DNA from: a virus | Virus record (IMG/VR): IMGVR_UViG_3300046804_002293 | Coordinates: 1-38,643 of that record | Direction: 5' to 3' (one strand) | DNA: 38,643 bases | In this document: positions 1-38,643 of the stretch, piece by piece | Numbering within the stretch: the first letter of the stretch is position 1 | Layout: each line of letters begins with the position of its first letter | The notes under the pieces: generated by a model | Databases searched by the model: none | The model's input: the letters and a program-made list of their open reading frames with translations, nothing else | What the model was told of the DNA's origin: nothing | Position numbers and translations under genes: made by a program

Positions 1-93
1 GAAGAGGCCGCTTGGGAAGAAGGGTATGATCCTTGCTCTCCGGGTATCCGTCTTTGGGCCGATGGGGAATGCCCCGAAGCGGAATATGAGTGA
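1..93 (+). CDS. C-terminal end of an upstream gene (partial)
   Basis: Frame 1 is open from the first base of the window to a TGA at 91-93 and encodes the last 30 residues of an acidic protein ending in PEAEYE. The next gene's ATG (86-88) overlaps this stop, the tight coupling used throughout this strand, which supports a real gene end. The fragment has two cysteines but no recognisable domain; its function cannot be judged without the upstream sequence. Confidence 0.6.
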   Translation, partial: EEAAWEEGYDPCSPGIRLWADGECPEAEYE

Positions 94-1645
94 TCTTCCT
101 CCCCTTCGTCCTTATCAGGAACAGGCAGTAGATCAGGCTCTCAGTCGTGGGAGCCTGCTACTCGCTATGACTATGGGATCGGGTAAGACTCGCACCGCCA
201 TAGAGACTGTGGAATCACTAGCCTCTGAGGGAAAGATCGTGGCTGGCTGTGTCTTCGTGCAGAACTCAACCAAGTTTCAGTGGAAGAGAGAAATCGAATA
301 TTGGTCAGGGTCTACTGCTCATGTAATAGATGGGTCTAAGCAGCAGAGGGCGGGTCAGTACCGTAAGGCTCATAAGTATCGATACACGATTCTCAATTAC
401 GAAGCCCTTATTCATGACTGGGATCTGATTCAGGACTATCTCCCAATCGACTTTGTTATTGCGGACGAAGTTACGAACATCAAGAGTTTCAAAGCCAAGA
501 AGTCACGCCGACTAAAAGCGCTGGGGAGGCATACTCCCTATCGGATTGGTATGTCAGGTCAGCCCGTAGAGAATCGCCCTGAGGAATTGTTCTCCATCAT
601 GGAGTTTGTAGACCCGGACGTGCTCGGGTCCTTTGAGAAGTTTGATAGGACATTTATTACACGGGATAGTTGGGGCCGTCCTAAGTTCTATAAGAATTTG
701 GACACCCTCTCTCAGAAAATGTCTGAAGCAATGTTCCGCAGGAGTAGGGCCGACATTGCCGAGTTCTTGCCTGCCTTGATGACCATGGAGACGCCGGTTC
801 CACTTGATAACTGGAGCCTTGATCTTTACAACGAGTTGAAGGTCGATCTCTTAGACGTTATTGATATGGCTATGGCGGCTGGTATGGGTGGATTTGATCT
901 ACTTGCCAATTACGGCAGGTCAATGGATGACGAGGCTGCCAACCAGTTCAAGGGGATGATCATGTCCCGAGTAACGGCCATGCGTCTGTTGTGCGGCCAC
1001 CCGGCTCTTCTTCTAAAGAGCGCATCAGACTTCGATGACGAGGCGGTACACGGTGGATCTCAGTTAGCGTCCGAACTAAAGGCTTCGGGGAGGTTAGATA
1101 AGATTCCGTCTACCTCTAACAAACTCATTGCTCTTATGGATACGGTTCACGAGATCCTTTCCGAAGACCCGATGAACAAGGTCGTGATCTTTTCGGGTTT
1201 CAAGGCAATGCTTTCGCTGATCTCTATCGAACTTAAGAAGAGCAGATACGGCCACACCCTTCTTTCCGGTGATGTACCTGCTGCAATTCGTGATGAGCGA
1301 ATCGTGAAATTTAATTCAGATTATTCATGTCGTGTGTTTCTTTCTTCCGATGCTGGGGCTTACGGCGTGAACCTAGATGCTGGTACTCACCTGATTAGTT
1401 ATGACCTTCCGTGGTCGGCAGGGTCATTTGCCCAGCGTGTAGCCCGTATCGATAGAACATCATCACGACATGAGAGCATCGTGATCGACTCCATGTTTTG
1501 TAAATCGACAATCGAAGAGCGTCAGTATGAAATGCTTATACAGAAAAGAAAGATTTCTGAAGCCTTTATCGATGGTCAATTTGATGCCAAGGGACAGTTG
1601 GTGCTGGATCTATCCAGCCTGCGGGAGTTTCTACAGAACACTTGA
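86..1645 (+). CDS. SNF2-type DNA helicase/ATPase
   Basis: A 519-residue superfamily 2 helicase of the SNF2/RapA type, expected to be a double-stranded DNA translocase in replication, recombination or remodelling. Visible motifs: Q-like LRPYQEQA (7-14), Walker A MTMGSGKT (28-35), motif II DEVT (127-130, where DEAH/DEAQ is usual), motif III region GMSGQPVENRPEEL, and C-terminal motifs V/VI ending in QRVARIDR. Both RecA-like lobes are present. An ATG at 26 is in frame, but I chose 86 because the frame-1 reading of bases 1-93 is a plausible gene end overlapping ATG 86 and homologous proteins usually begin just before the LRPYQ motif. A second SNF2 helicase lies at the right end of the window and is clearly different in sequence and composition. 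Confidence 0.9.
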   Translation: MSDLPPLRPYQEQAVDQALSRGSLLLAMTMGSGKTRTAIETVESLASEGKIVAGCVFVQNSTKFQWKREIEYWSGSTAHVIDGSKQQRAGQYRKAHKYRYTILNYEALIHDWDLIQDYLPIDFVIADEVTNIKSFKAKKSRRLKALGRHTPYRIGMSGQPVENRPEELFSIMEFVDPDVLGSFEKFDRTFITRDSWGRPKFYKNLDTLSQKMSEAMFRRSRADIAEFLPALMTMETPVPLDNWSLDLYNELKVDLLDVIDMAMAAGMGGFDLLANYGRSMDDEAANQFKGMIMSRVTAMRLLCGHPALLLKSASDFDDEAVHGGSQLASELKASGRLDKIPSTSNKLIALMDTVHEILSEDPMNKVVIFSGFKAMLSLISIELKKSRYGHTLLSGDVPAAIRDERIVKFNSDYSCRVFLSSDAGAYGVNLDAGTHLISYDLPWSAGSFAQRVARIDRTSSRHESIVIDSMFCKSTIEERQYEMLIQKRKISEAFIDGQFDAKGQLVLDLSSLREFLQNT

Positions 1646-1696
1646 TAGGCATGGCAGAACGAACTATGGTTCGTACCCCGAGATTGAAGGGGGACT

Positions 1697-1798
1697 ATGT
1701 CGACACTCTTTGGTATCGCATTAGGTTTTTGGGCCGGTTGGCTAGCCACCTATAGGTGGTTCAAGGGAAAAGAAGAAGACGTTGAACAATCCGATTGA
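1697..1798 (+). CDS. Small single-pass membrane protein
   Basis: A 33-residue ORF, MSTLFGIALGFWAGWLAT followed by a charged tail (KGKEEDVEQSD). The first ~20 residues form a hydrophobic, Trp-rich transmembrane segment; the tail would lie in the cytoplasm by the positive-inside rule. A strong ribosome site (GAAGGGGG) ends just upstream of the ATG. It fills the gap after the helicase and overlaps the next start by 17 bases. An alternative ORF in another frame (1651-1755) lacks a comparable ribosome site. Function unknown. Confidence 0.6.
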   Translation: MSTLFGIALGFWAGWLATYRWFKGKEEDVEQSD

Positions 1799-2186
1799 TC
1801 TCATCAAGCAGTACCTTCAGTTCCGCAAGGGCCGGGAAGGTTTGCAGAAGAACGAAGACTCCATCAAGAAGTCCCTTATGGATCTTCTTGCAGAAGAAGG
1901 CCAGCCTGATGACAAGGGGAACAGGTTCTTTGAGTTAGAAGATCCTATTGATGGCATCAAGGGAGTTAAGCGTGAGCGCCGTGTATCTCAGGTAATGAAT
2001 GACGAGCACGCTCTTGAGATCATCAAGAAGTATGGGCTTGAAGATACCTGCCTAGAGACGATCACAGTCATCAGCGAGGATGGCCTTCTTGCCGCAAACT
2101 TCGCCGGACTGATTCCTGATTCGGAAGTCGCCACTCTTTACACAGAGAAGGAGTCCTTTGCCTTCATCCTAGTAAAGGATAAGTGA
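1782..2186 (+). CDS. Conserved-type phage hypothetical protein
   Basis: 134 residues from a TTG start (1782) preceded by the purine-rich AGAAGAAG; no better ATG is available near the N-terminus. Residues 1-45 (LIKQYLQFRKGREGLQKN...) are charged and probably helical or coiled-coil. The rest looks like a small mixed alpha/beta domain with the pattern 'KRERRVSQ', suggesting nucleic-acid or protein contact. It sits between the helicase and the ssDNA-binding/polymerase genes, so a replication accessory role is possible but only by position. I do not recognise the family. Confidence 0.75.
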   Translation: MNNPIDLIKQYLQFRKGREGLQKNEDSIKKSLMDLLAEEGQPDDKGNRFFELEDPIDGIKGVKRERRVSQVMNDEHALEIIKKYGLEDTCLETITVISEDGLLAANFAGLIPDSEVATLYTEKESFAFILVKDK

Positions 2187-2329
2187 TGGCTAAGGAACCG
2201 TTTAAACTGACCGTGAAAGATCTCAGGCTGATCCAACAGGTGCTTAGGTCTTCTAATCCTGCTAATCCAAACACTCAGGCGTCAGTCATTGCACTGTATG
2301 ACCGGGTCACGGAATACTTGAATAAATGA
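2186..2329 (+). CDS. Small hypothetical protein
   Basis: 47 residues (MAKEPFKLTVKDLRLIQQVL...). The ATG overlaps the previous TGA (TGATG), and the TGA at 2327-2329 overlaps the following ATGATG, so it is translationally coupled on both sides and leaves no gap. Predicted mostly alpha-helical with no cysteines. No function recognised. Confidence 0.65.
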   Translation: MAKEPFKLTVKDLRLIQQVLRSSNPANPNTQASVIALYDRVTEYLNK

Positions 2330-2778
2330 TGTCTGATCCCCTACTTGATCGCTTCGCTGACCTTCCTAACTGGCCCGGTAAGCGAGCACCGATCAACCGT
2401 AAAGCAGATGAGCCTAAGAAGGAACTACAGGGCTGGGATGAGAATCCTGTCCACTACAAGTTCCGTGGTGAAGACAAGGAATTTTTCACAATTTCTCACT
2501 TTGCTGCCGCTCTTGGTAAATCTCCTGTTACTATCCGTTCTTGGGAGAACAAAGGCTTGATGCCCAACACTCCCTACAGGTCTCCCCGTCCACGGGGGGA
2601 ATCACTTCCCGGCACCAAACCAAAGGGCAAGAGGTTGTGGACCCGAGAGCAGATTGAGGGTACACTCCGCATCGCTTCCGAGGAGAAGGTGATCCTCAAC
2701 GGGAAGCCACCAACTCAGAGATTCGCTAAGCGGGTCACTGACCTCTACATCACACTTTCACAGAAAGACAGCGCTTGA
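2326..2778 (+). CDS. MerR-like winged helix-turn-helix protein
   Basis: 150 residues. The central part reads FTISHFAAALGKSPVTIRSW followed by ENKGLMPNTPYRSP and later LWTREQIEGTLRIA. This is the layout of a MerR-type winged HTH: recognition helix, 'E-x-x-G-L-x-P' wing turn, then an arm with a second 'T/R-x-x-Q-I' element. No effector-binding domain follows, which resembles small excisionase or terminase-like MerR proteins of phages. Starts at 2326 and 2329 are both possible (ATGATG). Likely a DNA-binding regulator or replication accessory factor; its lysine-rich N-terminus is probably disordered. Confidence 0.7.
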   Translation: MMSDPLLDRFADLPNWPGKRAPINRKADEPKKELQGWDENPVHYKFRGEDKEFFTISHFAAALGKSPVTIRSWENKGLMPNTPYRSPRPRGESLPGTKPKGKRLWTREQIEGTLRIASEEKVILNGKPPTQRFAKRVTDLYITLSQKDSA

Positions 2779-2779
2779 T

Positions 2780-3541
2780 ATGCCCACCGAAGAACACGAT
2801 TACGAGGATGACGAGGACTTCGAACCCCGTCCTCGCACCATGAAGCGTCGCCCCGAAGTTGAGGACGACGATGACACAGAAGAAGTATCCCCTAGGGTCT
2901 CTTCTGCACCCAAGGAAGAAGAGGAAGACTCGTCCGATAGTTCGGGTCTTGCTATCCGGGGTGGTTGGACTGAGGGTCAGAAGACGATGGACTCGTCCTC
3001 CGATTACGCTCAGGTTCTCAAGTTGGAGAACGACATTCAGATCATCAAGTTCCTTGATGACCAGCCGTACGCAAACTACCGCCGTCACTGGGTAGATCGC
3101 ATGACCGCAAAGGGTCCGCAGAAGCGTGCGTACACCTGCCTTGAAACCGTTGGCAAGACTTGCCCGCTCTGCTCCATTGCAGATCGACCTCAAGCCGTGT
3201 CGGCGTTCAATGTCGCCCTCGTCGGTGATGACGGTCAGGTGATGCTCAAGACTTGGGATGTCGGTGCTCGCATCTTCAATGTTCTCAAGACTTACGCCAA
3301 CAACCCGAAGATTGGTCCTCTCTCAAAGGGCTACTTCGCCGTTTCAAAGTCCGGCGTTAAGCAGAACACTCAGGTCAACGTAATCCCGGTGCGTGAGAAC
3401 GCTCTCCTTGAGGATTACGAGATCACTCCCCCAACGGCAGCGGAGATCAAGTCTGCCGGGAAGTACGACTCATCGATCATCCAAATCCCCAAGAAGTCGG
3501 ATTTGGAAGAGATCGCTCAGGAAATCAGCGAATACGACTGA
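2780..3541 (+). CDS. Single-stranded DNA-binding protein (gp32-like type)
   Basis: 253 residues. Residues 1-75 are very acidic and low-complexity. The core holds YANYRRHWVDRM, a Cys cluster CLETVGKTCPLC (likely zinc site) and FNVLKTYANNPKIGPL, the pattern of phage ssDNA-binding proteins related in arrangement to T4 gp32 (zinc-containing OB fold). It lies immediately upstream of, and overlaps by one base, the DNA polymerase gene. The acidic tail is N-terminal rather than C-terminal as in gp32 or bacterial SSB, which is unusual. The role is inferred from motif pattern and position; no similarity search was possible. Confidence 0.65.
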   Translation: MPTEEHDYEDDEDFEPRPRTMKRRPEVEDDDDTEEVSPRVSSAPKEEEEDSSDSSGLAIRGGWTEGQKTMDSSSDYAQVLKLENDIQIIKFLDDQPYANYRRHWVDRMTAKGPQKRAYTCLETVGKTCPLCSIADRPQAVSAFNVALVGDDGQVMLKTWDVGARIFNVLKTYANNPKIGPLSKGYFAVSKSGVKQNTQVNVIPVRENALLEDYEITPPTAAEIKSAGKYDSSIIQIPKKSDLEEIAQEISEYD

Positions 3542-5544
3542 TGAACGGGTCCACCACCACAGGGGGAAGGCTTCGGCCTTCCCCCTTGGTGATCCGCACC
3601 CGTGAGCAACTACAGGCGGCAGTGGATCACGTATCTAAGTACGACGAGTTTGTCGTTGACGTAGAGACAAACTTCGCCCATCCGAAGGTCAATGAGATTT
3701 CATGGATCGGACTTGCTGTTCCTGATCGTGTCGTACTCATTCCTATGGGTCATCCTAAGGGAGTTCTTCTAACTCCTTCATACGTGGAAAAGCGCCTTCC
3801 ACCCGAAGAAGAACGCAAGATCCTTAAGAGTGGGAAACTGAGTAACCTCAAGAAGGCTTACACAATCCCAGCGACGTTTGCCGACCCCGGTCCACAACTT
3901 CGTCAAGACGTTGTGTTTGAGATGCTCCGACCTCTCATGTTCAGTGACCGGACAAAGATCGGTCATAACTTGAAGTTCGACCTAGAGTCGATTGCCAAGT
4001 ACTACAAGGGGAAGATTGCCCCCGGTCCATATGTGGACACCATTCTTCTTACCCATGTTCTTGATGAGAACCTTGATAGGTACGGTCTCAAAGACTTAAT
4101 CATGGACTGGCTGAGGGTATCGCCAAATCCTGATGTCAGATCTAAGTTCTACCCTAACTTGGGTAAGTTAGGTGTACATGAGCAGCCAATTGATCAGGTC
4201 GCCAAGTACCTAGCGAAGGACGTTTGGTACACCTACATCTACTATCGGGAACACATGAAGTTGCTTCGACAGTACGAGGATCTTCAGGAAACATTCCGAG
4301 TTGAGATGGCTCTATATCCAGTTCTTATGGATATGGAATTGAACGGTATCAAGATCGATGTCGATCTTCTTTTGCGCCGTGGCGCTGAACTTGAGCACGA
4401 GAGGGCTGCCACCGAGGGAAGGATTTGGAGTATCTGCGGAGAGCAGTTCCCCATCTCAAACCCAACAATGAAGCGGAAGTATCTCTTTGGACCCAAGAAG
4501 GATGGCGGTCAGGGACTCAAGCCCCTTACCTTCACGGCGAAGACGAATACCCCTCAGTTGAATCAGGCAACACTTGAGCACTACGCAAAAGAGAATGAAC
4601 TTGCATCACTAATGCTTGAATGGTCTGAAAAGGACAAGATCATCGGTACCTTCATTGAAGGTCTTACCGAGAAACTTGTAGACGGTCGACTTCATACCTC
4701 TTTCAATCAGCATCGAACCGTCACCGGTCGTCTGTCCAGTATGAACCCCAATCTTCAGCAGATCCCTAGAGGAGATGTAATTAGGGATGCGTTTATTGCT
4801 GACGATGGTCATCTTCTAGTAGTTGCCGACTATGACCAAATCGAACTCAGATGCGCTGCCTACCTGTCTAATGACCCTGAGATGGTTCGGGTATTCCGGG
4901 ACGGACTGGACATTCATGCTCAGGCGGCTGCGGCCATGTTGGATGTTCCCTTGGAAGAGGTAACCAAAGACCAGCGTCAGGTGGGGAAGACTCAGAACTT
5001 CGGAACCCTCTATGGGGCTGGACCTAACAAGATTGCTCAGGTTGCTAACTGTTCGATGGAACAGGCCCAAGAGTTCATCTCTAGATACTTTGAGCAGTTC
5101 GCTGGGTTGTCCGAATGGAAAGACCGGATGATCGTTCAGTCTAGGAACACCGGTAGGCGCAAAGACGCCAAGAGCATTCCCTACGCAGTTGTTCCTCCGT
5201 TCGGTCGCCGCCGACGACTGCCGGATCTGTATGCCGAGGAGATTAAGGACCGGGCTAGAGCCGAGCGTCAGGTAATTAATTCTATTGTTCAAGGATTTGC
5301 AGCCAATGTCATGAAGTTGGCGATGGTTGATTTGCATGAGCGCACGAAGAACACCCCCATGCAGATTCTCCTGAACGTGCACGATGAGTTGATCGTTCAA
5401 GCGCCCGAAGGTATGGTGGAGGAAGCCAAATCCTTGGTTGTGGAAACCATGGAGGGTGTCATTTATGGTGGTCTACCCATCCTAGGAGAGGTCCCGCTCA
5501 CCGCTGAGGCGGGCATAGCAAAGTGCTGGTCGGAGGCTAAGTAA
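3541..5544 (+). CDS. polA: DNA polymerase I family replicative polymerase with 3'-5' exonuclease
   Basis: 667 residues, family A. The proofreading domain is intact: Exo I DVETN (D40, E42), Exo II GHNLKFD (141-147, D147), Exo III YLAKD (Y223...D227). Polymerase motif A is DYDQIE (D430), motif B RQVGKTQNFGTLYG (K483, F487) and motif C VHDE (D615). There is no 5'-3' FEN-like domain, as is usual for phage polymerases. The residue equivalent to E. coli 762 is Phe (F487), the dideoxynucleotide-discriminating form. The ATG overlaps the previous stop (TGATGA). It is the centre of the replication module with the ssDNA-binding protein, RecA-type protein and helicase. Confidence 0.96.
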   Translation: MNGSTTTGGRLRPSPLVIRTREQLQAAVDHVSKYDEFVVDVETNFAHPKVNEISWIGLAVPDRVVLIPMGHPKGVLLTPSYVEKRLPPEEERKILKSGKLSNLKKAYTIPATFADPGPQLRQDVVFEMLRPLMFSDRTKIGHNLKFDLESIAKYYKGKIAPGPYVDTILLTHVLDENLDRYGLKDLIMDWLRVSPNPDVRSKFYPNLGKLGVHEQPIDQVAKYLAKDVWYTYIYYREHMKLLRQYEDLQETFRVEMALYPVLMDMELNGIKIDVDLLLRRGAELEHERAATEGRIWSICGEQFPISNPTMKRKYLFGPKKDGGQGLKPLTFTAKTNTPQLNQATLEHYAKENELASLMLEWSEKDKIIGTFIEGLTEKLVDGRLHTSFNQHRTVTGRLSSMNPNLQQIPRGDVIRDAFIADDGHLLVVADYDQIELRCAAYLSNDPEMVRVFRDGLDIHAQAAAAMLDVPLEEVTKDQRQVGKTQNFGTLYGAGPNKIAQVANCSMEQAQEFISRYFEQFAGLSEWKDRMIVQSRNTGRRKDAKSIPYAVVPPFGRRRRLPDLYAEEIKDRARAERQVINSIVQGFAANVMKLAMVDLHERTKNTPMQILLNVHDELIVQAPEGMVEEAKSLVVETMEGVIYGGLPILGEVPLTAEAGIAKCWSEAK

Positions 5545-5918
5545 TGTCTACAGATGATGGTTGGTGGGCTAGGAAGTTAGGTAATCCCGCTGCTCCTGCT
5601 CAACGACAGCAGGCTCCTGCTGTATATCAGCAGCAACAGGTTCAGTACCAACAGCCGATGCACCCTCAGGCCCCTACCGCCATGCCTCAGCAGCAGATCA
5701 GGGTCACACCTGAGAACCTTTATGAGGCCGCAATGATGTGGCAGGGAGGTGAGGCTGTAAGGACTGAAACAAACCTATGTCCTAAATGCGGTAGCGGGCA
5801 CTACTTCAGCCGATCCCAAGGGATTGCCCGAGGGCCAGCGCCTGCTCCCGTTTGCTATACTTGTGGTTTCAACGGGATGTTCACCCAAGGTGACCCATCC
5901 GTATGGCAGGGAGCATGA
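5544..5918 (+). CDS. Gln/Pro-rich protein with C-terminal zinc ribbon
   Basis: 124 residues. The N-terminus starts MSTDDGWWARKLGNP, followed by a Gln/Pro-rich linker (about 18-55) that is probably disordered. The C-terminal third has two CxxC pairs (CPKCGSGHYF ... CYTCGF), a zinc ribbon. Similar small proteins lie next to DNA metabolism genes in many actinophages, but I cannot name a function. ATG overlaps the polymerase stop (TAATG). Confidence 0.7.
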   Translation: MSTDDGWWARKLGNPAAPAQRQQAPAVYQQQQVQYQQPMHPQAPTAMPQQQIRVTPENLYEAAMMWQGGEAVRTETNLCPKCGSGHYFSRSQGIARGPAPAPVCYTCGFNGMFTQGDPSVWQGA

Positions 5919-5919
5919 C

Positions 5920-6408
5920 ATGAGCAGGGCAGAGATCGTAGCCAAGAACCTAAGGGCTGAACAGTTCTTTGGTCAGGGCATTGATCGCCTGTTCCCTCAG
6001 GGTGCTTCATCTAGGCAAAGTACGCCATGGGGTTCTGCCGGACACTTGAAGGATCGTGGCCGCTTTAATCAAGAACTGGTTAATGAGGCTCTACGTCGAC
6101 CTCCGCAATTGCAGGAGGTTGATCCGGTAGATCTTCTCGCCACTCAGCCCCATATCCTTAGGCATCACGTTGAGCATTACCTGACCGGCGACTACGAACG
6201 TACCGGTGAGACTTCTTCCAAGGAAGCAACTATTGGCAATCGCTTCCCAATGGTCTATCGTCGTGAACCCAATCCACTCAACCCGAGCACAGGTACCCAA
6301 AACCTGATCCTCTCGGGACACCATCGTGCTGCGGCAGCCCTTGTACAAGGTAGGCCGCTCCGAGCAATCGTTGTAGAAGGACCTTATGGAGACAAATACC
6401 CCAAGTAA
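5920..6408 (+). CDS. ParB-like domain protein
   Basis: 162 residues from ATG 5920, one base after the upstream stop; the frame stays open 96 bases further upstream, but that part overlaps the zinc-ribbon gene and was discarded. The C-terminal half carries ILSGHHRAAAALVQG, matching the 'G-H-H-R-x-x-A' signature of ParB/sulfiredoxin-like domains found as stand-alone ParB-like proteins in phages. These can bind DNA, hydrolyse CTP or have nuclease activity in different families; which applies here cannot be told. Confidence 0.6.
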   Translation: MSRAEIVAKNLRAEQFFGQGIDRLFPQGASSRQSTPWGSAGHLKDRGRFNQELVNEALRRPPQLQEVDPVDLLATQPHILRHHVEHYLTGDYERTGETSSKEATIGNRFPMVYRREPNPLNPSTGTQNLILSGHHRAAAALVQGRPLRAIVVEGPYGDKYPK

Positions 6409-6658
6409 TGATGCGGCAGCGCTTACGCCGTCGTTGTTCTTAGGCCACTATCTTTCCCTAGAACATGAGAAGTTTGTCGACTCTAAAGTCGCCGTTGACG
6501 ACATTTCCAACGGCAAGACAGTTCTCGTGTCCAATAACACTGACGCACTTCTAGTAATGGTGAAACTGGGGATTCCGATCCCTGAGGCCCTTGAGAAAAT
6601 TCGTCTTGCTATCACTGTGCTTCCCGACTCAGAACCCATCGTCCTACAGGAATTCTAG
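6386..6658 (+). CDS. Small hypothetical protein
   Basis: 90 residues starting at ATG 6386, overlapping the previous gene by 23 bases and ending with TAG overlapping the next GTG. Soluble, slightly acidic; the segment NGKTVLVSNNTDALLVMVKL looks like a beta-alpha unit. No motif recognised. Position suggests co-expression with the recombinase. Confidence 0.65.
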   Translation: METNTPSNDAAALTPSLFLGHYLSLEHEKFVDSKVAVDDISNGKTVLVSNNTDALLVMVKLGIPIPEALEKIRLAITVLPDSEPIVLQEF

Positions 6659-7674
6659 TGAACTCAAACCTTGAAGAAATCATCGCAAAATCAAACAAGC
6701 GTTACGGAAGTGACACGCTTGTTCGTGGCAACGAGGTCAATCACTCCTCTATTCCTAGGGCGACTACGGGATCTCTTTCCTTTGATGTGATGCTCGGTGG
6801 AGGCTGGCCTCTAAACCAGTGGAACGAGATCATTGGAAATGAGTCAAACGGTAAGACAGTCATGGTCCTCAAGACCATTGCTGCAAACATGGCTTTGAAC
6901 CCTGACTACGAATGTCTTTGGGTTGCTTCTGAAGAGTTCGTCCCTGACTGGGCTGAAACTCTAGGTGTAGATCTAAGTCGGATCACTCTTGCCACTACTA
7001 ACGTGATGGAAGAGGCGTATCAGATTGTTATCGACACTCTTGATGCTCGGGCAGTTGACGCTGTAGTTATCGACTCGTTACCTGCTCTTGTACCCGGAGA
7101 AGAGGACGAGAAGACCATGGAGCAGTTTGCCGTTGGTCTAGGAGCACGTCTTACGGGAAAGTTTATGCGGAAGTCTTCCAAGGCTCAGAAGCGTTCGTTG
7201 GTAGACGAGGAAAGGAACTGTCTTGGACTCATCATCAACCAGTGGCGAGAAAAGATCGGAATCGTCTACGGAGACCCCCGAACCACGCCGGGTGGAAAAG
7301 CCAAGAACTTCCACTACTTCACCCGTGTCGAAGTGGCGAGAGATGAGTGGCTGGAGAAAGACAAGTCGAAAGTCGGGCTTGCCATCAAAGCGAGAACCCT
7401 TAAGAACAAGACCGCCCCTCCGCAACGGATGGGGGTCGTAGATTTCTACTTCGATGACTGTTTGCCTTTTCACAAGGGTGAGTACGACTCAGTCAAAGAA
7501 GTATTCAGTTTGGCCGTAGCAAGTGACCTTGTGGAGCGCCGGGGGGCGTACTACGAGTATCAAGGAAATCGCTGGCAGGGCAAAGAGGCAGTACTTGCAT
7601 CCCTGCGAGAGGAACCCGAACTTGCTAGGGCCATGAGCGATGAAGTGATGCGTTCTATTACTAAGGGCATGTAG
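6658..7674 (+). CDS. recA: RecA/UvsX-type recombinase
   Basis: 338 residues from a GTG that overlaps the preceding TAG. Walker A is GNESNGKT (60-67), an E-E pair follows in VASEEF (likely catalytic Glu) and Walker B is AVVIDS (D139). The segment FHYFTRVEVARDEW fits the later strand region of RecA/UvsX proteins. It lacks a long C-terminal domain, as in phage UvsX-like recombinases. It should promote strand invasion for recombination-dependent replication and repair together with the Cas4-like and Hjc/RusA-like nucleases downstream. Confidence 0.88.
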   Translation: MNSNLEEIIAKSNKRYGSDTLVRGNEVNHSSIPRATTGSLSFDVMLGGGWPLNQWNEIIGNESNGKTVMVLKTIAANMALNPDYECLWVASEEFVPDWAETLGVDLSRITLATTNVMEEAYQIVIDTLDARAVDAVVIDSLPALVPGEEDEKTMEQFAVGLGARLTGKFMRKSSKAQKRSLVDEERNCLGLIINQWREKIGIVYGDPRTTPGGKAKNFHYFTRVEVARDEWLEKDKSKVGLAIKARTLKNKTAPPQRMGVVDFYFDDCLPFHKGEYDSVKEVFSLAVASDLVERRGAYYEYQGNRWQGKEAVLASLREEPELARAMSDEVMRSITKGM

Positions 7675-7685
7675 GTCGTAACAGC

Positions 7686-8888
7686 ATGCTTATAAGCGTA
7701 TTCACTCCTACCAACAATACGAAGTACCTGAATCTCGCATATGCGTCCCTGCTTGCTCAGACTCATTCCAACTGGGAATGGATCATTCTTGTCAACGGGG
7801 ACTGCGATGCTCCTGAGTTTGTTGACCCTAGAGTCAAAGTATTTACAAGTACTTCCACCGGCATGGTCGGTTCTCTGAAGCGAGAAGCCGTATCGCACTG
7901 TCAGGGTACCTACGTTGTCGAACTTGATCATGACGACGAACTCACACCGGATTGCCTTGATGAGATCAGCCGGTGCACTGAAGACTTCGTGTACTCAAAC
8001 TGCTTTCAAGTGGACGATGACTGGAATCCCTACACATGGGCTGACGGTTTTGGTTGGGACTGGCGTAAGCACCAGTATCAGGGTCACGAGGTTCTAGAGG
8101 CTGTATCTCCCGAGCCAACCCCTTCCAACTTCAGCCGCATTTGGTTTGCCCCCAACCACGTACGTGCTTGGCGTAGGGATTTCTACTGGAGCATTGGCGG
8201 CCACGCCGACATGAAGATCTCCGATGATCACGATCTATGTGCTCGTAGTTATCTCAAAGGCACTATCAGGCATATCGATAAGCCCCTCTATCTGTATCGG
8301 GTACATGGGAACAACACATGGTTAGGTCTCCAGCAGGAGATCAACGAAACCATGTGGCAGAACCACGATAAGTACTTCATACCCATGCAGGAGAAATGGA
8401 GCCGTGAGCAGGGTCTTCGCCTTGTTGATCTAGGTGGTGCAATCGGTTGCCCTTCGGGATATGAATCCTACGACCGCCACAATGCGGACATACTTGGGGA
8501 CCTCAACATGGATTGGGATCTTAAGAACGACTCTGTAGGATTACTCCGTGCTCATGACATTGTTGAGCATCTATGGGACCCCGTGTTCACTATGAATGAG
8601 GCATGGCGTGTTCTTGCTCACGGGGGTTTGCTGGACATTCTCGTACCGAGCACTAATGGTGTCGGCGCTTGGTGTGATCCCACCCATATCTCGTTTTGGA
8701 ACAAGAGAAGTTTCAGGTACTACACGGAAGCCTCAATGCGGGCTTATATCGAGCCTGAGTGTCACTGTCGCTTCCAAGTGGTAAAACTTGTTGACACTGT
8801 TATGTGGGACGATGTCCCGTATGTACAGGCTCAACTCCTTGCCGTTAAGAATGATTCCTTCCGATATCACGGAGAGTTAAAGATCTAA
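7686..8888 (+). CDS. Fused family 2 glycosyltransferase and SAM-dependent methyltransferase
   Basis: 400 residues. The N-terminal GT-A domain (about 1-225) starts LISVFTPTNN, has NGDCDAPEFVD and the metal-binding DHDD (81-84), and ends with the usual LYRVHGNNTW. The C-terminal part (about 240-400) is a class I methyltransferase: VDLGGAIG (motif I), HDIVEHLWDP, then GGLLDILVPS and CDPTHISFWN, typical of type 11/12 methyltransferases acting on sugars or lipids. It probably modifies a glycan on the host surface or on the virion, or a modified DNA base; nothing in the window decides which. It sits unexpectedly within the replication module. Confidence 0.85.
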   Translation: MLISVFTPTNNTKYLNLAYASLLAQTHSNWEWIILVNGDCDAPEFVDPRVKVFTSTSTGMVGSLKREAVSHCQGTYVVELDHDDELTPDCLDEISRCTEDFVYSNCFQVDDDWNPYTWADGFGWDWRKHQYQGHEVLEAVSPEPTPSNFSRIWFAPNHVRAWRRDFYWSIGGHADMKISDDHDLCARSYLKGTIRHIDKPLYLYRVHGNNTWLGLQQEINETMWQNHDKYFIPMQEKWSREQGLRLVDLGGAIGCPSGYESYDRHNADILGDLNMDWDLKNDSVGLLRAHDIVEHLWDPVFTMNEAWRVLAHGGLLDILVPSTNGVGAWCDPTHISFWNKRSFRYYTEASMRAYIEPECHCRFQVVKLVDTVMWDDVPYVQAQLLAVKNDSFRYHGELKI

Positions 8889-9082
8889 TGTCTGATGAAC
8901 TCATACACCGTCTTCGAAATGACGTGAAGCAGCCTTACCCGCTCATGGAGGAGGCTGCCGAGGAGATTGAGCGGCTGCGCTCCCTGATCATTGAATGGGT
9001 CGACGCCGACGATGACCCTAATGATATTGATGGTGTGTACCACTCAACATGGCTCGCACTCCGTAAAGCAGTCGGACGATGA
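8888..9082 (+). CDS. Small acidic hypothetical protein
   Basis: 64 residues, overlapping the previous TAA by one base. It contains EEAAEEIERLRSLI, a short amphipathic helix also found, in a related form, in the protein at 11501-11701 (EAAGEIERLEEE). Such short 'EAAxEIERL' proteins recur in phages without known function. Confidence 0.65.
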   Translation: MSDELIHRLRNDVKQPYPLMEEAAEEIERLRSLIIEWVDADDDPNDIDGVYHSTWLALRKAVGR

Positions 9083-9435
9083 CTTCCTATGAGACGCTAC
9101 AGACAGGAGAACCTCAAGAGTTTTCCTCCGGGGCCATCCGTGATACGAACATTGATAAGCCTAGATATGACCTCATCCCGCCCGAGCCTTTACGTCGTCT
9201 AGCGGATGTGTACTACCGTGGAGGTCTGCTGTACGGTGACTCCAACTGGGCGCAGGGTATTCCGTGCTCTAGATTTCTAGCCTCTGCTATGCGTCATATT
9301 GAGGCGGCTCGCCGTGGAGAAACCGACGAGGACCATTGGGCGCAGGCTCTGTGGAACATCATGGGCATCATGCACTTTGAAAACACAGGATGGAACGACC
9401 TGTTCGATTGGACGCCAAGTAATCCTAATGACTGA
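9079..9435 (+). CDS. DUF5664-type protein (putative dATP/dGTP diphosphohydrolase)
   Basis: 118 residues. The signature PRYDLIPPEPLRRLADVY, then GDSNWAQGIP, FLASAMRHIEA, DEDHWAQALWNIMGI matches the family named 'dATP/dGTP diphosphohydrolase N-terminal' (DUF5664), found in many phages. All-alpha; the paired acidic residues and His (RHIEA, DEDH) resemble MazG-like metal sites. It would adjust the dNTP pool during replication. Function is from family knowledge, not from this sequence alone. It overlaps both neighbours by a few bases. Confidence 0.75.
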   Translation: MTSYETLQTGEPQEFSSGAIRDTNIDKPRYDLIPPEPLRRLADVYYRGGLLYGDSNWAQGIPCSRFLASAMRHIEAARRGETDEDHWAQALWNIMGIMHFENTGWNDLFDWTPSNPND

Positions 9436-9748
9436 CGAAAGAATTTCACGGTCTCGTAAACAGGAGCAGCGCATCGCCAAGGTTACCGGTGGTTCCCGAA
9501 ACGCCGGATCAGGTAACGGTTGGCAGAGAAAGCACGACGTAAGATCAGGAGGCCACGAAGGCTTCTTGTGGGAAATGAAAAGAACTGATAAAAAGCAGAT
9601 CACCATCAAGGCATCCGATCTAGAGTCAGTTCGAAAGATCGCATGGCAAGAAGGAAGAACCCCGGTATTTCACATCGAATTGGCGGGTAGGTCGTACGTT
9701 CTTCTTGAAGAATCGGACTTCCTAGAACTCTCACAACCAGCAGAATAG
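9428..9748 (+). CDS. Hjc-like Holliday junction resolvase / PDDEXK endonuclease
   Basis: 106 residues from ATG 9428 (overlapping the upstream stop); an upstream ATG at 9299 in the same frame lies deep in the previous gene. It shows GGSRNAGSGNGWQRKHDVRS, then LWEMKRT (E-x-K catalytic pair with D in HDV), then beta strands GRTPVFHIEL. This is the archaeal Hjc-type PDDEXK layout seen in phage resolvases. It probably cuts branched recombination intermediates. A second candidate resolvase (RusA type) lies at 11896. Confidence 0.65.
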   Translation: MTDERISRSRKQEQRIAKVTGGSRNAGSGNGWQRKHDVRSGGHEGFLWEMKRTDKKQITIKASDLESVRKIAWQEGRTPVFHIELAGRSYVLLEESDFLELSQPAE

Positions 9749-9755
9749 GAACACA

Positions 9756-10139
9756 ATGAAGAAACTACTTGTAGCACTCACCTTGGTTTTGGCGGCGGCG
9801 GCACTCAGCGCTTGCTCTTCGGAATCGACCTCATCTTCGCCCCCCTCATCGGCTTATCGACCGACTACGACCACCATTTCAAAGGCGTCGTTGGTAGACG
9901 CTTATGTGGATGCCATGAGGGACTACTTCCCACGAGCCAGCCGCTCCGAGTTGATTGATCTAGGGCAGACCGCCTGCGACACCATTGACGAGGCTGGATC
10001 TCTAGCAGGCGCAGTTGTTGACATTCTTTCAGATCCTTCTTGGGCGGGTATGGAAGAGGCTGCCGGTTACACCTTTGGCGTCTCTATCCCAGTGTTCTGC
10101 CCCGAGTACACCGCTGAACTAAATCGACTCATTCGATGA
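9756..10139 (+). CDS. DUF732-like secreted lipoprotein
   Basis: 127 residues with a signal peptide MKKLLVALTLVLAAAALSAC; LSAC at 17-20 is a lipobox with C20 as the lipidated residue. A Ser/Thr/Pro linker (21-43) precedes a small helical domain with cysteines in QTACDTID and VFCPEY, resembling the DUF732 domain common in mycobacterial and actinophage secreted proteins. It would be anchored outside the host membrane, where phage lipoproteins can block superinfection; that role is inference. Confidence 0.75.
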   Translation: MKKLLVALTLVLAAAALSACSSESTSSSPPSSAYRPTTTTISKASLVDAYVDAMRDYFPRASRSELIDLGQTACDTIDEAGSLAGAVVDILSDPSWAGMEEAAGYTFGVSIPVFCPEYTAELNRLIR

Positions 10140-11113
10140 ATCTAAAGGACTTGAAGAACACCTACCGACGGAAGGATGTTCTTCTCCCTCATATCGAACG
10201 CCACGTACTGAAGAAGGCTCAGCAGCCCTCATCACGACGTGACGACGTAATGCATCCATCTGAGATGGCTAAGTCTTCATGGTGTGGACGCCATGACTTC
10301 TACCGCATTACGGGAGAGCCGATCAATTACAAAGGTCGTTCTCCTTCGTTCCGTCTAGAGAACGTCTTCGACTATGGACACAGCGTCCACGCCAAGTATC
10401 AGCGATGGCTTACCGAGATGGGAGTCATGTGGGGTACGTGGATGTGTAAGCCCTGCGGGCACACATGGGTAGGCGGTACCCCAATAACCTGCCCAAACTG
10501 TTTCAGTCCTGACTTTAGGTACAAGGAAGTTTCGCTAGTAGATGACGCCCTGATGATCGCTGGTCATAGCGATGGGGTGGTGATACTGGATGACGGTGTG
10601 TACCGAATGATTGAGATTAAGACTGTAGGTATCTCAACTCTTAGGTTTGAAGCATTCAGCCTGTTCGACAAGTACCAGTCAGAGCAACTGACGCCGGACG
10701 AACTATGGTTCATGATCAAACGACCGTTTGCCACACATATCAGGCAGGGTCAGATCTACCTACACATCGCTCAGACTCAATATCCTGATCTCAACATTGA
10801 TGAGATCGTATTCATCTATGAGTGGAAGCCCACTCAGGAGGTGAAGGAGTTTGTCGTGAAGTACAATCCCGATTTCATTAGCAGGGTACTTGGGGAAGCG
10901 GAACAGGTAGCAAAGGCCGTACGCCTTGACGACGTTAGTATCGCTGAGCGCCCTGACTGGGCTACCCAAGACGGGAAAACCTGCTTGGCCTGCGAATACC
11001 GAACTACATGTTGGGGAGCAACAAATGACAGTGAAGAAAGTAAGGAGAATAAACCCTCCGTACGAGTCAGACGAAGCACTGCTTCAAAACGAAGCCGAGC
11101 GCTTCGATCCTGA
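10136..11113 (+). CDS. Cas4/RecB-like Fe-S exonuclease
   Basis: 325 residues, a PDDEXK nuclease of the Cas4/AddB family. One N-terminal cysteine (C50) and a C-terminal CLACEYRTTC cluster (C283, C286, C292) are the four ligands typical of the [4Fe-4S] site. The nuclease core has GHSDG (H143, D145) and EIK (E159, K161). Between them lies an extra zinc-ribbon-like insertion, CKPC ... CPNC (103-121). Probably the 5'-end-resecting exonuclease that produces single strands for the RecA-type protein. Start ATG overlaps the lipoprotein stop. Confidence 0.85.
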   Translation: MNLKDLKNTYRRKDVLLPHIERHVLKKAQQPSSRRDDVMHPSEMAKSSWCGRHDFYRITGEPINYKGRSPSFRLENVFDYGHSVHAKYQRWLTEMGVMWGTWMCKPCGHTWVGGTPITCPNCFSPDFRYKEVSLVDDALMIAGHSDGVVILDDGVYRMIEIKTVGISTLRFEAFSLFDKYQSEQLTPDELWFMIKRPFATHIRQGQIYLHIAQTQYPDLNIDEIVFIYEWKPTQEVKEFVVKYNPDFISRVLGEAEQVAKAVRLDDVSIAERPDWATQDGKTCLACEYRTTCWGATNDSEESKENKPSVRVRRSTASKRSRALRS

Positions 11114-11513
11114 GCCTGACTACGAGATTCCTGAATTACCTTGGGACGTGACTGAGACATCCGATGCACTTCTTATGGAGCACTTCTCAAAGCAACTTGC
11201 TTGGCAGAATTACCTCGCAACGCAAGTTGCTCAAGCAGAGATCATTGAGGCTGAATCGGAAGCCAATCTCAAGACGCAAGAGGCGATTGTCATGCTCAAC
11301 GGCAAGAAGGTCACTGAGGCTAGAGCCGAACGTGACGTGGACGAGAACGTCCTCAGCGCTAGATCGGAATATCTGACTGCTAAGGCCAAGCGGAAACTTC
11401 TTCAGGTAACTATGGAGAACCGTGAGAGGTGTGTGAATCTCATCAGCCGTGAACTCACACGCCGGGTTGGTCGTGAAGGTATGAACAGACGGAGTGATCG
11501 ATGGACTCCTTGA
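11025..11513 (+). CDS. Coiled-coil hypothetical protein
   Basis: 162 residues from ATG 11025; the open frame extends to 10926 but that part lies inside the nuclease gene. The first ~45 residues are acidic. Residues 55-150 are a long Ala/Glu/Lys/Arg-rich helix (QAEIIEAESEANLKTQEAIV), strongly coiled-coil. Similar alpha-helical proteins lie beside Cas4-like nuclease genes in other actinophages, but no function is known to me. The overlap of 89 bases with the upstream gene is large for this genome, so the true start could be further in. Confidence 0.65.
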   Translation: MTVKKVRRINPPYESDEALLQNEAERFDPEPDYEIPELPWDVTETSDALLMEHFSKQLAWQNYLATQVAQAEIIEAESEANLKTQEAIVMLNGKKVTEARAERDVDENVLSARSEYLTAKAKRKLLQVTMENRERCVNLISRELTRRVGREGMNRRSDRWTP

Positions 11514-11701
11514 TTAGTAGACTGTGGTCATGGTCAGTTCATACCGGCGATACCTTGTTTGCCGAGGCAGCCGGAGAGATTGAGCGTCTTGAGGAAGAGT
11601 GTAAGAAACTCGCCCGCCTACTTATGTCTGAGTACACATGGGTTCACGAGTACAAGATTGAAGAGGTAGATAAGGCTTTAGAGCCATATCTAGGTAAGTA
11701 G
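11501..11701 (+). CDS. Small helical hypothetical protein
   Basis: 66 residues overlapping the previous gene by 13 bases. It holds EAAGEIERLEEECKKLARLL, the same amphipathic helix type as in the protein at 8888-9082. Otherwise unrecognised. Confidence 0.6.
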   Translation: MDSLISRLWSWSVHTGDTLFAEAAGEIERLEEECKKLARLLMSEYTWVHEYKIEEVDKALEPYLGK

Positions 11702-11702
11702 C

Positions 11703-11903
11703 ATGATGCTGCAACTGAACCCTCCTCAGCCTCTAGACACTCCTAAAGGGGCTGCATGGGCCGTAGCGCTAATAGACTACGGGCCTGATCACGATCTATG
11801 CTGGGTTTGCTTTGTTCGTGAGACAGGTGAATGTTGGACGTTTCGCAATAGTGACATCAAACAACCTTCCAACATAACCTATGGAAGGTTTAGTAATGAT
11901 TGA
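11703..11903 (+). CDS. Small hypothetical protein
   Basis: 66 residues; starts ATGATG right after the previous stop. Contains WAVALIDYGPDHDLCWVCFV and WTFRNSDIKQPSNITYGR, a compact beta-rich protein common in phages next to nuclease or adenine-methylase genes. Function unknown. Confidence 0.65.
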   Translation: MMLQLNPPQPLDTPKGAAWAVALIDYGPDHDLCWVCFVRETGECWTFRNSDIKQPSNITYGRFSND

Positions 11904-12309
11904 GTTCAGGGTTTATGGGACACCAGCACCGCAAGGATCTAAAACCGCCTTTGTCCGTGGAGGACGTGCTGTTGTGGTCGATGGTTCCTCAACTACTGGT
12001 CGTCAAAAGTTATCTTCGTGGCGTGCAGAAGTGGCTCGTGAGGCTTCAAACATCGCTTCAGGTGAACTCTTGGAAGGACCTCTTGGGGTCGAAATCAATT
12101 TCATCATGCCGAAGCCGAAGTCGGCACCGAAGAGCAAACTGTTCTGCGACAAGAAGCCTGACATCGACAAACTCATCCGGTCCACGTTCGATTCCATGAC
12201 CGGCGTGCTCTACCGTGACGACTCGCAGGTAACGAGCATAAAGGCTACGAAAGTATATACAACGCCTGACGAACCGTCAGGTGCCCGAATCGTTATTTAC
12301 CAACTTTAG
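11896..12309 (+). CDS. rusA: RusA-type Holliday junction resolvase
   Basis: 137 residues from ATG 11896, which has a GGAAGG site seven bases upstream; an in-frame ATG at 11881 is less well placed. The sequence reads FRVYGTPAPQGSKTA, then KPDIDKLIRSTFDSMTGVLY and RDDSQV, the RusA signature with its conserved Asp residues (PDIDK ... DD). RusA dimers resolve Holliday junctions. Last gene of the recombination set; a 44-base gap follows. Confidence 0.88.
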   Translation: MIEFRVYGTPAPQGSKTAFVRGGRAVVVDGSSTTGRQKLSSWRAEVAREASNIASGELLEGPLGVEINFIMPKPKSAPKSKLFCDKKPDIDKLIRSTFDSMTGVLYRDDSQVTSIKATKVYTTPDEPSGARIVIYQL

Positions 12310-12353
12310 TAATTCTGATACCATTTCCATACTGTCCTAATAGAGGTAAGGAA

Positions 12354-12641
12354 ATGACTGAGGAATACACTGACGACACCGTTCTGCGTGTTTCGGCATC
12401 TAGCGCCCCACAATCCGTTGCGGCTGCTATTAGTAAGTCGATTAGCGATAGCCACCGGTACCCCGTGCTCCGTGCAATCGGCCATGGTGCAGTAGGGCAG
12501 GCCGTAAAGGCCCTTGCCATTGCTCGTGGCTACGTAGCGCCTCGTGGTACCGACCTAGCCTTCGTGGTTGGCTTTGACACCATTGAGAACGCCGAGGGCA
12601 AAGAGATCTCTGCCATGGTGTTTCGTACGTTTGCCCGCTGA
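12354..12641 (+). CDS. spoVS: SpoVS-family protein
   Basis: 95 residues. From residue 9 the sequence follows the SpoVS fold: VLRVSASSAPQSVAAAIS, then AIGHGAVGQAVKALAIARGY and VAPRGTDLAFV. SpoVS (Alba-like fold) affects sporulation and septation in Bacillus and is thought to act in regulation or nucleic-acid binding; phage copies exist but their role is not established. It has its own ribosome site (AGGTAAGG) and stands alone between the replication and virion blocks, so a regulatory role at the early-late switch is a reasonable guess. Confidence 0.85.
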   Translation: MTEEYTDDTVLRVSASSAPQSVAAAISKSISDSHRYPVLRAIGHGAVGQAVKALAIARGYVAPRGTDLAFVVGFDTIENAEGKEISAMVFRTFAR

Positions 12642-12660
12642 AGTACGGTAAGGTCTATAT

Positions 12661-14529
12661 ATGACCGCATCGGGTACCAAGATCTATTCAGGCATCTACA
12701 AGGCCCGGTGTGTCAACGTAACCGGTTCTGAGATAACGGCCTATGTCCCTCAGATGTTTGGGGACGTAAAGGTCACCATGCAGGCCGCTATTGGTGGTTA
12801 CCCATCGGCAGGCTCGTTTGGTTATGTTGTATTTGAGGGCGGTGATCCAGCATTCCCTATTTGGGCCGGGTCTAGTTCTGTATCAGCGTCCTACACAGAA
12901 GATGAGCCTCTCCATAAGGCTATAACAGTTGCGACAAAGGAACCCATCGGGCATACCGATAAGTCGCAAAGCGTCATCTCATTCAATAACAGCACCCGCA
13001 CGTTCAGTATCTCGCCAGTCGGTGACTACTTTGAGGTGTGGTGCGTAGGAACTGCTTACCGGAAGATCTCCACTGAGACGGTTGTACTTCCTGACACCTC
13101 TGCTTTTTATTATATTTATTACTCAAGCGAAGGTGTTCTCAGTTATAAGGCTTCCTACTTTGACTGGGATTCGGATACACCTACGGCTTACGTATACTGG
13201 AACTCAGATACTGATAAGGCTGAGTACTTCGGTGATGAACGGCATGGGATTGTTCTTGATTGGCAGACTCATGAATATCTACACCGTACCCGTGGGGCTG
13301 CTATTGCTAACGGGTTTACGGTTTCTAACTACGTCCTAGGCGGTAATGGGTCTTCCAATACTCACGCGCAATTGGATATTGCCGATGGTACGTTCTTTGA
13401 TGAAGACCTTCAGGTAGATATCACACATTCCAATAGCCCAACGGCTAATACTTGGCAGCAGGATCTACAAGGACCTGCTCGCATTCCGGTACTGTACCGA
13501 TCAGGGGCGCACTGGGTAGTTGATTCGCCTACTGATTTCCCTATGAAACAGGGAACTACGACTATTAAGTACAATACGGTTGTAGGTAGTACGTGGTCGA
13601 CCACCGATGTATCAAATAACCACCATGTTCCCATGTTTATCGTGGCGACAACTAACTTGAATTACCCAGTACTTTCCATAATGGGGCAGTACTCTAATTC
13701 CAATCTTGGAAAAGTTCAGGAGTACGACTGGTCAAGTATGGATTTGGGGGACTTCCCGTCCGTAGAGTTTCGACCTTTATATAAAGTGATCGTTAAGGCT
13801 CTTACGTCAGCCTCAAATACCGTTAAGGCTTCAATCATTGAGATCGAGGATATGCGGGTAGATCAGGTCAATCCCGTAGGTATCTCCCAATCAGTATCTA
13901 GTTCTCCTACCGGCGCTCTAACAGCATTTGCCGGTTCAGAGGCTCCTACGGGGTGGCTTCTTTGTTACGGACAGGCTGTAAGTAGATCTACTTATGCCGC
14001 TCTATATTCCGTAATCGGGACCACTTACGGTTCCGGCGATGGGTCCACTACTTTCAATATCCCTGACCTTCGTGGTCGTGCCCCGGTTGCTTTGGACAAC
14101 ATGGGTGGTAGCGATGCCGGTCGACTGAGCGTGTCTAACACTCTTGGCGGCACAGGTGGTGAGGAAAAGCATTTGCTCATTGTCAGTGAGATGCCTAGTC
14201 ACACCCACTTACAGAACGCTCACACGCATACTCAGAACGCCCACACACATACGCAGGATTCACACGCACACTCGGCTGGTTCGTACGACGGCAGTAACGG
14301 TATCAACAACGCTATTGTTACCGACGGGGGTGGCGGGAATGCTTACCAAGGTCTATATGTTGGCGGCAGTCCTAACGCCCGTATTATTACTAACGGGAGT
14401 ACAGCCACTAACCAAAACACCACGGCCACTAACCAAAACACCACGGCCACTAACCAAAATACTGGTGGGGACGGCGAGCACAACAATATGCAGCCGTATA
14501 TTCTTACCAATTACATCATTAAGACCTAA
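12661..14529 (+). CDS. Tail fibre/baseplate protein with collar domain
   Basis: 622 residues. The N-terminus (about 5-65: GIYKARCVNVTGSEITAYVP ... PIWAG) resembles the OB-fold-like start of baseplate hub/spike proteins. A long beta-rich middle region (100-400) follows. The C-terminus has a phage tail collar domain (GALTAFAGSEAPTGWLLCYG, then FNIPDLRGRAPVALDNMGG). A His-rich segment (HTHLQNAHTHTQNAHTHTQ, with HxH pairs suited to metal binding in a fibre trimer) follows, then a three-copy TNQNTTA repeat and a conserved end LTNYIIKT. Probably a receptor-binding fibre. It opens the virion block. Confidence 0.85.
   Translation: MTASGTKIYSGIYKARCVNVTGSEITAYVPQMFGDVKVTMQAAIGGYPSAGSFGYVVFEGGDPAFPIWAGSSSVSASYTEDEPLHKAITVATKEPIGHTDKSQSVISFNNSTRTFSISPVGDYFEVWCVGTAYRKISTETVVLPDTSAFYYIYYSSEGVLSYKASYFDWDSDTPTAYVYWNSDTDKAEYFGDERHGIVLDWQTHEYLHRTRGAAIANGFTVSNYVLGGNGSSNTHAQLDIADGTFFDEDLQVDITHSNSPTANTWQQDLQGPARIPVLYRSGAHWVVDSPTDFPMKQGTTTIKYNTVVGSTWSTTDVSNNHHVPMFIVATTNLNYPVLSIMGQYSNSNLGKVQEYDWSSMDLGDFPSVEFRPLYKVIVKALTSASNTVKASIIEIEDMRVDQVNPVGISQSVSSSPTGALTAFAGSEAPTGWLLCYGQAVSRSTYAALYSVIGTTYGSGDGSTTFNIPDLRGRAPVALDNMGGSDAGRLSVSNTLGGTGGEEKHLLIVSEMPSHTHLQNAHTHTQNAHTHTQDSHAHSAGSYDGSNGINNAIVTDGGGGNAYQGLYVGGSPNARIITNGSTATNQNTTATNQNTTATNQNTGGDGEHNNMQPYILTNYIIKT
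14403..14465 (+). repeat. Three-copy 21-bp tandem repeat in tail fibre gene
   Basis: Units at 14403-14423, 14424-14444 and 14445-14465 follow GCCACTAACCAAAAC; the first two are near-identical and the third diverges at its end. It encodes a seven-residue Thr/Asn/Gln repeat. Copy number may vary by slippage and change the fibre tip. Confidence 0.85.
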
Positions 14530-14560
14530 TGGTGTACCGATGCTATGATTAGTAATAACT

Positions 14561-15079
14561 ATGGCATCGTTCAGTCAGTCCCTCTCTCGTGATTATCCAC
14601 AGAGTGACGCCCCCTTCCGAGCAGCGGAAGTTGGGGGTCCTTCGCCGTTCTATCACGACGATTTGGACAAGTTGCGTATGCAATGGCGCTCCACGCCGGA
14701 AGCGACTTATCCCGATGGATACCTAGGTACCATCAATACACGCCGTCAGGACCGCCTTCTTAACGGTCTCAAGCAGCGTACGGCGAGCAAGCCCTATACA
14801 AGGGGTGTACATAAAGGCGAGCAGAGAGACCCCGACGATTATCTTTGGCCTGAAGAAATGAACCCGTTTACTGGGCTTCAAATGCAGGCTCAGGGTCTCA
14901 AATACGTTCCTCCCGGACTTGGTCTTGAGGTGGGGGAGAAACTCGTCAACTACGGCAAGAATCCTGATGATTGGAAGCGTCAGGACGTTGACCCTGACCG
15001 TATCAGTCATCTACGTAAACTCGCCCCACCGTGGGCGGGTCGAGGTATGGGCATGGCTGTTGCCTATCCGGGGCGATGA
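14561..15079 (+). CDS. Hypothetical protein, likely virion-associated
   Basis: 172 residues, soluble, rich in Pro, Gly, Arg and Tyr, with no cysteine and no recognisable domain. It follows the tail fibre gene after 31 bases and overlaps the next gene by four. The hydrophilic, turn-rich sequence (e.g. DAPFRAAEVGGPSPFYHDDL) is like small structural or scaffolding proteins, but that is a guess. Confidence 0.65.
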   Translation: MASFSQSLSRDYPQSDAPFRAAEVGGPSPFYHDDLDKLRMQWRSTPEATYPDGYLGTINTRRQDRLLNGLKQRTASKPYTRGVHKGEQRDPDDYLWPEEMNPFTGLQMQAQGLKYVPPGLGLEVGEKLVNYGKNPDDWKRQDVDPDRISHLRKLAPPWAGRGMGMAVAYPGR

Positions 15080-15279
15080 AACTTCCAGCGCACTCCTTTC
15101 CTCTTATTCCCAAGCGACGACTTGTTTCACCACATGTCGGCTCGTGGGGCCAAGAAAAAGAACACCGTCAAATCGACCGTAATCAATATCAAGGCCGTAT
15201 CCATAGGATCATCAATCCGTGGGTCATGCAGCAACTGAAGCGAGACGAGCGGTTCCACGTAACGGCATTTGAGAAATGA
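15076..15279 (+). CDS. Small basic hypothetical protein
   Basis: 67 residues from ATG 15076, sharing ATGA with the previous stop; an in-frame ATG at 15031 lies inside the upstream gene. Begins MKLPAHSFPLIPKRR; strongly basic, ending NPWVMQQLKRDERFHVTAFEK minus its last residues. No function recognised. Confidence 0.6.
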   Translation: MKLPAHSFPLIPKRRLVSPHVGSWGQEKEHRQIDRNQYQGRIHRIINPWVMQQLKRDERFHVTAFEK

Positions 15280-15325
15280 CACGGAGAGTATTTGAAATGC
15301 TTTCTTCTATTGAAGGAGCAGTCTG

Positions 15326-15589
15326 TTGACCGGCGAAATTGCAGTGATCATCGCTGCCGCCATTGGTGCCTTTGGCACAATCGTGGCTGGCCTAATCACA
15401 CTTATCGTTTCATTGAAACAGATGGCTAAAAAGAACATTGAAGACCACGGCATGGTGCAGCAGCGCCTAGCCGGTATTCGGGACGATGTAGCCGAAATCA
15501 AAAATGATGTAAAATCAGTAGACGCCCGCATTGATCAACATGTCCAGTGGCATCTTGATAATCCTTACCACAAGGAGTACTCCCCGTGA
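15326..15589 (+). CDS. Membrane-anchored coiled-coil protein (lysis candidate)
   Basis: 87 residues from a TTG start with a very good ribosome site (GAAGGAG, seven bases upstream), which decides the start. Residues 4-30 are one transmembrane helix (VIIAAAIGAFGTIVAGLITL). The rest is a coiled coil (QQRLAGIRDDVAEIKNDVKS) with a His-rich tail. Small TM-plus-coiled-coil proteins next to holins are common in actinophages (DUF2746-like). Likely part of the lysis pair with the next gene; no endolysin is in the window. Confidence 0.7.
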   Translation: MTGEIAVIIAAAIGAFGTIVAGLITLIVSLKQMAKKNIEDHGMVQQRLAGIRDDVAEIKNDVKSVDARIDQHVQWHLDNPYHKEYSP

Positions 15590-15906
15590 CCATCAGCGCT
15601 GTCGCTGTAACTCTTCTCCTCGGAACCATAATCCCCATCCTTGTTGGCCTCATCACCAAGATGGACGCCTCCAGCAAGTTGAAGGGCGCTCTTATGATCG
15701 TTCTGAACGCTGCACAGGGCCTCGTTGTCGCCTCTCAGACGGCCACAGGGGACGCTGTAGTCAGCGTAGACGCCCTCATCCTGTTTGCAGCGGGTGTAGG
15801 TATGTCTCTCGCTGCCTACTACGGTCTTTATAAGCCGAATGATGTACCTGAGAAGTTGGCCCCCAACTTTGGTATCGGCGGTTCTTCAGACGCTCCGAGC
15901 GCCTAA
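15586..15906 (+). CDS. Putative holin
   Basis: 106 residues from GTG 15586, overlapping the previous stop. Two hydrophobic helices (about 4-24, VAVTLLLGTIIPILVGLI; and 63-85, LILFAAGVGMSLAAYYGLY) flank an amphipathic segment, with a short hydrophilic C-terminus. Size and layout fit a class II-like holin that would form the membrane lesion releasing endolysin. The assignment rests on topology and position only. Confidence 0.65.
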   Translation: MTISAVAVTLLLGTIIPILVGLITKMDASSKLKGALMIVLNAAQGLVVASQTATGDAVVSVDALILFAAGVGMSLAAYYGLYKPNDVPEKLAPNFGIGGSSDAPSA

Positions 15907-16328
15907 TGGCTATTCGGGTCGACAAGGACGGCTTCGGCCAAGTCATCGACCCCGGTTCCGTAGGACAACGGTCCAGCGGTGCCGATGTCTATGACGACGG
16001 CACACGCCCCGAGCCATGGATTCCCCGTCCGTGGCAGGGTCGTAATGAGTTTGCTGCCTCGGAGGCAATGGAACTCATGTCGATTCCGTCGGAGCAGATT
16101 GCTCAGATTCGCCCGCCAGTGCCATATGTATTATTTCCCGAAGAGGAATTGGGTTTCGTTCACCAACCTCTCACCATTATTGACGTTCTAGACACCGAGC
16201 GTTGGTCACCCCGTATCCGTTCATGGCTGTCTCCTACCATCAAACCCAATACTCGGGCTGATTATCAGGAGCAGGCTTGGAGCGGAACCCTGCGTGGGGG
16301 CATGACCTCGGTCAATCCGATGTTGTGA
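15906..16328 (+). CDS. Hypothetical protein
   Basis: 140 residues overlapping the holin-like gene stop by one base (TAATG). Hydrophilic, Pro/Arg/Trp-rich, no cysteines, with short sequences such as RPEPWIPRPWQGRNEF. It resembles the protein at 14561-15079 in overall character (disordered, proline-rich) and may be virion-associated. No family recognised. Confidence 0.6.
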   Translation: MAIRVDKDGFGQVIDPGSVGQRSSGADVYDDGTRPEPWIPRPWQGRNEFAASEAMELMSIPSEQIAQIRPPVPYVLFPEEELGFVHQPLTIIDVLDTERWSPRIRSWLSPTIKPNTRADYQEQAWSGTLRGGMTSVNPML

Positions 16329-16334
16329 GTGCAC

Positions 16335-16775
16335 ATGAGCAAGAATCCTACCGACCGAGTATCAGCCTTTATCTCTAGGAAAGCCCCTATGTGGCAGCGC
16401 CGCATGGGTCTTGACCATTGGGAAATCGAACATGTGTTCCTTGATTCGTTCTATGACGACACTACGGGCGAAGACTTCAAAGTAGTCGCTATCACTGAGA
16501 GCCGTTGGCAGTACATGCAGGCCCGCATCAAGTGGTACCTACCCTCGGCTGTACGCCATGGAAACGCCGAACTGGAGAAGGTACTTGTACATGAACTATG
16601 TCATGTGCTCTTAGCCCCCGAGCAGGCCCTCATTGATACCAAGACCAACAATGATATTTACCATAGCCATGCTCTAGGACCCGATGCTGATGCCCTGTGG
16701 GAGCGCAACTATGAGCATCTTGAACTAGCCACGGAAATGACTACTAAAGCAATCATGGCTGGCTGGGAAGATTGA
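16335..16775 (+). CDS. Zincin-type metallopeptidase-like protein
   Basis: 146 residues from ATG 16335; a GTG at 16329 directly after the previous stop is an alternative. It contains VLVHELCHVLLAP, an HExxH zinc site (HELCH) in a predicted helix, and a downstream acidic region (YEHLELATEM) that could give the third ligand. The layout is like small phage metallopeptidases of the SprT/M78 general type. Its role could be processing of a phage or host protein. Beginning and end motifs do not fix the subfamily. Confidence 0.7.
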   Translation: MSKNPTDRVSAFISRKAPMWQRRMGLDHWEIEHVFLDSFYDDTTGEDFKVVAITESRWQYMQARIKWYLPSAVRHGNAELEKVLVHELCHVLLAPEQALIDTKTNNDIYHSHALGPDADALWERNYEHLELATEMTTKAIMAGWED

Positions 16776-16817
16776 CCGATATATGGCATACTTATCCCAT
16801 ATCTCTTTGGAGGAATC

Positions 16818-17063
16818 ATGGCTGTAAATGTAAGCCGAAGCATGAACGAAGAACTTGAGCAGGGCCTGCGAGATGGTAAGTACATCCATCTTTCACCCGA
16901 CTGGGGATTGAACAGCAATCCTCCTGTTGAGCGCCTCTCGTGGCCGACGTTCCGTCAGGCTGAGAAGCACACCGAATGTGACTGCTTTGAGGAGATCACT
17001 CCTCGTGAGCCGGGTCCTGTCGGGGACATCTACACCGTTCCACGGCATAACCCTGCCCTCTGA
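16818..17063 (+). CDS. Hypothetical protein
   Basis: 81 residues with a clear TGGAGG ribosome site upstream. Contains a CDC pair and several prolines (EITPREPGPVGDIYTVPRHN). The 42-base gap before it is AT-rich (GATATATGGCATACTTATC) and may hold a promoter, but no convincing -35/-10 pair was found. Function unknown. Confidence 0.65.
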   Translation: MAVNVSRSMNEELEQGLRDGKYIHLSPDWGLNSNPPVERLSWPTFRQAEKHTECDCFEEITPREPGPVGDIYTVPRHNPAL

Positions 17064-17314
17064 TGAAAGGGCAGCCCCGTTGGCACGGGTCTGAGTACGC
17101 TGAAGCAGCGAACGCAGAGGACTCGGGTAAGCCCGGTAAGCAGCCAATCGACATTAAGAGCAAGCGTCACGAAGAAGGCTTGGAGCCATTTGCGAGGAAC
17201 GCTCTGCGTATGACCTTCAAATGGACCAATGGCAGCCGAGCGGCAAAGCGTAAAGCCGCTCTTGAGGCCGGAGAAAAGGCGCACAACGCCGCAGAAAAGA
17301 CAATCAAACCGTAG
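17063..17314 (+). CDS. Small basic hypothetical protein
   Basis: 83 residues; ATG overlaps the previous TGA (CTGATGA). Lys/Arg/Ala-rich, with a helical C-terminus (RAAKRKAALEAGEKAHNAAE). First of a run of small basic proteins (17.06-17.83 kb). Could bind nucleic acid; no family recognised. Confidence 0.6.
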   Translation: MKGQPRWHGSEYAEAANAEDSGKPGKQPIDIKSKRHEEGLEPFARNALRMTFKWTNGSRAAKRKAALEAGEKAHNAAEKTIKP

Positions 17315-17323
17315 GAGTTACTC

Positions 17324-17662
17324 GTGGCATCAGCAGCATGGCAACGCAAGGAAGGTCAAAACAAGAAGGGTGGACTCAATGAGAAGGGTCGCCGTTCTTA
17401 TGAGAAGCAGAATCCCGGAAGCGACCTGAAAGCACCCGTAAAGGGAGCGCCGAAGAGTGCTGAGGAGATGAAACGCAAAGGATCATTCCTAGTACGAATG
17501 GGTTCTAGCGCCGGACCTCTTGAGAAGAACGGGGAGAAAACCCGACTCAAGTTGTCGCTGGAGGCATGGGGCCACCGTGGCGACAAGGAATCTGCCGTCG
17601 CCAAGGGTCGGGGATATCTTGAGCGTGCAAAGAAGATGAAAGAAGCGGAGAAGAAGAAATGA
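17324..17662 (+). CDS. DUF6321-type basic phage protein
   Basis: 112 residues from GTG 17324. The N-terminus AWQRKEGQNKKGGLNEKGRR and SYEKQNPGSDLKAPV follow the pattern of a family (DUF6321) seen in marine and T4-like phages; the C-terminus is Lys-rich (KKMKEAEKKK). Very basic, so a virion or DNA-associated protein is likely. Function is unknown in the family. Overlaps the next gene by four bases. Confidence 0.65.
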   Translation: MASAAWQRKEGQNKKGGLNEKGRRSYEKQNPGSDLKAPVKGAPKSAEEMKRKGSFLVRMGSSAGPLEKNGEKTRLKLSLEAWGHRGDKESAVAKGRGYLERAKKMKEAEKKK

Positions 17663-17832
17663 CCGCAAAGAAATCATCTTCGAAACCAGTATGGGATAAG
17701 AAGAATCCCAAGAAAACCAGCGAGAAACTCTCGTCGTCGGAGAAGTCAGAGGCCAAGGCCCGTGCAAAAAAGGCCGGTCGTCCTTATCCGAACGCTGTAG
17801 ACAATATCGCCGTGGCTAGAAAGAAGGGCTGA
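17659..17832 (+). CDS. Small Lys-rich phage protein
   Basis: 57 residues, ATG sharing bases with the previous TGA (AATGA). Reads MTAKKSSSKPVWDKKNPKKT ... KARAKKAGRPYPNAVDN, a pattern I know from small basic proteins beside DUF6321-type genes in other phages. It fills the space between two genes exactly. Function unknown; a nucleic-acid-binding or virion role is a guess. Confidence 0.7.
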   Translation: MTAKKSSSKPVWDKKNPKKTSEKLSSSEKSEAKARAKKAGRPYPNAVDNIAVARKKG

Positions 17833-17833
17833 A

Positions 17834-18073
17834 ATGCCGCACATGTCTCACGGTTTCAATAAATACCCCGACCGTGGGCCGGACCCCAACAGAGCGGTAC
17901 AACGCTCTGCCATGCCGGGTTCCCTAGCCTCCCGCCTTCACTACCAAGAAGGAAAGTCGGCGCAGGACCTATTCGATATGACTGATGATGAATGGTCGGG
18001 CCTTAGCAAGGGTCTAGTTAGCCGAGACGAAGTGGCTGACTACATGCGTGCATACGAGCACTATCAGCAGTAA
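17834..18073 (+). CDS. Hypothetical protein
   Basis: 79 residues starting one base after the previous stop, with an AAGAAGGG ribosome site. Contains KSAQDLFDMTDDEWSGLSKG and DEVADYMRAYEHYQ, two predicted helices. No family recognised. Same operon as the basic proteins before it. Confidence 0.6.
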   Translation: MPHMSHGFNKYPDRGPDPNRAVQRSAMPGSLASRLHYQEGKSAQDLFDMTDDEWSGLSKGLVSRDEVADYMRAYEHYQQ

Positions 18074-18112
18074 TATCTCTACGCACCGTTTACAACTACA
18101 GGAGTAAGAATC

Positions 18113-18724
18113 GTGCCCCGCCTCGCCACCTGCATGATGTGCGCCAAGATTGAGCGCATGCCCGATCCCCCTTCCGATGTGCCGTATGTACCGGCCAAGA
18201 TCTCCTACATGGATATGGGAGTTGAGAGGGACTACACCTTTGAGATGGAGGACGGGACCGCCATTATGGTTCCCGAGTATGACCCCATCTTGGAAGATTT
18301 CGTTGGTCGACACGGCCATGGTCGACCTGATACCGACGCCATGGGCTTCATCAAGGTCTTTCCGGTAGATCAGAAGACCTACGAGAAGATGGATGTCGTT
18401 ACCGAACTGAAGAAGGAACTCAACCAGCAGACCGGGCTGCTATTTGAGGAGGCGACGTACTACAAGGACGAAGCCATCAAATGTTATAATGAGCACAAGA
18501 ATCCCACTATTCCGGGTAATCAATGCATCGATTTCTGCTCCGACAGCAAGCAGATCGGCCCCAAGGTGCCGAAAAAGTATCAAACTTACTTGTGCCACAT
18601 GTGTCCGTATATGCAGACCTATATCGCTCAGGAAATGAGAGACAAGGCCGGTCTATACGATCCAAAGCGCTCCAGTAAGTTACAGATCGCCCGGAGTATG
18701 CCCAAGCGAGTACGACGGAAGTGA
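18113..18724 (+). CDS. Cys-rich hypothetical protein, likely metal-binding
   Basis: 203 residues from GTG 18113 with a good CAGGAG ribosome site. Has CMMC near the N-terminus (residues 7-10) and a C-terminal group including CIDFCSD and CHMCPYM, suggesting one or two zinc or Fe-S sites. Ends in a basic tail (MPKRVRRK). It precedes two Ala/Gly-rich proteins and may be a virion component. Not recognised. Confidence 0.65.
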   Translation: MPRLATCMMCAKIERMPDPPSDVPYVPAKISYMDMGVERDYTFEMEDGTAIMVPEYDPILEDFVGRHGHGRPDTDAMGFIKVFPVDQKTYEKMDVVTELKKELNQQTGLLFEEATYYKDEAIKCYNEHKNPTIPGNQCIDFCSDSKQIGPKVPKKYQTYLCHMCPYMQTYIAQEMRDKAGLYDPKRSSKLQIARSMPKRVRRK

Positions 18725-18730
18725 TTACAA

Positions 18731-19048
18731 ATGGCCTTTCTTGAACCACTTATTGCAATGGCTCCTGAGTTACTGGCTAGTGCCGGTGGCGCAGCCGGTG
18801 CTGCCGAAGGTGCTGCTGGCGCAGCCGGTGCTGCCGAAGGCGCAGCAGCAGGTGGCGGCGGTATTGGAGGAATGGTGAAGAATCTTGCTGGGGGACAGTT
18901 TGGAAACCTCCTTGGGGGAGGCGGCGGTGGTGGAGACCAAGGTGGAAAGATCCCTAGTCCTACTTCAATGCTTGAAGGAACCATTGGCGGCGTAATGGAC
19001 GCCGTACCCAAAATTGCAGCAGCCGGTTTCAATGCAATGTTGAAGTGA
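18731..19048 (+). CDS. Ala/Gly-rich low-complexity protein
   Basis: 105 residues. Residues 15-52 are nearly all Ala, Gly and Glu (GGAAGAAEGAAGAAGAAEGA), then a Gly run (LLGGGGGGGDQGG) and a hydrophobic C-terminal helix (TIGGVMDAVPKIAAAGFNAM). Such Ala/Gly-rich small virion proteins can act as membrane-active or ejection peptides; the role here is inference. It forms a pair with the next, similarly composed gene. Confidence 0.65.
   Translation: MAFLEPLIAMAPELLASAGGAAGAAEGAAGAAGAAEGAAAGGGGIGGMVKNLAGGQFGNLLGGGGGGGDQGGKIPSPTSMLEGTIGGVMDAVPKIAAAGFNAMLK
18788..18840 (+). repeat. Direct 23-bp repeat, 30-bp period
   Basis: The string GGCGCAGCCGGTGCTGC followed by CGAAGG occurs identically at 18788-18810 and 18818-18840, encoding AAGAAEG twice. 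Probably a recent tandem duplication in the Ala/Gly-rich gene. Confidence 0.9.
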
Positions 19049-19054
19049 TTTGCC

Positions 19055-20143
19055 ATGGATCTCAACCCTAATCAGTTCGGATCAGCAGGGGCATTACCGG
19101 TTTACCACGGAGGTATTAATACCGGGACCAACTACGGCGACAACGCAGCGTTATCCCTTCCTGAAATGCTTGGGGGAGCAACCCAATCCAATAACCCGTT
19201 CAGTTCAGACAACGACTCCCGCCGTCGTCGCCGTAAAAAAGAAAACGAACCTTCCTCTGTAGGGAGTATGCTTCCCTTAGCGGCCATGGCAGGAACCACC
19301 GCTATCGCATCGGCCATCCCCAACATCGCCAGTGGAGCCACCTCCAGTATCGGTACTATTGTTGGTAATGTTGCTAAAAGCGGCGGTGGCTTTATTGGAC
19401 AGGCTCAGAAGGCAATCGGCGGGGGTCTAGAGGATCTCACTATCGCTGCCAAGGGTGCTGGTAACGCTGCCAAGGGTGCAGGTGGTGGAATTCTTGGTGC
19501 GCTTGGAGACGGTGTCGGTGCCCTTGGTAAGGGTCTTGGGGCCGTAGGAAAGGGCCTTGGCAGCGCATGGGACGCTATTGAACCCTCCGGTGGGTTTATT
19601 GGTGATATTCCCGAGAACCTTGGAAAAGGGGCTAATGGTCTAGGCAAGGCACTTGGTAGTGCTTGGGATGCCATTGAGCCATCAGGCGGTTTCTTGGGAG
19701 ACATCGGCGGCGGTATTCACGACTTTGGGCGAAACACCATTAAAGGATGGGCAAATATTAAAGAAGCGCCGTCTGATGAAAAGTGGAAACAAGAAATGGG
19801 GGATTCTGCCCGCAGCGCCCGTATTGATCCGTCAACCGGAAAGCCTCAGGGAGAAATAGATAATCCCGGATCTTGGATTCAAACCGATGACGGTGGGTGG
19901 TTTAAGGGGAATAAAGAAGAATACGAATCTCGTAAAAACCAAATTGAAAGAGAAGATAAAGCCGGTCAAGCGGGTTCTTACCTAAATAGAAGCCCGAACG
20001 ATCCATGGGCCGCTGCAAAACCTTTCGATAAAATTCCAATTCCCGGAATTACTAGAGGAAGCCCCGGACCCGGCGCAGGTAACTTCTCCAGCCAGTTTGG
20101 AGATATTCTTAAAGTAGAACCGCTGCCGGTACCAGTACCATAA
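19055..20143 (+). CDS. Gly/Ala-rich repeat protein, possible ejection or virion protein
   Basis: 362 residues. After a polar N-terminus with a basic block (RRRRRKK, ~55-61), residues 68-110 are hydrophobic (MLPLAAMAGTTAIASAIPNI). Then come Gly-rich amphipathic repeats (GKGLGAVGKGLGSAWDAIEP) and a 32-residue duplicated unit with GSAWDAIEPSGGF. The C-terminal third is hydrophilic. The pattern (amphipathic, colicin-like Gly/Ala helices) suggests membrane insertion, as in phage DNA-ejection proteins. No family was recognised. Codon use in its last ~350 bases is more AT-rich than its neighbours. Confidence 0.65.
   Translation: MDLNPNQFGSAGALPVYHGGINTGTNYGDNAALSLPEMLGGATQSNNPFSSDNDSRRRRRKKENEPSSVGSMLPLAAMAGTTAIASAIPNIASGATSSIGTIVGNVAKSGGGFIGQAQKAIGGGLEDLTIAAKGAGNAAKGAGGGILGALGDGVGALGKGLGAVGKGLGSAWDAIEPSGGFIGDIPENLGKGANGLGKALGSAWDAIEPSGGFLGDIGGGIHDFGRNTIKGWANIKEAPSDEKWKQEMGDSARSARIDPSTGKPQGEIDNPGSWIQTDDGGWFKGNKEEYESRKNQIEREDKAGQAGSYLNRSPNDPWAAAKPFDKIPIPGITRGSPGPGAGNFSSQFGDILKVEPLPVPVP
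19550..19705 (+). repeat. 96-bp diverged in-frame duplication
   Basis: Units start at 19550 and 19646 (second unit incomplete). The encoded GSAWDAIEPSGGF(I/L)GDI is almost unchanged while many third bases differ, so the duplication is old and kept by selection at protein level. Confidence 0.8.
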
Positions 20144-20149
20144 ACAATT

Positions 20150-21862
20150 ATGGCTATTCACGGAATTATTTCAACGTACTTTGGAGATCTTGAGTTTGAT
20201 CTTGGGAAGTCTTTGACGTGGACCAAGGCATTCTGCGACACCATGTACGTCATGGACGTGAACACTGCTGAGGCCCCACGTCAGTACGTCGTCAATTGGG
20301 ATTATTCATTCCCTAACGCAAAGCATTCGTTCTTCTCTCAGTACTCGTTTCTATCTAATCCGACGAATGCTAAGAACTGGCGTAAAGAAAGTTTCACCCG
20401 TGCCAAGTCGGCTTGGAACTATGACCCCGATGACTGGGTCATGTTCATCGATGGCTCAGAAGGATTGAACGTCTACCACGCTCCACCAGTGAATCTTGTC
20501 ATTACATCAGCAGAGACAGTCGACACTTTTGACGACAATGGTTACGTCATCTTCACAACTGATGGCGACCACGGTGCTGAGGTAGGAAACATTCTGCGAG
20601 TTCTCAGAGCGACCATTACCACTACGGTTGAATCTGAGGAAGTTGTTGTTGTTCTTGACGGTGCTTACTTAGTTGACGATGTCCCTAGTTCAACCACTAT
20701 CAAAGTAATAAAAGAGGGTATGAACCTAGATATCGCTGATACCGCTCTTGATGAAGAGGCCCACGGAGTTCTCACCACCGAGCCTGCTGGCTTCCTTGAT
20801 GGCAACCTGTTCAAGAGTTGGATTGAAGCCGAGATTGCTAACACAATCGCTGACGGAAAGAATTTCATCAGCCTTGACGGGTGGGCACTAATCAGGAGTT
20901 CATCTCCTGATACCGTCTCGTTCGACATGACTCAGCCCGTGTTCGACAACATTTCATCCACTATCGATGTAGTTAAGTGCGATGAGTACTACGTCGATAT
21001 GGGCAGGATGATCCGTATCGGGAAGGTAAGTAGTTTCAGCAATCCGGCGTTTAACTGGCTTTCGCTAGATCAGCCGGAAGAGTCTTTCGCCAACGCTTAT
21101 CCTGCTGACCTTCTTTCGCTGATTTCATATGCATATGTAAGGTGGTCCGATACCCCAACCCGTATGACGCAATCGGTCAACGCCGCCGATCCGTTTTACG
21201 TAGACCCGTTGGACGACGACAATCCTCCCCTACGTCCTGTTTCTGAAGAAGACGACGCCGGATTTGCTATGCGCCGACTCATTAGCAACGTGCGCCCGTT
21301 AGTCGATGTACCGGTTGTTTGGAGCGACCCCGATCCGTACGGTGAGCAGCCGATGGTAGGCATCTATCAGAAGTTGGATTTGAATTACGTACAGCAAGAA
21401 GACCTTGTTGACGGAGAGTTTGTACCCAGCGGTTACAGCGCCTTTGGAGGCAGCCCTCTCTATCCGGGAGTTCTAAGAAGCAACCTGCGTGAAGGTGTGT
21501 GGTATACCCGGCAAGGTTCTCCTCCCATCCGTGTGAACGTCGCCAGTGCATCCGTATCGGACGGCGTTGCAACTGCCGTCACGGGATCACGTCACTACCT
21601 GACAGTAGGTACGTCTATCTCCATTTACGGCACGGACCCCAACTTCGATGGGACTCATGTGATTACCGGTACGCCAACGAGTACTACGTTCACGTTTGAT
21701 AGACCCATTGACGACGTTGCCTCTACTTCATATTCGCTAGGTCAAGGCGTGACCATGCCTCAGACCTTTGGACCGGTGCCTTGGAACTACTTGTTGAATA
21801 CTTTCGGTATTGATGACCCGGCTCAATGGCTGACGACTGGTAAGCGTCGAACCACTATCTGA
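20150..21862 (+). CDS. Large virion-like protein with GT-A-like N-terminus and beta-sandwich end
   Basis: 570 residues. The N-terminal ~105 residues look like a family 2 glycosyltransferase core: GIISTYFGDL, then DTMYVMDVNT, ARN-like 'SFTRAKSAWNYDPDDWVMF' and FIDGSEGL in place of a DxD loop. The rest is beta-rich with repeated small domains: one in the region of IFTTDGDHGAEVGNIL and a clear later one (TAVTGSRHYLTVGTSISIYG, then GTHVITGTPTSTTFTF), the 'V-G-x-x-V ... G-T-x-x-V ... T-T-F' pattern of phage Ig/fibre modules. Probably a virion surface protein; enzyme activity is doubtful. Seven bases after the previous gene. Confidence 0.65.
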   Translation: MAIHGIISTYFGDLEFDLGKSLTWTKAFCDTMYVMDVNTAEAPRQYVVNWDYSFPNAKHSFFSQYSFLSNPTNAKNWRKESFTRAKSAWNYDPDDWVMFIDGSEGLNVYHAPPVNLVITSAETVDTFDDNGYVIFTTDGDHGAEVGNILRVLRATITTTVESEEVVVVLDGAYLVDDVPSSTTIKVIKEGMNLDIADTALDEEAHGVLTTEPAGFLDGNLFKSWIEAEIANTIADGKNFISLDGWALIRSSSPDTVSFDMTQPVFDNISSTIDVVKCDEYYVDMGRMIRIGKVSSFSNPAFNWLSLDQPEESFANAYPADLLSLISYAYVRWSDTPTRMTQSVNAADPFYVDPLDDDNPPLRPVSEEDDAGFAMRRLISNVRPLVDVPVVWSDPDPYGEQPMVGIYQKLDLNYVQQEDLVDGEFVPSGYSAFGGSPLYPGVLRSNLREGVWYTRQGSPPIRVNVASASVSDGVATAVTGSRHYLTVGTSISIYGTDPNFDGTHVITGTPTSTTFTFDRPIDDVASTSYSLGQGVTMPQTFGPVPWNYLLNTFGIDDPAQWLTTGKRRTTI

Positions 21863-21863
21863 C

Positions 21864-22364
21864 ATGGCTACCGTCGTCCTTAGTATCGAAGGTGTACTTA
21901 CCGATTCTCCTCACTATGAGAACATTCTCACTTGTGAGTCCTCGGGAAGCGGTCGCACTCTTTACCGAATGATTCAGGACACTTCCCGTGTCCTACTGCT
22001 GTCATCTGATCATTCCAAGGAACGGGTGAAGGCATGGCTGGCGAGAGAACGCCTCAGCCGCTATGCCGATGTCCACTGCTATCCGAAGGACAGCATGTTT
22101 CCGTACTCGGAATGGAAGATCCAGCACGTAAACGAACTGATCGGCGTCGGTCATCACGTCGCCTTCTATATCGATAGCGATCCAAAGGCTGTCCAAACGG
22201 CCTTGGAAGCAGGTGTTGGAGCCATGCTGGTTGCTTATCCCGGAGTAGTCCCCGGCAGGTTGTCCCACGAACATTCCTATAGCCCATGGTATGATTTAGT
22301 TGACTCTATTGAGCGACAGAACCTCTTACGGGCCTCTAAGGGTGTGGAAGAAGAAGATGGCTAG
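21864..22364 (+). CDS. HAD-like protein with substituted nucleophile
   Basis: 166 residues with a haloacid dehalogenase-like layout: VVLSIEGVLTDS (motif I position), VLLLSSD (motif II-like), and FYIDSDPKAVQTAL (motif IV). Canonical HAD motif I is DxDGxx; here it is S7-x-E9-G, so the phosphate-accepting Asp is missing and normal phosphatase activity is unlikely. Similar HAD-like genes are widespread in actinophages between virion and DNA genes. It may bind nucleotide or protein instead. Ends overlapping the next gene. Confidence 0.7.
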   Translation: MATVVLSIEGVLTDSPHYENILTCESSGSGRTLYRMIQDTSRVLLLSSDHSKERVKAWLARERLSRYADVHCYPKDSMFPYSEWKIQHVNELIGVGHHVAFYIDSDPKAVQTALEAGVGAMLVAYPGVVPGRLSHEHSYSPWYDLVDSIERQNLLRASKGVEEEDG

Positions 22365-23307
22365 AAAGAAGCGCAAGAGCGGTCTGAACCCGAGGGCCTT
22401 GGAAGACATTAGGGCCGAGCGTAAGAACCCCAGCATGCCCACCAAGGGGCCGTTTGCCGAACTAGAGCAGCGATATTTGGGGTACGACACAAATCCACGC
22501 CCTGTCCGCACAGTAGAAGACATGGCTACTGACCTAGGGTTTACGTACGACGAACTATTCGGTGATCCTACGGAAACCCCCGCTGCTGGTCCTACCCGTG
22601 CCTCAGCGACCTCCTCCTACCCGCAGGCACCAAGGTCTGCTTACTACCCCGGAAACCCTCCTCCTCCGTCTTCTCCCCCTAGTTCTGCCTATTATCCCGG
22701 AAACCCCCCTCCCCCCAATGGAGGAGGCACTGCGGCGACCAACGGAGGTGGCTTCTTCGGCAAGGTAAGCCGAGGCATGGACAAGGCCGACCCATACGTA
22801 CCGACGGCTATGAAGGCCGTCAAAGCGGCGTTCAGGCCCTCTCCGTACGCCCCCATGACATGGATAGAGCATCAGATGTCCTCAGAGGGACGAGGAATGC
22901 TCTATGGGCGTGGCCCGCAGATTGCGCCGTTGTACGGAATCGAAACTCGCCCCTATCAGATTCAGCCCCGTAACCGACGAAGCCCTGAGGAAGTATTCAC
23001 GTCCCCTTGGCACGACCCCAACATGTCTCAGGTCAGTGAACCGGGAACTGATATCGGATATCCGGCAGCACAGCCCAATATGCCGTGGGGAAGCGGTCCA
23101 ATGATGAGCGGCGTAGGAAACTCCCCGGCTGAGCGCCTACATCGACAGGTAGACCTTCTCCATGAGAACACCACTGGGACCCTTTGGGGTTCCGCTCATG
23201 ACGCCGCTACAGGCAACATCGGCGGTGATGTTCATACCCGTATGACTCGTGGCGTTGACCCCTCCGCACGAGTCCAACCAATCCGAGCACCTAAACCCGA
23301 GAACTAA
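22357..23307 (+). CDS. Pro-rich basic hypothetical protein
   Basis: 316 residues from ATG 22357 (GAAGAAG upstream); an earlier in-frame ATG lies inside the HAD-like gene. The N-terminus is basic (MARKKRKSGLNPRALEDIRA). Residues 70-125 are Pro/Gly/Tyr-rich and include SAYYPGNPPPP twice. The remainder is hydrophilic with few strong secondary elements (e.g. PYVPTAMKAVKAAFRPS). Probably a disordered structural or scaffold-type protein. No family recognised. Confidence 0.65.
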   Translation: MARKKRKSGLNPRALEDIRAERKNPSMPTKGPFAELEQRYLGYDTNPRPVRTVEDMATDLGFTYDELFGDPTETPAAGPTRASATSSYPQAPRSAYYPGNPPPPSSPPSSAYYPGNPPPPNGGGTAATNGGGFFGKVSRGMDKADPYVPTAMKAVKAAFRPSPYAPMTWIEHQMSSEGRGMLYGRGPQIAPLYGIETRPYQIQPRNRRSPEEVFTSPWHDPNMSQVSEPGTDIGYPAAQPNMPWGSGPMMSGVGNSPAERLHRQVDLLHENTTGTLWGSAHDAATGNIGGDVHTRMTRGVDPSARVQPIRAPKPEN

Positions 23308-23311
23308 CAAC

Positions 23312-24640
23312 ATGACCAACATCTATCTCGCTGGTGGCGAAAACCCGACCCACCAGCAGATTCTGTCAGCGTGTGGAGCGATTCACATCGCTGTGAATGT
23401 CACATCTCTGCTACGTAGGAAGACTCTTTCGTGGGAGTTAGACCTTCCATACTCATATGAATGGGTCGCTTACTGCGATGGACCCGCTTCTTTGGAAGAC
23501 CTGCATCTGGTAGCCGACAGGGCCTCGGTCGAACCCAAGTGGGTGCTTGGACCTGAATCATGGTCAGAGTGGGGAGACAACTGGCTGCCTCTTTGGAACG
23601 GTGAGGGTGACCTTCCCAAGAACCGTCCTCACGGATTCGCTGTCACGGATCGGGTGTTCAAGGACGCTTCGCTGCGCCGGAGGTCTCTCGCTGCACGCAG
23701 CGCCGGAAACTGCCTTGGAACGATTACTGGAAGCACTGATCCGACCATCGCCAAGTACGACATCGTCGTTTCGGGGGCTTGGTGGTCGGTCATGAAGTTT
23801 GGCGAAACTCAGGTTTGGGACGGCAAAAAGATGAACCGTCTCAACGCAGAGCGCAAAAACGAAGTACGTACGAGATACGCCTCAGAAATCCAATCCATGG
23901 GTATCGATATCGATCTGATACTCATGGACGACCCTGATGAATCGGCACGACTGGCTGTTACCAGTTGGAATCGCTTTGCTGAAAGTCTTTCAACAGGTAA
24001 TGTATTGACGTTCCCAGTAAGCGCTGAAGTAACTACGGAGGAGAATTCTATGAGCGACTTTCGTGGTTCTTCACCCGATCTTCTTGATACGCGGTCCCCT
24101 AATGGGCGGCACCAAACCGTCCTGCCGGTCATTGGAATGTCATCAATTACGTCCACTGAGCGGTACGGTGACGGCTCTGAAGTCATCGAAGAGCAGGCCA
24201 TCGTTCACACCTCCAGCACCTCGCTACGACAGTGCGATAACTGCTTCCTAGCCTCGTCAGGCTGTCCCGGATTCCAAGCCGGTGCGTCCTGTGCGTATTC
24301 AATCCCGGTGGAGATTCGGTCCAAGGATCAGTTGCAGAGCGTCATGCAGGCCATGGTTGAGATGCAGACTCAGCGGGTGCTTCAGGCCCGGTTTGCCGAG
24401 GAAATTACTGGTCAGGAACTCACTGCCGAGGTCGGCAGGGAACTGGACAGGCTCTTCACATCGGTGGAGAAGATGCGAGACATCATGGACAACCGTGACA
24501 CCGTCAAGGTCACCATGGAGGCCCGTGGTCGGTCAGGAGTTCTCTCACGACTCTTTGGAGATCGTGTTGGAACCAACGCCAAGATGCTTTCGCAACCTAT
24601 CGACTCAGAAGACGTGATCGACGCTGTTATCGATGAATGA
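23312..24640 (+). CDS. Two-domain actinophage hypothetical protein
   Basis: 442 residues from ATG 23312 (four bases after the previous stop). Residues 1-230 start TNIYLAGGENPTHQQIL and include YDIVVSGAWWSVMKFGETQ and SMGIDIDLILMDDPDESA. The second part (from residue 247) has a Cys cluster CDNCFLASSGCPGF ... SCAYSIPVEIR and a helical stretch QSVMQAMVEMQTQRVLQARF, ending in GVLSRLFGDRV. Two-part proteins of this kind occur in other phages as separate genes; the role is unknown to me. A strong ribosome site before residue 247 suggests a second product (see next entry). Confidence 0.65.
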   Translation: MTNIYLAGGENPTHQQILSACGAIHIAVNVTSLLRRKTLSWELDLPYSYEWVAYCDGPASLEDLHLVADRASVEPKWVLGPESWSEWGDNWLPLWNGEGDLPKNRPHGFAVTDRVFKDASLRRRSLAARSAGNCLGTITGSTDPTIAKYDIVVSGAWWSVMKFGETQVWDGKKMNRLNAERKNEVRTRYASEIQSMGIDIDLILMDDPDESARLAVTSWNRFAESLSTGNVLTFPVSAEVTTEENSMSDFRGSSPDLLDTRSPNGRHQTVLPVIGMSSITSTERYGDGSEVIEEQAIVHTSSTSLRQCDNCFLASSGCPGFQAGASCAYSIPVEIRSKDQLQSVMQAMVEMQTQRVLQARFAEEITGQELTAEVGRELDRLFTSVEKMRDIMDNRDTVKVTMEARGRSGVLSRLFGDRVGTNAKMLSQPIDSEDVIDAVIDE

Positions 24641-24662
24641 CCTCCAAACGCTGAAGTAACTA
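24022..24662 (+). repeat. 14-bp direct repeat pair flanking the C-terminal domain
   Basis: CGCTGAAGTAACTA occurs at 24022-24035 and 24649-24662, 627 bp apart. The first copy sits in the coding sequence just before the internal ribosome site, the second just after the gene's TGA. It could mark an old gene boundary duplicated at both ends, or be chance; a 14-base exact match at exactly these boundaries is suggestive. Confidence 0.6.
24036..24052 (+). promoter_or_regulatory. Strong internal ribosome site and in-frame ATG
   Basis: CGGAGGAGAATTCTATG: the near-perfect Shine-Dalgarno GGAGGAG lies six bases upstream of ATG 24050, in frame with the surrounding gene (codon 247). It would give a 196-residue protein (24050-24640) consisting only of the Cys-cluster domain. 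Also unusual: 14 bases before it match the sequence just after the gene's end. Confidence 0.6.
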
Positions 24663-24691
24663 TCAGAGGCTGATACAGGTAGGAATGGCAT

Positions 24692-24925
24692 ATGTATCGT
24701 GGGGTCTACCTAACGTCGTGGGGAAACAGGTGGCAGGCGGCCATTCAGTACGGCGGCAAGCGTCGATATCTCGGCACGTATTCAACGCAAGAAAGCGCCG
24801 CCCGAGCGTATGACCGGGAGGCGCTTTCTCTGTACGGCGATGCTGCTCGGTTGAACTTCCCTCTAGGCCGAGAGAATCTTCACGATGGCGAAGACGAAGA
24901 ACATGAAGATGCTGAACGCTCCTAG
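24692..24925 (+). CDS. Stand-alone AP2/ERF-type DNA-binding protein
   Basis: 77 residues. Residues 2-57 form one AP2 domain: YRGVYLTSWGNRWQAAI, KRRYLGTYSTQESAARAYD and LYGDAARLNFP, a close match to bacterial/phage AP2 domains, which usually accompany HNH homing endonucleases. No HNH motif is present, so this is either an orphan DNA-binding protein or a remnant. The last ~20 acidic residues (GEDEEHEDAERS) overlap the 3' end of the leftward membrane gene and may be only read-through. The coding sequence also contains a strong terminator-like hairpin. It sits exactly at the junction of the two genome blocks. Confidence 0.8.
   Translation: MYRGVYLTSWGNRWQAAIQYGGKRRYLGTYSTQESAARAYDREALSLYGDAARLNFPLGRENLHDGEDEEHEDAERS
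24790..24829. terminator. Bidirectional terminator-like hairpin inside the AP2 gene
   Basis: AGAAAGCGCC (24790-24799) pairs perfectly with GGCGCTTTCT (24820-24829); four more pairs (CCCG/CGGG) follow past one mismatch, with a 10-base loop. The A-rich 5' flank and TTTCT 3' flank work on both strands. It lies between the ends of the rightward left block and the leftward membrane/VWA operon, the expected place for a shared terminator. Confidence 0.7.
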
Positions 24926-25294
24926 AACTACGAGCAGCCACGTCGGGAATGCGTAGGACAGTTTGTTGGAGGCCGGTTCTTTCACCCACCGGATCATGCG
25001 TAGCCCGATCAGCAGGCCCAGTCCTACCTGAGCGGCCTTCCACAGCATGATGATCGGGTTCCATGTCCACACGAACAGTGAGATGAACATCATCACCGGG
25101 AAGATGAAGAGCAGGTAGAACAGGATCGCCACCGAGGCCCGGTAGGCGTGGTCGACGGCGATTACTGGGGGCACCCCCTGAGTGCCCTGAGCCTTGGCAA
25201 CCCTGTAGGCGATGTCCGCTTGGGCCAGCCCCAGCGCTGCCTGTGTGGAAGCGCTTGGAAGCAATCCGTTCCGTTTGGCGTAGTTGATAGTCAT
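24863..25294 (-). CDS. Membrane protein
   Basis: 143 residues, leftward. The start is the ATG at 25294, with AAAGGAG about six bases upstream; the alternative ATG at 25315 has no good site. The N-terminal half is soluble (LPSASTQAALGLAQADIAYR). Residues ~55-85 (VAILFYLLFIFPVMMFISLF) and ~120-140 (LVVLGAFSIFMFFVFAIV) are hydrophobic, with a further short hydrophobic stretch in the middle, giving probably three transmembrane helices. It follows the VWA-domain gene in the same operon and could be its membrane partner. No family recognised. Confidence 0.75.
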   Translation of the reverse strand: MTINYAKRNGLLPSASTQAALGLAQADIAYRVAKAQGTQGVPPVIAVDHAYRASVAILFYLLFIFPVMMFISLFVWTWNPIIMLWKAAQVGLGLLIGLRMIRWVKEPASNKLSYAFPTWLLVVLGAFSIFMFFVFAIVKILSA

Positions 25295-25320
25295 ATCAAT
25301 CTCCTTTGGAGTCATCCCGA

Positions 25321-27417
25321 TCAGACGAGGCTGATCAGGATGTTCTCCAGTGCTTGAGGGATGTTGAGCAGGTCACCGATGGCGTACGCCTCGTCGGCAC
25401 CACGCTTGGAGGCCAACTGGTTGTCGGGCTGGAGGTCCTTGGAGTCGGACGAGTACCGGTCGTAGAAGAACAGCACCGAGTAGACGTTGGAGTGCTTCCA
25501 GTTCGACACCTTGATGCCGTCGTGGTTCCACACACCGTCGGTCATGACGATGACGAGGTGGGTCTTCTGAGGGCGCTCCTCGGAGAGGATCGAATTGAAC
25601 GCCGTGGTCGGGTCGGTACCACCGCCCGATCCGACGTAGGGGATGTACTCGGGGGAGTCCTGAGCCTCCCACAGCCGGTACCCGTTCTCGTTGAAGAGCG
25701 ACACGTCGCAGGAGATGCTGAGCCGGTCACAGGCAGCCTTCACGGCCCACGCTGCGGCCCCGAGTTCGTCGCCGGTACCCATCATCGATCCCGAGATGTC
25801 TAGGAACAGGGAGACGGCGAGGTCATGTCCGGGGTCACCGTCGTCGGTGTAGTTGCGGAAGACCTCAACGTCACCGGGCTGGCGGGTGCTGTACCGAAGC
25901 ACGTCCAGCACGCCCCGCCGCTGGCCGGTCTCCCAATGGGGAGCGCAGTCTTCGGTGGCGAGGAGGAAGGCCCGTTCGATGTCGTCCACGATGGCGAGGG
26001 CCTTGGAAGCGGCCTCCTCGTCGGTGCTGGAGGACACCTGTCCCCACTGAGGAAGCGCCCCGCTGTCGGTGGCGTGAGCCTCGTTCATGGCCTGAACGTC
26101 TTCGGACACCGCTTCGTCGTCCTTGAGTTCCTCAAGAGCGTCTTGGAGCGCTTCTCGGATGTCGTTCCTAGCCTTCCACTTGTCCTCGTAGGAGGAGTAC
26201 GACTCTTGGTCATCGTCGCCACCACCGGCACTCATCGAAGTCGACGAGGAGGAAGAGGAAGCCTCGGTCAGGCCCTGAGGCTGGTCGCCGGACTGGCCGC
26301 CTTCGTCGTCCTGCTCGTCGTTTCCGCTGCCCTGCTGGCCGCTGTTCTCCGGCTCGGTGCTGTCGCTCTTCGCCGGGATCGACTGCTGGGTCTTCTGACC
26401 GGTGTCAGCGATGCGCTGCTTGGTCTCCTCGGTACCCGAGGCAGCGTTGGAGGACCGTTCGAACGAACCGTGTGAGTCGGTCTGCCGGACGCTCATGTCA
26501 CCGAGGATGTCCATCATGCGGAGGACCGCTTTGACCATGTCGGTTGCCGTCGTGGCGACCATGTAGGAGACGATGGTCTTCTCCACATCGTCGGCAGTCC
26601 ACACCGGGGATTCCCACAGGGTGCGGGTGGAAGCACGAACCGTGTCGGGCAAGTAGTACCGACCAGCAGCCAGTGCCCACGAGGCGGGACCGCCGCCGTT
26701 GGCGCTTGAGACCATGTTCCGCATGACGAGGACGGTGAGGTAGGAGGAGATGTGGGGAGACTCCTCAACGAGGGCAGCCTCCATGCGCTGATCCTCCAGC
26801 AGGTTCCATGCCATCTGAAGGCGACCAATGTTGCCTCCCGCCCACGACAACGGGGTGTCCTCGGAGTCAAGGGCAGCGGGCTGAGCGATGGTCGACGGGA
26901 CGACGTAGCCCTCGGACCACGCTGCTGTCAGCAGTCCGTAGAACGGCACCGTGAAGAGGATGTGGCCGACCTCGTGGTAGAAGAGGCCACGGGTCTCTGC
27001 GGCGATCTGACGGAGTTCCTCGTCCGAGATGACCGTGTCTTCGACGCTGTCGCCGTAGTTCTTCTTCGACGTGAGGCGGTGGTCGTAGTTGACCGTGATC
27101 GACTTGAAGTCGGTGTAGGCGCTGATGCTGTGCGCCGGAGAGATAGACAGGGGAAGGCTGATACCCCATGAGTTCATGACCGCACGGAGTCGGGGCGTCA
27201 TGCCGTTGCTCACCATGTTCGTTCGGCGGTTTGTCTCACGGTCACGCTCACGACGGGCAGCGCTGGCGATCTCATGACGGGCATCTGCGAGCCGTCGGGC
27301 CTCACGCTCGGAGGCTTCACGAGCAAGGCGACGACGGGTGTTGCTGTGCGCTTGGCGAGCGACCTCGCTTGCCCATTGCTTCTTGCGTGGTTTGCGTGGC
27401 TTCGGTGTCGTAGTCAT
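25321..27417 (-). CDS. CobT-like protein: HExxH region plus VWA domain
   Basis: 698 residues from the ATG at 27417, directly after GGAGCCGCCCT; the open frame extends upstream through the promoter region and that part is not coding. The basic N-terminus (1-60) is a charged helix. HEVGH (148-152) forms a zincin-like site. The middle (~340-450) is Ser/Glu/Gln-rich and low-complexity. The C-terminus is a von Willebrand A domain with an intact MIDAS: LDISGS (D540, S542, S544), GGGTDP (T601) and MTDG (D627). The order matches CobT/'cobalamin biosynthesis protein CobT-VWA' relatives, which act with MoxR/CobS AAA+ ATPases as metal-insertion or protein-remodelling pairs. Its likely partner is the divergent AAA+ gene at 28050. 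Confidence 0.85.
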   Translation of the reverse strand: MTTTPKPRKPRKKQWASEVARQAHSNTRRRLAREASEREARRLADARHEIASAARRERDRETNRRTNMVSNGMTPRLRAVMNSWGISLPLSISPAHSISAYTDFKSITVNYDHRLTSKKNYGDSVEDTVISDEELRQIAAETRGLFYHEVGHILFTVPFYGLLTAAWSEGYVVPSTIAQPAALDSEDTPLSWAGGNIGRLQMAWNLLEDQRMEAALVEESPHISSYLTVLVMRNMVSSANGGGPASWALAAGRYYLPDTVRASTRTLWESPVWTADDVEKTIVSYMVATTATDMVKAVLRMMDILGDMSVRQTDSHGSFERSSNAASGTEETKQRIADTGQKTQQSIPAKSDSTEPENSGQQGSGNDEQDDEGGQSGDQPQGLTEASSSSSSTSMSAGGGDDDQESYSSYEDKWKARNDIREALQDALEELKDDEAVSEDVQAMNEAHATDSGALPQWGQVSSSTDEEAASKALAIVDDIERAFLLATEDCAPHWETGQRRGVLDVLRYSTRQPGDVEVFRNYTDDGDPGHDLAVSLFLDISGSMMGTGDELGAAAWAVKAACDRLSISCDVSLFNENGYRLWEAQDSPEYIPYVGSGGGTDPTTAFNSILSEERPQKTHLVIVMTDGVWNHDGIKVSNWKHSNVYSVLFFYDRYSSDSKDLQPDNQLASKRGADEAYAIGDLLNIPQALENILISLV

Positions 27418-27483
27418 AGGGCGGCTCCAGTGGGTGGGTTGATCAGACAAGGCAAGGATACGGGATGCTTGAGGTAGATGCAA
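27418..27483 (-). promoter_or_regulatory. Promoter P1 with start-associated sequence, for the VWA gene
   Basis: Read leftward: TTGCAT (27478-27483), 17 bp, TATCCT (27455-27460), leader with TCTGATCAACC, and GGAGCCGCCCT (27418-27428) touching the ATG. The -35 begins one base after the upstream gene's stop. It belongs to the seven-member promoter family of the right block. Confidence 0.8.
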
Positions 27484-27705
27484 CTACTTCTTCAAGTCGG
27501 GCTTCTTGCGGCGGTAGATGGGTCGACACCGGTCAGCGGTGAATGAGCGAAACATCGCCTTCCCGTTCGATCCTCCGAAGACGGTCACGTCTCCGTTGTC
27601 GTGCACCTTCTTGAAGAGGAATCGTCCTCGTTCGTTCTTAACCTTGATCTCGGTGTCGATCTCAACGGTCGACCAGTCGATCTTCTTCTCAGGGTTCGTT
27701 GCCAT
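27484..27705 (-). CDS. Small basic hypothetical protein
   Basis: 73 residues, leftward, from ATG 27705 preceded by the start-associated sequence GGAGCCGCCTT (27706-27716). Lys/Arg-rich with a beta-strand-like core (RFLFKKVHDNGDVTVFGG ... FRSFTADRC), like small SH3-like or nucleic-acid-binding folds. It precedes the VWA gene, which has its own promoter. Function unknown. Confidence 0.7.
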   Translation of the reverse strand: MATNPEKKIDWSTVEIDTEIKVKNERGRFLFKKVHDNGDVTVFGGSNGKAMFRSFTADRCRPIYRRKKPDLKK

Positions 27706-27853
27706 AAGGCGGCTCCTTCAAGGGGTAGGGAGTAATGACGGGGGAAACAGTACACCATGCGTCAAGTGCTCGGTTTCTATTACTCACTGCAAACGTGCAA
27801 TCTAGCCATATTTCTATTGCGTTATTGAAAGGTTTGGCCGAAGTTCGATTGCT
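27706..27853. other. Intergenic region upstream of the small leftward gene
   Basis: A 148-base AT-richer stretch between the leftward gene and the intergenic repeat. Apart from the start-associated sequence at its left end I see no -35/-10 pair meeting the family pattern; candidates such as TTGACG (leftward) lack a correctly spaced -10. It presumably carries the promoter of the 27484-27705 gene. Confidence 0.4.
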
Positions 27854-27951
27854 CTCAGATCGCCTGAGAGACATTCGGTGGGGTGGTTGTAGCCGGGAGA
27901 GCCTCAAATCGATTACAGGGCCACACAGGGGGCAATGAGACGAAATCCTTG
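27854..27951 (-). repeat. Intergenic repeat, copy A (inverted orientation)
   Basis: Read leftward, this 98-base stretch matches copy B (35748-35845) at its start (CAAGGATTTCGTCTCATTG then CCCCCTGT), middle (TACAACCACCCCACC) and end (CAGGCGATCTGAG), with a variable part between. No ORF. It lies between divergent genes, upstream of the leftward one. Confidence 0.85.
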
Positions 27952-27979
27952 ATTGACGAAAGAAATCCGAAATTACGTA

Positions 27980-28049
27980 TTGCAATTGTCGCAAGCATCC
28001 CGTATCTTCGTCATCGTCTGATCAACCAAGCCCCAACAGGAGCCGCCTT
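27980..28049 (+). promoter_or_regulatory. Promoter P2 with start-associated sequence, for the AAA+ gene
   Basis: TTGCAA (27980-27985), 17 bp, TATCTT (28003-28008), leader with GTCTGATCAACC, then GGAGCCGCCTT (28039-28049) touching ATG 28050. The spacer holds the shared GCAAGCATCCCG. Confidence 0.85.
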
Positions 28050-29294
28050 ATGACTACCAAGACCAGCAAGATGCAGCCCGGTGACACCTACGTCGTGACC
28101 GGTGGAAAGTTGAAGGGTCGCACGGTGACCGTCGTGGACCCAACCATCTTCCCCGACACCGACATGGTTCGCCGTCGCAAGATCACCGTCGACTTCAACG
28201 GAGAGCACGTCTACCTGCTTCCCCGTTTGCTGGAGTCGCCGTCGACCTACAACGCTCAGCCCAGCAACGTGGTCTCGCTGCCGCCTCAGGGCTACAGCGT
28301 CCCCCACCCGACCGAGGCCAACGAGCGCATCGTCATCCCCGGCAACATCACCGATGTGAACGATCCACGCCTTGACCCGTGGCGACCGGACCCGTCGATC
28401 CTCAAGGGCTACGTCAGCCGTAACGTCCCCAACGGTCAGAGCGACACGGACTTCCTGCTGTCGTTCTACGACAAGAAGGACAACGTGCTGCTCGTCGGTG
28501 ACACGCAGGCCGGAAAGACGCTGCTCGTGCAGGTGCTCGCAGTGCTCGCCGGTAAGCGCACCGCTTCGGGCAAGCCGCTCCCCGTGTTCACCCTCTCCGG
28601 GTCGAACGGTGTGACCGACTTCGACCTGTTCGGTCAGCCCACCGCCTTCACGACCCCCGACGGTCAGGAGCGCCTCGTGTGGCTCCCCGGTGTCTGCGAT
28701 CTCGCAGCCCGAGCCGGTGGTGTGCTCTACCTTGACGAGGTCAACATGATGCCCGAGCGGGTCACGTCGTCCCTCCATCCCCTGACCGACCACCGCCGTG
28801 CGTTCGTCAACCGTCAGCGTGCGGTGCGCTTCGAACACGAGGGCACCGAGGTGTTCATGCCCGACGTGGTCAACGCCAGCGACGACCTGTGGATCGTCGG
28901 CACCATGAACCCCGGCTACAAGGGTGCTGGCAGCCTCAACGAGGCGTTCACCAACCGGTTCCGCTGGATTCCGTGGGGCTACGACGAGGCCGTGGAGAAG
29001 AAACTGATCCCGAGCGCCAGCGTGCGCCTGCTGGGTCAGGCACTCCGTGAGGCCCGCAGTGGTCGGTCGATCACGACTCCGGTCGGCACGTCGGCGCTCA
29101 GCCGCCTGTGCGAGGACGTGGAGGTCTACGGGGTCGACACGGCTCTGTGGATGTTCAAGGCCATGTTCTCCCCGCAGGAGCAGCCCAAGGTGGAGGCCAT
29201 CATCCAAGACCGGTCGATCACGATGCTGCTCAACGACGAGCAGGTCGCCAAGAATGGACCGGCTCCGACCATCGACCCGGTCGAACCGTTCTGA
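28050..29294 (+). CDS. CobS/MoxR-like AAA+ ATPase
   Basis: 414 residues. After an N-terminal ~110-residue region (a beta-rich part GDTYVVTGGKLKGRTVTVVD) comes an AAA+ core: Walker A GDTQAGKT (150-157), Walker B LYLDEVN (228-234, D229/E230), sensor 1-like GTMNPGYKGAG and Arg-finger-like FTNRFRW. Between Walker A and B lies SGSNGVTDFDLFGQPTAF, the CobS/MoxR-type pattern, and the gene pairs with the VWA-domain gene encoded divergently. Such ATPases act as rings, moving a VWA partner or its client. In phages these pairs are not understood. Strongly G+C-rich codon use. Confidence 0.88.
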   Translation: MTTKTSKMQPGDTYVVTGGKLKGRTVTVVDPTIFPDTDMVRRRKITVDFNGEHVYLLPRLLESPSTYNAQPSNVVSLPPQGYSVPHPTEANERIVIPGNITDVNDPRLDPWRPDPSILKGYVSRNVPNGQSDTDFLLSFYDKKDNVLLVGDTQAGKTLLVQVLAVLAGKRTASGKPLPVFTLSGSNGVTDFDLFGQPTAFTTPDGQERLVWLPGVCDLAARAGGVLYLDEVNMMPERVTSSLHPLTDHRRAFVNRQRAVRFEHEGTEVFMPDVVNASDDLWIVGTMNPGYKGAGSLNEAFTNRFRWIPWGYDEAVEKKLIPSASVRLLGQALREARSGRSITTPVGTSALSRLCEDVEVYGVDTALWMFKAMFSPQEQPKVEAIIQDRSITMLLNDEQVAKNGPAPTIDPVEPF

Positions 29295-29308
29295 TCAGAC
29301 ATCAGACA

Positions 29309-29341
29309 GGAGGGGAGGGGGCCACGGCTCCCTCCCTCTCC
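29309..29341 (+). terminator. G/C-rich hairpin downstream of the AAA+ gene
   Basis: A purine run (GGAGGGGAGGGGG) pairs with the pyrimidine run CTCCCTCCCTCTCC around a short GCCACGG loop. There is no T-tract after it; it may be a weak terminator or a barrier between this gene and the next. TCTGATCAGA (29290-29299), a perfect 10-base palindrome, covers the stop codon. Confidence 0.45.
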
Positions 29342-29354
29342 TGAGAGGAGATAC

Positions 29355-29591
29355 ATGACCACTGTTCTATCGACACCGATCTACGGCTACGAGGTGATCC
29401 TCGTGACATGCGGGCCTGACTGCCCGACCTGTACGAAGGTCACCTACGAGGCTGCGGAAACAGCATGGGTCGCCAATGCCAGCAAGGCGCTGTCGACTCT
29501 CTACCTGACCGACGATGACGGCAACATCGTTCGGCACGAAGTACTAGTCCACCAAGTCTGCGAGTACGTCGCAGACGACTCACCTTTCTGA
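29355..29591 (+). CDS. Small Cys-containing hypothetical protein
   Basis: 78 residues after the AAA+ gene with a GAGAGGAG ribosome site. It contains CGPDCPTC (possible metal site) and alternating helical and beta segments (YLTDDDGNIVRHEVLVHQ). No domain recognised; co-expression with the ATPase is likely. Confidence 0.65.
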   Translation: MTTVLSTPIYGYEVILVTCGPDCPTCTKVTYEAAETAWVANASKALSTLYLTDDDGNIVRHEVLVHQVCEYVADDSPF

Positions 29592-29602
29592 GGAGCCGCC
29601 TT
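29592..29602 (+). promoter_or_regulatory. Start-associated sequence without upstream promoter
   Basis: GGAGCCGCCTT immediately precedes ATG 29603, identical to other members of the set, but no TTGCAA-N17-TAYCCT promoter is seen upstream; here the element appears to serve translation only, in an operon with the preceding gene. Confidence 0.8.
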
Positions 29603-30112
29603 ATGGAAACCATCGAATCACCCGCACCTAAGCGCCGTGGCGCTAAGCCAAAGGACGAACGAAACCGTCAGATGGCTGCCGATTACGACGCCGGTATGTC
29701 ACTGTCCGATCTTGCATCGAAGTACTCGCTCAAGGAGTCCAGCGTCAGGATCATGATCATGCAGTTTCGACGCAACGGTCTTGTGCAGCGTCCAGCACCA
29801 CGTCGGTCGCTACAAAACGTCGAACGAAACGCTGAGATCGTCAGCCTGTACGAGGCCGGTGGCATCACCCTTCGTCAGTTGGCTGACAAGTACGGCATGA
29901 CACCGGTCAACGTCGGCAGCATCGTCCGAGACCACGCCATGCGAAAGCAGGCGTCTCTCACCGAGCCGCTCGTGACCATCACGATCAAACGAACGGACGC
30001 CGAGCGCTTCCTCAAGAACCGACCAGCCGATGCTGAGTTCCGTGGGCAGTCCGGTCTGCCTTACGACATCGTGCCGATCTACGAGGCGCTCAAGGACGCC
30101 CTGTCTCAGTGA
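29603..30112 (+). CDS. Tandem helix-turn-helix DNA-binding protein
   Basis: 169 residues with two similar HTH units: GMSLSDLASKYSLKESSVRI (about 31-50) and GITLRQLADKYGMTPVNVGS (about 85-106), each preceded by an Arg-rich or acidic helix. They resemble recombinase-HTH or sigma-region-4-like units in tandem. The C-terminal ~50 residues have a beta-rich VTITIKRTDAERFL region. Most likely a transcriptional regulator of the right block; a good candidate for binding the repeated promoters, but this is inference. Convergent with the next gene, which ends one base away. Confidence 0.8.
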   Translation: METIESPAPKRRGAKPKDERNRQMAADYDAGMSLSDLASKYSLKESSVRIMIMQFRRNGLVQRPAPRRSLQNVERNAEIVSLYEAGGITLRQLADKYGMTPVNVGSIVRDHAMRKQASLTEPLVTITIKRTDAERFLKNRPADAEFRGQSGLPYDIVPIYEALKDALSQ

Positions 30113-30337
30113 CTACGAGCCAGCGGCACGATAACGAGGGCGGGGGTCCTTGCCGGGAGTTGTACGACATACGGCAGGGTTCCCGCTTCCTCGGATTAGG
30201 CGAGCGCCCTTCTCCTTCGGGTCGCAGATGGCTCCACCACGCACGTACTTGATTGCCTTCTTGTCGTCGTCGTCTTTCTTCTTCGCAGCAGACTTCGACG
30301 CTGGTTTCTTCGCTGGTGACTTCTTATTGGCGGCCAT
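30113..30337 (-). CDS. Small Lys-rich protein, probable leaderless mRNA
   Basis: 74 residues, leftward, from ATG 30337. The N-terminal third is an Ala/Lys-rich, histone H1-like stretch (AANKKSPAKKPASKSAAKKK), then acidic residues and a small C-terminal part with two cysteines (GAICDPKEKG ... NPAVCRT). It may bind DNA. No ribosome site lies before the ATG, but a -10-like TATCCT ends six bases upstream (see next entry). In-frame ATGs further upstream (30358, 30376) also lack ribosome sites. Confidence 0.65.
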   Translation of the reverse strand: MAANKKSPAKKPASKSAAKKKDDDDKKAIKYVRGGAICDPKEKGARLIRGSGNPAVCRTTPGKDPRPRYRAAGS

Positions 30338-30343
30338 CTCATA

Positions 30344-30373
30344 AGGATATCGATACATGGGTGATATGACCAA
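30344..30373 (-). promoter_or_regulatory. Candidate leaderless promoter
   Basis: Leftward TTGGTC (30368-30373), 18 bp, TATCCT (30344-30349) in the context TCGATATCCT. The -10 ends six bases before ATG 30337, so transcription should start at or near the A of the start codon. Confidence 0.5.
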
Positions 30374-30674
30374 CAACCCCTATGACCACAGCCCGTACGA
30401 CTACAACCCGTACGACCGCTACATCAAACGCAGCAACCCTTACGAGGACTCAACACGTTCTCCTCGCAAACGAAAGCCGGACAAGGACGCTGTCATAAGC
30501 GGGCCAACAGGTCCCAGCAAGTACAACGCTTATGAGAAACCCCTAACCATCGAACCTCAGTGGGACGAACTGGTGCGGTTGTGGAACACGCTTCACGAGT
30601 CGGGATGGGACGTGGACGAGATCGCAGAGGCGCTTTACTACGCCATGCAAGAGATGATTGAGGGGAAGAGGTAG
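30357..30674 (+). CDS. Hypothetical protein with NPYD repeats
   Basis: 105 residues from ATG 30357 (AAGGAT upstream); divergent from the Lys-rich gene with only 19 bases between starts. The N-terminus carries a Tyr/Pro repeat (NPYDHSPYDYNPYDRY and SNPYED), followed by a basic stretch and an acidic helix (LVRLWNTLHESGWDVDEIAE). No recognised function. Followed by the WhiB gene after nine bases. Confidence 0.65.
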   Translation: MGDMTNNPYDHSPYDYNPYDRYIKRSNPYEDSTRSPRKRKPDKDAVISGPTGPSKYNAYEKPLTIEPQWDELVRLWNTLHESGWDVDEIAEALYYAMQEMIEGKR

Positions 30675-30683
30675 GCTGCTCCG

Positions 30684-30971
30684 ATGCCAACTAGGGGAAC
30701 CGACAGAAACGGCACAGACATCTTCGATCTGATTGCCGACATTGTTGTTGCAAGAGAAGAGAAATGGCGACAGAACGCTGCATGTCGTGGGGCAAACATC
30801 GAACTCTTCTTCCCGAAGCAAACAATACCGTCCGGTCTGATGGAAGCACGGAAGTACTGCGACTCGTGCACCGTGCAGAAAGAGTGCCGCAGCGAATGGG
30901 AGAAGTTACCGAGCGCTATGCAGCGCCACGGCATATGGTTCGGGAGTATCGATAGAGACCGAAGGCTCTAG
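30684..30971 (+). CDS. whiB: WhiB-family iron-sulfur regulator
   Basis: 95 residues. Four cysteines in the WhiB arrangement: AACRGAN, then CDSCTVQKEC (CxxC...C), with the downstream turn GIWFGSID in place of the usual G-(V/I)-W-G-G. WhiB proteins bind a [4Fe-4S] cluster and the principal sigma factor and are restricted to actinobacteria and their phages, the best host clue here. Phage WhiB proteins can shut down host genes or stop superinfection. Its TAG overlaps the opposing gene's stop at CTAG (30968-30971). Confidence 0.9.
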   Translation: MPTRGTDRNGTDIFDLIADIVVAREEKWRQNAACRGANIELFFPKQTIPSGLMEARKYCDSCTVQKECRSEWEKLPSAMQRHGIWFGSIDRDRRL

Positions 30972-31147
30972 TCGTCGCTGCTGTGCCGCTTCGGTTTGTC
31001 GTGAGTCCGAAGAGGATCGCCATACGACAACCGGAAGCGCTTCTTCCCGGCCTTGGTTCCCGACACAGTCTCACGCTCTCCCGTCAACGGGTTCAATCGG
31101 GTGCGCTGCCCGGAGCGGACTCCTGTGCCTTTCTTTCCTTTGCCCAT
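30968..31147 (-). CDS. Small basic protein, probable leaderless mRNA
   Basis: 59 residues, leftward, from ATG 31147 (an in-frame ATG at 31252 sits inside promoter P3 and was discarded). Rich in Lys, Arg and Gly (MGKGKKGTGVRSGQRTRLNP). No ribosome site, but a TATCCT box ends eight bases before the ATG, as in the gene at 30337. Function unknown. Convergent with whiB. Confidence 0.6.
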   Translation of the reverse strand: MGKGKKGTGVRSGQRTRLNPLTGERETVSGTKAGKKRFRLSYGDPLRTHDKPKRHSSDD

Positions 31148-31155
31148 GAAAGACA

Positions 31156-31185
31156 AGGATATCGAAGGCGTTTCGGCGCTGTCCA
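31156..31185 (-). promoter_or_regulatory. Candidate leaderless promoter
   Basis: Leftward TGGACA (31180-31185), 18 bp, TATCCT (31156-31161) in the context TCGATATCCT, like the element before 30337. Only eight bases separate it from ATG 31147. Confidence 0.5.
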
Positions 31186-31194
31186 CGTTGGTAC

Positions 31195-31263
31195 TTGCAA
31201 CTGTCACAAGCATCCCGTACCCTTTCATCGTCTGATCAACCAAGCCCCACAAGGAGCCGCCCT
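31195..31263 (+). promoter_or_regulatory. Promoter P3 with start-associated sequence
   Basis: TTGCAA (31195-31200), 17 bp, TACCCT (31218-31223), leader with GTCTGATCAACC, GGAGCCGCCCT (31253-31263). Includes the imperfect palindrome CTTGCAACTGTCACAAG across the -35. Back-to-back with the leftward promoter at 31156-31185. Confidence 0.85.
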
Positions 31264-31740
31264 ATGAAGACCATGACCTACGACTGGAAGCAGGACGAGA
31301 ACGGTTTCACGGCAGAAGGATTCGCCGTCGAACTCCTCGCCGTGTGGAGCAACGACAGCGATGACCCTTTCGCATTCCCGTTCCACGCCGAGGTGTGGGC
31401 CGACGTAGATATGTCAGACCTCGTCTACTCCGGTGGGTTCCTCACCATCGATGCAGCGAAGTTGTGGTGCGAGTCCGTCGACCTTCAGTGCGTTGTCACT
31501 GAACTCCAATACTCGTCACTCAACGACGAGGCCAGCCATTCGACTCAGCCGACGTGCGCCTGTGGTTGCAGTGCACCGTGGACTGCCACCGATACCGACG
31601 AGTACTTGGACACGCACTTTGAATGCGAAGGTTGCGGTGACGACTACCCGATGGATGACGACTTGGTCGTGGAGCGCTGGACCACTCACGAGGGCACCGT
31701 GGTCGTCTACTTCTGCAAGTCATGCTCGGAGGACAAGTGA
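31264..31740 (+). CDS. Zinc-binding hypothetical protein
   Basis: 158 residues from ATG 31264. The N-terminal half (1-85) is a beta-rich domain (AEGFAVELLAVWSN ... FHAEVWADVDMS). The C-terminal half holds several Cys pairs (CACGCS, CEGCG, CKSC), a treble-clef-like zinc module. First gene behind promoter P3; its TGA overlaps the next ATG. Function unknown. Confidence 0.7.
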   Translation: MKTMTYDWKQDENGFTAEGFAVELLAVWSNDSDDPFAFPFHAEVWADVDMSDLVYSGGFLTIDAAKLWCESVDLQCVVTELQYSSLNDEASHSTQPTCACGCSAPWTATDTDEYLDTHFECEGCGDDYPMDDDLVVERWTTHEGTVVVYFCKSCSEDK

Positions 31741-32162
31741 TGCAGACGTTCCTCCCGTACGCATCATTCGAACAGAGCGCCGTTGTGCTGGATCGACAGC
31801 GCCTCGGCAAGCAGCGGGTCGAAGGACTGCAACTGCTGCGTGCTCTGTCCGGCATGACCAAGGGTTGGGTCAATCACCCGGCAGCGAAGATGTGGCGAGG
31901 TCACGAGTGGCTGCTGTTCGACTACACCCGCACGATCTGTTCTGAGTGGGTCATGCGTGGCTACACCGACACCTGCTACGCCAAGGTCACCGATCTAGCG
32001 AACGAGCACGGGTCGATGTGGGGAGACGTTGAACCCCTGTGGCTCGGTGTCGAAGCAGTCCACCTGTCCCACCGTTCGAACCTCGTCCGCAAGGCCCCGG
32101 ACCACTACGGCCCGCTGTTCCCGGACACACCTGACGACCTTCCGTACGTTTGGCCGTCATAG
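31740..32162 (+). CDS. MSMEG_6728-like protein (pyrimidine-dimer glycosylase-related)
   Basis: 140 residues from ATG 31740, overlapping the previous TGA. Reads MQTFLPYASFEQSAVVLD, RQRLGKQRVEGLQLLRAL and WVNHPAAKMWRGHEWLLFDY, the pattern of the MSMEG_6728 family, related to T4 endonuclease V-type pyrimidine dimer glycosylases (N-terminal Thr/Arg and LGKQR helices). It may protect phage DNA after UV damage; activity is not proved for this subgroup. Ends just before promoter P4. Confidence 0.75.
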   Translation: MQTFLPYASFEQSAVVLDRQRLGKQRVEGLQLLRALSGMTKGWVNHPAAKMWRGHEWLLFDYTRTICSEWVMRGYTDTCYAKVTDLANEHGSMWGDVEPLWLGVEAVHLSHRSNLVRKAPDHYGPLFPDTPDDLPYVWPS

Positions 32163-32166
32163 GTAC

Positions 32167-32233
32167 TTGCAACTGTCACAAGCATCCCGTATCCTTTCAT
32201 CGTCTGATCAACCCAACCCCAAGGAGCCGCCCT
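32167..32233 (+). promoter_or_regulatory. Promoter P4 with start-associated sequence
   Basis: TTGCAA (32167-32172), 17 bp, TATCCT (32190-32195), leader GTCTGATCAACC, GGAGCCGCCCT (32223-32233). Nearly identical to P3. The -35 starts four bases after the previous gene's stop. Confidence 0.87.
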
Positions 32234-32614
32234 ATGGCAACTAACCCCACCACCATCAACCCCACCGCCCGCCGAGTCGACGCCCTCAAGGCGTACGCCA
32301 AGGCCAAGGCGAAGGCCGACGCCGCCAAGGCCGAGGCTGAGGCCGCCAAGGCCCTTCTGCTGAAGGTCTGCCCCGACGAGGGCGTGCTTGAGGCCGAGGG
32401 CTACCGGGCCACACTCGTCCTGCGTGACGTGCTGGACTTCGACGTGCTCGCCGCCGAGACTCTGCTCCCGGCTGCCGACTTCGAAGCCATCACCGTTCGC
32501 AAGATCGCCCCTGCTCGCTGGAGGCTGCTCGCCTCCTCGTTCCCGGAGAACGTGGTGTCGGAGATCGCAATCTCCAAGCCCACGCCGGTCGTCACCCTCA
32601 AGGAGGTGAAGTGA
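32234..32614 (+). CDS. Ala/Lys-rich helical hypothetical protein
   Basis: 126 residues from ATG 32234. Residues 12-48 are an Ala/Lys coiled coil (YAKAKAKADAAKAEAEAAKA). The rest is a small domain (AEGYRATLVLRDVLDFDVLA ... ITVRKIAPARWRLL). The pattern resembles phage nuclease-inhibitor or DNA-binding helper proteins only loosely. Function unknown. First gene of a run of eight small + strand genes reaching 34.57 kb with no further family promoter. Confidence 0.7.
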   Translation: MATNPTTINPTARRVDALKAYAKAKAKADAAKAEAEAAKALLLKVCPDEGVLEAEGYRATLVLRDVLDFDVLAAETLLPAADFEAITVRKIAPARWRLLASSFPENVVSEIAISKPTPVVTLKEVK

Positions 32615-32615
32615 T

Positions 32616-32888
32616 ATGTCAGTGAAACGAGTGCGATTCCACAAGGCTGGCAACCGTTACGTCAGCGACGATTACCAAGCGCTGTTCTTCAAGGACAAGT
32701 CACAGAGCAACTGGTGGCACCTTCAGCACCGTGTACCCGGTGGTTTCGCCACCATCGGTTTGTCTTCGGGCGGCACCGTTGCTGACACCAAGCGCTGGGC
32801 CGAACGGCTCGTGCTTGAGGCACGAGCACGTTGGGAACAGGCAGAGTCCGACAGTGAAGTTCAAGCAGAACAGGAGGTGGGCGTCTGA
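32616..32888 (+). CDS. Small hypothetical protein
   Basis: 90 residues; starts one base after the preceding stop, TGA overlapping the next ATG. Strand-rich N-terminus (KRVRFHKAGNRYVSDDYQAL), Trp pair (NWWHLQHR), helical C-terminus. Unknown function. Confidence 0.65.
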   Translation: MSVKRVRFHKAGNRYVSDDYQALFFKDKSQSNWWHLQHRVPGGFATIGLSSGGTVADTKRWAERLVLEARARWEQAESDSEVQAEQEVGV

Positions 32889-33172
32889 TGGGATACCTCA
32901 GCGCATACGACATGGCATCACGCTCGTCAGTTCGGGAGGCAGTCTCGTGGCATCTTGCTGCGAACTGCTACCCGCCCGTTCCGCAGCAGATGGTTCCGGT
33001 TTGTGTCGACGCCATCGAAGCAATGATGGATGGAGACTCCGACGAACTCGTCGCTCTTCCCGAGGGCACGCTCTACAAGGGACGGTCGTCCGCACCAGCG
33101 TGGGCCGTCATGGAGAACTTCCGACTGGAGGCGATCATCGATTCGCTTCTCTCCGGCGAGGAGGTGCTCTGA
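32888..33172 (+). CDS. Small hypothetical protein
   Basis: 94 residues, coupled on both sides (TGATG at each end). Mostly helical (SVREAVSWHLAANCYPPVP ... AIEAMMDGDSDELVALPEG). No family recognised. Confidence 0.65.
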   Translation: MGYLSAYDMASRSSVREAVSWHLAANCYPPVPQQMVPVCVDAIEAMMDGDSDELVALPEGTLYKGRSSAPAWAVMENFRLEAIIDSLLSGEEVL

Positions 33173-33477
33173 TGATCGTTCCAATGACCGTTGATATCTC
33201 TCTCGTACTCACTGACTGGTGCGAAGAGGACGAGCACGGCGAGATGGGTTACGGCACGATCCACTTCGCTCGTGAACCGCAGGGTGACGAGAGCATGTGC
33301 GGTCGTCAGGGGCTGCCGTACGAGTTCTATTCGGAACTCCTATCGCACGATGACCCGGCGATCTGTGAAGGATGCAAGCGCATCGCAACCGCTCTCGTCA
33401 TGAGCATTCTTCAAGAGGAAGACGGCCTTGAGTTTCTCATTGGCCTTGAACAGGAAGGTGATGCCGATGACTACTGA
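33172..33477 (+). CDS. Small Cys-containing hypothetical protein
   Basis: 101 residues from ATG 33172 (another in-frame ATG at 33184). Three cysteines (MCGRQG; ICEGC) in the C-terminal half may bind a metal. The N-terminus is beta-rich (VDISLVLTDWCEEDEHGEMG). Overlaps the following gene by 11 bases. Confidence 0.65.
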   Translation: MIVPMTVDISLVLTDWCEEDEHGEMGYGTIHFAREPQGDESMCGRQGLPYEFYSELLSHDDPAICEGCKRIATALVMSILQEEDGLEFLIGLEQEGDADDY

Positions 33478-33775
33478 GTACCAATCAATCGAAGCAATCA
33501 AGAAGGCGAACGCCGACGCTGGTTTCAACTTCTTCGACAAGCACACGATGCAGTTCTTCAACTCTCGCATCCACGGCACCGTGTACAACGGTCGGTTCTT
33601 CATCACGAGTGAACAGGACAATCACGGCGCATGGAACAGCGAGCGTCGATACACCGTTCGTGAATGTGTCGACGGACGCATCAACACCGTGTCCGCATTC
33701 GGTGAGTTCGAAACTGCACGACAGGCGGCAGCGTTTGCTCGTGACGTGCACAACTATCACAAGGCTTTGATGTGA
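33467..33775 (+). CDS. Conserved phage hypothetical protein
   Basis: 102 residues from ATG 33467, eight bases after GGAAGG (this decides it over ATG 33461). Reads IEAIKKANADAGFNFFDKHT, MQFFNSRIHGTVYNGRFFIT, then ARQAAAFARDVH. This pattern recurs in many actinophage small proteins, but I know no function. Confidence 0.7.
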   Translation: MTTEYQSIEAIKKANADAGFNFFDKHTMQFFNSRIHGTVYNGRFFITSEQDNHGAWNSERRYTVRECVDGRINTVSAFGEFETARQAAAFARDVHNYHKALM

Positions 33776-33960
33776 GTATCGATACCGAAATTCTCAAACA
33801 TGTATCGATTGTTCCGAACGTCGATGTCACATCTACGTCGCTCACCATGACGTGGGGCGACACTTCGCTCACGTTCAACGCAACCAACGGTGAGCACGGA
33901 GAACAGATCGCAAGATCGATTGCTCTCGCTCTTCTCAACGCAGTTGTGGAGCGCCAGTGA
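33772..33960 (+). CDS. Small hypothetical protein
   Basis: 62 residues from GTG 33772, overlapping the previous TGA (GTGA). Beta-rich start (SIVPNVDVTSTSLTMTWG), helical end (GEQIARSIALALLNAVVE). Unknown function; co-translated with the next GTG gene. Confidence 0.6.
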   Translation: MSIDTEILKHVSIVPNVDVTSTSLTMTWGDTSLTFNATNGEHGEQIARSIALALLNAVVERQ

Positions 33961-34133
33961 GTGATCGAATCATCAGTGCGAACATCCATGCAGAACCGTC
34001 AGAACTTTCTTGGACGTTCACAACCGGCACTGCGAAGTGTGCATGTCGTGAGTGGACCGTGGCGGTCTACAACTCGCTTGGAAAGTGCAAGTTCTGTTCG
34101 CAACGACTCAGTCTCGTAACAGTGGAGGAATGA
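33957..34133 (+). CDS. Small zinc-ribbon protein
   Basis: 58 residues from GTG 33957 overlapping the previous stop (GTGA). Two Cys pairs, KCACRE and KCKFCSQ, 15 residues apart, form a small zinc ribbon. The stop overlaps the next start (TGATG). Confidence 0.65.
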   Translation: MSDRIISANIHAEPSELSWTFTTGTAKCACREWTVAVYNSLGKCKFCSQRLSLVTVEE

Positions 34134-34339
34134 TGCTTGGAGCATTTGTTGGAACTGTTCTCGGAGTGATGCTTGGAACAGTTGTTGGAATCACTCTCTC
34201 GGAGAGGTCTTGGAACTGGAAGACGAACGGCGACGGCTACCGAGATGTACTCGTCTCCGTGGTCGTCGTCGCATCGCTGATCATTGTTGGTTTCCGTGCG
34301 GTGGAACTGTGGTCGCTGCTCGGTGAAGGGAGCGAGTGA
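34133..34339 (+). CDS. Small two-helix membrane protein
   Basis: 68 residues from ATG 34133 (GGAGG four bases upstream; ATG 34130 is too close). Two hydrophobic helices: a Gly-zipper GAFVGTVLGVMLGTVVGITL and VLVSVVVVASLIIVGF, joined by a short charged turn. It could be a membrane-active phage protein (holin-like or superinfection-related). The Gly-zipper form is common in small toxins. Not in the lysis region. Confidence 0.65.
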   Translation: MLGAFVGTVLGVMLGTVVGITLSERSWNWKTNGDGYRDVLVSVVVVASLIIVGFRAVELWSLLGEGSE

Positions 34340-34569
34340 TGAATGACGCTGCACGCATGCGAGCGTGGGACCGTGCAGAACGTGCATGGGAAGCCTCGTG
34401 GGACCGCATGCACGACGAGTACTACAAGGAGTACGGCACCTGTCCCGAGTGCGGCAATGAGTCCGTTGACGAGAAGAGCGGCAAGGGCTGGGCAGAGTGG
34501 TGGTGCACCGAGGAGGACTGTGACTACGCAGGCGATTACGTCAGGGAGCCTGACGACTACGACTACTGA
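34339..34569 (+). CDS. Small zinc-ribbon protein
   Basis: 76 residues from ATG 34339 (TGATG with the previous stop). Arg/Trp-rich helix (ARMRAWDRAERAWEASWDRM), then CPECG and CTEEDC with a spacing fit for zinc, then an acidic tail. Last gene of the P4 unit. Confidence 0.65.
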   Translation: MNDAARMRAWDRAERAWEASWDRMHDEYYKEYGTCPECGNESVDEKSGKGWAEWWCTEEDCDYAGDYVREPDDYDY

Positions 34570-34571
34570 GG

Positions 34572-34629
34572 GTGACCGCCGTCACACCCACCATGAGAGT
34601 GACGCTCGTCACGTCCGATGTCGACATCG
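34572..34629. promoter_or_regulatory. Cluster of palindromes (possible operators)
   Basis: GTGACCGCCGTCAC (34572-34585) and GTGACGCTCGTCAC (34599-34612) share the form GTGAC-N4-GTCAC, centres 27 bp apart, followed by the perfect palindrome CGATGTCGACATCG (34616-34629). They lie in the gap between the small-gene run and promoter P5. A weak ORF (34572-34787) crosses the region but runs into the next gene and is unlikely. Confidence 0.55.
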
Positions 34630-34714
34630 CCGTCGACCGAGGTGCTCGGGGGATCGCCTGCACTAGTTCTAAGGGCGCTCTGTTTCGGGCCGGTATCGAT
34701 ACGGTTCGGGATAC

Positions 34715-34783
34715 TTGCAACTGTCACACCCATGCCCTACCCTCAGAACTGGCACTCATCCCCTACCCCAACGGAGCCGCCCT
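34715..34783 (+). promoter_or_regulatory. Promoter P5 with start-associated sequence (variant leader)
   Basis: TTGCAA (34715-34720), 17 bp, TACCCT (34738-34743), then GGCACTCATCCCCTACCCC and AACGGAGCCGCCCT up to ATG 34784. It lacks the TGATCA leader of P1-P4. Confidence 0.82.
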
Positions 34784-35680
34784 ATGACCACGAACCCCGC
34801 ATCCACCAAGCAGATCGACTTCATCAAGAGCCTCTTCTCGGACGCCGAGAAGGGCTGCGCCCTCGCCGCCGAGCAGGGCAACGATGTCGTCCTCGCCGCA
34901 GTGACTCCGAAGGTCGCCGCAGTGCAGGACACAATCGTCGCCATCCTCGGCGGTCAGCCCGTCGACAAGCGTGACGCCTCTCAGGTGATCAGCAACCTCA
35001 AGGCCGTGGCCGACGTGCTTCGACCGCTCGTCAACGCAGCGACCCTCCCGGCTGGTCTCGTTCGGTTCTCACCGACTCGGGTCATCCCGAACCGCTTCGC
35101 CAAGGCGTGCACGGTCTGCGGTGACACGGTCGACACCGCCGCTGGTTTCGCCGCTGCCACCTCTCGTGGCTGGCTCACGTTCTGCTCGGGCTGTGCGAAC
35201 CAGTCCGACGAGGATCGTCGTGCCGCTGAGGAGGCCGAGCGTGCCGAGCGTCTCGCCAAGGCCGAGGCCGAGCGTGCTGAGCGCATGGCAGCCCTTGAGG
35301 CCGAGCGTGCTCGCCGTGCGTACATCGAAGCGTTCGCCACCGACCTGTTCGACCGTGCGGGCGAGTCGGGAGCCGCCCGTCCCGACCTGCACGTCGCCAT
35401 CCCGAGCGCCACCGGCAACAACGACTTGGACTTCGTCCGGGTCGTCCGTGACCACAACGTCACGACCGTGTACCGGGTCATCGGTGGTCACAACGACCAG
35501 CGCCTCGCTCTCGCTCAGGCCGAGTCGGCGCTGTGGGCGCTCGTGCTCACCGACGACATCTCCGAGGCGCTCGCCACCTACGGGCGTGAGATCGGTCGCT
35601 GCGGCGTGTGCCACCGTCACCTGACCGACGAGGACTCTCGTGCCCGTGGCATCGGCCCGAACTGCGCCTCACGGTTCTAG
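34784..35680 (+). CDS. DUF6011-type zinc protein with helicase-primer-like N-terminus
   Basis: 298 residues from ATG 34784. N-terminal TKQIDFIKSLFSDAE is a short 'KQ-x-x-F-I' helix seen in phage proteins. CTVCGD ... FCSGCANQ (zinc ribbon, ~107-145) is followed by a long charged Ala/Glu/Arg helix (EERAERLAKAEAERAERMAA-like). The C-terminus GRCGVCHRHLTDEDSRARGI GPNC is a DUF6011 zinc motif, common in actinobacterial plasmids and phages. Function unknown. Followed by an intrinsic terminator. Confidence 0.78.
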   Translation: MTTNPASTKQIDFIKSLFSDAEKGCALAAEQGNDVVLAAVTPKVAAVQDTIVAILGGQPVDKRDASQVISNLKAVADVLRPLVNAATLPAGLVRFSPTRVIPNRFAKACTVCGDTVDTAAGFAAATSRGWLTFCSGCANQSDEDRRAAEEAERAERLAKAEAERAERMAALEAERARRAYIEAFATDLFDRAGESGAARPDLHVAIPSATGNNDLDFVRVVRDHNVTTVYRVIGGHNDQRLALAQAESALWALVLTDDISEALATYGREIGRCGVCHRHLTDEDSRARGIGPNCASRF

Positions 35681-35705
35681 CCCCACCGACTCCCCGGTCG
35701 ACCGA

Positions 35706-35735
35706 GGCCCACCCTCCGGGGTGGGCCTTTGTCGT
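35706..35735 (+). terminator. Intrinsic terminator
   Basis: A perfect 9-bp stem, GGCCCACCC (35706-35714) with GGGTGGGCC (35719-35727), loop TCCG, then TTTGTCGTTGT. It ends the P5 unit. Confidence 0.85.
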
Positions 35736-35747
35736 TGTGCTGCGATA

Positions 35748-35845
35748 CAAGGATTTCGTCTCATTGCCCCCTGTATGCCCCTGAGAGCGCCTCGTGCGCC
35801 TCTCGGGTACAACCACCCCACCCGAGTGCTCGCAGGCGATCTGAG
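35748..35845 (+). repeat. Intergenic repeat, copy B
   Basis: 98 bases with CAAGGATTTCGTCTCATTG then CCCCCTGT at the start, TACAACCACCCCACC in the middle and CAGGCGATCTGAG at the end, shared with the inverted copy A. It lies between a terminator and promoter P6, with no ORF. Also similar in outline to copy C. Confidence 0.85.
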
Positions 35846-35893
35846 GGCATCTGAGGGGCCTGTTCGACGGTGTCGATGCTCGGAAACTGGTAC

Positions 35894-35962
35894 TTGAACC
35901 GGTCACAAGCGATCCGTACACTTGCCGGTGGCACTCATCCCCTACCCCAACGGAGCCGCCCT
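35894..35962 (+). promoter_or_regulatory. Promoter P6 with start-associated sequence (variant leader)
   Basis: TTGAAC (35894-35899), 17 bp, TACACT (35917-35922), then GGCACTCATCCCCTACCCC and AACGGAGCCGCCCT. CTTG...CAAG symmetry around the -35 is kept. Confidence 0.75.
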
Positions 35963-36904
35963 ATGGAAACCACCATCACCATCCCGAGCACGATCCCTGC
36001 ACTGCACTGCAACTGCGAGCAGTACGGCTGGAGGCCGTTCTGCGACACCTGCGGCGACGAAGGTTGCCCCGACTGCTTCGACGGCACCGTCTTCAACCAT
36101 GAGTGCTCGGTGACCATCACGGTCCACGATCTCGCCGTTGCCGTCGACACGGTGCTGGCCGACCTGTACGGGAAGATCGCCCGTGAGCGTCAGTACGTCC
36201 GGTTCCACGAGAGCGAGATCGAACGTGCCGAGAAGCAGGGTCGTGACCCGCAGAAGTACTGGGACAGCCGTGCTCACAACCTCGCCGCCATCGCCCGCCT
36301 TGAGGCCGATGCTGCGCCGTACGTCGACCTGTATCGCCAGCACCACTGGAGCCGGTTCTTCCTCGTGCTGAACAGCAACGGGCACATCCACCGGGACACC
36401 TCGTGCAGCACCTGTTACGTCACGACCGAGTACGCATGGCTCCCCGCCCTGTCGGGTCTGACCGAGGCCGACGCCGTCGAAGCGCACGGTTCGATCCTGT
36501 GCTCGGTGTGCTTCCCGACTGCTCCGGTGGAGTGGACCAACGGCGAGTCGAAGGACAAGGCCGCCGCCCGTGCCGAACGTGACGCCGCCAAGGCCGAGCG
36601 CCTCGCCAAGAAGACCGCCAAGGCCCTCGTGCCCGAGGACATCGACGGCGGTCTCGTGATCGGCCACGGTGGCAGCCGTGAGCGTCTCAAGACCATCGCC
36701 GCCGCCAAGGCGTGGCTCACCGATGCGTTCGACTGGAACTCGGCGTACCCCCGCACGTTCAGCGACGGCACCGTGGCATATCACCACCCGTCGTACCCGC
36801 CCGAGTCGGTCGACCTCGTGGCCGAGGTGTACGCCGCTCGCATCGGCAGCACCCCCAAGGCCGAGATCGAAGCGGCCCGCAAGCGAGCCGCCAAGCGCCG
36901 CTGA
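35963..36904 (+). CDS. Cys-rich actinophage protein of unknown function
   Basis: 313 residues from ATG 35963. The N-terminal 50 residues are Cys-rich (HCNCEQYG, FCDTCGDEGCPDCFDG). The middle holds HIHRDTSCSTCYVTTEYAWL and LPALSGLTEADAVEAHGSIL, LCSVCFP, a segment that recurs in actinobacterial phages and plasmids. The C-terminus is a charged Ala/Lys helix (ARAERDAAKAERLAKKTAKA) and a small basic domain. Probably several zinc sites and nucleic-acid binding. Followed by a terminator. Confidence 0.72.
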   Translation: METTITIPSTIPALHCNCEQYGWRPFCDTCGDEGCPDCFDGTVFNHECSVTITVHDLAVAVDTVLADLYGKIARERQYVRFHESEIERAEKQGRDPQKYWDSRAHNLAAIARLEADAAPYVDLYRQHHWSRFFLVLNSNGHIHRDTSCSTCYVTTEYAWLPALSGLTEADAVEAHGSILCSVCFPTAPVEWTNGESKDKAAARAERDAAKAERLAKKTAKALVPEDIDGGLVIGHGGSRERLKTIAAAKAWLTDAFDWNSAYPRTFSDGTVAYHHPSYPPESVDLVAEVYAARIGSTPKAEIEAARKRAAKRR

Positions 36905-36926
36905 CCGAGAACAGCGCACCACGAGA

Positions 36927-36957
36927 GGCCCTCTCCCCCACCGGGAGGGGGCCTTTC
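36927..36957 (+). terminator. Intrinsic terminator
   Basis: GGCCCTCTCCC (36927-36937) pairs with GGGAGGGGGCC (36943-36953), one wobble, short loop, then TTTCTCGTTC; flanking CGAGA/TCTCG lengthens the stem. Confidence 0.85.
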
Positions 36958-36977
36958 TCGTTCTCGGGGGCAATGAG

Positions 36978-37079
36978 CAAGGGTTTCGCTCACTTGCCCT
37001 GAGAGGCCCCTCATTTGCGTTCTAAGCGCCTCGGGGCTATTCAGGCCATAACCACCCACCCGATGTGCTCGCAGGCCCG
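36978..37079 (+). repeat. Intergenic repeat, copy C (diverged)
   Basis: Matches copy B in outline: CAAGGGTTTCGCTCACTTG against CAAGGATTTCGTCTCATTG, ATAACCACCCACCCGATG against ACAACCACCCCACCCGAG, GTGCTCGCAGGC shared. Its left end can fold (GGGCAATGAGC with GCTCACTTGCCC). No ORF; precedes promoter P7. Confidence 0.75.
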
Positions 37080-37241
37080 TATAAGCGAAATGACCCCGAA
37101 CCCTTTCTGAGCCTTCAACGTGCAAGAAAGCCTTGATTTCATTGACTTTCCTGAACAGCGACATGCTCAAAAGTCCAATAAACGCAATGCGAATCGAAAC
37201 GAGCGTTTCAGGCCCTGCTACGCCGCAAGGGATCGAGATAC
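37080..37241. other. Noncoding region before promoter P7
   Basis: About 160 AT-richer bases with no supported gene between repeat copy C and P7. A stretch CAACGTGCAAGAAAGCC (from 37117) recalls AACGTGCAATCTAGCC beside copy A (27792 on), so the similarity of the two intergenic regions may extend past the repeat. Nothing else is recognised. Confidence 0.4.
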
Positions 37242-37310
37242 TTGCAACTGACGCACCCGTGCCCTACCCTCAGCCTCGGCCCCCATCCCCTACCCCAACG
37301 GAGCCGCCCT
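37242..37310 (+). promoter_or_regulatory. Promoter P7 with start-associated sequence (variant leader)
   Basis: TTGCAA (37242-37247), 17 bp, TACCCT (37265-37270), then CCCCATCCCCTACCCC and AACGGAGCCGCCCT to ATG 37311. Spacer almost identical to that of P5. Confidence 0.82.
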
Positions 37311-38643
37311 ATGACCACCATCTTCGACACCATCCGAGCCGCAGCAGAACGAGGCGCAGCAGAGGGCACCGTCGCCCATGCCATCGCCACGTCCACGTTC
37401 GACGGCACCCGAGTCGTTCCCACCGAGGGCTTCGTGCTCCCGGTCGCCCCAGCCACCAAGACCCTGTACGCCTACCAACTCGCCGCCGTGGAGTCGATCC
37501 TCGGTCAGCGCCGTGTCCTGCTCGGCCTCCAGCCGGGGCTGGGCAAGACGGCGATCATGCAGGCCGTCGTCGCCGCCGAGGCTGCCCAAGGCAAGCGCTC
37601 GCTGGTCGTCGTCCCGCCGTCGCTCCGCATCAGCCCGTGGGCGAACGAGTTCGCCGCCGACTACCCGCACCTCACCGTGGCCGTCGTGACCGGCACCAAG
37701 GCCGCACCGCTGCCCGACGCCGACGTGGTGATCCTCGGTGACTCGGTGCTCGCCAAGCGCATCGATGACATCCGGGCGTGGGCACCGTCGAACGTCTTCG
37801 CTGACGAGGCGCACCGCTTCAAGAGCCGTGACGCCAAGCGGTCGAAGGCGCTCGCTCTGCTGGCCGACGAACTGCCCGCCGACGGCATCGTCGTCGCTGC
37901 CACCGGCACCGTCGTCGCCAACCGGGTGGTCGACGTGTACCAGCCGCTCCGCATCACCGGTCGTGAGAACGCCAAGGCCGTGTCCGGTGGCGACTCGTGG
38001 ACCCGGTTCATGGACGCATGGTGCATCACCGAGACCGTGTGGACCGGTCGTGCGAACATCCGTGTCGCCGTGGGCTGCTCGGACCCCGAGGGCCTGCGTG
38101 AGGCGCTCGTGCGCTCGTGCTACGTCTCGGTCCCTCGCGAGGCCGTGCTGGACCTCCCGGAGCGCACCACCGCCGTGCGCTCGCTCGTGATCAACGGTGA
38201 CGCCGCCGAGTACCGCCGTGCCGAGCGTGACTTCCTCTCGTGGGTCCGTGAGACCAAGGGCGACGCCGCCATGCACCGTGCCATGAAGGCCGAGGCCGTG
38301 ACCCAACTCATGCACCTGTGGGAGGCCGACGGCAATGCCAAGGCCAAGGCGTCGGTGGAGTACATCCAGTCGCTCGTGGAGCAGGGCGAGCAGGTCGTCG
38401 TCTTCGCCCACCACAAGAGCGTCGTTGAGGCGCTGTACTCCTCGCTCGTGGGCGAGGCCCGTGTCGTCACCATCGTCGGTGGCATGACCTCCGAGGCCAA
38501 GGCCGAGGCCGTCGATGCGTTCCAGTCCGGCAACGCCGACGTGATCATCGGCAACATCACCGCCATGGGCACCGGCCTCACGCTCCACGCTGCGGCGCAC
38601 GTCGTGATGGTCCAACTCCCGTGGGCACCGGGCGAGTACGGAC
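37311..38643 (+). CDS. SNF2-type DNA helicase/ATPase (partial, cut by window end)
   Basis: 444 codons are visible and the frame is still open at the last base. The N-terminal ~50 residues precede a helicase core: YAYQLAAVESIL, Walker A LQPGLGKTAI, motif Ia VVVPPSL, motif II DEAH, motif III VVAATGTVVA, motif IV VVVFAHHKSVV, motif V ITAMGTGLTLHAAAHVVM and the start of motif VI (LPWAPGEYG). It has the canonical DEAH box, unlike the helicase at 86-1645, and G+C-rich codons. Similar to SMARCAL1-like phage SNF2 helicases. Driven by P7. Confidence 0.9.
   Translation, partial: MTTIFDTIRAAAERGAAEGTVAHAIATSTFDGTRVVPTEGFVLPVAPATKTLYAYQLAAVESILGQRRVLLGLQPGLGKTAIMQAVVAAEAAQGKRSLVVVPPSLRISPWANEFAADYPHLTVAVVTGTKAAPLPDADVVILGDSVLAKRIDDIRAWAPSNVFADEAHRFKSRDAKRSKALALLADELPADGIVVAATGTVVANRVVDVYQPLRITGRENAKAVSGGDSWTRFMDAWCITETVWTGRANIRVAVGCSDPEGLREALVRSCYVSVPREAVLDLPERTTAVRSLVINGDAAEYRRAERDFLSWVRETKGDAAMHRAMKAEAVTQLMHLWEADGNAKAKASVEYIQSLVEQGEQVVVFAHHKSVVEALYSSLVGEARVVTIVGGMTSEAKAEAVDAFQSGNADVIIGNITAMGTGLTLHAAAHVVMVQLPWAPGEYG

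Follow-up and report, generated by a model that had tools for sequence, protein, structure and literature searches.

At one point in the genome of an uncultured phage, a rightward and a leftward block of genes meet in a very short gene for an AP2 domain, and the coding sequence of this gene contains a long hairpin. Which of the two converging transcripts, if either, does the hairpin serve, and which came first, the gene or the hairpin? A sequence-only reading of the region had described a terminator readable from both sides and had offered two histories: either an AP2 gene landed on a terminator, or the coding sequence evolved to serve both purposes. Here, the whole stretch of DNA analysed (hereafter the window) is a complete IMG/VR virus record of 38,643 bases.

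A hairpin in the AP2 gene at the junction of two gene blocks

The coordinates of the features at the junction are collected in Table 1. The last gene of the rightward block carries the PHROG label queuine tRNA-ribosyltransferase. The leftward block spans 27705 to 24863, and the AP2 gene forms the junction, lying between the two blocks and across both, as the sequence-only reading had placed it. The AP2 gene and the 150-aa leftward gene form a convergent overlap of 63 nt (24863-24925); the overlap is 51 nt in each of two relatives, L010 and L011, both of which have 50% identical homologues of the 150-aa gene. As this overlap deprives the two convergent genes of any intergenic space, a nearby terminator of the leftward block is possible only within the AP2 gene. 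Across the junction, the G+C content rises at about 24860 from 0.53 to 0.61, and the same step is seen in L010 (0.526/0.593) and L011 (0.520/0.586).

Table 1. Genes and hairpin elements at the junction of the rightward and leftward blocks
Feature	Position	Strand	Description
Upstream gene	23249..24640	+	463 aa, last gene of the rightward block; phrog_887
Orphan AP2-domain gene	24692..24925	+	77-aa ORF
Membrane-protein-like gene	24863..25315	-	150 aa, ends the leftward block, inside the AP2 gene
720-aa gene	25321..27483	-	leftward block; phrog_1576, unknown function
Stem arm	24790..24804	-	AGAAAGCGCC, one mismatch, CCCG on the plus strand; 3' arm of the leftward RNA
Stem arm	24815..24829	-	CGGG, one mismatch, GGCGCTTTCT on the plus strand; 5' arm of the leftward RNA
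T-rich tail of the putative leftward terminator	24780..24794	-	TTTCTTGCGTTGAAT on the minus strand, past the G+C core 24795-24824
Weaker T-rich tail	24825..24839	+	TTTCTCTGTACGGCG; missing in both L010 and L011

The hairpin (24790-24829) is made up of codons 33-46 of the AP2 gene. As first described, it has 14 Watson-Crick pairs and one mismatch (G/A); they enclose a 10-nt loop, and the plus strand reads AGAAAGCGCC-g-CCCG, loop AGCGTATGAC, CGGG-a-GGCGCTTTCT. This stem is the longest of the 38.6-kb window, the runner-up stems having 11 pairs, and the local fold energy is -26.3 kcal/mol on the plus strand and -27.6 kcal/mol on the minus strand. The arm at 24790..24804 is unchanged in L010 and L011. 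From the leftward stop codon to the start of the hairpin there are 33 nt in the window and 37 nt in both L010 and L011. On the minus strand, the G+C core is followed by the tail TTTCTTG, in which T is mixed and not pure, with a tail score of 3.33 in the window, 3.33 in L010 and 3.59 in L011. Three features of an intrinsic terminator are present here, namely a stable G+C-rich hairpin, an adjoining T/U-rich tract and a short distance past the leftward gene, and this terminator-like site (24780-24829) accompanies an overlap of convergent genes and lies inside one of them. A preset terminator scan of the window does not list the hairpin, because the loop size in that scan is limited to 3-8 nt. Rfam and tRNA scans gave no matches.

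An AP2 protein without a nuclease

The Pfam AP2 profile (PF00847) matches the 77-aa ORF with an E value of 9.6e-8 and 32.7 bits, against a slightly higher curated cut-off of 33.3, and a profile built from six orphan proteins matches solved plant AP2/ERF chains with E values of 1.3e-12 to 1.3e-6. The PHROG families matched by the AP2 ORF are HNH endonucleases, e.g., HNH-AP2 phrog_99 (E 1.7e-15), and by our reading these matches run through their AP2 part. For the HNH domain, PF13392 and PF01844 have no match across the window record, which bears out the earlier description of the AP2 gene as an orphan; the HNH nuclease domain of an HNH-AP2 homing endonuclease is absent from the record.

The dN/dS ratio of the AP2 gene is 0.10 for the window vs. 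L010, 0.20 for the window vs. L011 and 0.21 for L010 vs. L011, and it is 0.08 to 0.14 for codons 1-57; dS is close to saturation for the pairs involving the window. From these ratios, the gene looks to be under maintenance. At 24863-24925, the codons for its acidic C-terminal tail lie opposite those for the hydrophobic end of the membrane protein encoded leftward. Judged from the translations, the tail would be acidic because its codons are complementary to those of the hydrophobic end on the other strand, and it is probably a by-product of the gene overlap.

The stem is longer than the AP2 protein demands

When the AP2 gene was recoded with synonymous codons, 14 pairs were reached by one of 3000 recodings under phage codon usage and by none of 3000 under uniform codons. 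The window stem exceeds the demand of the AP2 protein. For the 11-pair stems of L010 and L011, the corresponding numbers are 23 and 25 of 3000.

We also measured the stems of the best 80 of 125 viral AP2 relatives, all of which share the motif AARAYD[RE][EA]. The top three of these 80 loci are a contig nearly identical to the window (14 pairs), L010 and L011 (11 pairs each). The other 77 loci, set apart from the orphans by 78-513 residues ahead of the motif alone, reach 10 pairs once and 8 pairs once, and the rest have at most 7, most commonly 5. As these 77 motif-bearing AP2 genes have no long stem, the AARAYD motif by itself is insufficient for one. The same three sequences stand out in another sample, 56 AP2 loci obtained by an orphan-profile search, in which the others have at most 9 pairs; the region measured there was longer, comprising the match and 60 nt more.

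Ten of the 14 stem pairs form in the window, L010 and L011 alike, and 81% of the cells of the three-sequence stem are paired vs. 40-52% in slid controls, a comparison biased towards a structure derived from one row. Covariation was not detected, with none of the 14 pairs changed on both sides among the three distinct hairpin sequences. Six consecutive codons in the 5' arm of the hairpin are identical between the window and L010. In the neighbouring gene, complete identity between the two is likewise seen for 9 of 105 blocks of six codons, so the identity of the arm is unexceptional and was not counted as evidence of synonymous constraint.

Terminator scores of the two strands

Each strand was scored with the d-score formula of d'Aubenton Carafa, with ViennaRNA energies replacing the original ones. 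At the hairpin, the minus strand scores +1.2, the best value on the whole minus strand of the window, and the plus strand scores -2.5, the fourth value on that strand. The score of +1.2 is modest: at least one site as good occurs on one 38.6-kb strand in 8 of 30 Markov shuffles (mean 0.3), and the genome-wide rarity by d-score alone is not significant.

In the relatives, the minus-strand score rises to +8.6 (L010) and +13.3 (L011), each the best of the minus-strand stretch scanned, and the best plus-strand score within the AP2 gene is -50.2 and -65.9, respectively. Among 1000 synonymous recodings, the observed minus-strand score was reached by 0, 0 and 2 (window, L010 and L011, in this order), and shuffling of the gene's own synonymous codons gave 0, 0 and 0 of 1000. 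The observed plus-strand score was reached by 1, 306 and 731 of 1000. The earlier description of a terminator readable from both sides holds for the window; it fails in L010 and L011, where the rightward T-rich tail is gone and the leftward one is kept. Taken together, the asymmetry of the scores, the spacing and the overlap point to a putative leftward terminator.

Elsewhere in the window, the strongest terminator-like hairpins lie at 35705-35728 and 36926-36954 and are rightward, with d-scores of 26.5 and 23.8.

The AP2 gene is older than the hairpin

For the order of events, the best 80 of 181 viral loci related to the upstream gene were used. The contig holding L002, L009, L114 and L194 differs from the window by one base in 11,389 and was excluded as an independent relative. 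In their upstream genes, L010 and L011 share about 75% identity with the window and 95% with each other; they retain the AP2 gene, the junction and the hairpin, and they are the only distinct relatives with the hairpin. In the upstream-gene tree, the window, L010, L011, L012, L013, L014 and L217 form one clade (100/100), and the forks inside the group of the window, L012 and L010 plus L011 are weakly supported (86/88). The outgroup consisted of 7 of the 74 other upstream-gene loci; in one of them, L043, a single stop interrupts the part of the gene that entered the tree.

The orphan AP2 gene follows the upstream gene in six of the seven lineages of the clade, the exception being L012, a nearer relative, in which the two blocks are 3 nt apart and neither the AP2 gene nor the hairpin is present. 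L013 and L014 have the AP2 gene, no adjoining homologue of the leftward genes and no hairpin, and in L217 the AP2 gene overlaps a leftward ORF by 56 nt, again with no hairpin. In these three distant relatives, the AP2 protein is without the AARAYD helix motif. Among the 81 loci scanned (L009-L088 and L217), AP2 was not found in the 74 loci L015-L088, an absence that is no proof because some of these loci have short flanks. No relative was recovered from genome contigs when the upstream gene served as the query, and phage records gave no DNA match to 23000-27500; AP2 matches in 260 phage records all have <60% identity, and none covers 80% of the query.

Since the AP2 gene occurs without the hairpin in L013, L014 and L217, and L012 has neither, the AP2 gene is ancestral and the hairpin arose later within it. 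The idea that an AP2 gene landed on a terminator is contradicted by this distribution, and its counterpart, a coding sequence that evolved to serve both purposes, is supported. The sequence-only reading had also proposed to see whether the hairpin remains in relatives lacking the AP2 gene, and in the one such relative compared, L012, it is missing as well. It had further expected an intact AP2 gene to come with the hairpin; L013, L014 and L217 run counter to this, which makes the hairpin a feature of the group of the window, L010 and L011 and not of orphan AP2 genes at large. As the junctions of L012 and L217 have no comparable hairpin, such a junction can do without one.

Interpretation and competing explanations

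With a probability of about 0.7, we interpret the hairpin as an intrinsic terminator of the leftward block, located within the AP2 gene on its antisense strand. Once RNA polymerase, moving leftward, had passed the stop codon of the 150-aa gene, the RNA would fold into the G+C-rich hairpin about 33 nt further on, a spacing that the two relatives share, and release would take place in the TTTCTTG tract. In the rightward direction, the hairpin sequence would be ordinary AP2 coding sequence, and ribosomes on the AP2 mRNA would keep it open. The AP2 gene came first, and the terminator would have been made later from the codons of the AARAYD helix by synonymous codon choice, probably under selection, in the ancestor that the window shares with L010 and L011. 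In a stricter version, which we consider quite improbable, the hairpin would be a translation-gated one-way terminator: leftward RNA would always stop, and rightward RNA would pass only while AP2 is translated. If this were true, failure of AP2 translation would stop the rightward RNA and shield the leftward block from collision, and AP2 translation would set the border between the two blocks.

A terminator that stops both blocks would agree with the window itself, where a T-rich flank follows the hairpin on either strand and the plus-strand score, fourth best, is equalled by a single recoding in 1000. However, L010 and L011 keep the hairpin and the leftward tail but not the rightward tail, and their plus-strand scores are equalled by hundreds of recodings. 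Moreover, a rightward stop would truncate the AP2 mRNA mid-frame, and AP2 translation would hinder the formation of the hairpin, so we regard a stop in both directions as unlikely. Somewhat less credit is due to the proposal that the stem is a functionless accident of codon usage, the AARAYDRE/EA motif favouring GCCGCC...GGCGGC codons. The residues of the motif do permit the stem core, recoding yields the 11-pair stems of L010 and L011 in 23 and 25 of 3000 cases, and covariation is lacking among the stem pairs; yet the stem is missing from the 77 other AP2 genes with the same motif (among the best 80 of 125), the window stem and the minus-strand scores are hardly ever reached by recoding, and place and spacing suit a leftward stop in all three sequences.

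The hairpin might instead have its role in the AP2 mRNA itself, read rightward, where it could block 3' exonucleases or slow the translation of AP2, and its stability on the plus-strand RNA is about equal to that on the minus strand. Nevertheless, it lies mid-gene, and the leftward tail kept beyond the stem would be needless for such a role, which makes this explanation very improbable. Finally, the inverted repeat could be a DNA site at which the AP2 protein regulates its own gene. The stem sequence GCGCCGCC, which we take to resemble the plant GCC box, occurs once on the plus strand of the window and GGCGGCGC never, i.e., the sequence is found only in the stem, and L010 and L011 also hold it as an inverted repeat. 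However, of the eight residues that presumably contact the GCC box in AtERF1, only three (R, W and R) are kept in the window protein when the alignment is read, and GCCGCC merely encodes the Ala-Ala of the motif. An AP2 binding site, hardly credible on these grounds, was rejected because the contact residues are not kept. The explanation that we prefer remains the leftward terminator.

A direct repeat and other nearby features

A direct repeat, GAAGTAACTA (CGCTGAAGTAACTA in the window), was observed inside the upstream gene (24026) and just past its stop codon (24653), in the regions 24016-24052 and 24643-24694. The repeat copies of L010 and L011 agree over about 22-24 nt and differ jointly from those of the window, and AGCAACTATC is found at either site in L012; from lineage to lineage, the two copies change in concert. 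For GAAGTAACTAY, 2 matches were found vs. 0.01 expected by chance. Each copy precedes a start codon in the window, L010 and L011, and one of these starts, an ATG within the gene, is preceded by a GGAGGAG- or GGGGAG-like sequence. In the window, this Shine-Dalgarno-like GGAGGAG with an in-frame ATG lies at 24036-24052 inside the upstream gene, with a similar arrangement in L010 and L011, which suggests that a second product may be made from the C-terminal part of this gene.

On the other side of the junction, the 720-aa leftward gene has homologues in L010, L011 and L012. It stands back to back with a rightward AAA gene (28050-29294, PF07728), MoxR-like by our reading, and the pair recurs in L010, L011, L012 and L105.

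Comparison with known systems

Ju, Li and Liu reportedly described bidirectional terminators between convergent genes in 2019. The window hairpin resembles these in lying where convergent genes meet, with one side A-rich and the other T-rich; unlike them, only the leftward side is kept by the relatives of the window.

The AP2 domain is related to the HNH-AP2 PHROGs, as in phage HNH-AP2 homing endonucleases and their pieces in ICP1, where, according to the passage on gp115-gp116, an orphan AP2 gene lies beside a broken HNH gene (PMC10448857). In contrast to what that passage describes, the AP2 gene of the window is a stand-alone gene that has its own start and is inherited together with a single neighbouring gene.

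Convergent transcripts often extend into the opposite gene in R. prowazekii, as stated in a section of PMC3027695. A statistical study of overlapping prokaryotic genes points out that the terminators of convergent overlapping genes must sit in the coding sequence of the partner; among 58 such overlaps in E. coli, a rho-independent terminator was predicted for one gene in 19 and for both genes in 2 (PMC2174442). The locus described here resembles these E. coli overlaps in that the likely terminator of one gene lies in the coding sequence of the other, so that one sequence has a dual coding and regulatory character. It differs from them in belonging to an uncultured phage, in the shortness of the gene, in being known from sequence alone, and in having phage relatives that show strand-specific upkeep of the tail.

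In the literature searched, we found no report of an AP2 gene carrying a terminator. Within about 235 bases, the coding sequence of a domain, the end of an opposing gene and the likely terminator of the latter are superimposed, and the relatives allow the order to be read as DNA-binding gene first and terminator second. The locus may serve to test to what extent transcription signals in compact phage genomes can be built by the choice of synonymous codons. The principle of a terminator within a convergent overlap is already known from bacteria, and the phage AP2 gene is a compact and well-preserved example of it.

Follow-up and report, generated by a model that had tools for sequence, protein, structure and literature searches.

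A phage-encoded MoxR pair was reported as early as 2007 (PMC2147016), and in 2021 a phage MoxR protein with a metallopeptidase-VWA partner was described from the group 2.2 jumbo phages (ASV44729/ASV44728), for which a role in assembly was proposed by analogy with Acidianus two-tailed virus (PMC7824862). Under the name 'cobST', AAA_5/VWA pairs have been reported from viruses of eight host orders and proposed to serve cobalamin synthesis (PMC8651126). In many reports viral cobS/cobT genes count as auxiliary vitamin B12 genes. In NorQD, a finger of the VWA protein is inserted in the AAA+ pore, and the partner is twisted as ATP turns over (PMC13036017). Since phage pairs already appear in the first three of these papers, the first-pass annotation of the locus described here, which saw in it a candidate for an undescribed system, has to be corrected on that point.

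Organization of the AAA+/VWA locus

We analyzed a stretch of 38,643 bases, an IMG/VR virus record that is a fragment of a tailed virus and is referred to in its entirety as the window. It encodes a VWA partner protein of 698 amino acids (25321-27417, minus strand) and an AAA+ ATPase of 414 amino acids (28050-29294, plus strand), with coordinates and lengths as first annotated, and both proteins occur in identical form in one further contig. The two start codons lie 633 bp apart and the genes diverge as had been reported; a gene for a 73-residue DUF7246 protein, identified by Pfam and missed earlier, sits between them (27484-27705, minus strand), however, and keeps them from facing one another directly. 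The VWA open reading frame has an ATG start with the phage's own leader, TGGAGCCGCCCTATG, just before it. The membrane protein said to follow the VWA gene is present 5 bases 3' of it (150 amino acids with three hydrophobic stretches; 24863-25315, minus strand).

A scan with an AAA+ profile yielded 64 related viral contigs; a VWA gene adjoins the AAA+ gene in 62 of them, the remaining two being cut by the contig end. In the window clade the two genes either diverge or run with the VWA gene first, whereas in actinophages and freshwater viruses the AAA+ gene precedes the VWA gene. Related ATPases are also encoded by Staphylococcus phage 812 and Listeria phage LP-125, where the next gene has neither HExxH nor MIDAS, and by Acinetobacter and Lactobacillus phages whose neighbour gene likewise has neither; all of these were left out.

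The two genes share an upstream element, GCATCCCGTAYC-N-TCTGATCAACC, of which the window holds four copies, with none expected and none in 100 shuffles. The copies precede the VWA gene (element and leader, 27414-27487, minus strand), the AAA+ gene (element and leader, 27980-28052, plus strand) and the genes at 31264 and 32234, and those of the VWA and AAA+ genes align to each other. Of the common promoter family claimed earlier, the repeated element thus stands; we infer that it is a promoter, one that a sigma-70 promoter scan does not detect. When the regions upstream of the VWA and AAA+ genes were compared within each of 16 clade loci, likeness clearly exceeded that of shuffles in three divergent loci (the window, L019 and L026), each with its own sequence, and slightly exceeded it in the tandem locus L029. 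Adjacency and the shared element together support the view that the AAA+ and VWA proteins would act as a pair.

Active sites of the two proteins

The 698-residue protein has no match in Pfam or NCBIfam. Its architecture is an N-terminal helix, an HExxH domain, an acidic linker and a VWA domain, and the AF2 model shows a folded N-domain and a VWA domain joined by the linker, which is disordered at pLDDT <50 (about residues 311-400; 26218-26487, minus strand). The N-terminal domain, a putative zinc metallopeptidase delimited by AF2 and conservation (residues 84-310; 26488-27168, minus strand), carries the motif HEVGH (residues 148-152; 26962-26976, minus strand) and, at the spacing of an NxxED pattern, the segment LEDQRME (residues 207-213; 26779-26799, minus strand), a candidate helix for the third zinc ligand. 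H148, E149, H152, E208 and E213 are invariant in an alignment of 36 diverse viral homologues, which excludes a chance match for HEVGH. In the VWA domain the MIDAS motif DISGS (residues 540-544; 25786-25800, minus strand) is completed by T601 and D627, and D540-x-S542-x-S544 and both of these residues are invariant in the same 36 homologues, so that the HEVGH and intact MIDAS recognized at first reading are fully borne out.

Modelled alone by AF2, the N-domain reaches a pLDDT of 88.7; a fold search of this model gave no significant match in the PDB, zincins included, and four of the 36 family members weakly match DUF2201_N, which Pfam labels a 'putative metallopeptidase'. The putative peptidase assignment is therefore one of motif conservation, which the fold does not prove. 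For the VWA domain, a fold search of the AF2 model places the VWA domains of NorD and midasin as the nearest solved folds, and a profile of the family compared with the PDB retrieves CobT at 4.7e-13, aligned over the linker-plus-VWA part of CobT. The distance from the MIDAS to the (S/T)DG motif is 89 in the window protein, as against 108 in a NorD-type protein, 118-121 in Klebsiella and E. coli phage-plasmids, 126 in CobT and 141 in a cyanophage. From this spacing, the 'finger' with which CobT and NorD enter the pore seems to be absent from the VWA domain of the window clade, and because the stretch is shorter, docking may differ from that in NorQD.

The 414-residue protein is an AAA+ ATPase of the AAA_5/MoxR type by Pfam (AAA_5, 6.9e-14), family profile and alignment, in keeping with the CobS/MoxR type first assigned to it. 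Walker A (GDTQAGKT, residues 150-157; 28497-28520, plus strand), Walker B (GGVLYLDE, residues 223-230; 28716-28739, plus strand), sensor 1 and the arginine finger are all intact, and K156, E230, N287, R303 and R333 show no variation among 22 viral AAA+ sequences. The protein matches PHROG 249 'porphyrin biosynthesis' (1.7e-15), with no CobS equivalog among its NCBIfam matches, and the AAA+ family profile matches midasin, CbbQ, NorQ and CobS in the PDB. A scan of genome contigs with one pattern found no close cellular relative, giving partial matches of 24-28% at best. Among the PADLOC defence models, neither the VWA nor the membrane protein has a match, and the AAA+ protein has weak generic ATPase matches (0.0019 at best).

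Proposed function of the pair

Somewhat better than even, in our judgement, are the chances that the pair serves tailed viruses as an ATP-driven machine for protein processing, its two components including a putative peptidase, by which a client is cut or remodelled; the remodelling complex suggested at first annotation thus remains the best reading of what the sequences suggest. The AAA+ protein would, as in its family, form a ring and dock with it onto the partner's VWA domain, and ATP hydrolysis would pull or twist the partner or a MIDAS-bound client. The N-terminal HExxH...NxxED...E domain, tethered by the long acidic linker and putatively a zinc peptidase, would thereby receive the client, and a specific host or phage protein may then be cut or remodelled, presumably in early or middle infection. 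This reading is favoured because HExxH and ED..(.)E are conserved, because the MIDAS and the ATPase residues are intact and because the genes stay adjacent despite changing orientation; the shared upstream element, the replication and repair neighbours, the VWA folds nearest to the AAA+ partners NorD and midasin, and the kinship of the ATPase profile to midasin, CbbQ, NorQ and CobS point the same way. Against the peptidase part stand the N-domain without a significant fold match, the weakness of the DUF2201_N matches and the loss of HExxH in two viral partners.

The genomic setting bears on both timing and function. In the window, the left 11 kb encode an SNF2-type helicase, a possible SSB, DNA polymerase A, a RecA-like protein and an exonuclease, and the right side a pyrimidine-dimer glycosylase and another SNF2 helicase; in relatives, the neighbours of the pair include Ku, a DUF3987 helicase/primase, DnaB, primase, DnaE and the sliding clamp with its loader. 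The control element shared with other phage genes, these replication and repair neighbours and a distant terminase make early or middle infection likely, although gene position is poor evidence on timing. A chaperone of virion assembly, with proteolytic maturation of structural proteins, is what was proposed for the pair of like architecture in jumbo phages (PMC7824862), and we give it a modest chance here: a tail-collar protein is encoded at 12661 and, with other tail-like genes, lies 3-13 kb left of the pair, and the VWA protein of Acidianus two-tailed virus is among the weak matches of a BFVD fold search, but in six clade records the terminase is about 19-77 kb away and in most groups the neighbours belong to replication or repair.

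An HExxH motif followed by an acidic helix is the signature of peptidases, and this tells against the HExxH domain being a metal carrier in a chaperone for metal insertion into, or complex assembly of, one phage or host metalloenzyme. Such a chaperone would have precedents in NorQD, which serves nitric oxide reductase, and in CoxDE, and NorD is among the nearest VWA folds; the NorD of the locus that we examined has no HExxH, however, and we regard the idea as rather improbable.

A viral cobaltochelatase, in which CobS and CobT would borrow the CobN of the host to raise cobalamin (PMC8651126), strikes us as a little less probable still. In its favour, the VWA half is akin to CobT, and a class II (B12-dependent) ribonucleotide reductase, encoded in 9 of 35 records, all nine from one freshwater clade, lies close to the pair there. 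The HExxH motif, however, was kept in 46 of the 48 viral partners (43 of 45 by motif, and three more cyanophages), among them four cyanophages and HVTV-1, whereas all four cellular CobT proteins examined (three from alphaproteobacteria and one from Pandoraea) lack it and keep E-x-A-R-x-E. The two viral exceptions, from a Stenotrophomonas phage and an Acinetobacter phage-plasmid, still keep the pair, so the peptidase is not required everywhere. Comparison of the viral and cellular CobT N-domains by hhalign gave an E-value of 0.4 over an ED-x-R-x-E helix, and we make no claim of homology between them.

Further evidence also tells against a chelatase. No CobT was recognized in the window by Pfam, NCBIfam or a PF06213 search, and the absence of cobalamin genes reported earlier holds, in this fragment, for the CobT Pfam family and for CobN. 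CobN was not found in 27 viral records, nor was a ribonucleotide reductase large subunit in the window and 15 records of its clade; because some records are fragments, these absences are not complete. The AAA+ tree sets the window clade (14 rows, 100/100) apart from cellular CobS, with the deep order unsure and several long branches. Phage-plasmids of E. coli and Klebsiella likewise carry pairs with HExxH, and E. coli is not known to synthesize corrin rings de novo. With HExxH intact and neither CobN nor ribonucleotide reductase found, the window clade is unlikely to insert metal into a corrin, as the first-pass annotation had supposed, and the vitamin B12 label 'CobS/CobT' that is usually given to this pair, a common one in viruses, probably does not fit it.

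That the two proteins and the membrane protein form a three-part machine at the membrane, with the 150-residue protein as anchor or client, is very improbable. In its favour, the membrane gene follows the VWA gene closely, a homologue with 50% identity stands at this position in L014 and a weak one in L015, and L017 and L019 have 2-TM genes there that show no relationship to it. Against it, no TM gene holds the position in L016, L021, L024, L026 and L033 or directly follows the VWA gene in Gordonia and Brevibacterium phages, and the sequence of the protein is barely conserved. The membrane protein, which was not found in other viral clades, is possibly a partner in the window subclade, and not a general third component. 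Action at the membrane, raised at first annotation, is accordingly a weak idea, the protein being recognizable in the window and two close relatives and by position in two more; of the co-occurrence that had been envisaged for three genes, the AAA+/VWA part holds in 62 of the 64 contigs and the membrane part is confined to the window's close relatives.

Comparison with known systems

Returning to the proposed protein-processing machine, one of its closest described counterparts is the pair of the group 2.2 jumbo phages, likened here by its description as a MoxR-type ATPase whose VWA partner begins with a metallopeptidase domain (PMC7824862); the window clade differs in its contigs of up to 118 kb, in the divergent order of many loci and in the membrane gene of its subclade. 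The viral 'cobST' cluster, which includes a cyanophage CobS with a 'peptidase' (PMC8651126), shares the adjacent AAA_5 ATPase and VWA protein and, in the four cyanophages and HVTV-1, the HExxH motif, and the cyanophage VWA protein examined has the longer MIDAS-to-(S/T)DG stretch given above; the cobalamin role proposed for this cluster is not supported. We tentatively suggest, at somewhat less than an even chance, that the widespread viral 'cobS/cobT' genes, cyanophage core genes included, have no part in cobalamin synthesis and encode a separate class of AAA+-driven VWA zinc peptidases, that cellular CobT is a chelatase relative without the peptidase site and that the window clade represents a fingerless variant with a new engagement of the ring. 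If the peptidase reading is true, many of the B12 annotations in viral metagenomes would have to be revised, and an ATP-driven protease would be added to the phage repertoire.

Among cellular systems, the cobaltochelatase CobS/CobT resembles the window pair in the homology of the VWA half and in having an AAA+ partner, whereas cellular CobT has no HExxH where the window protein has HEVGH, carries a longer VWA insert and requires CobN. NorQ/NorD, CbbQ/CbbO and midasin likewise have a VWA domain acting on a MoxR/midasin-type AAA+ ring; in these a VWA finger enters the pore of the ring, unlike the window VWA domain, which appears fingerless, and the NorD-type partner examined differs further from the window protein in having no HExxH. 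To these described systems the present analysis adds that HExxH is nearly invariant in the various viral groups and absent from cellular CobT; it also adds the shared upstream element, a VWA domain in the window clade that appears fingerless, and the membrane gene of the subclade.

The sequence preceding the VWA gene is repeated, together with its leader, before the AAA+ ATPase gene and the genes at 31264 and 32234, giving four copies in the window (27414-27487, 27980-28052, 31195-31267 and 32182-32236), distributed over both strands. This four-copy upstream element is probably a phage-specific promoter. Beyond these copies, the leader AGGAGCCGCCYTATG precedes additional genes.

The surroundings of the AAA+/VWA pair include genes of DNA repair. 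In 11 loci of the window clade (within L016-L033), a Ku gene (PF02735; for example, L020:9118-9911) adjoins or lies near the AAA+ gene; in the window itself, no Ku gene was seen beside the AAA+ gene. The window encodes a pyrimidine dimer DNA glycosylase (31740-32162; PF03013, 5.7e-23), with homologues in 12 further loci. In 25 loci, all of one freshwater clade (L034-L076; for example, L054:13019-15052), a gene for a class II B12-dependent ribonucleotide reductase is located ~3-7 kb away from the AAA+ and VWA genes. Additionally, of 69 loci, 41 from different clades have homologues of a 442-aa window protein with a cysteine cluster (23312-24640; PHROG 887, 'queuine tRNA-ribosyltransferase') in the neighbourhood of the pair.

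The pair is also carried by three phage-plasmid-like plasmid records of 112-114 kb, from Acinetobacter, E. coli and Klebsiella (L080, L081 and L082), where it adjoins dnaE or has a similar setting; the putative zinc-peptidase motif HExxH is present in the E. coli and Klebsiella records and absent from that of Acinetobacter. On a plasmid of the haloarchaeon Natribaculum luteum, a MoxR gene is followed by one for a VWA protein with HELGH (L083:4917-7704), possibly representing a non-viral or provirus member.
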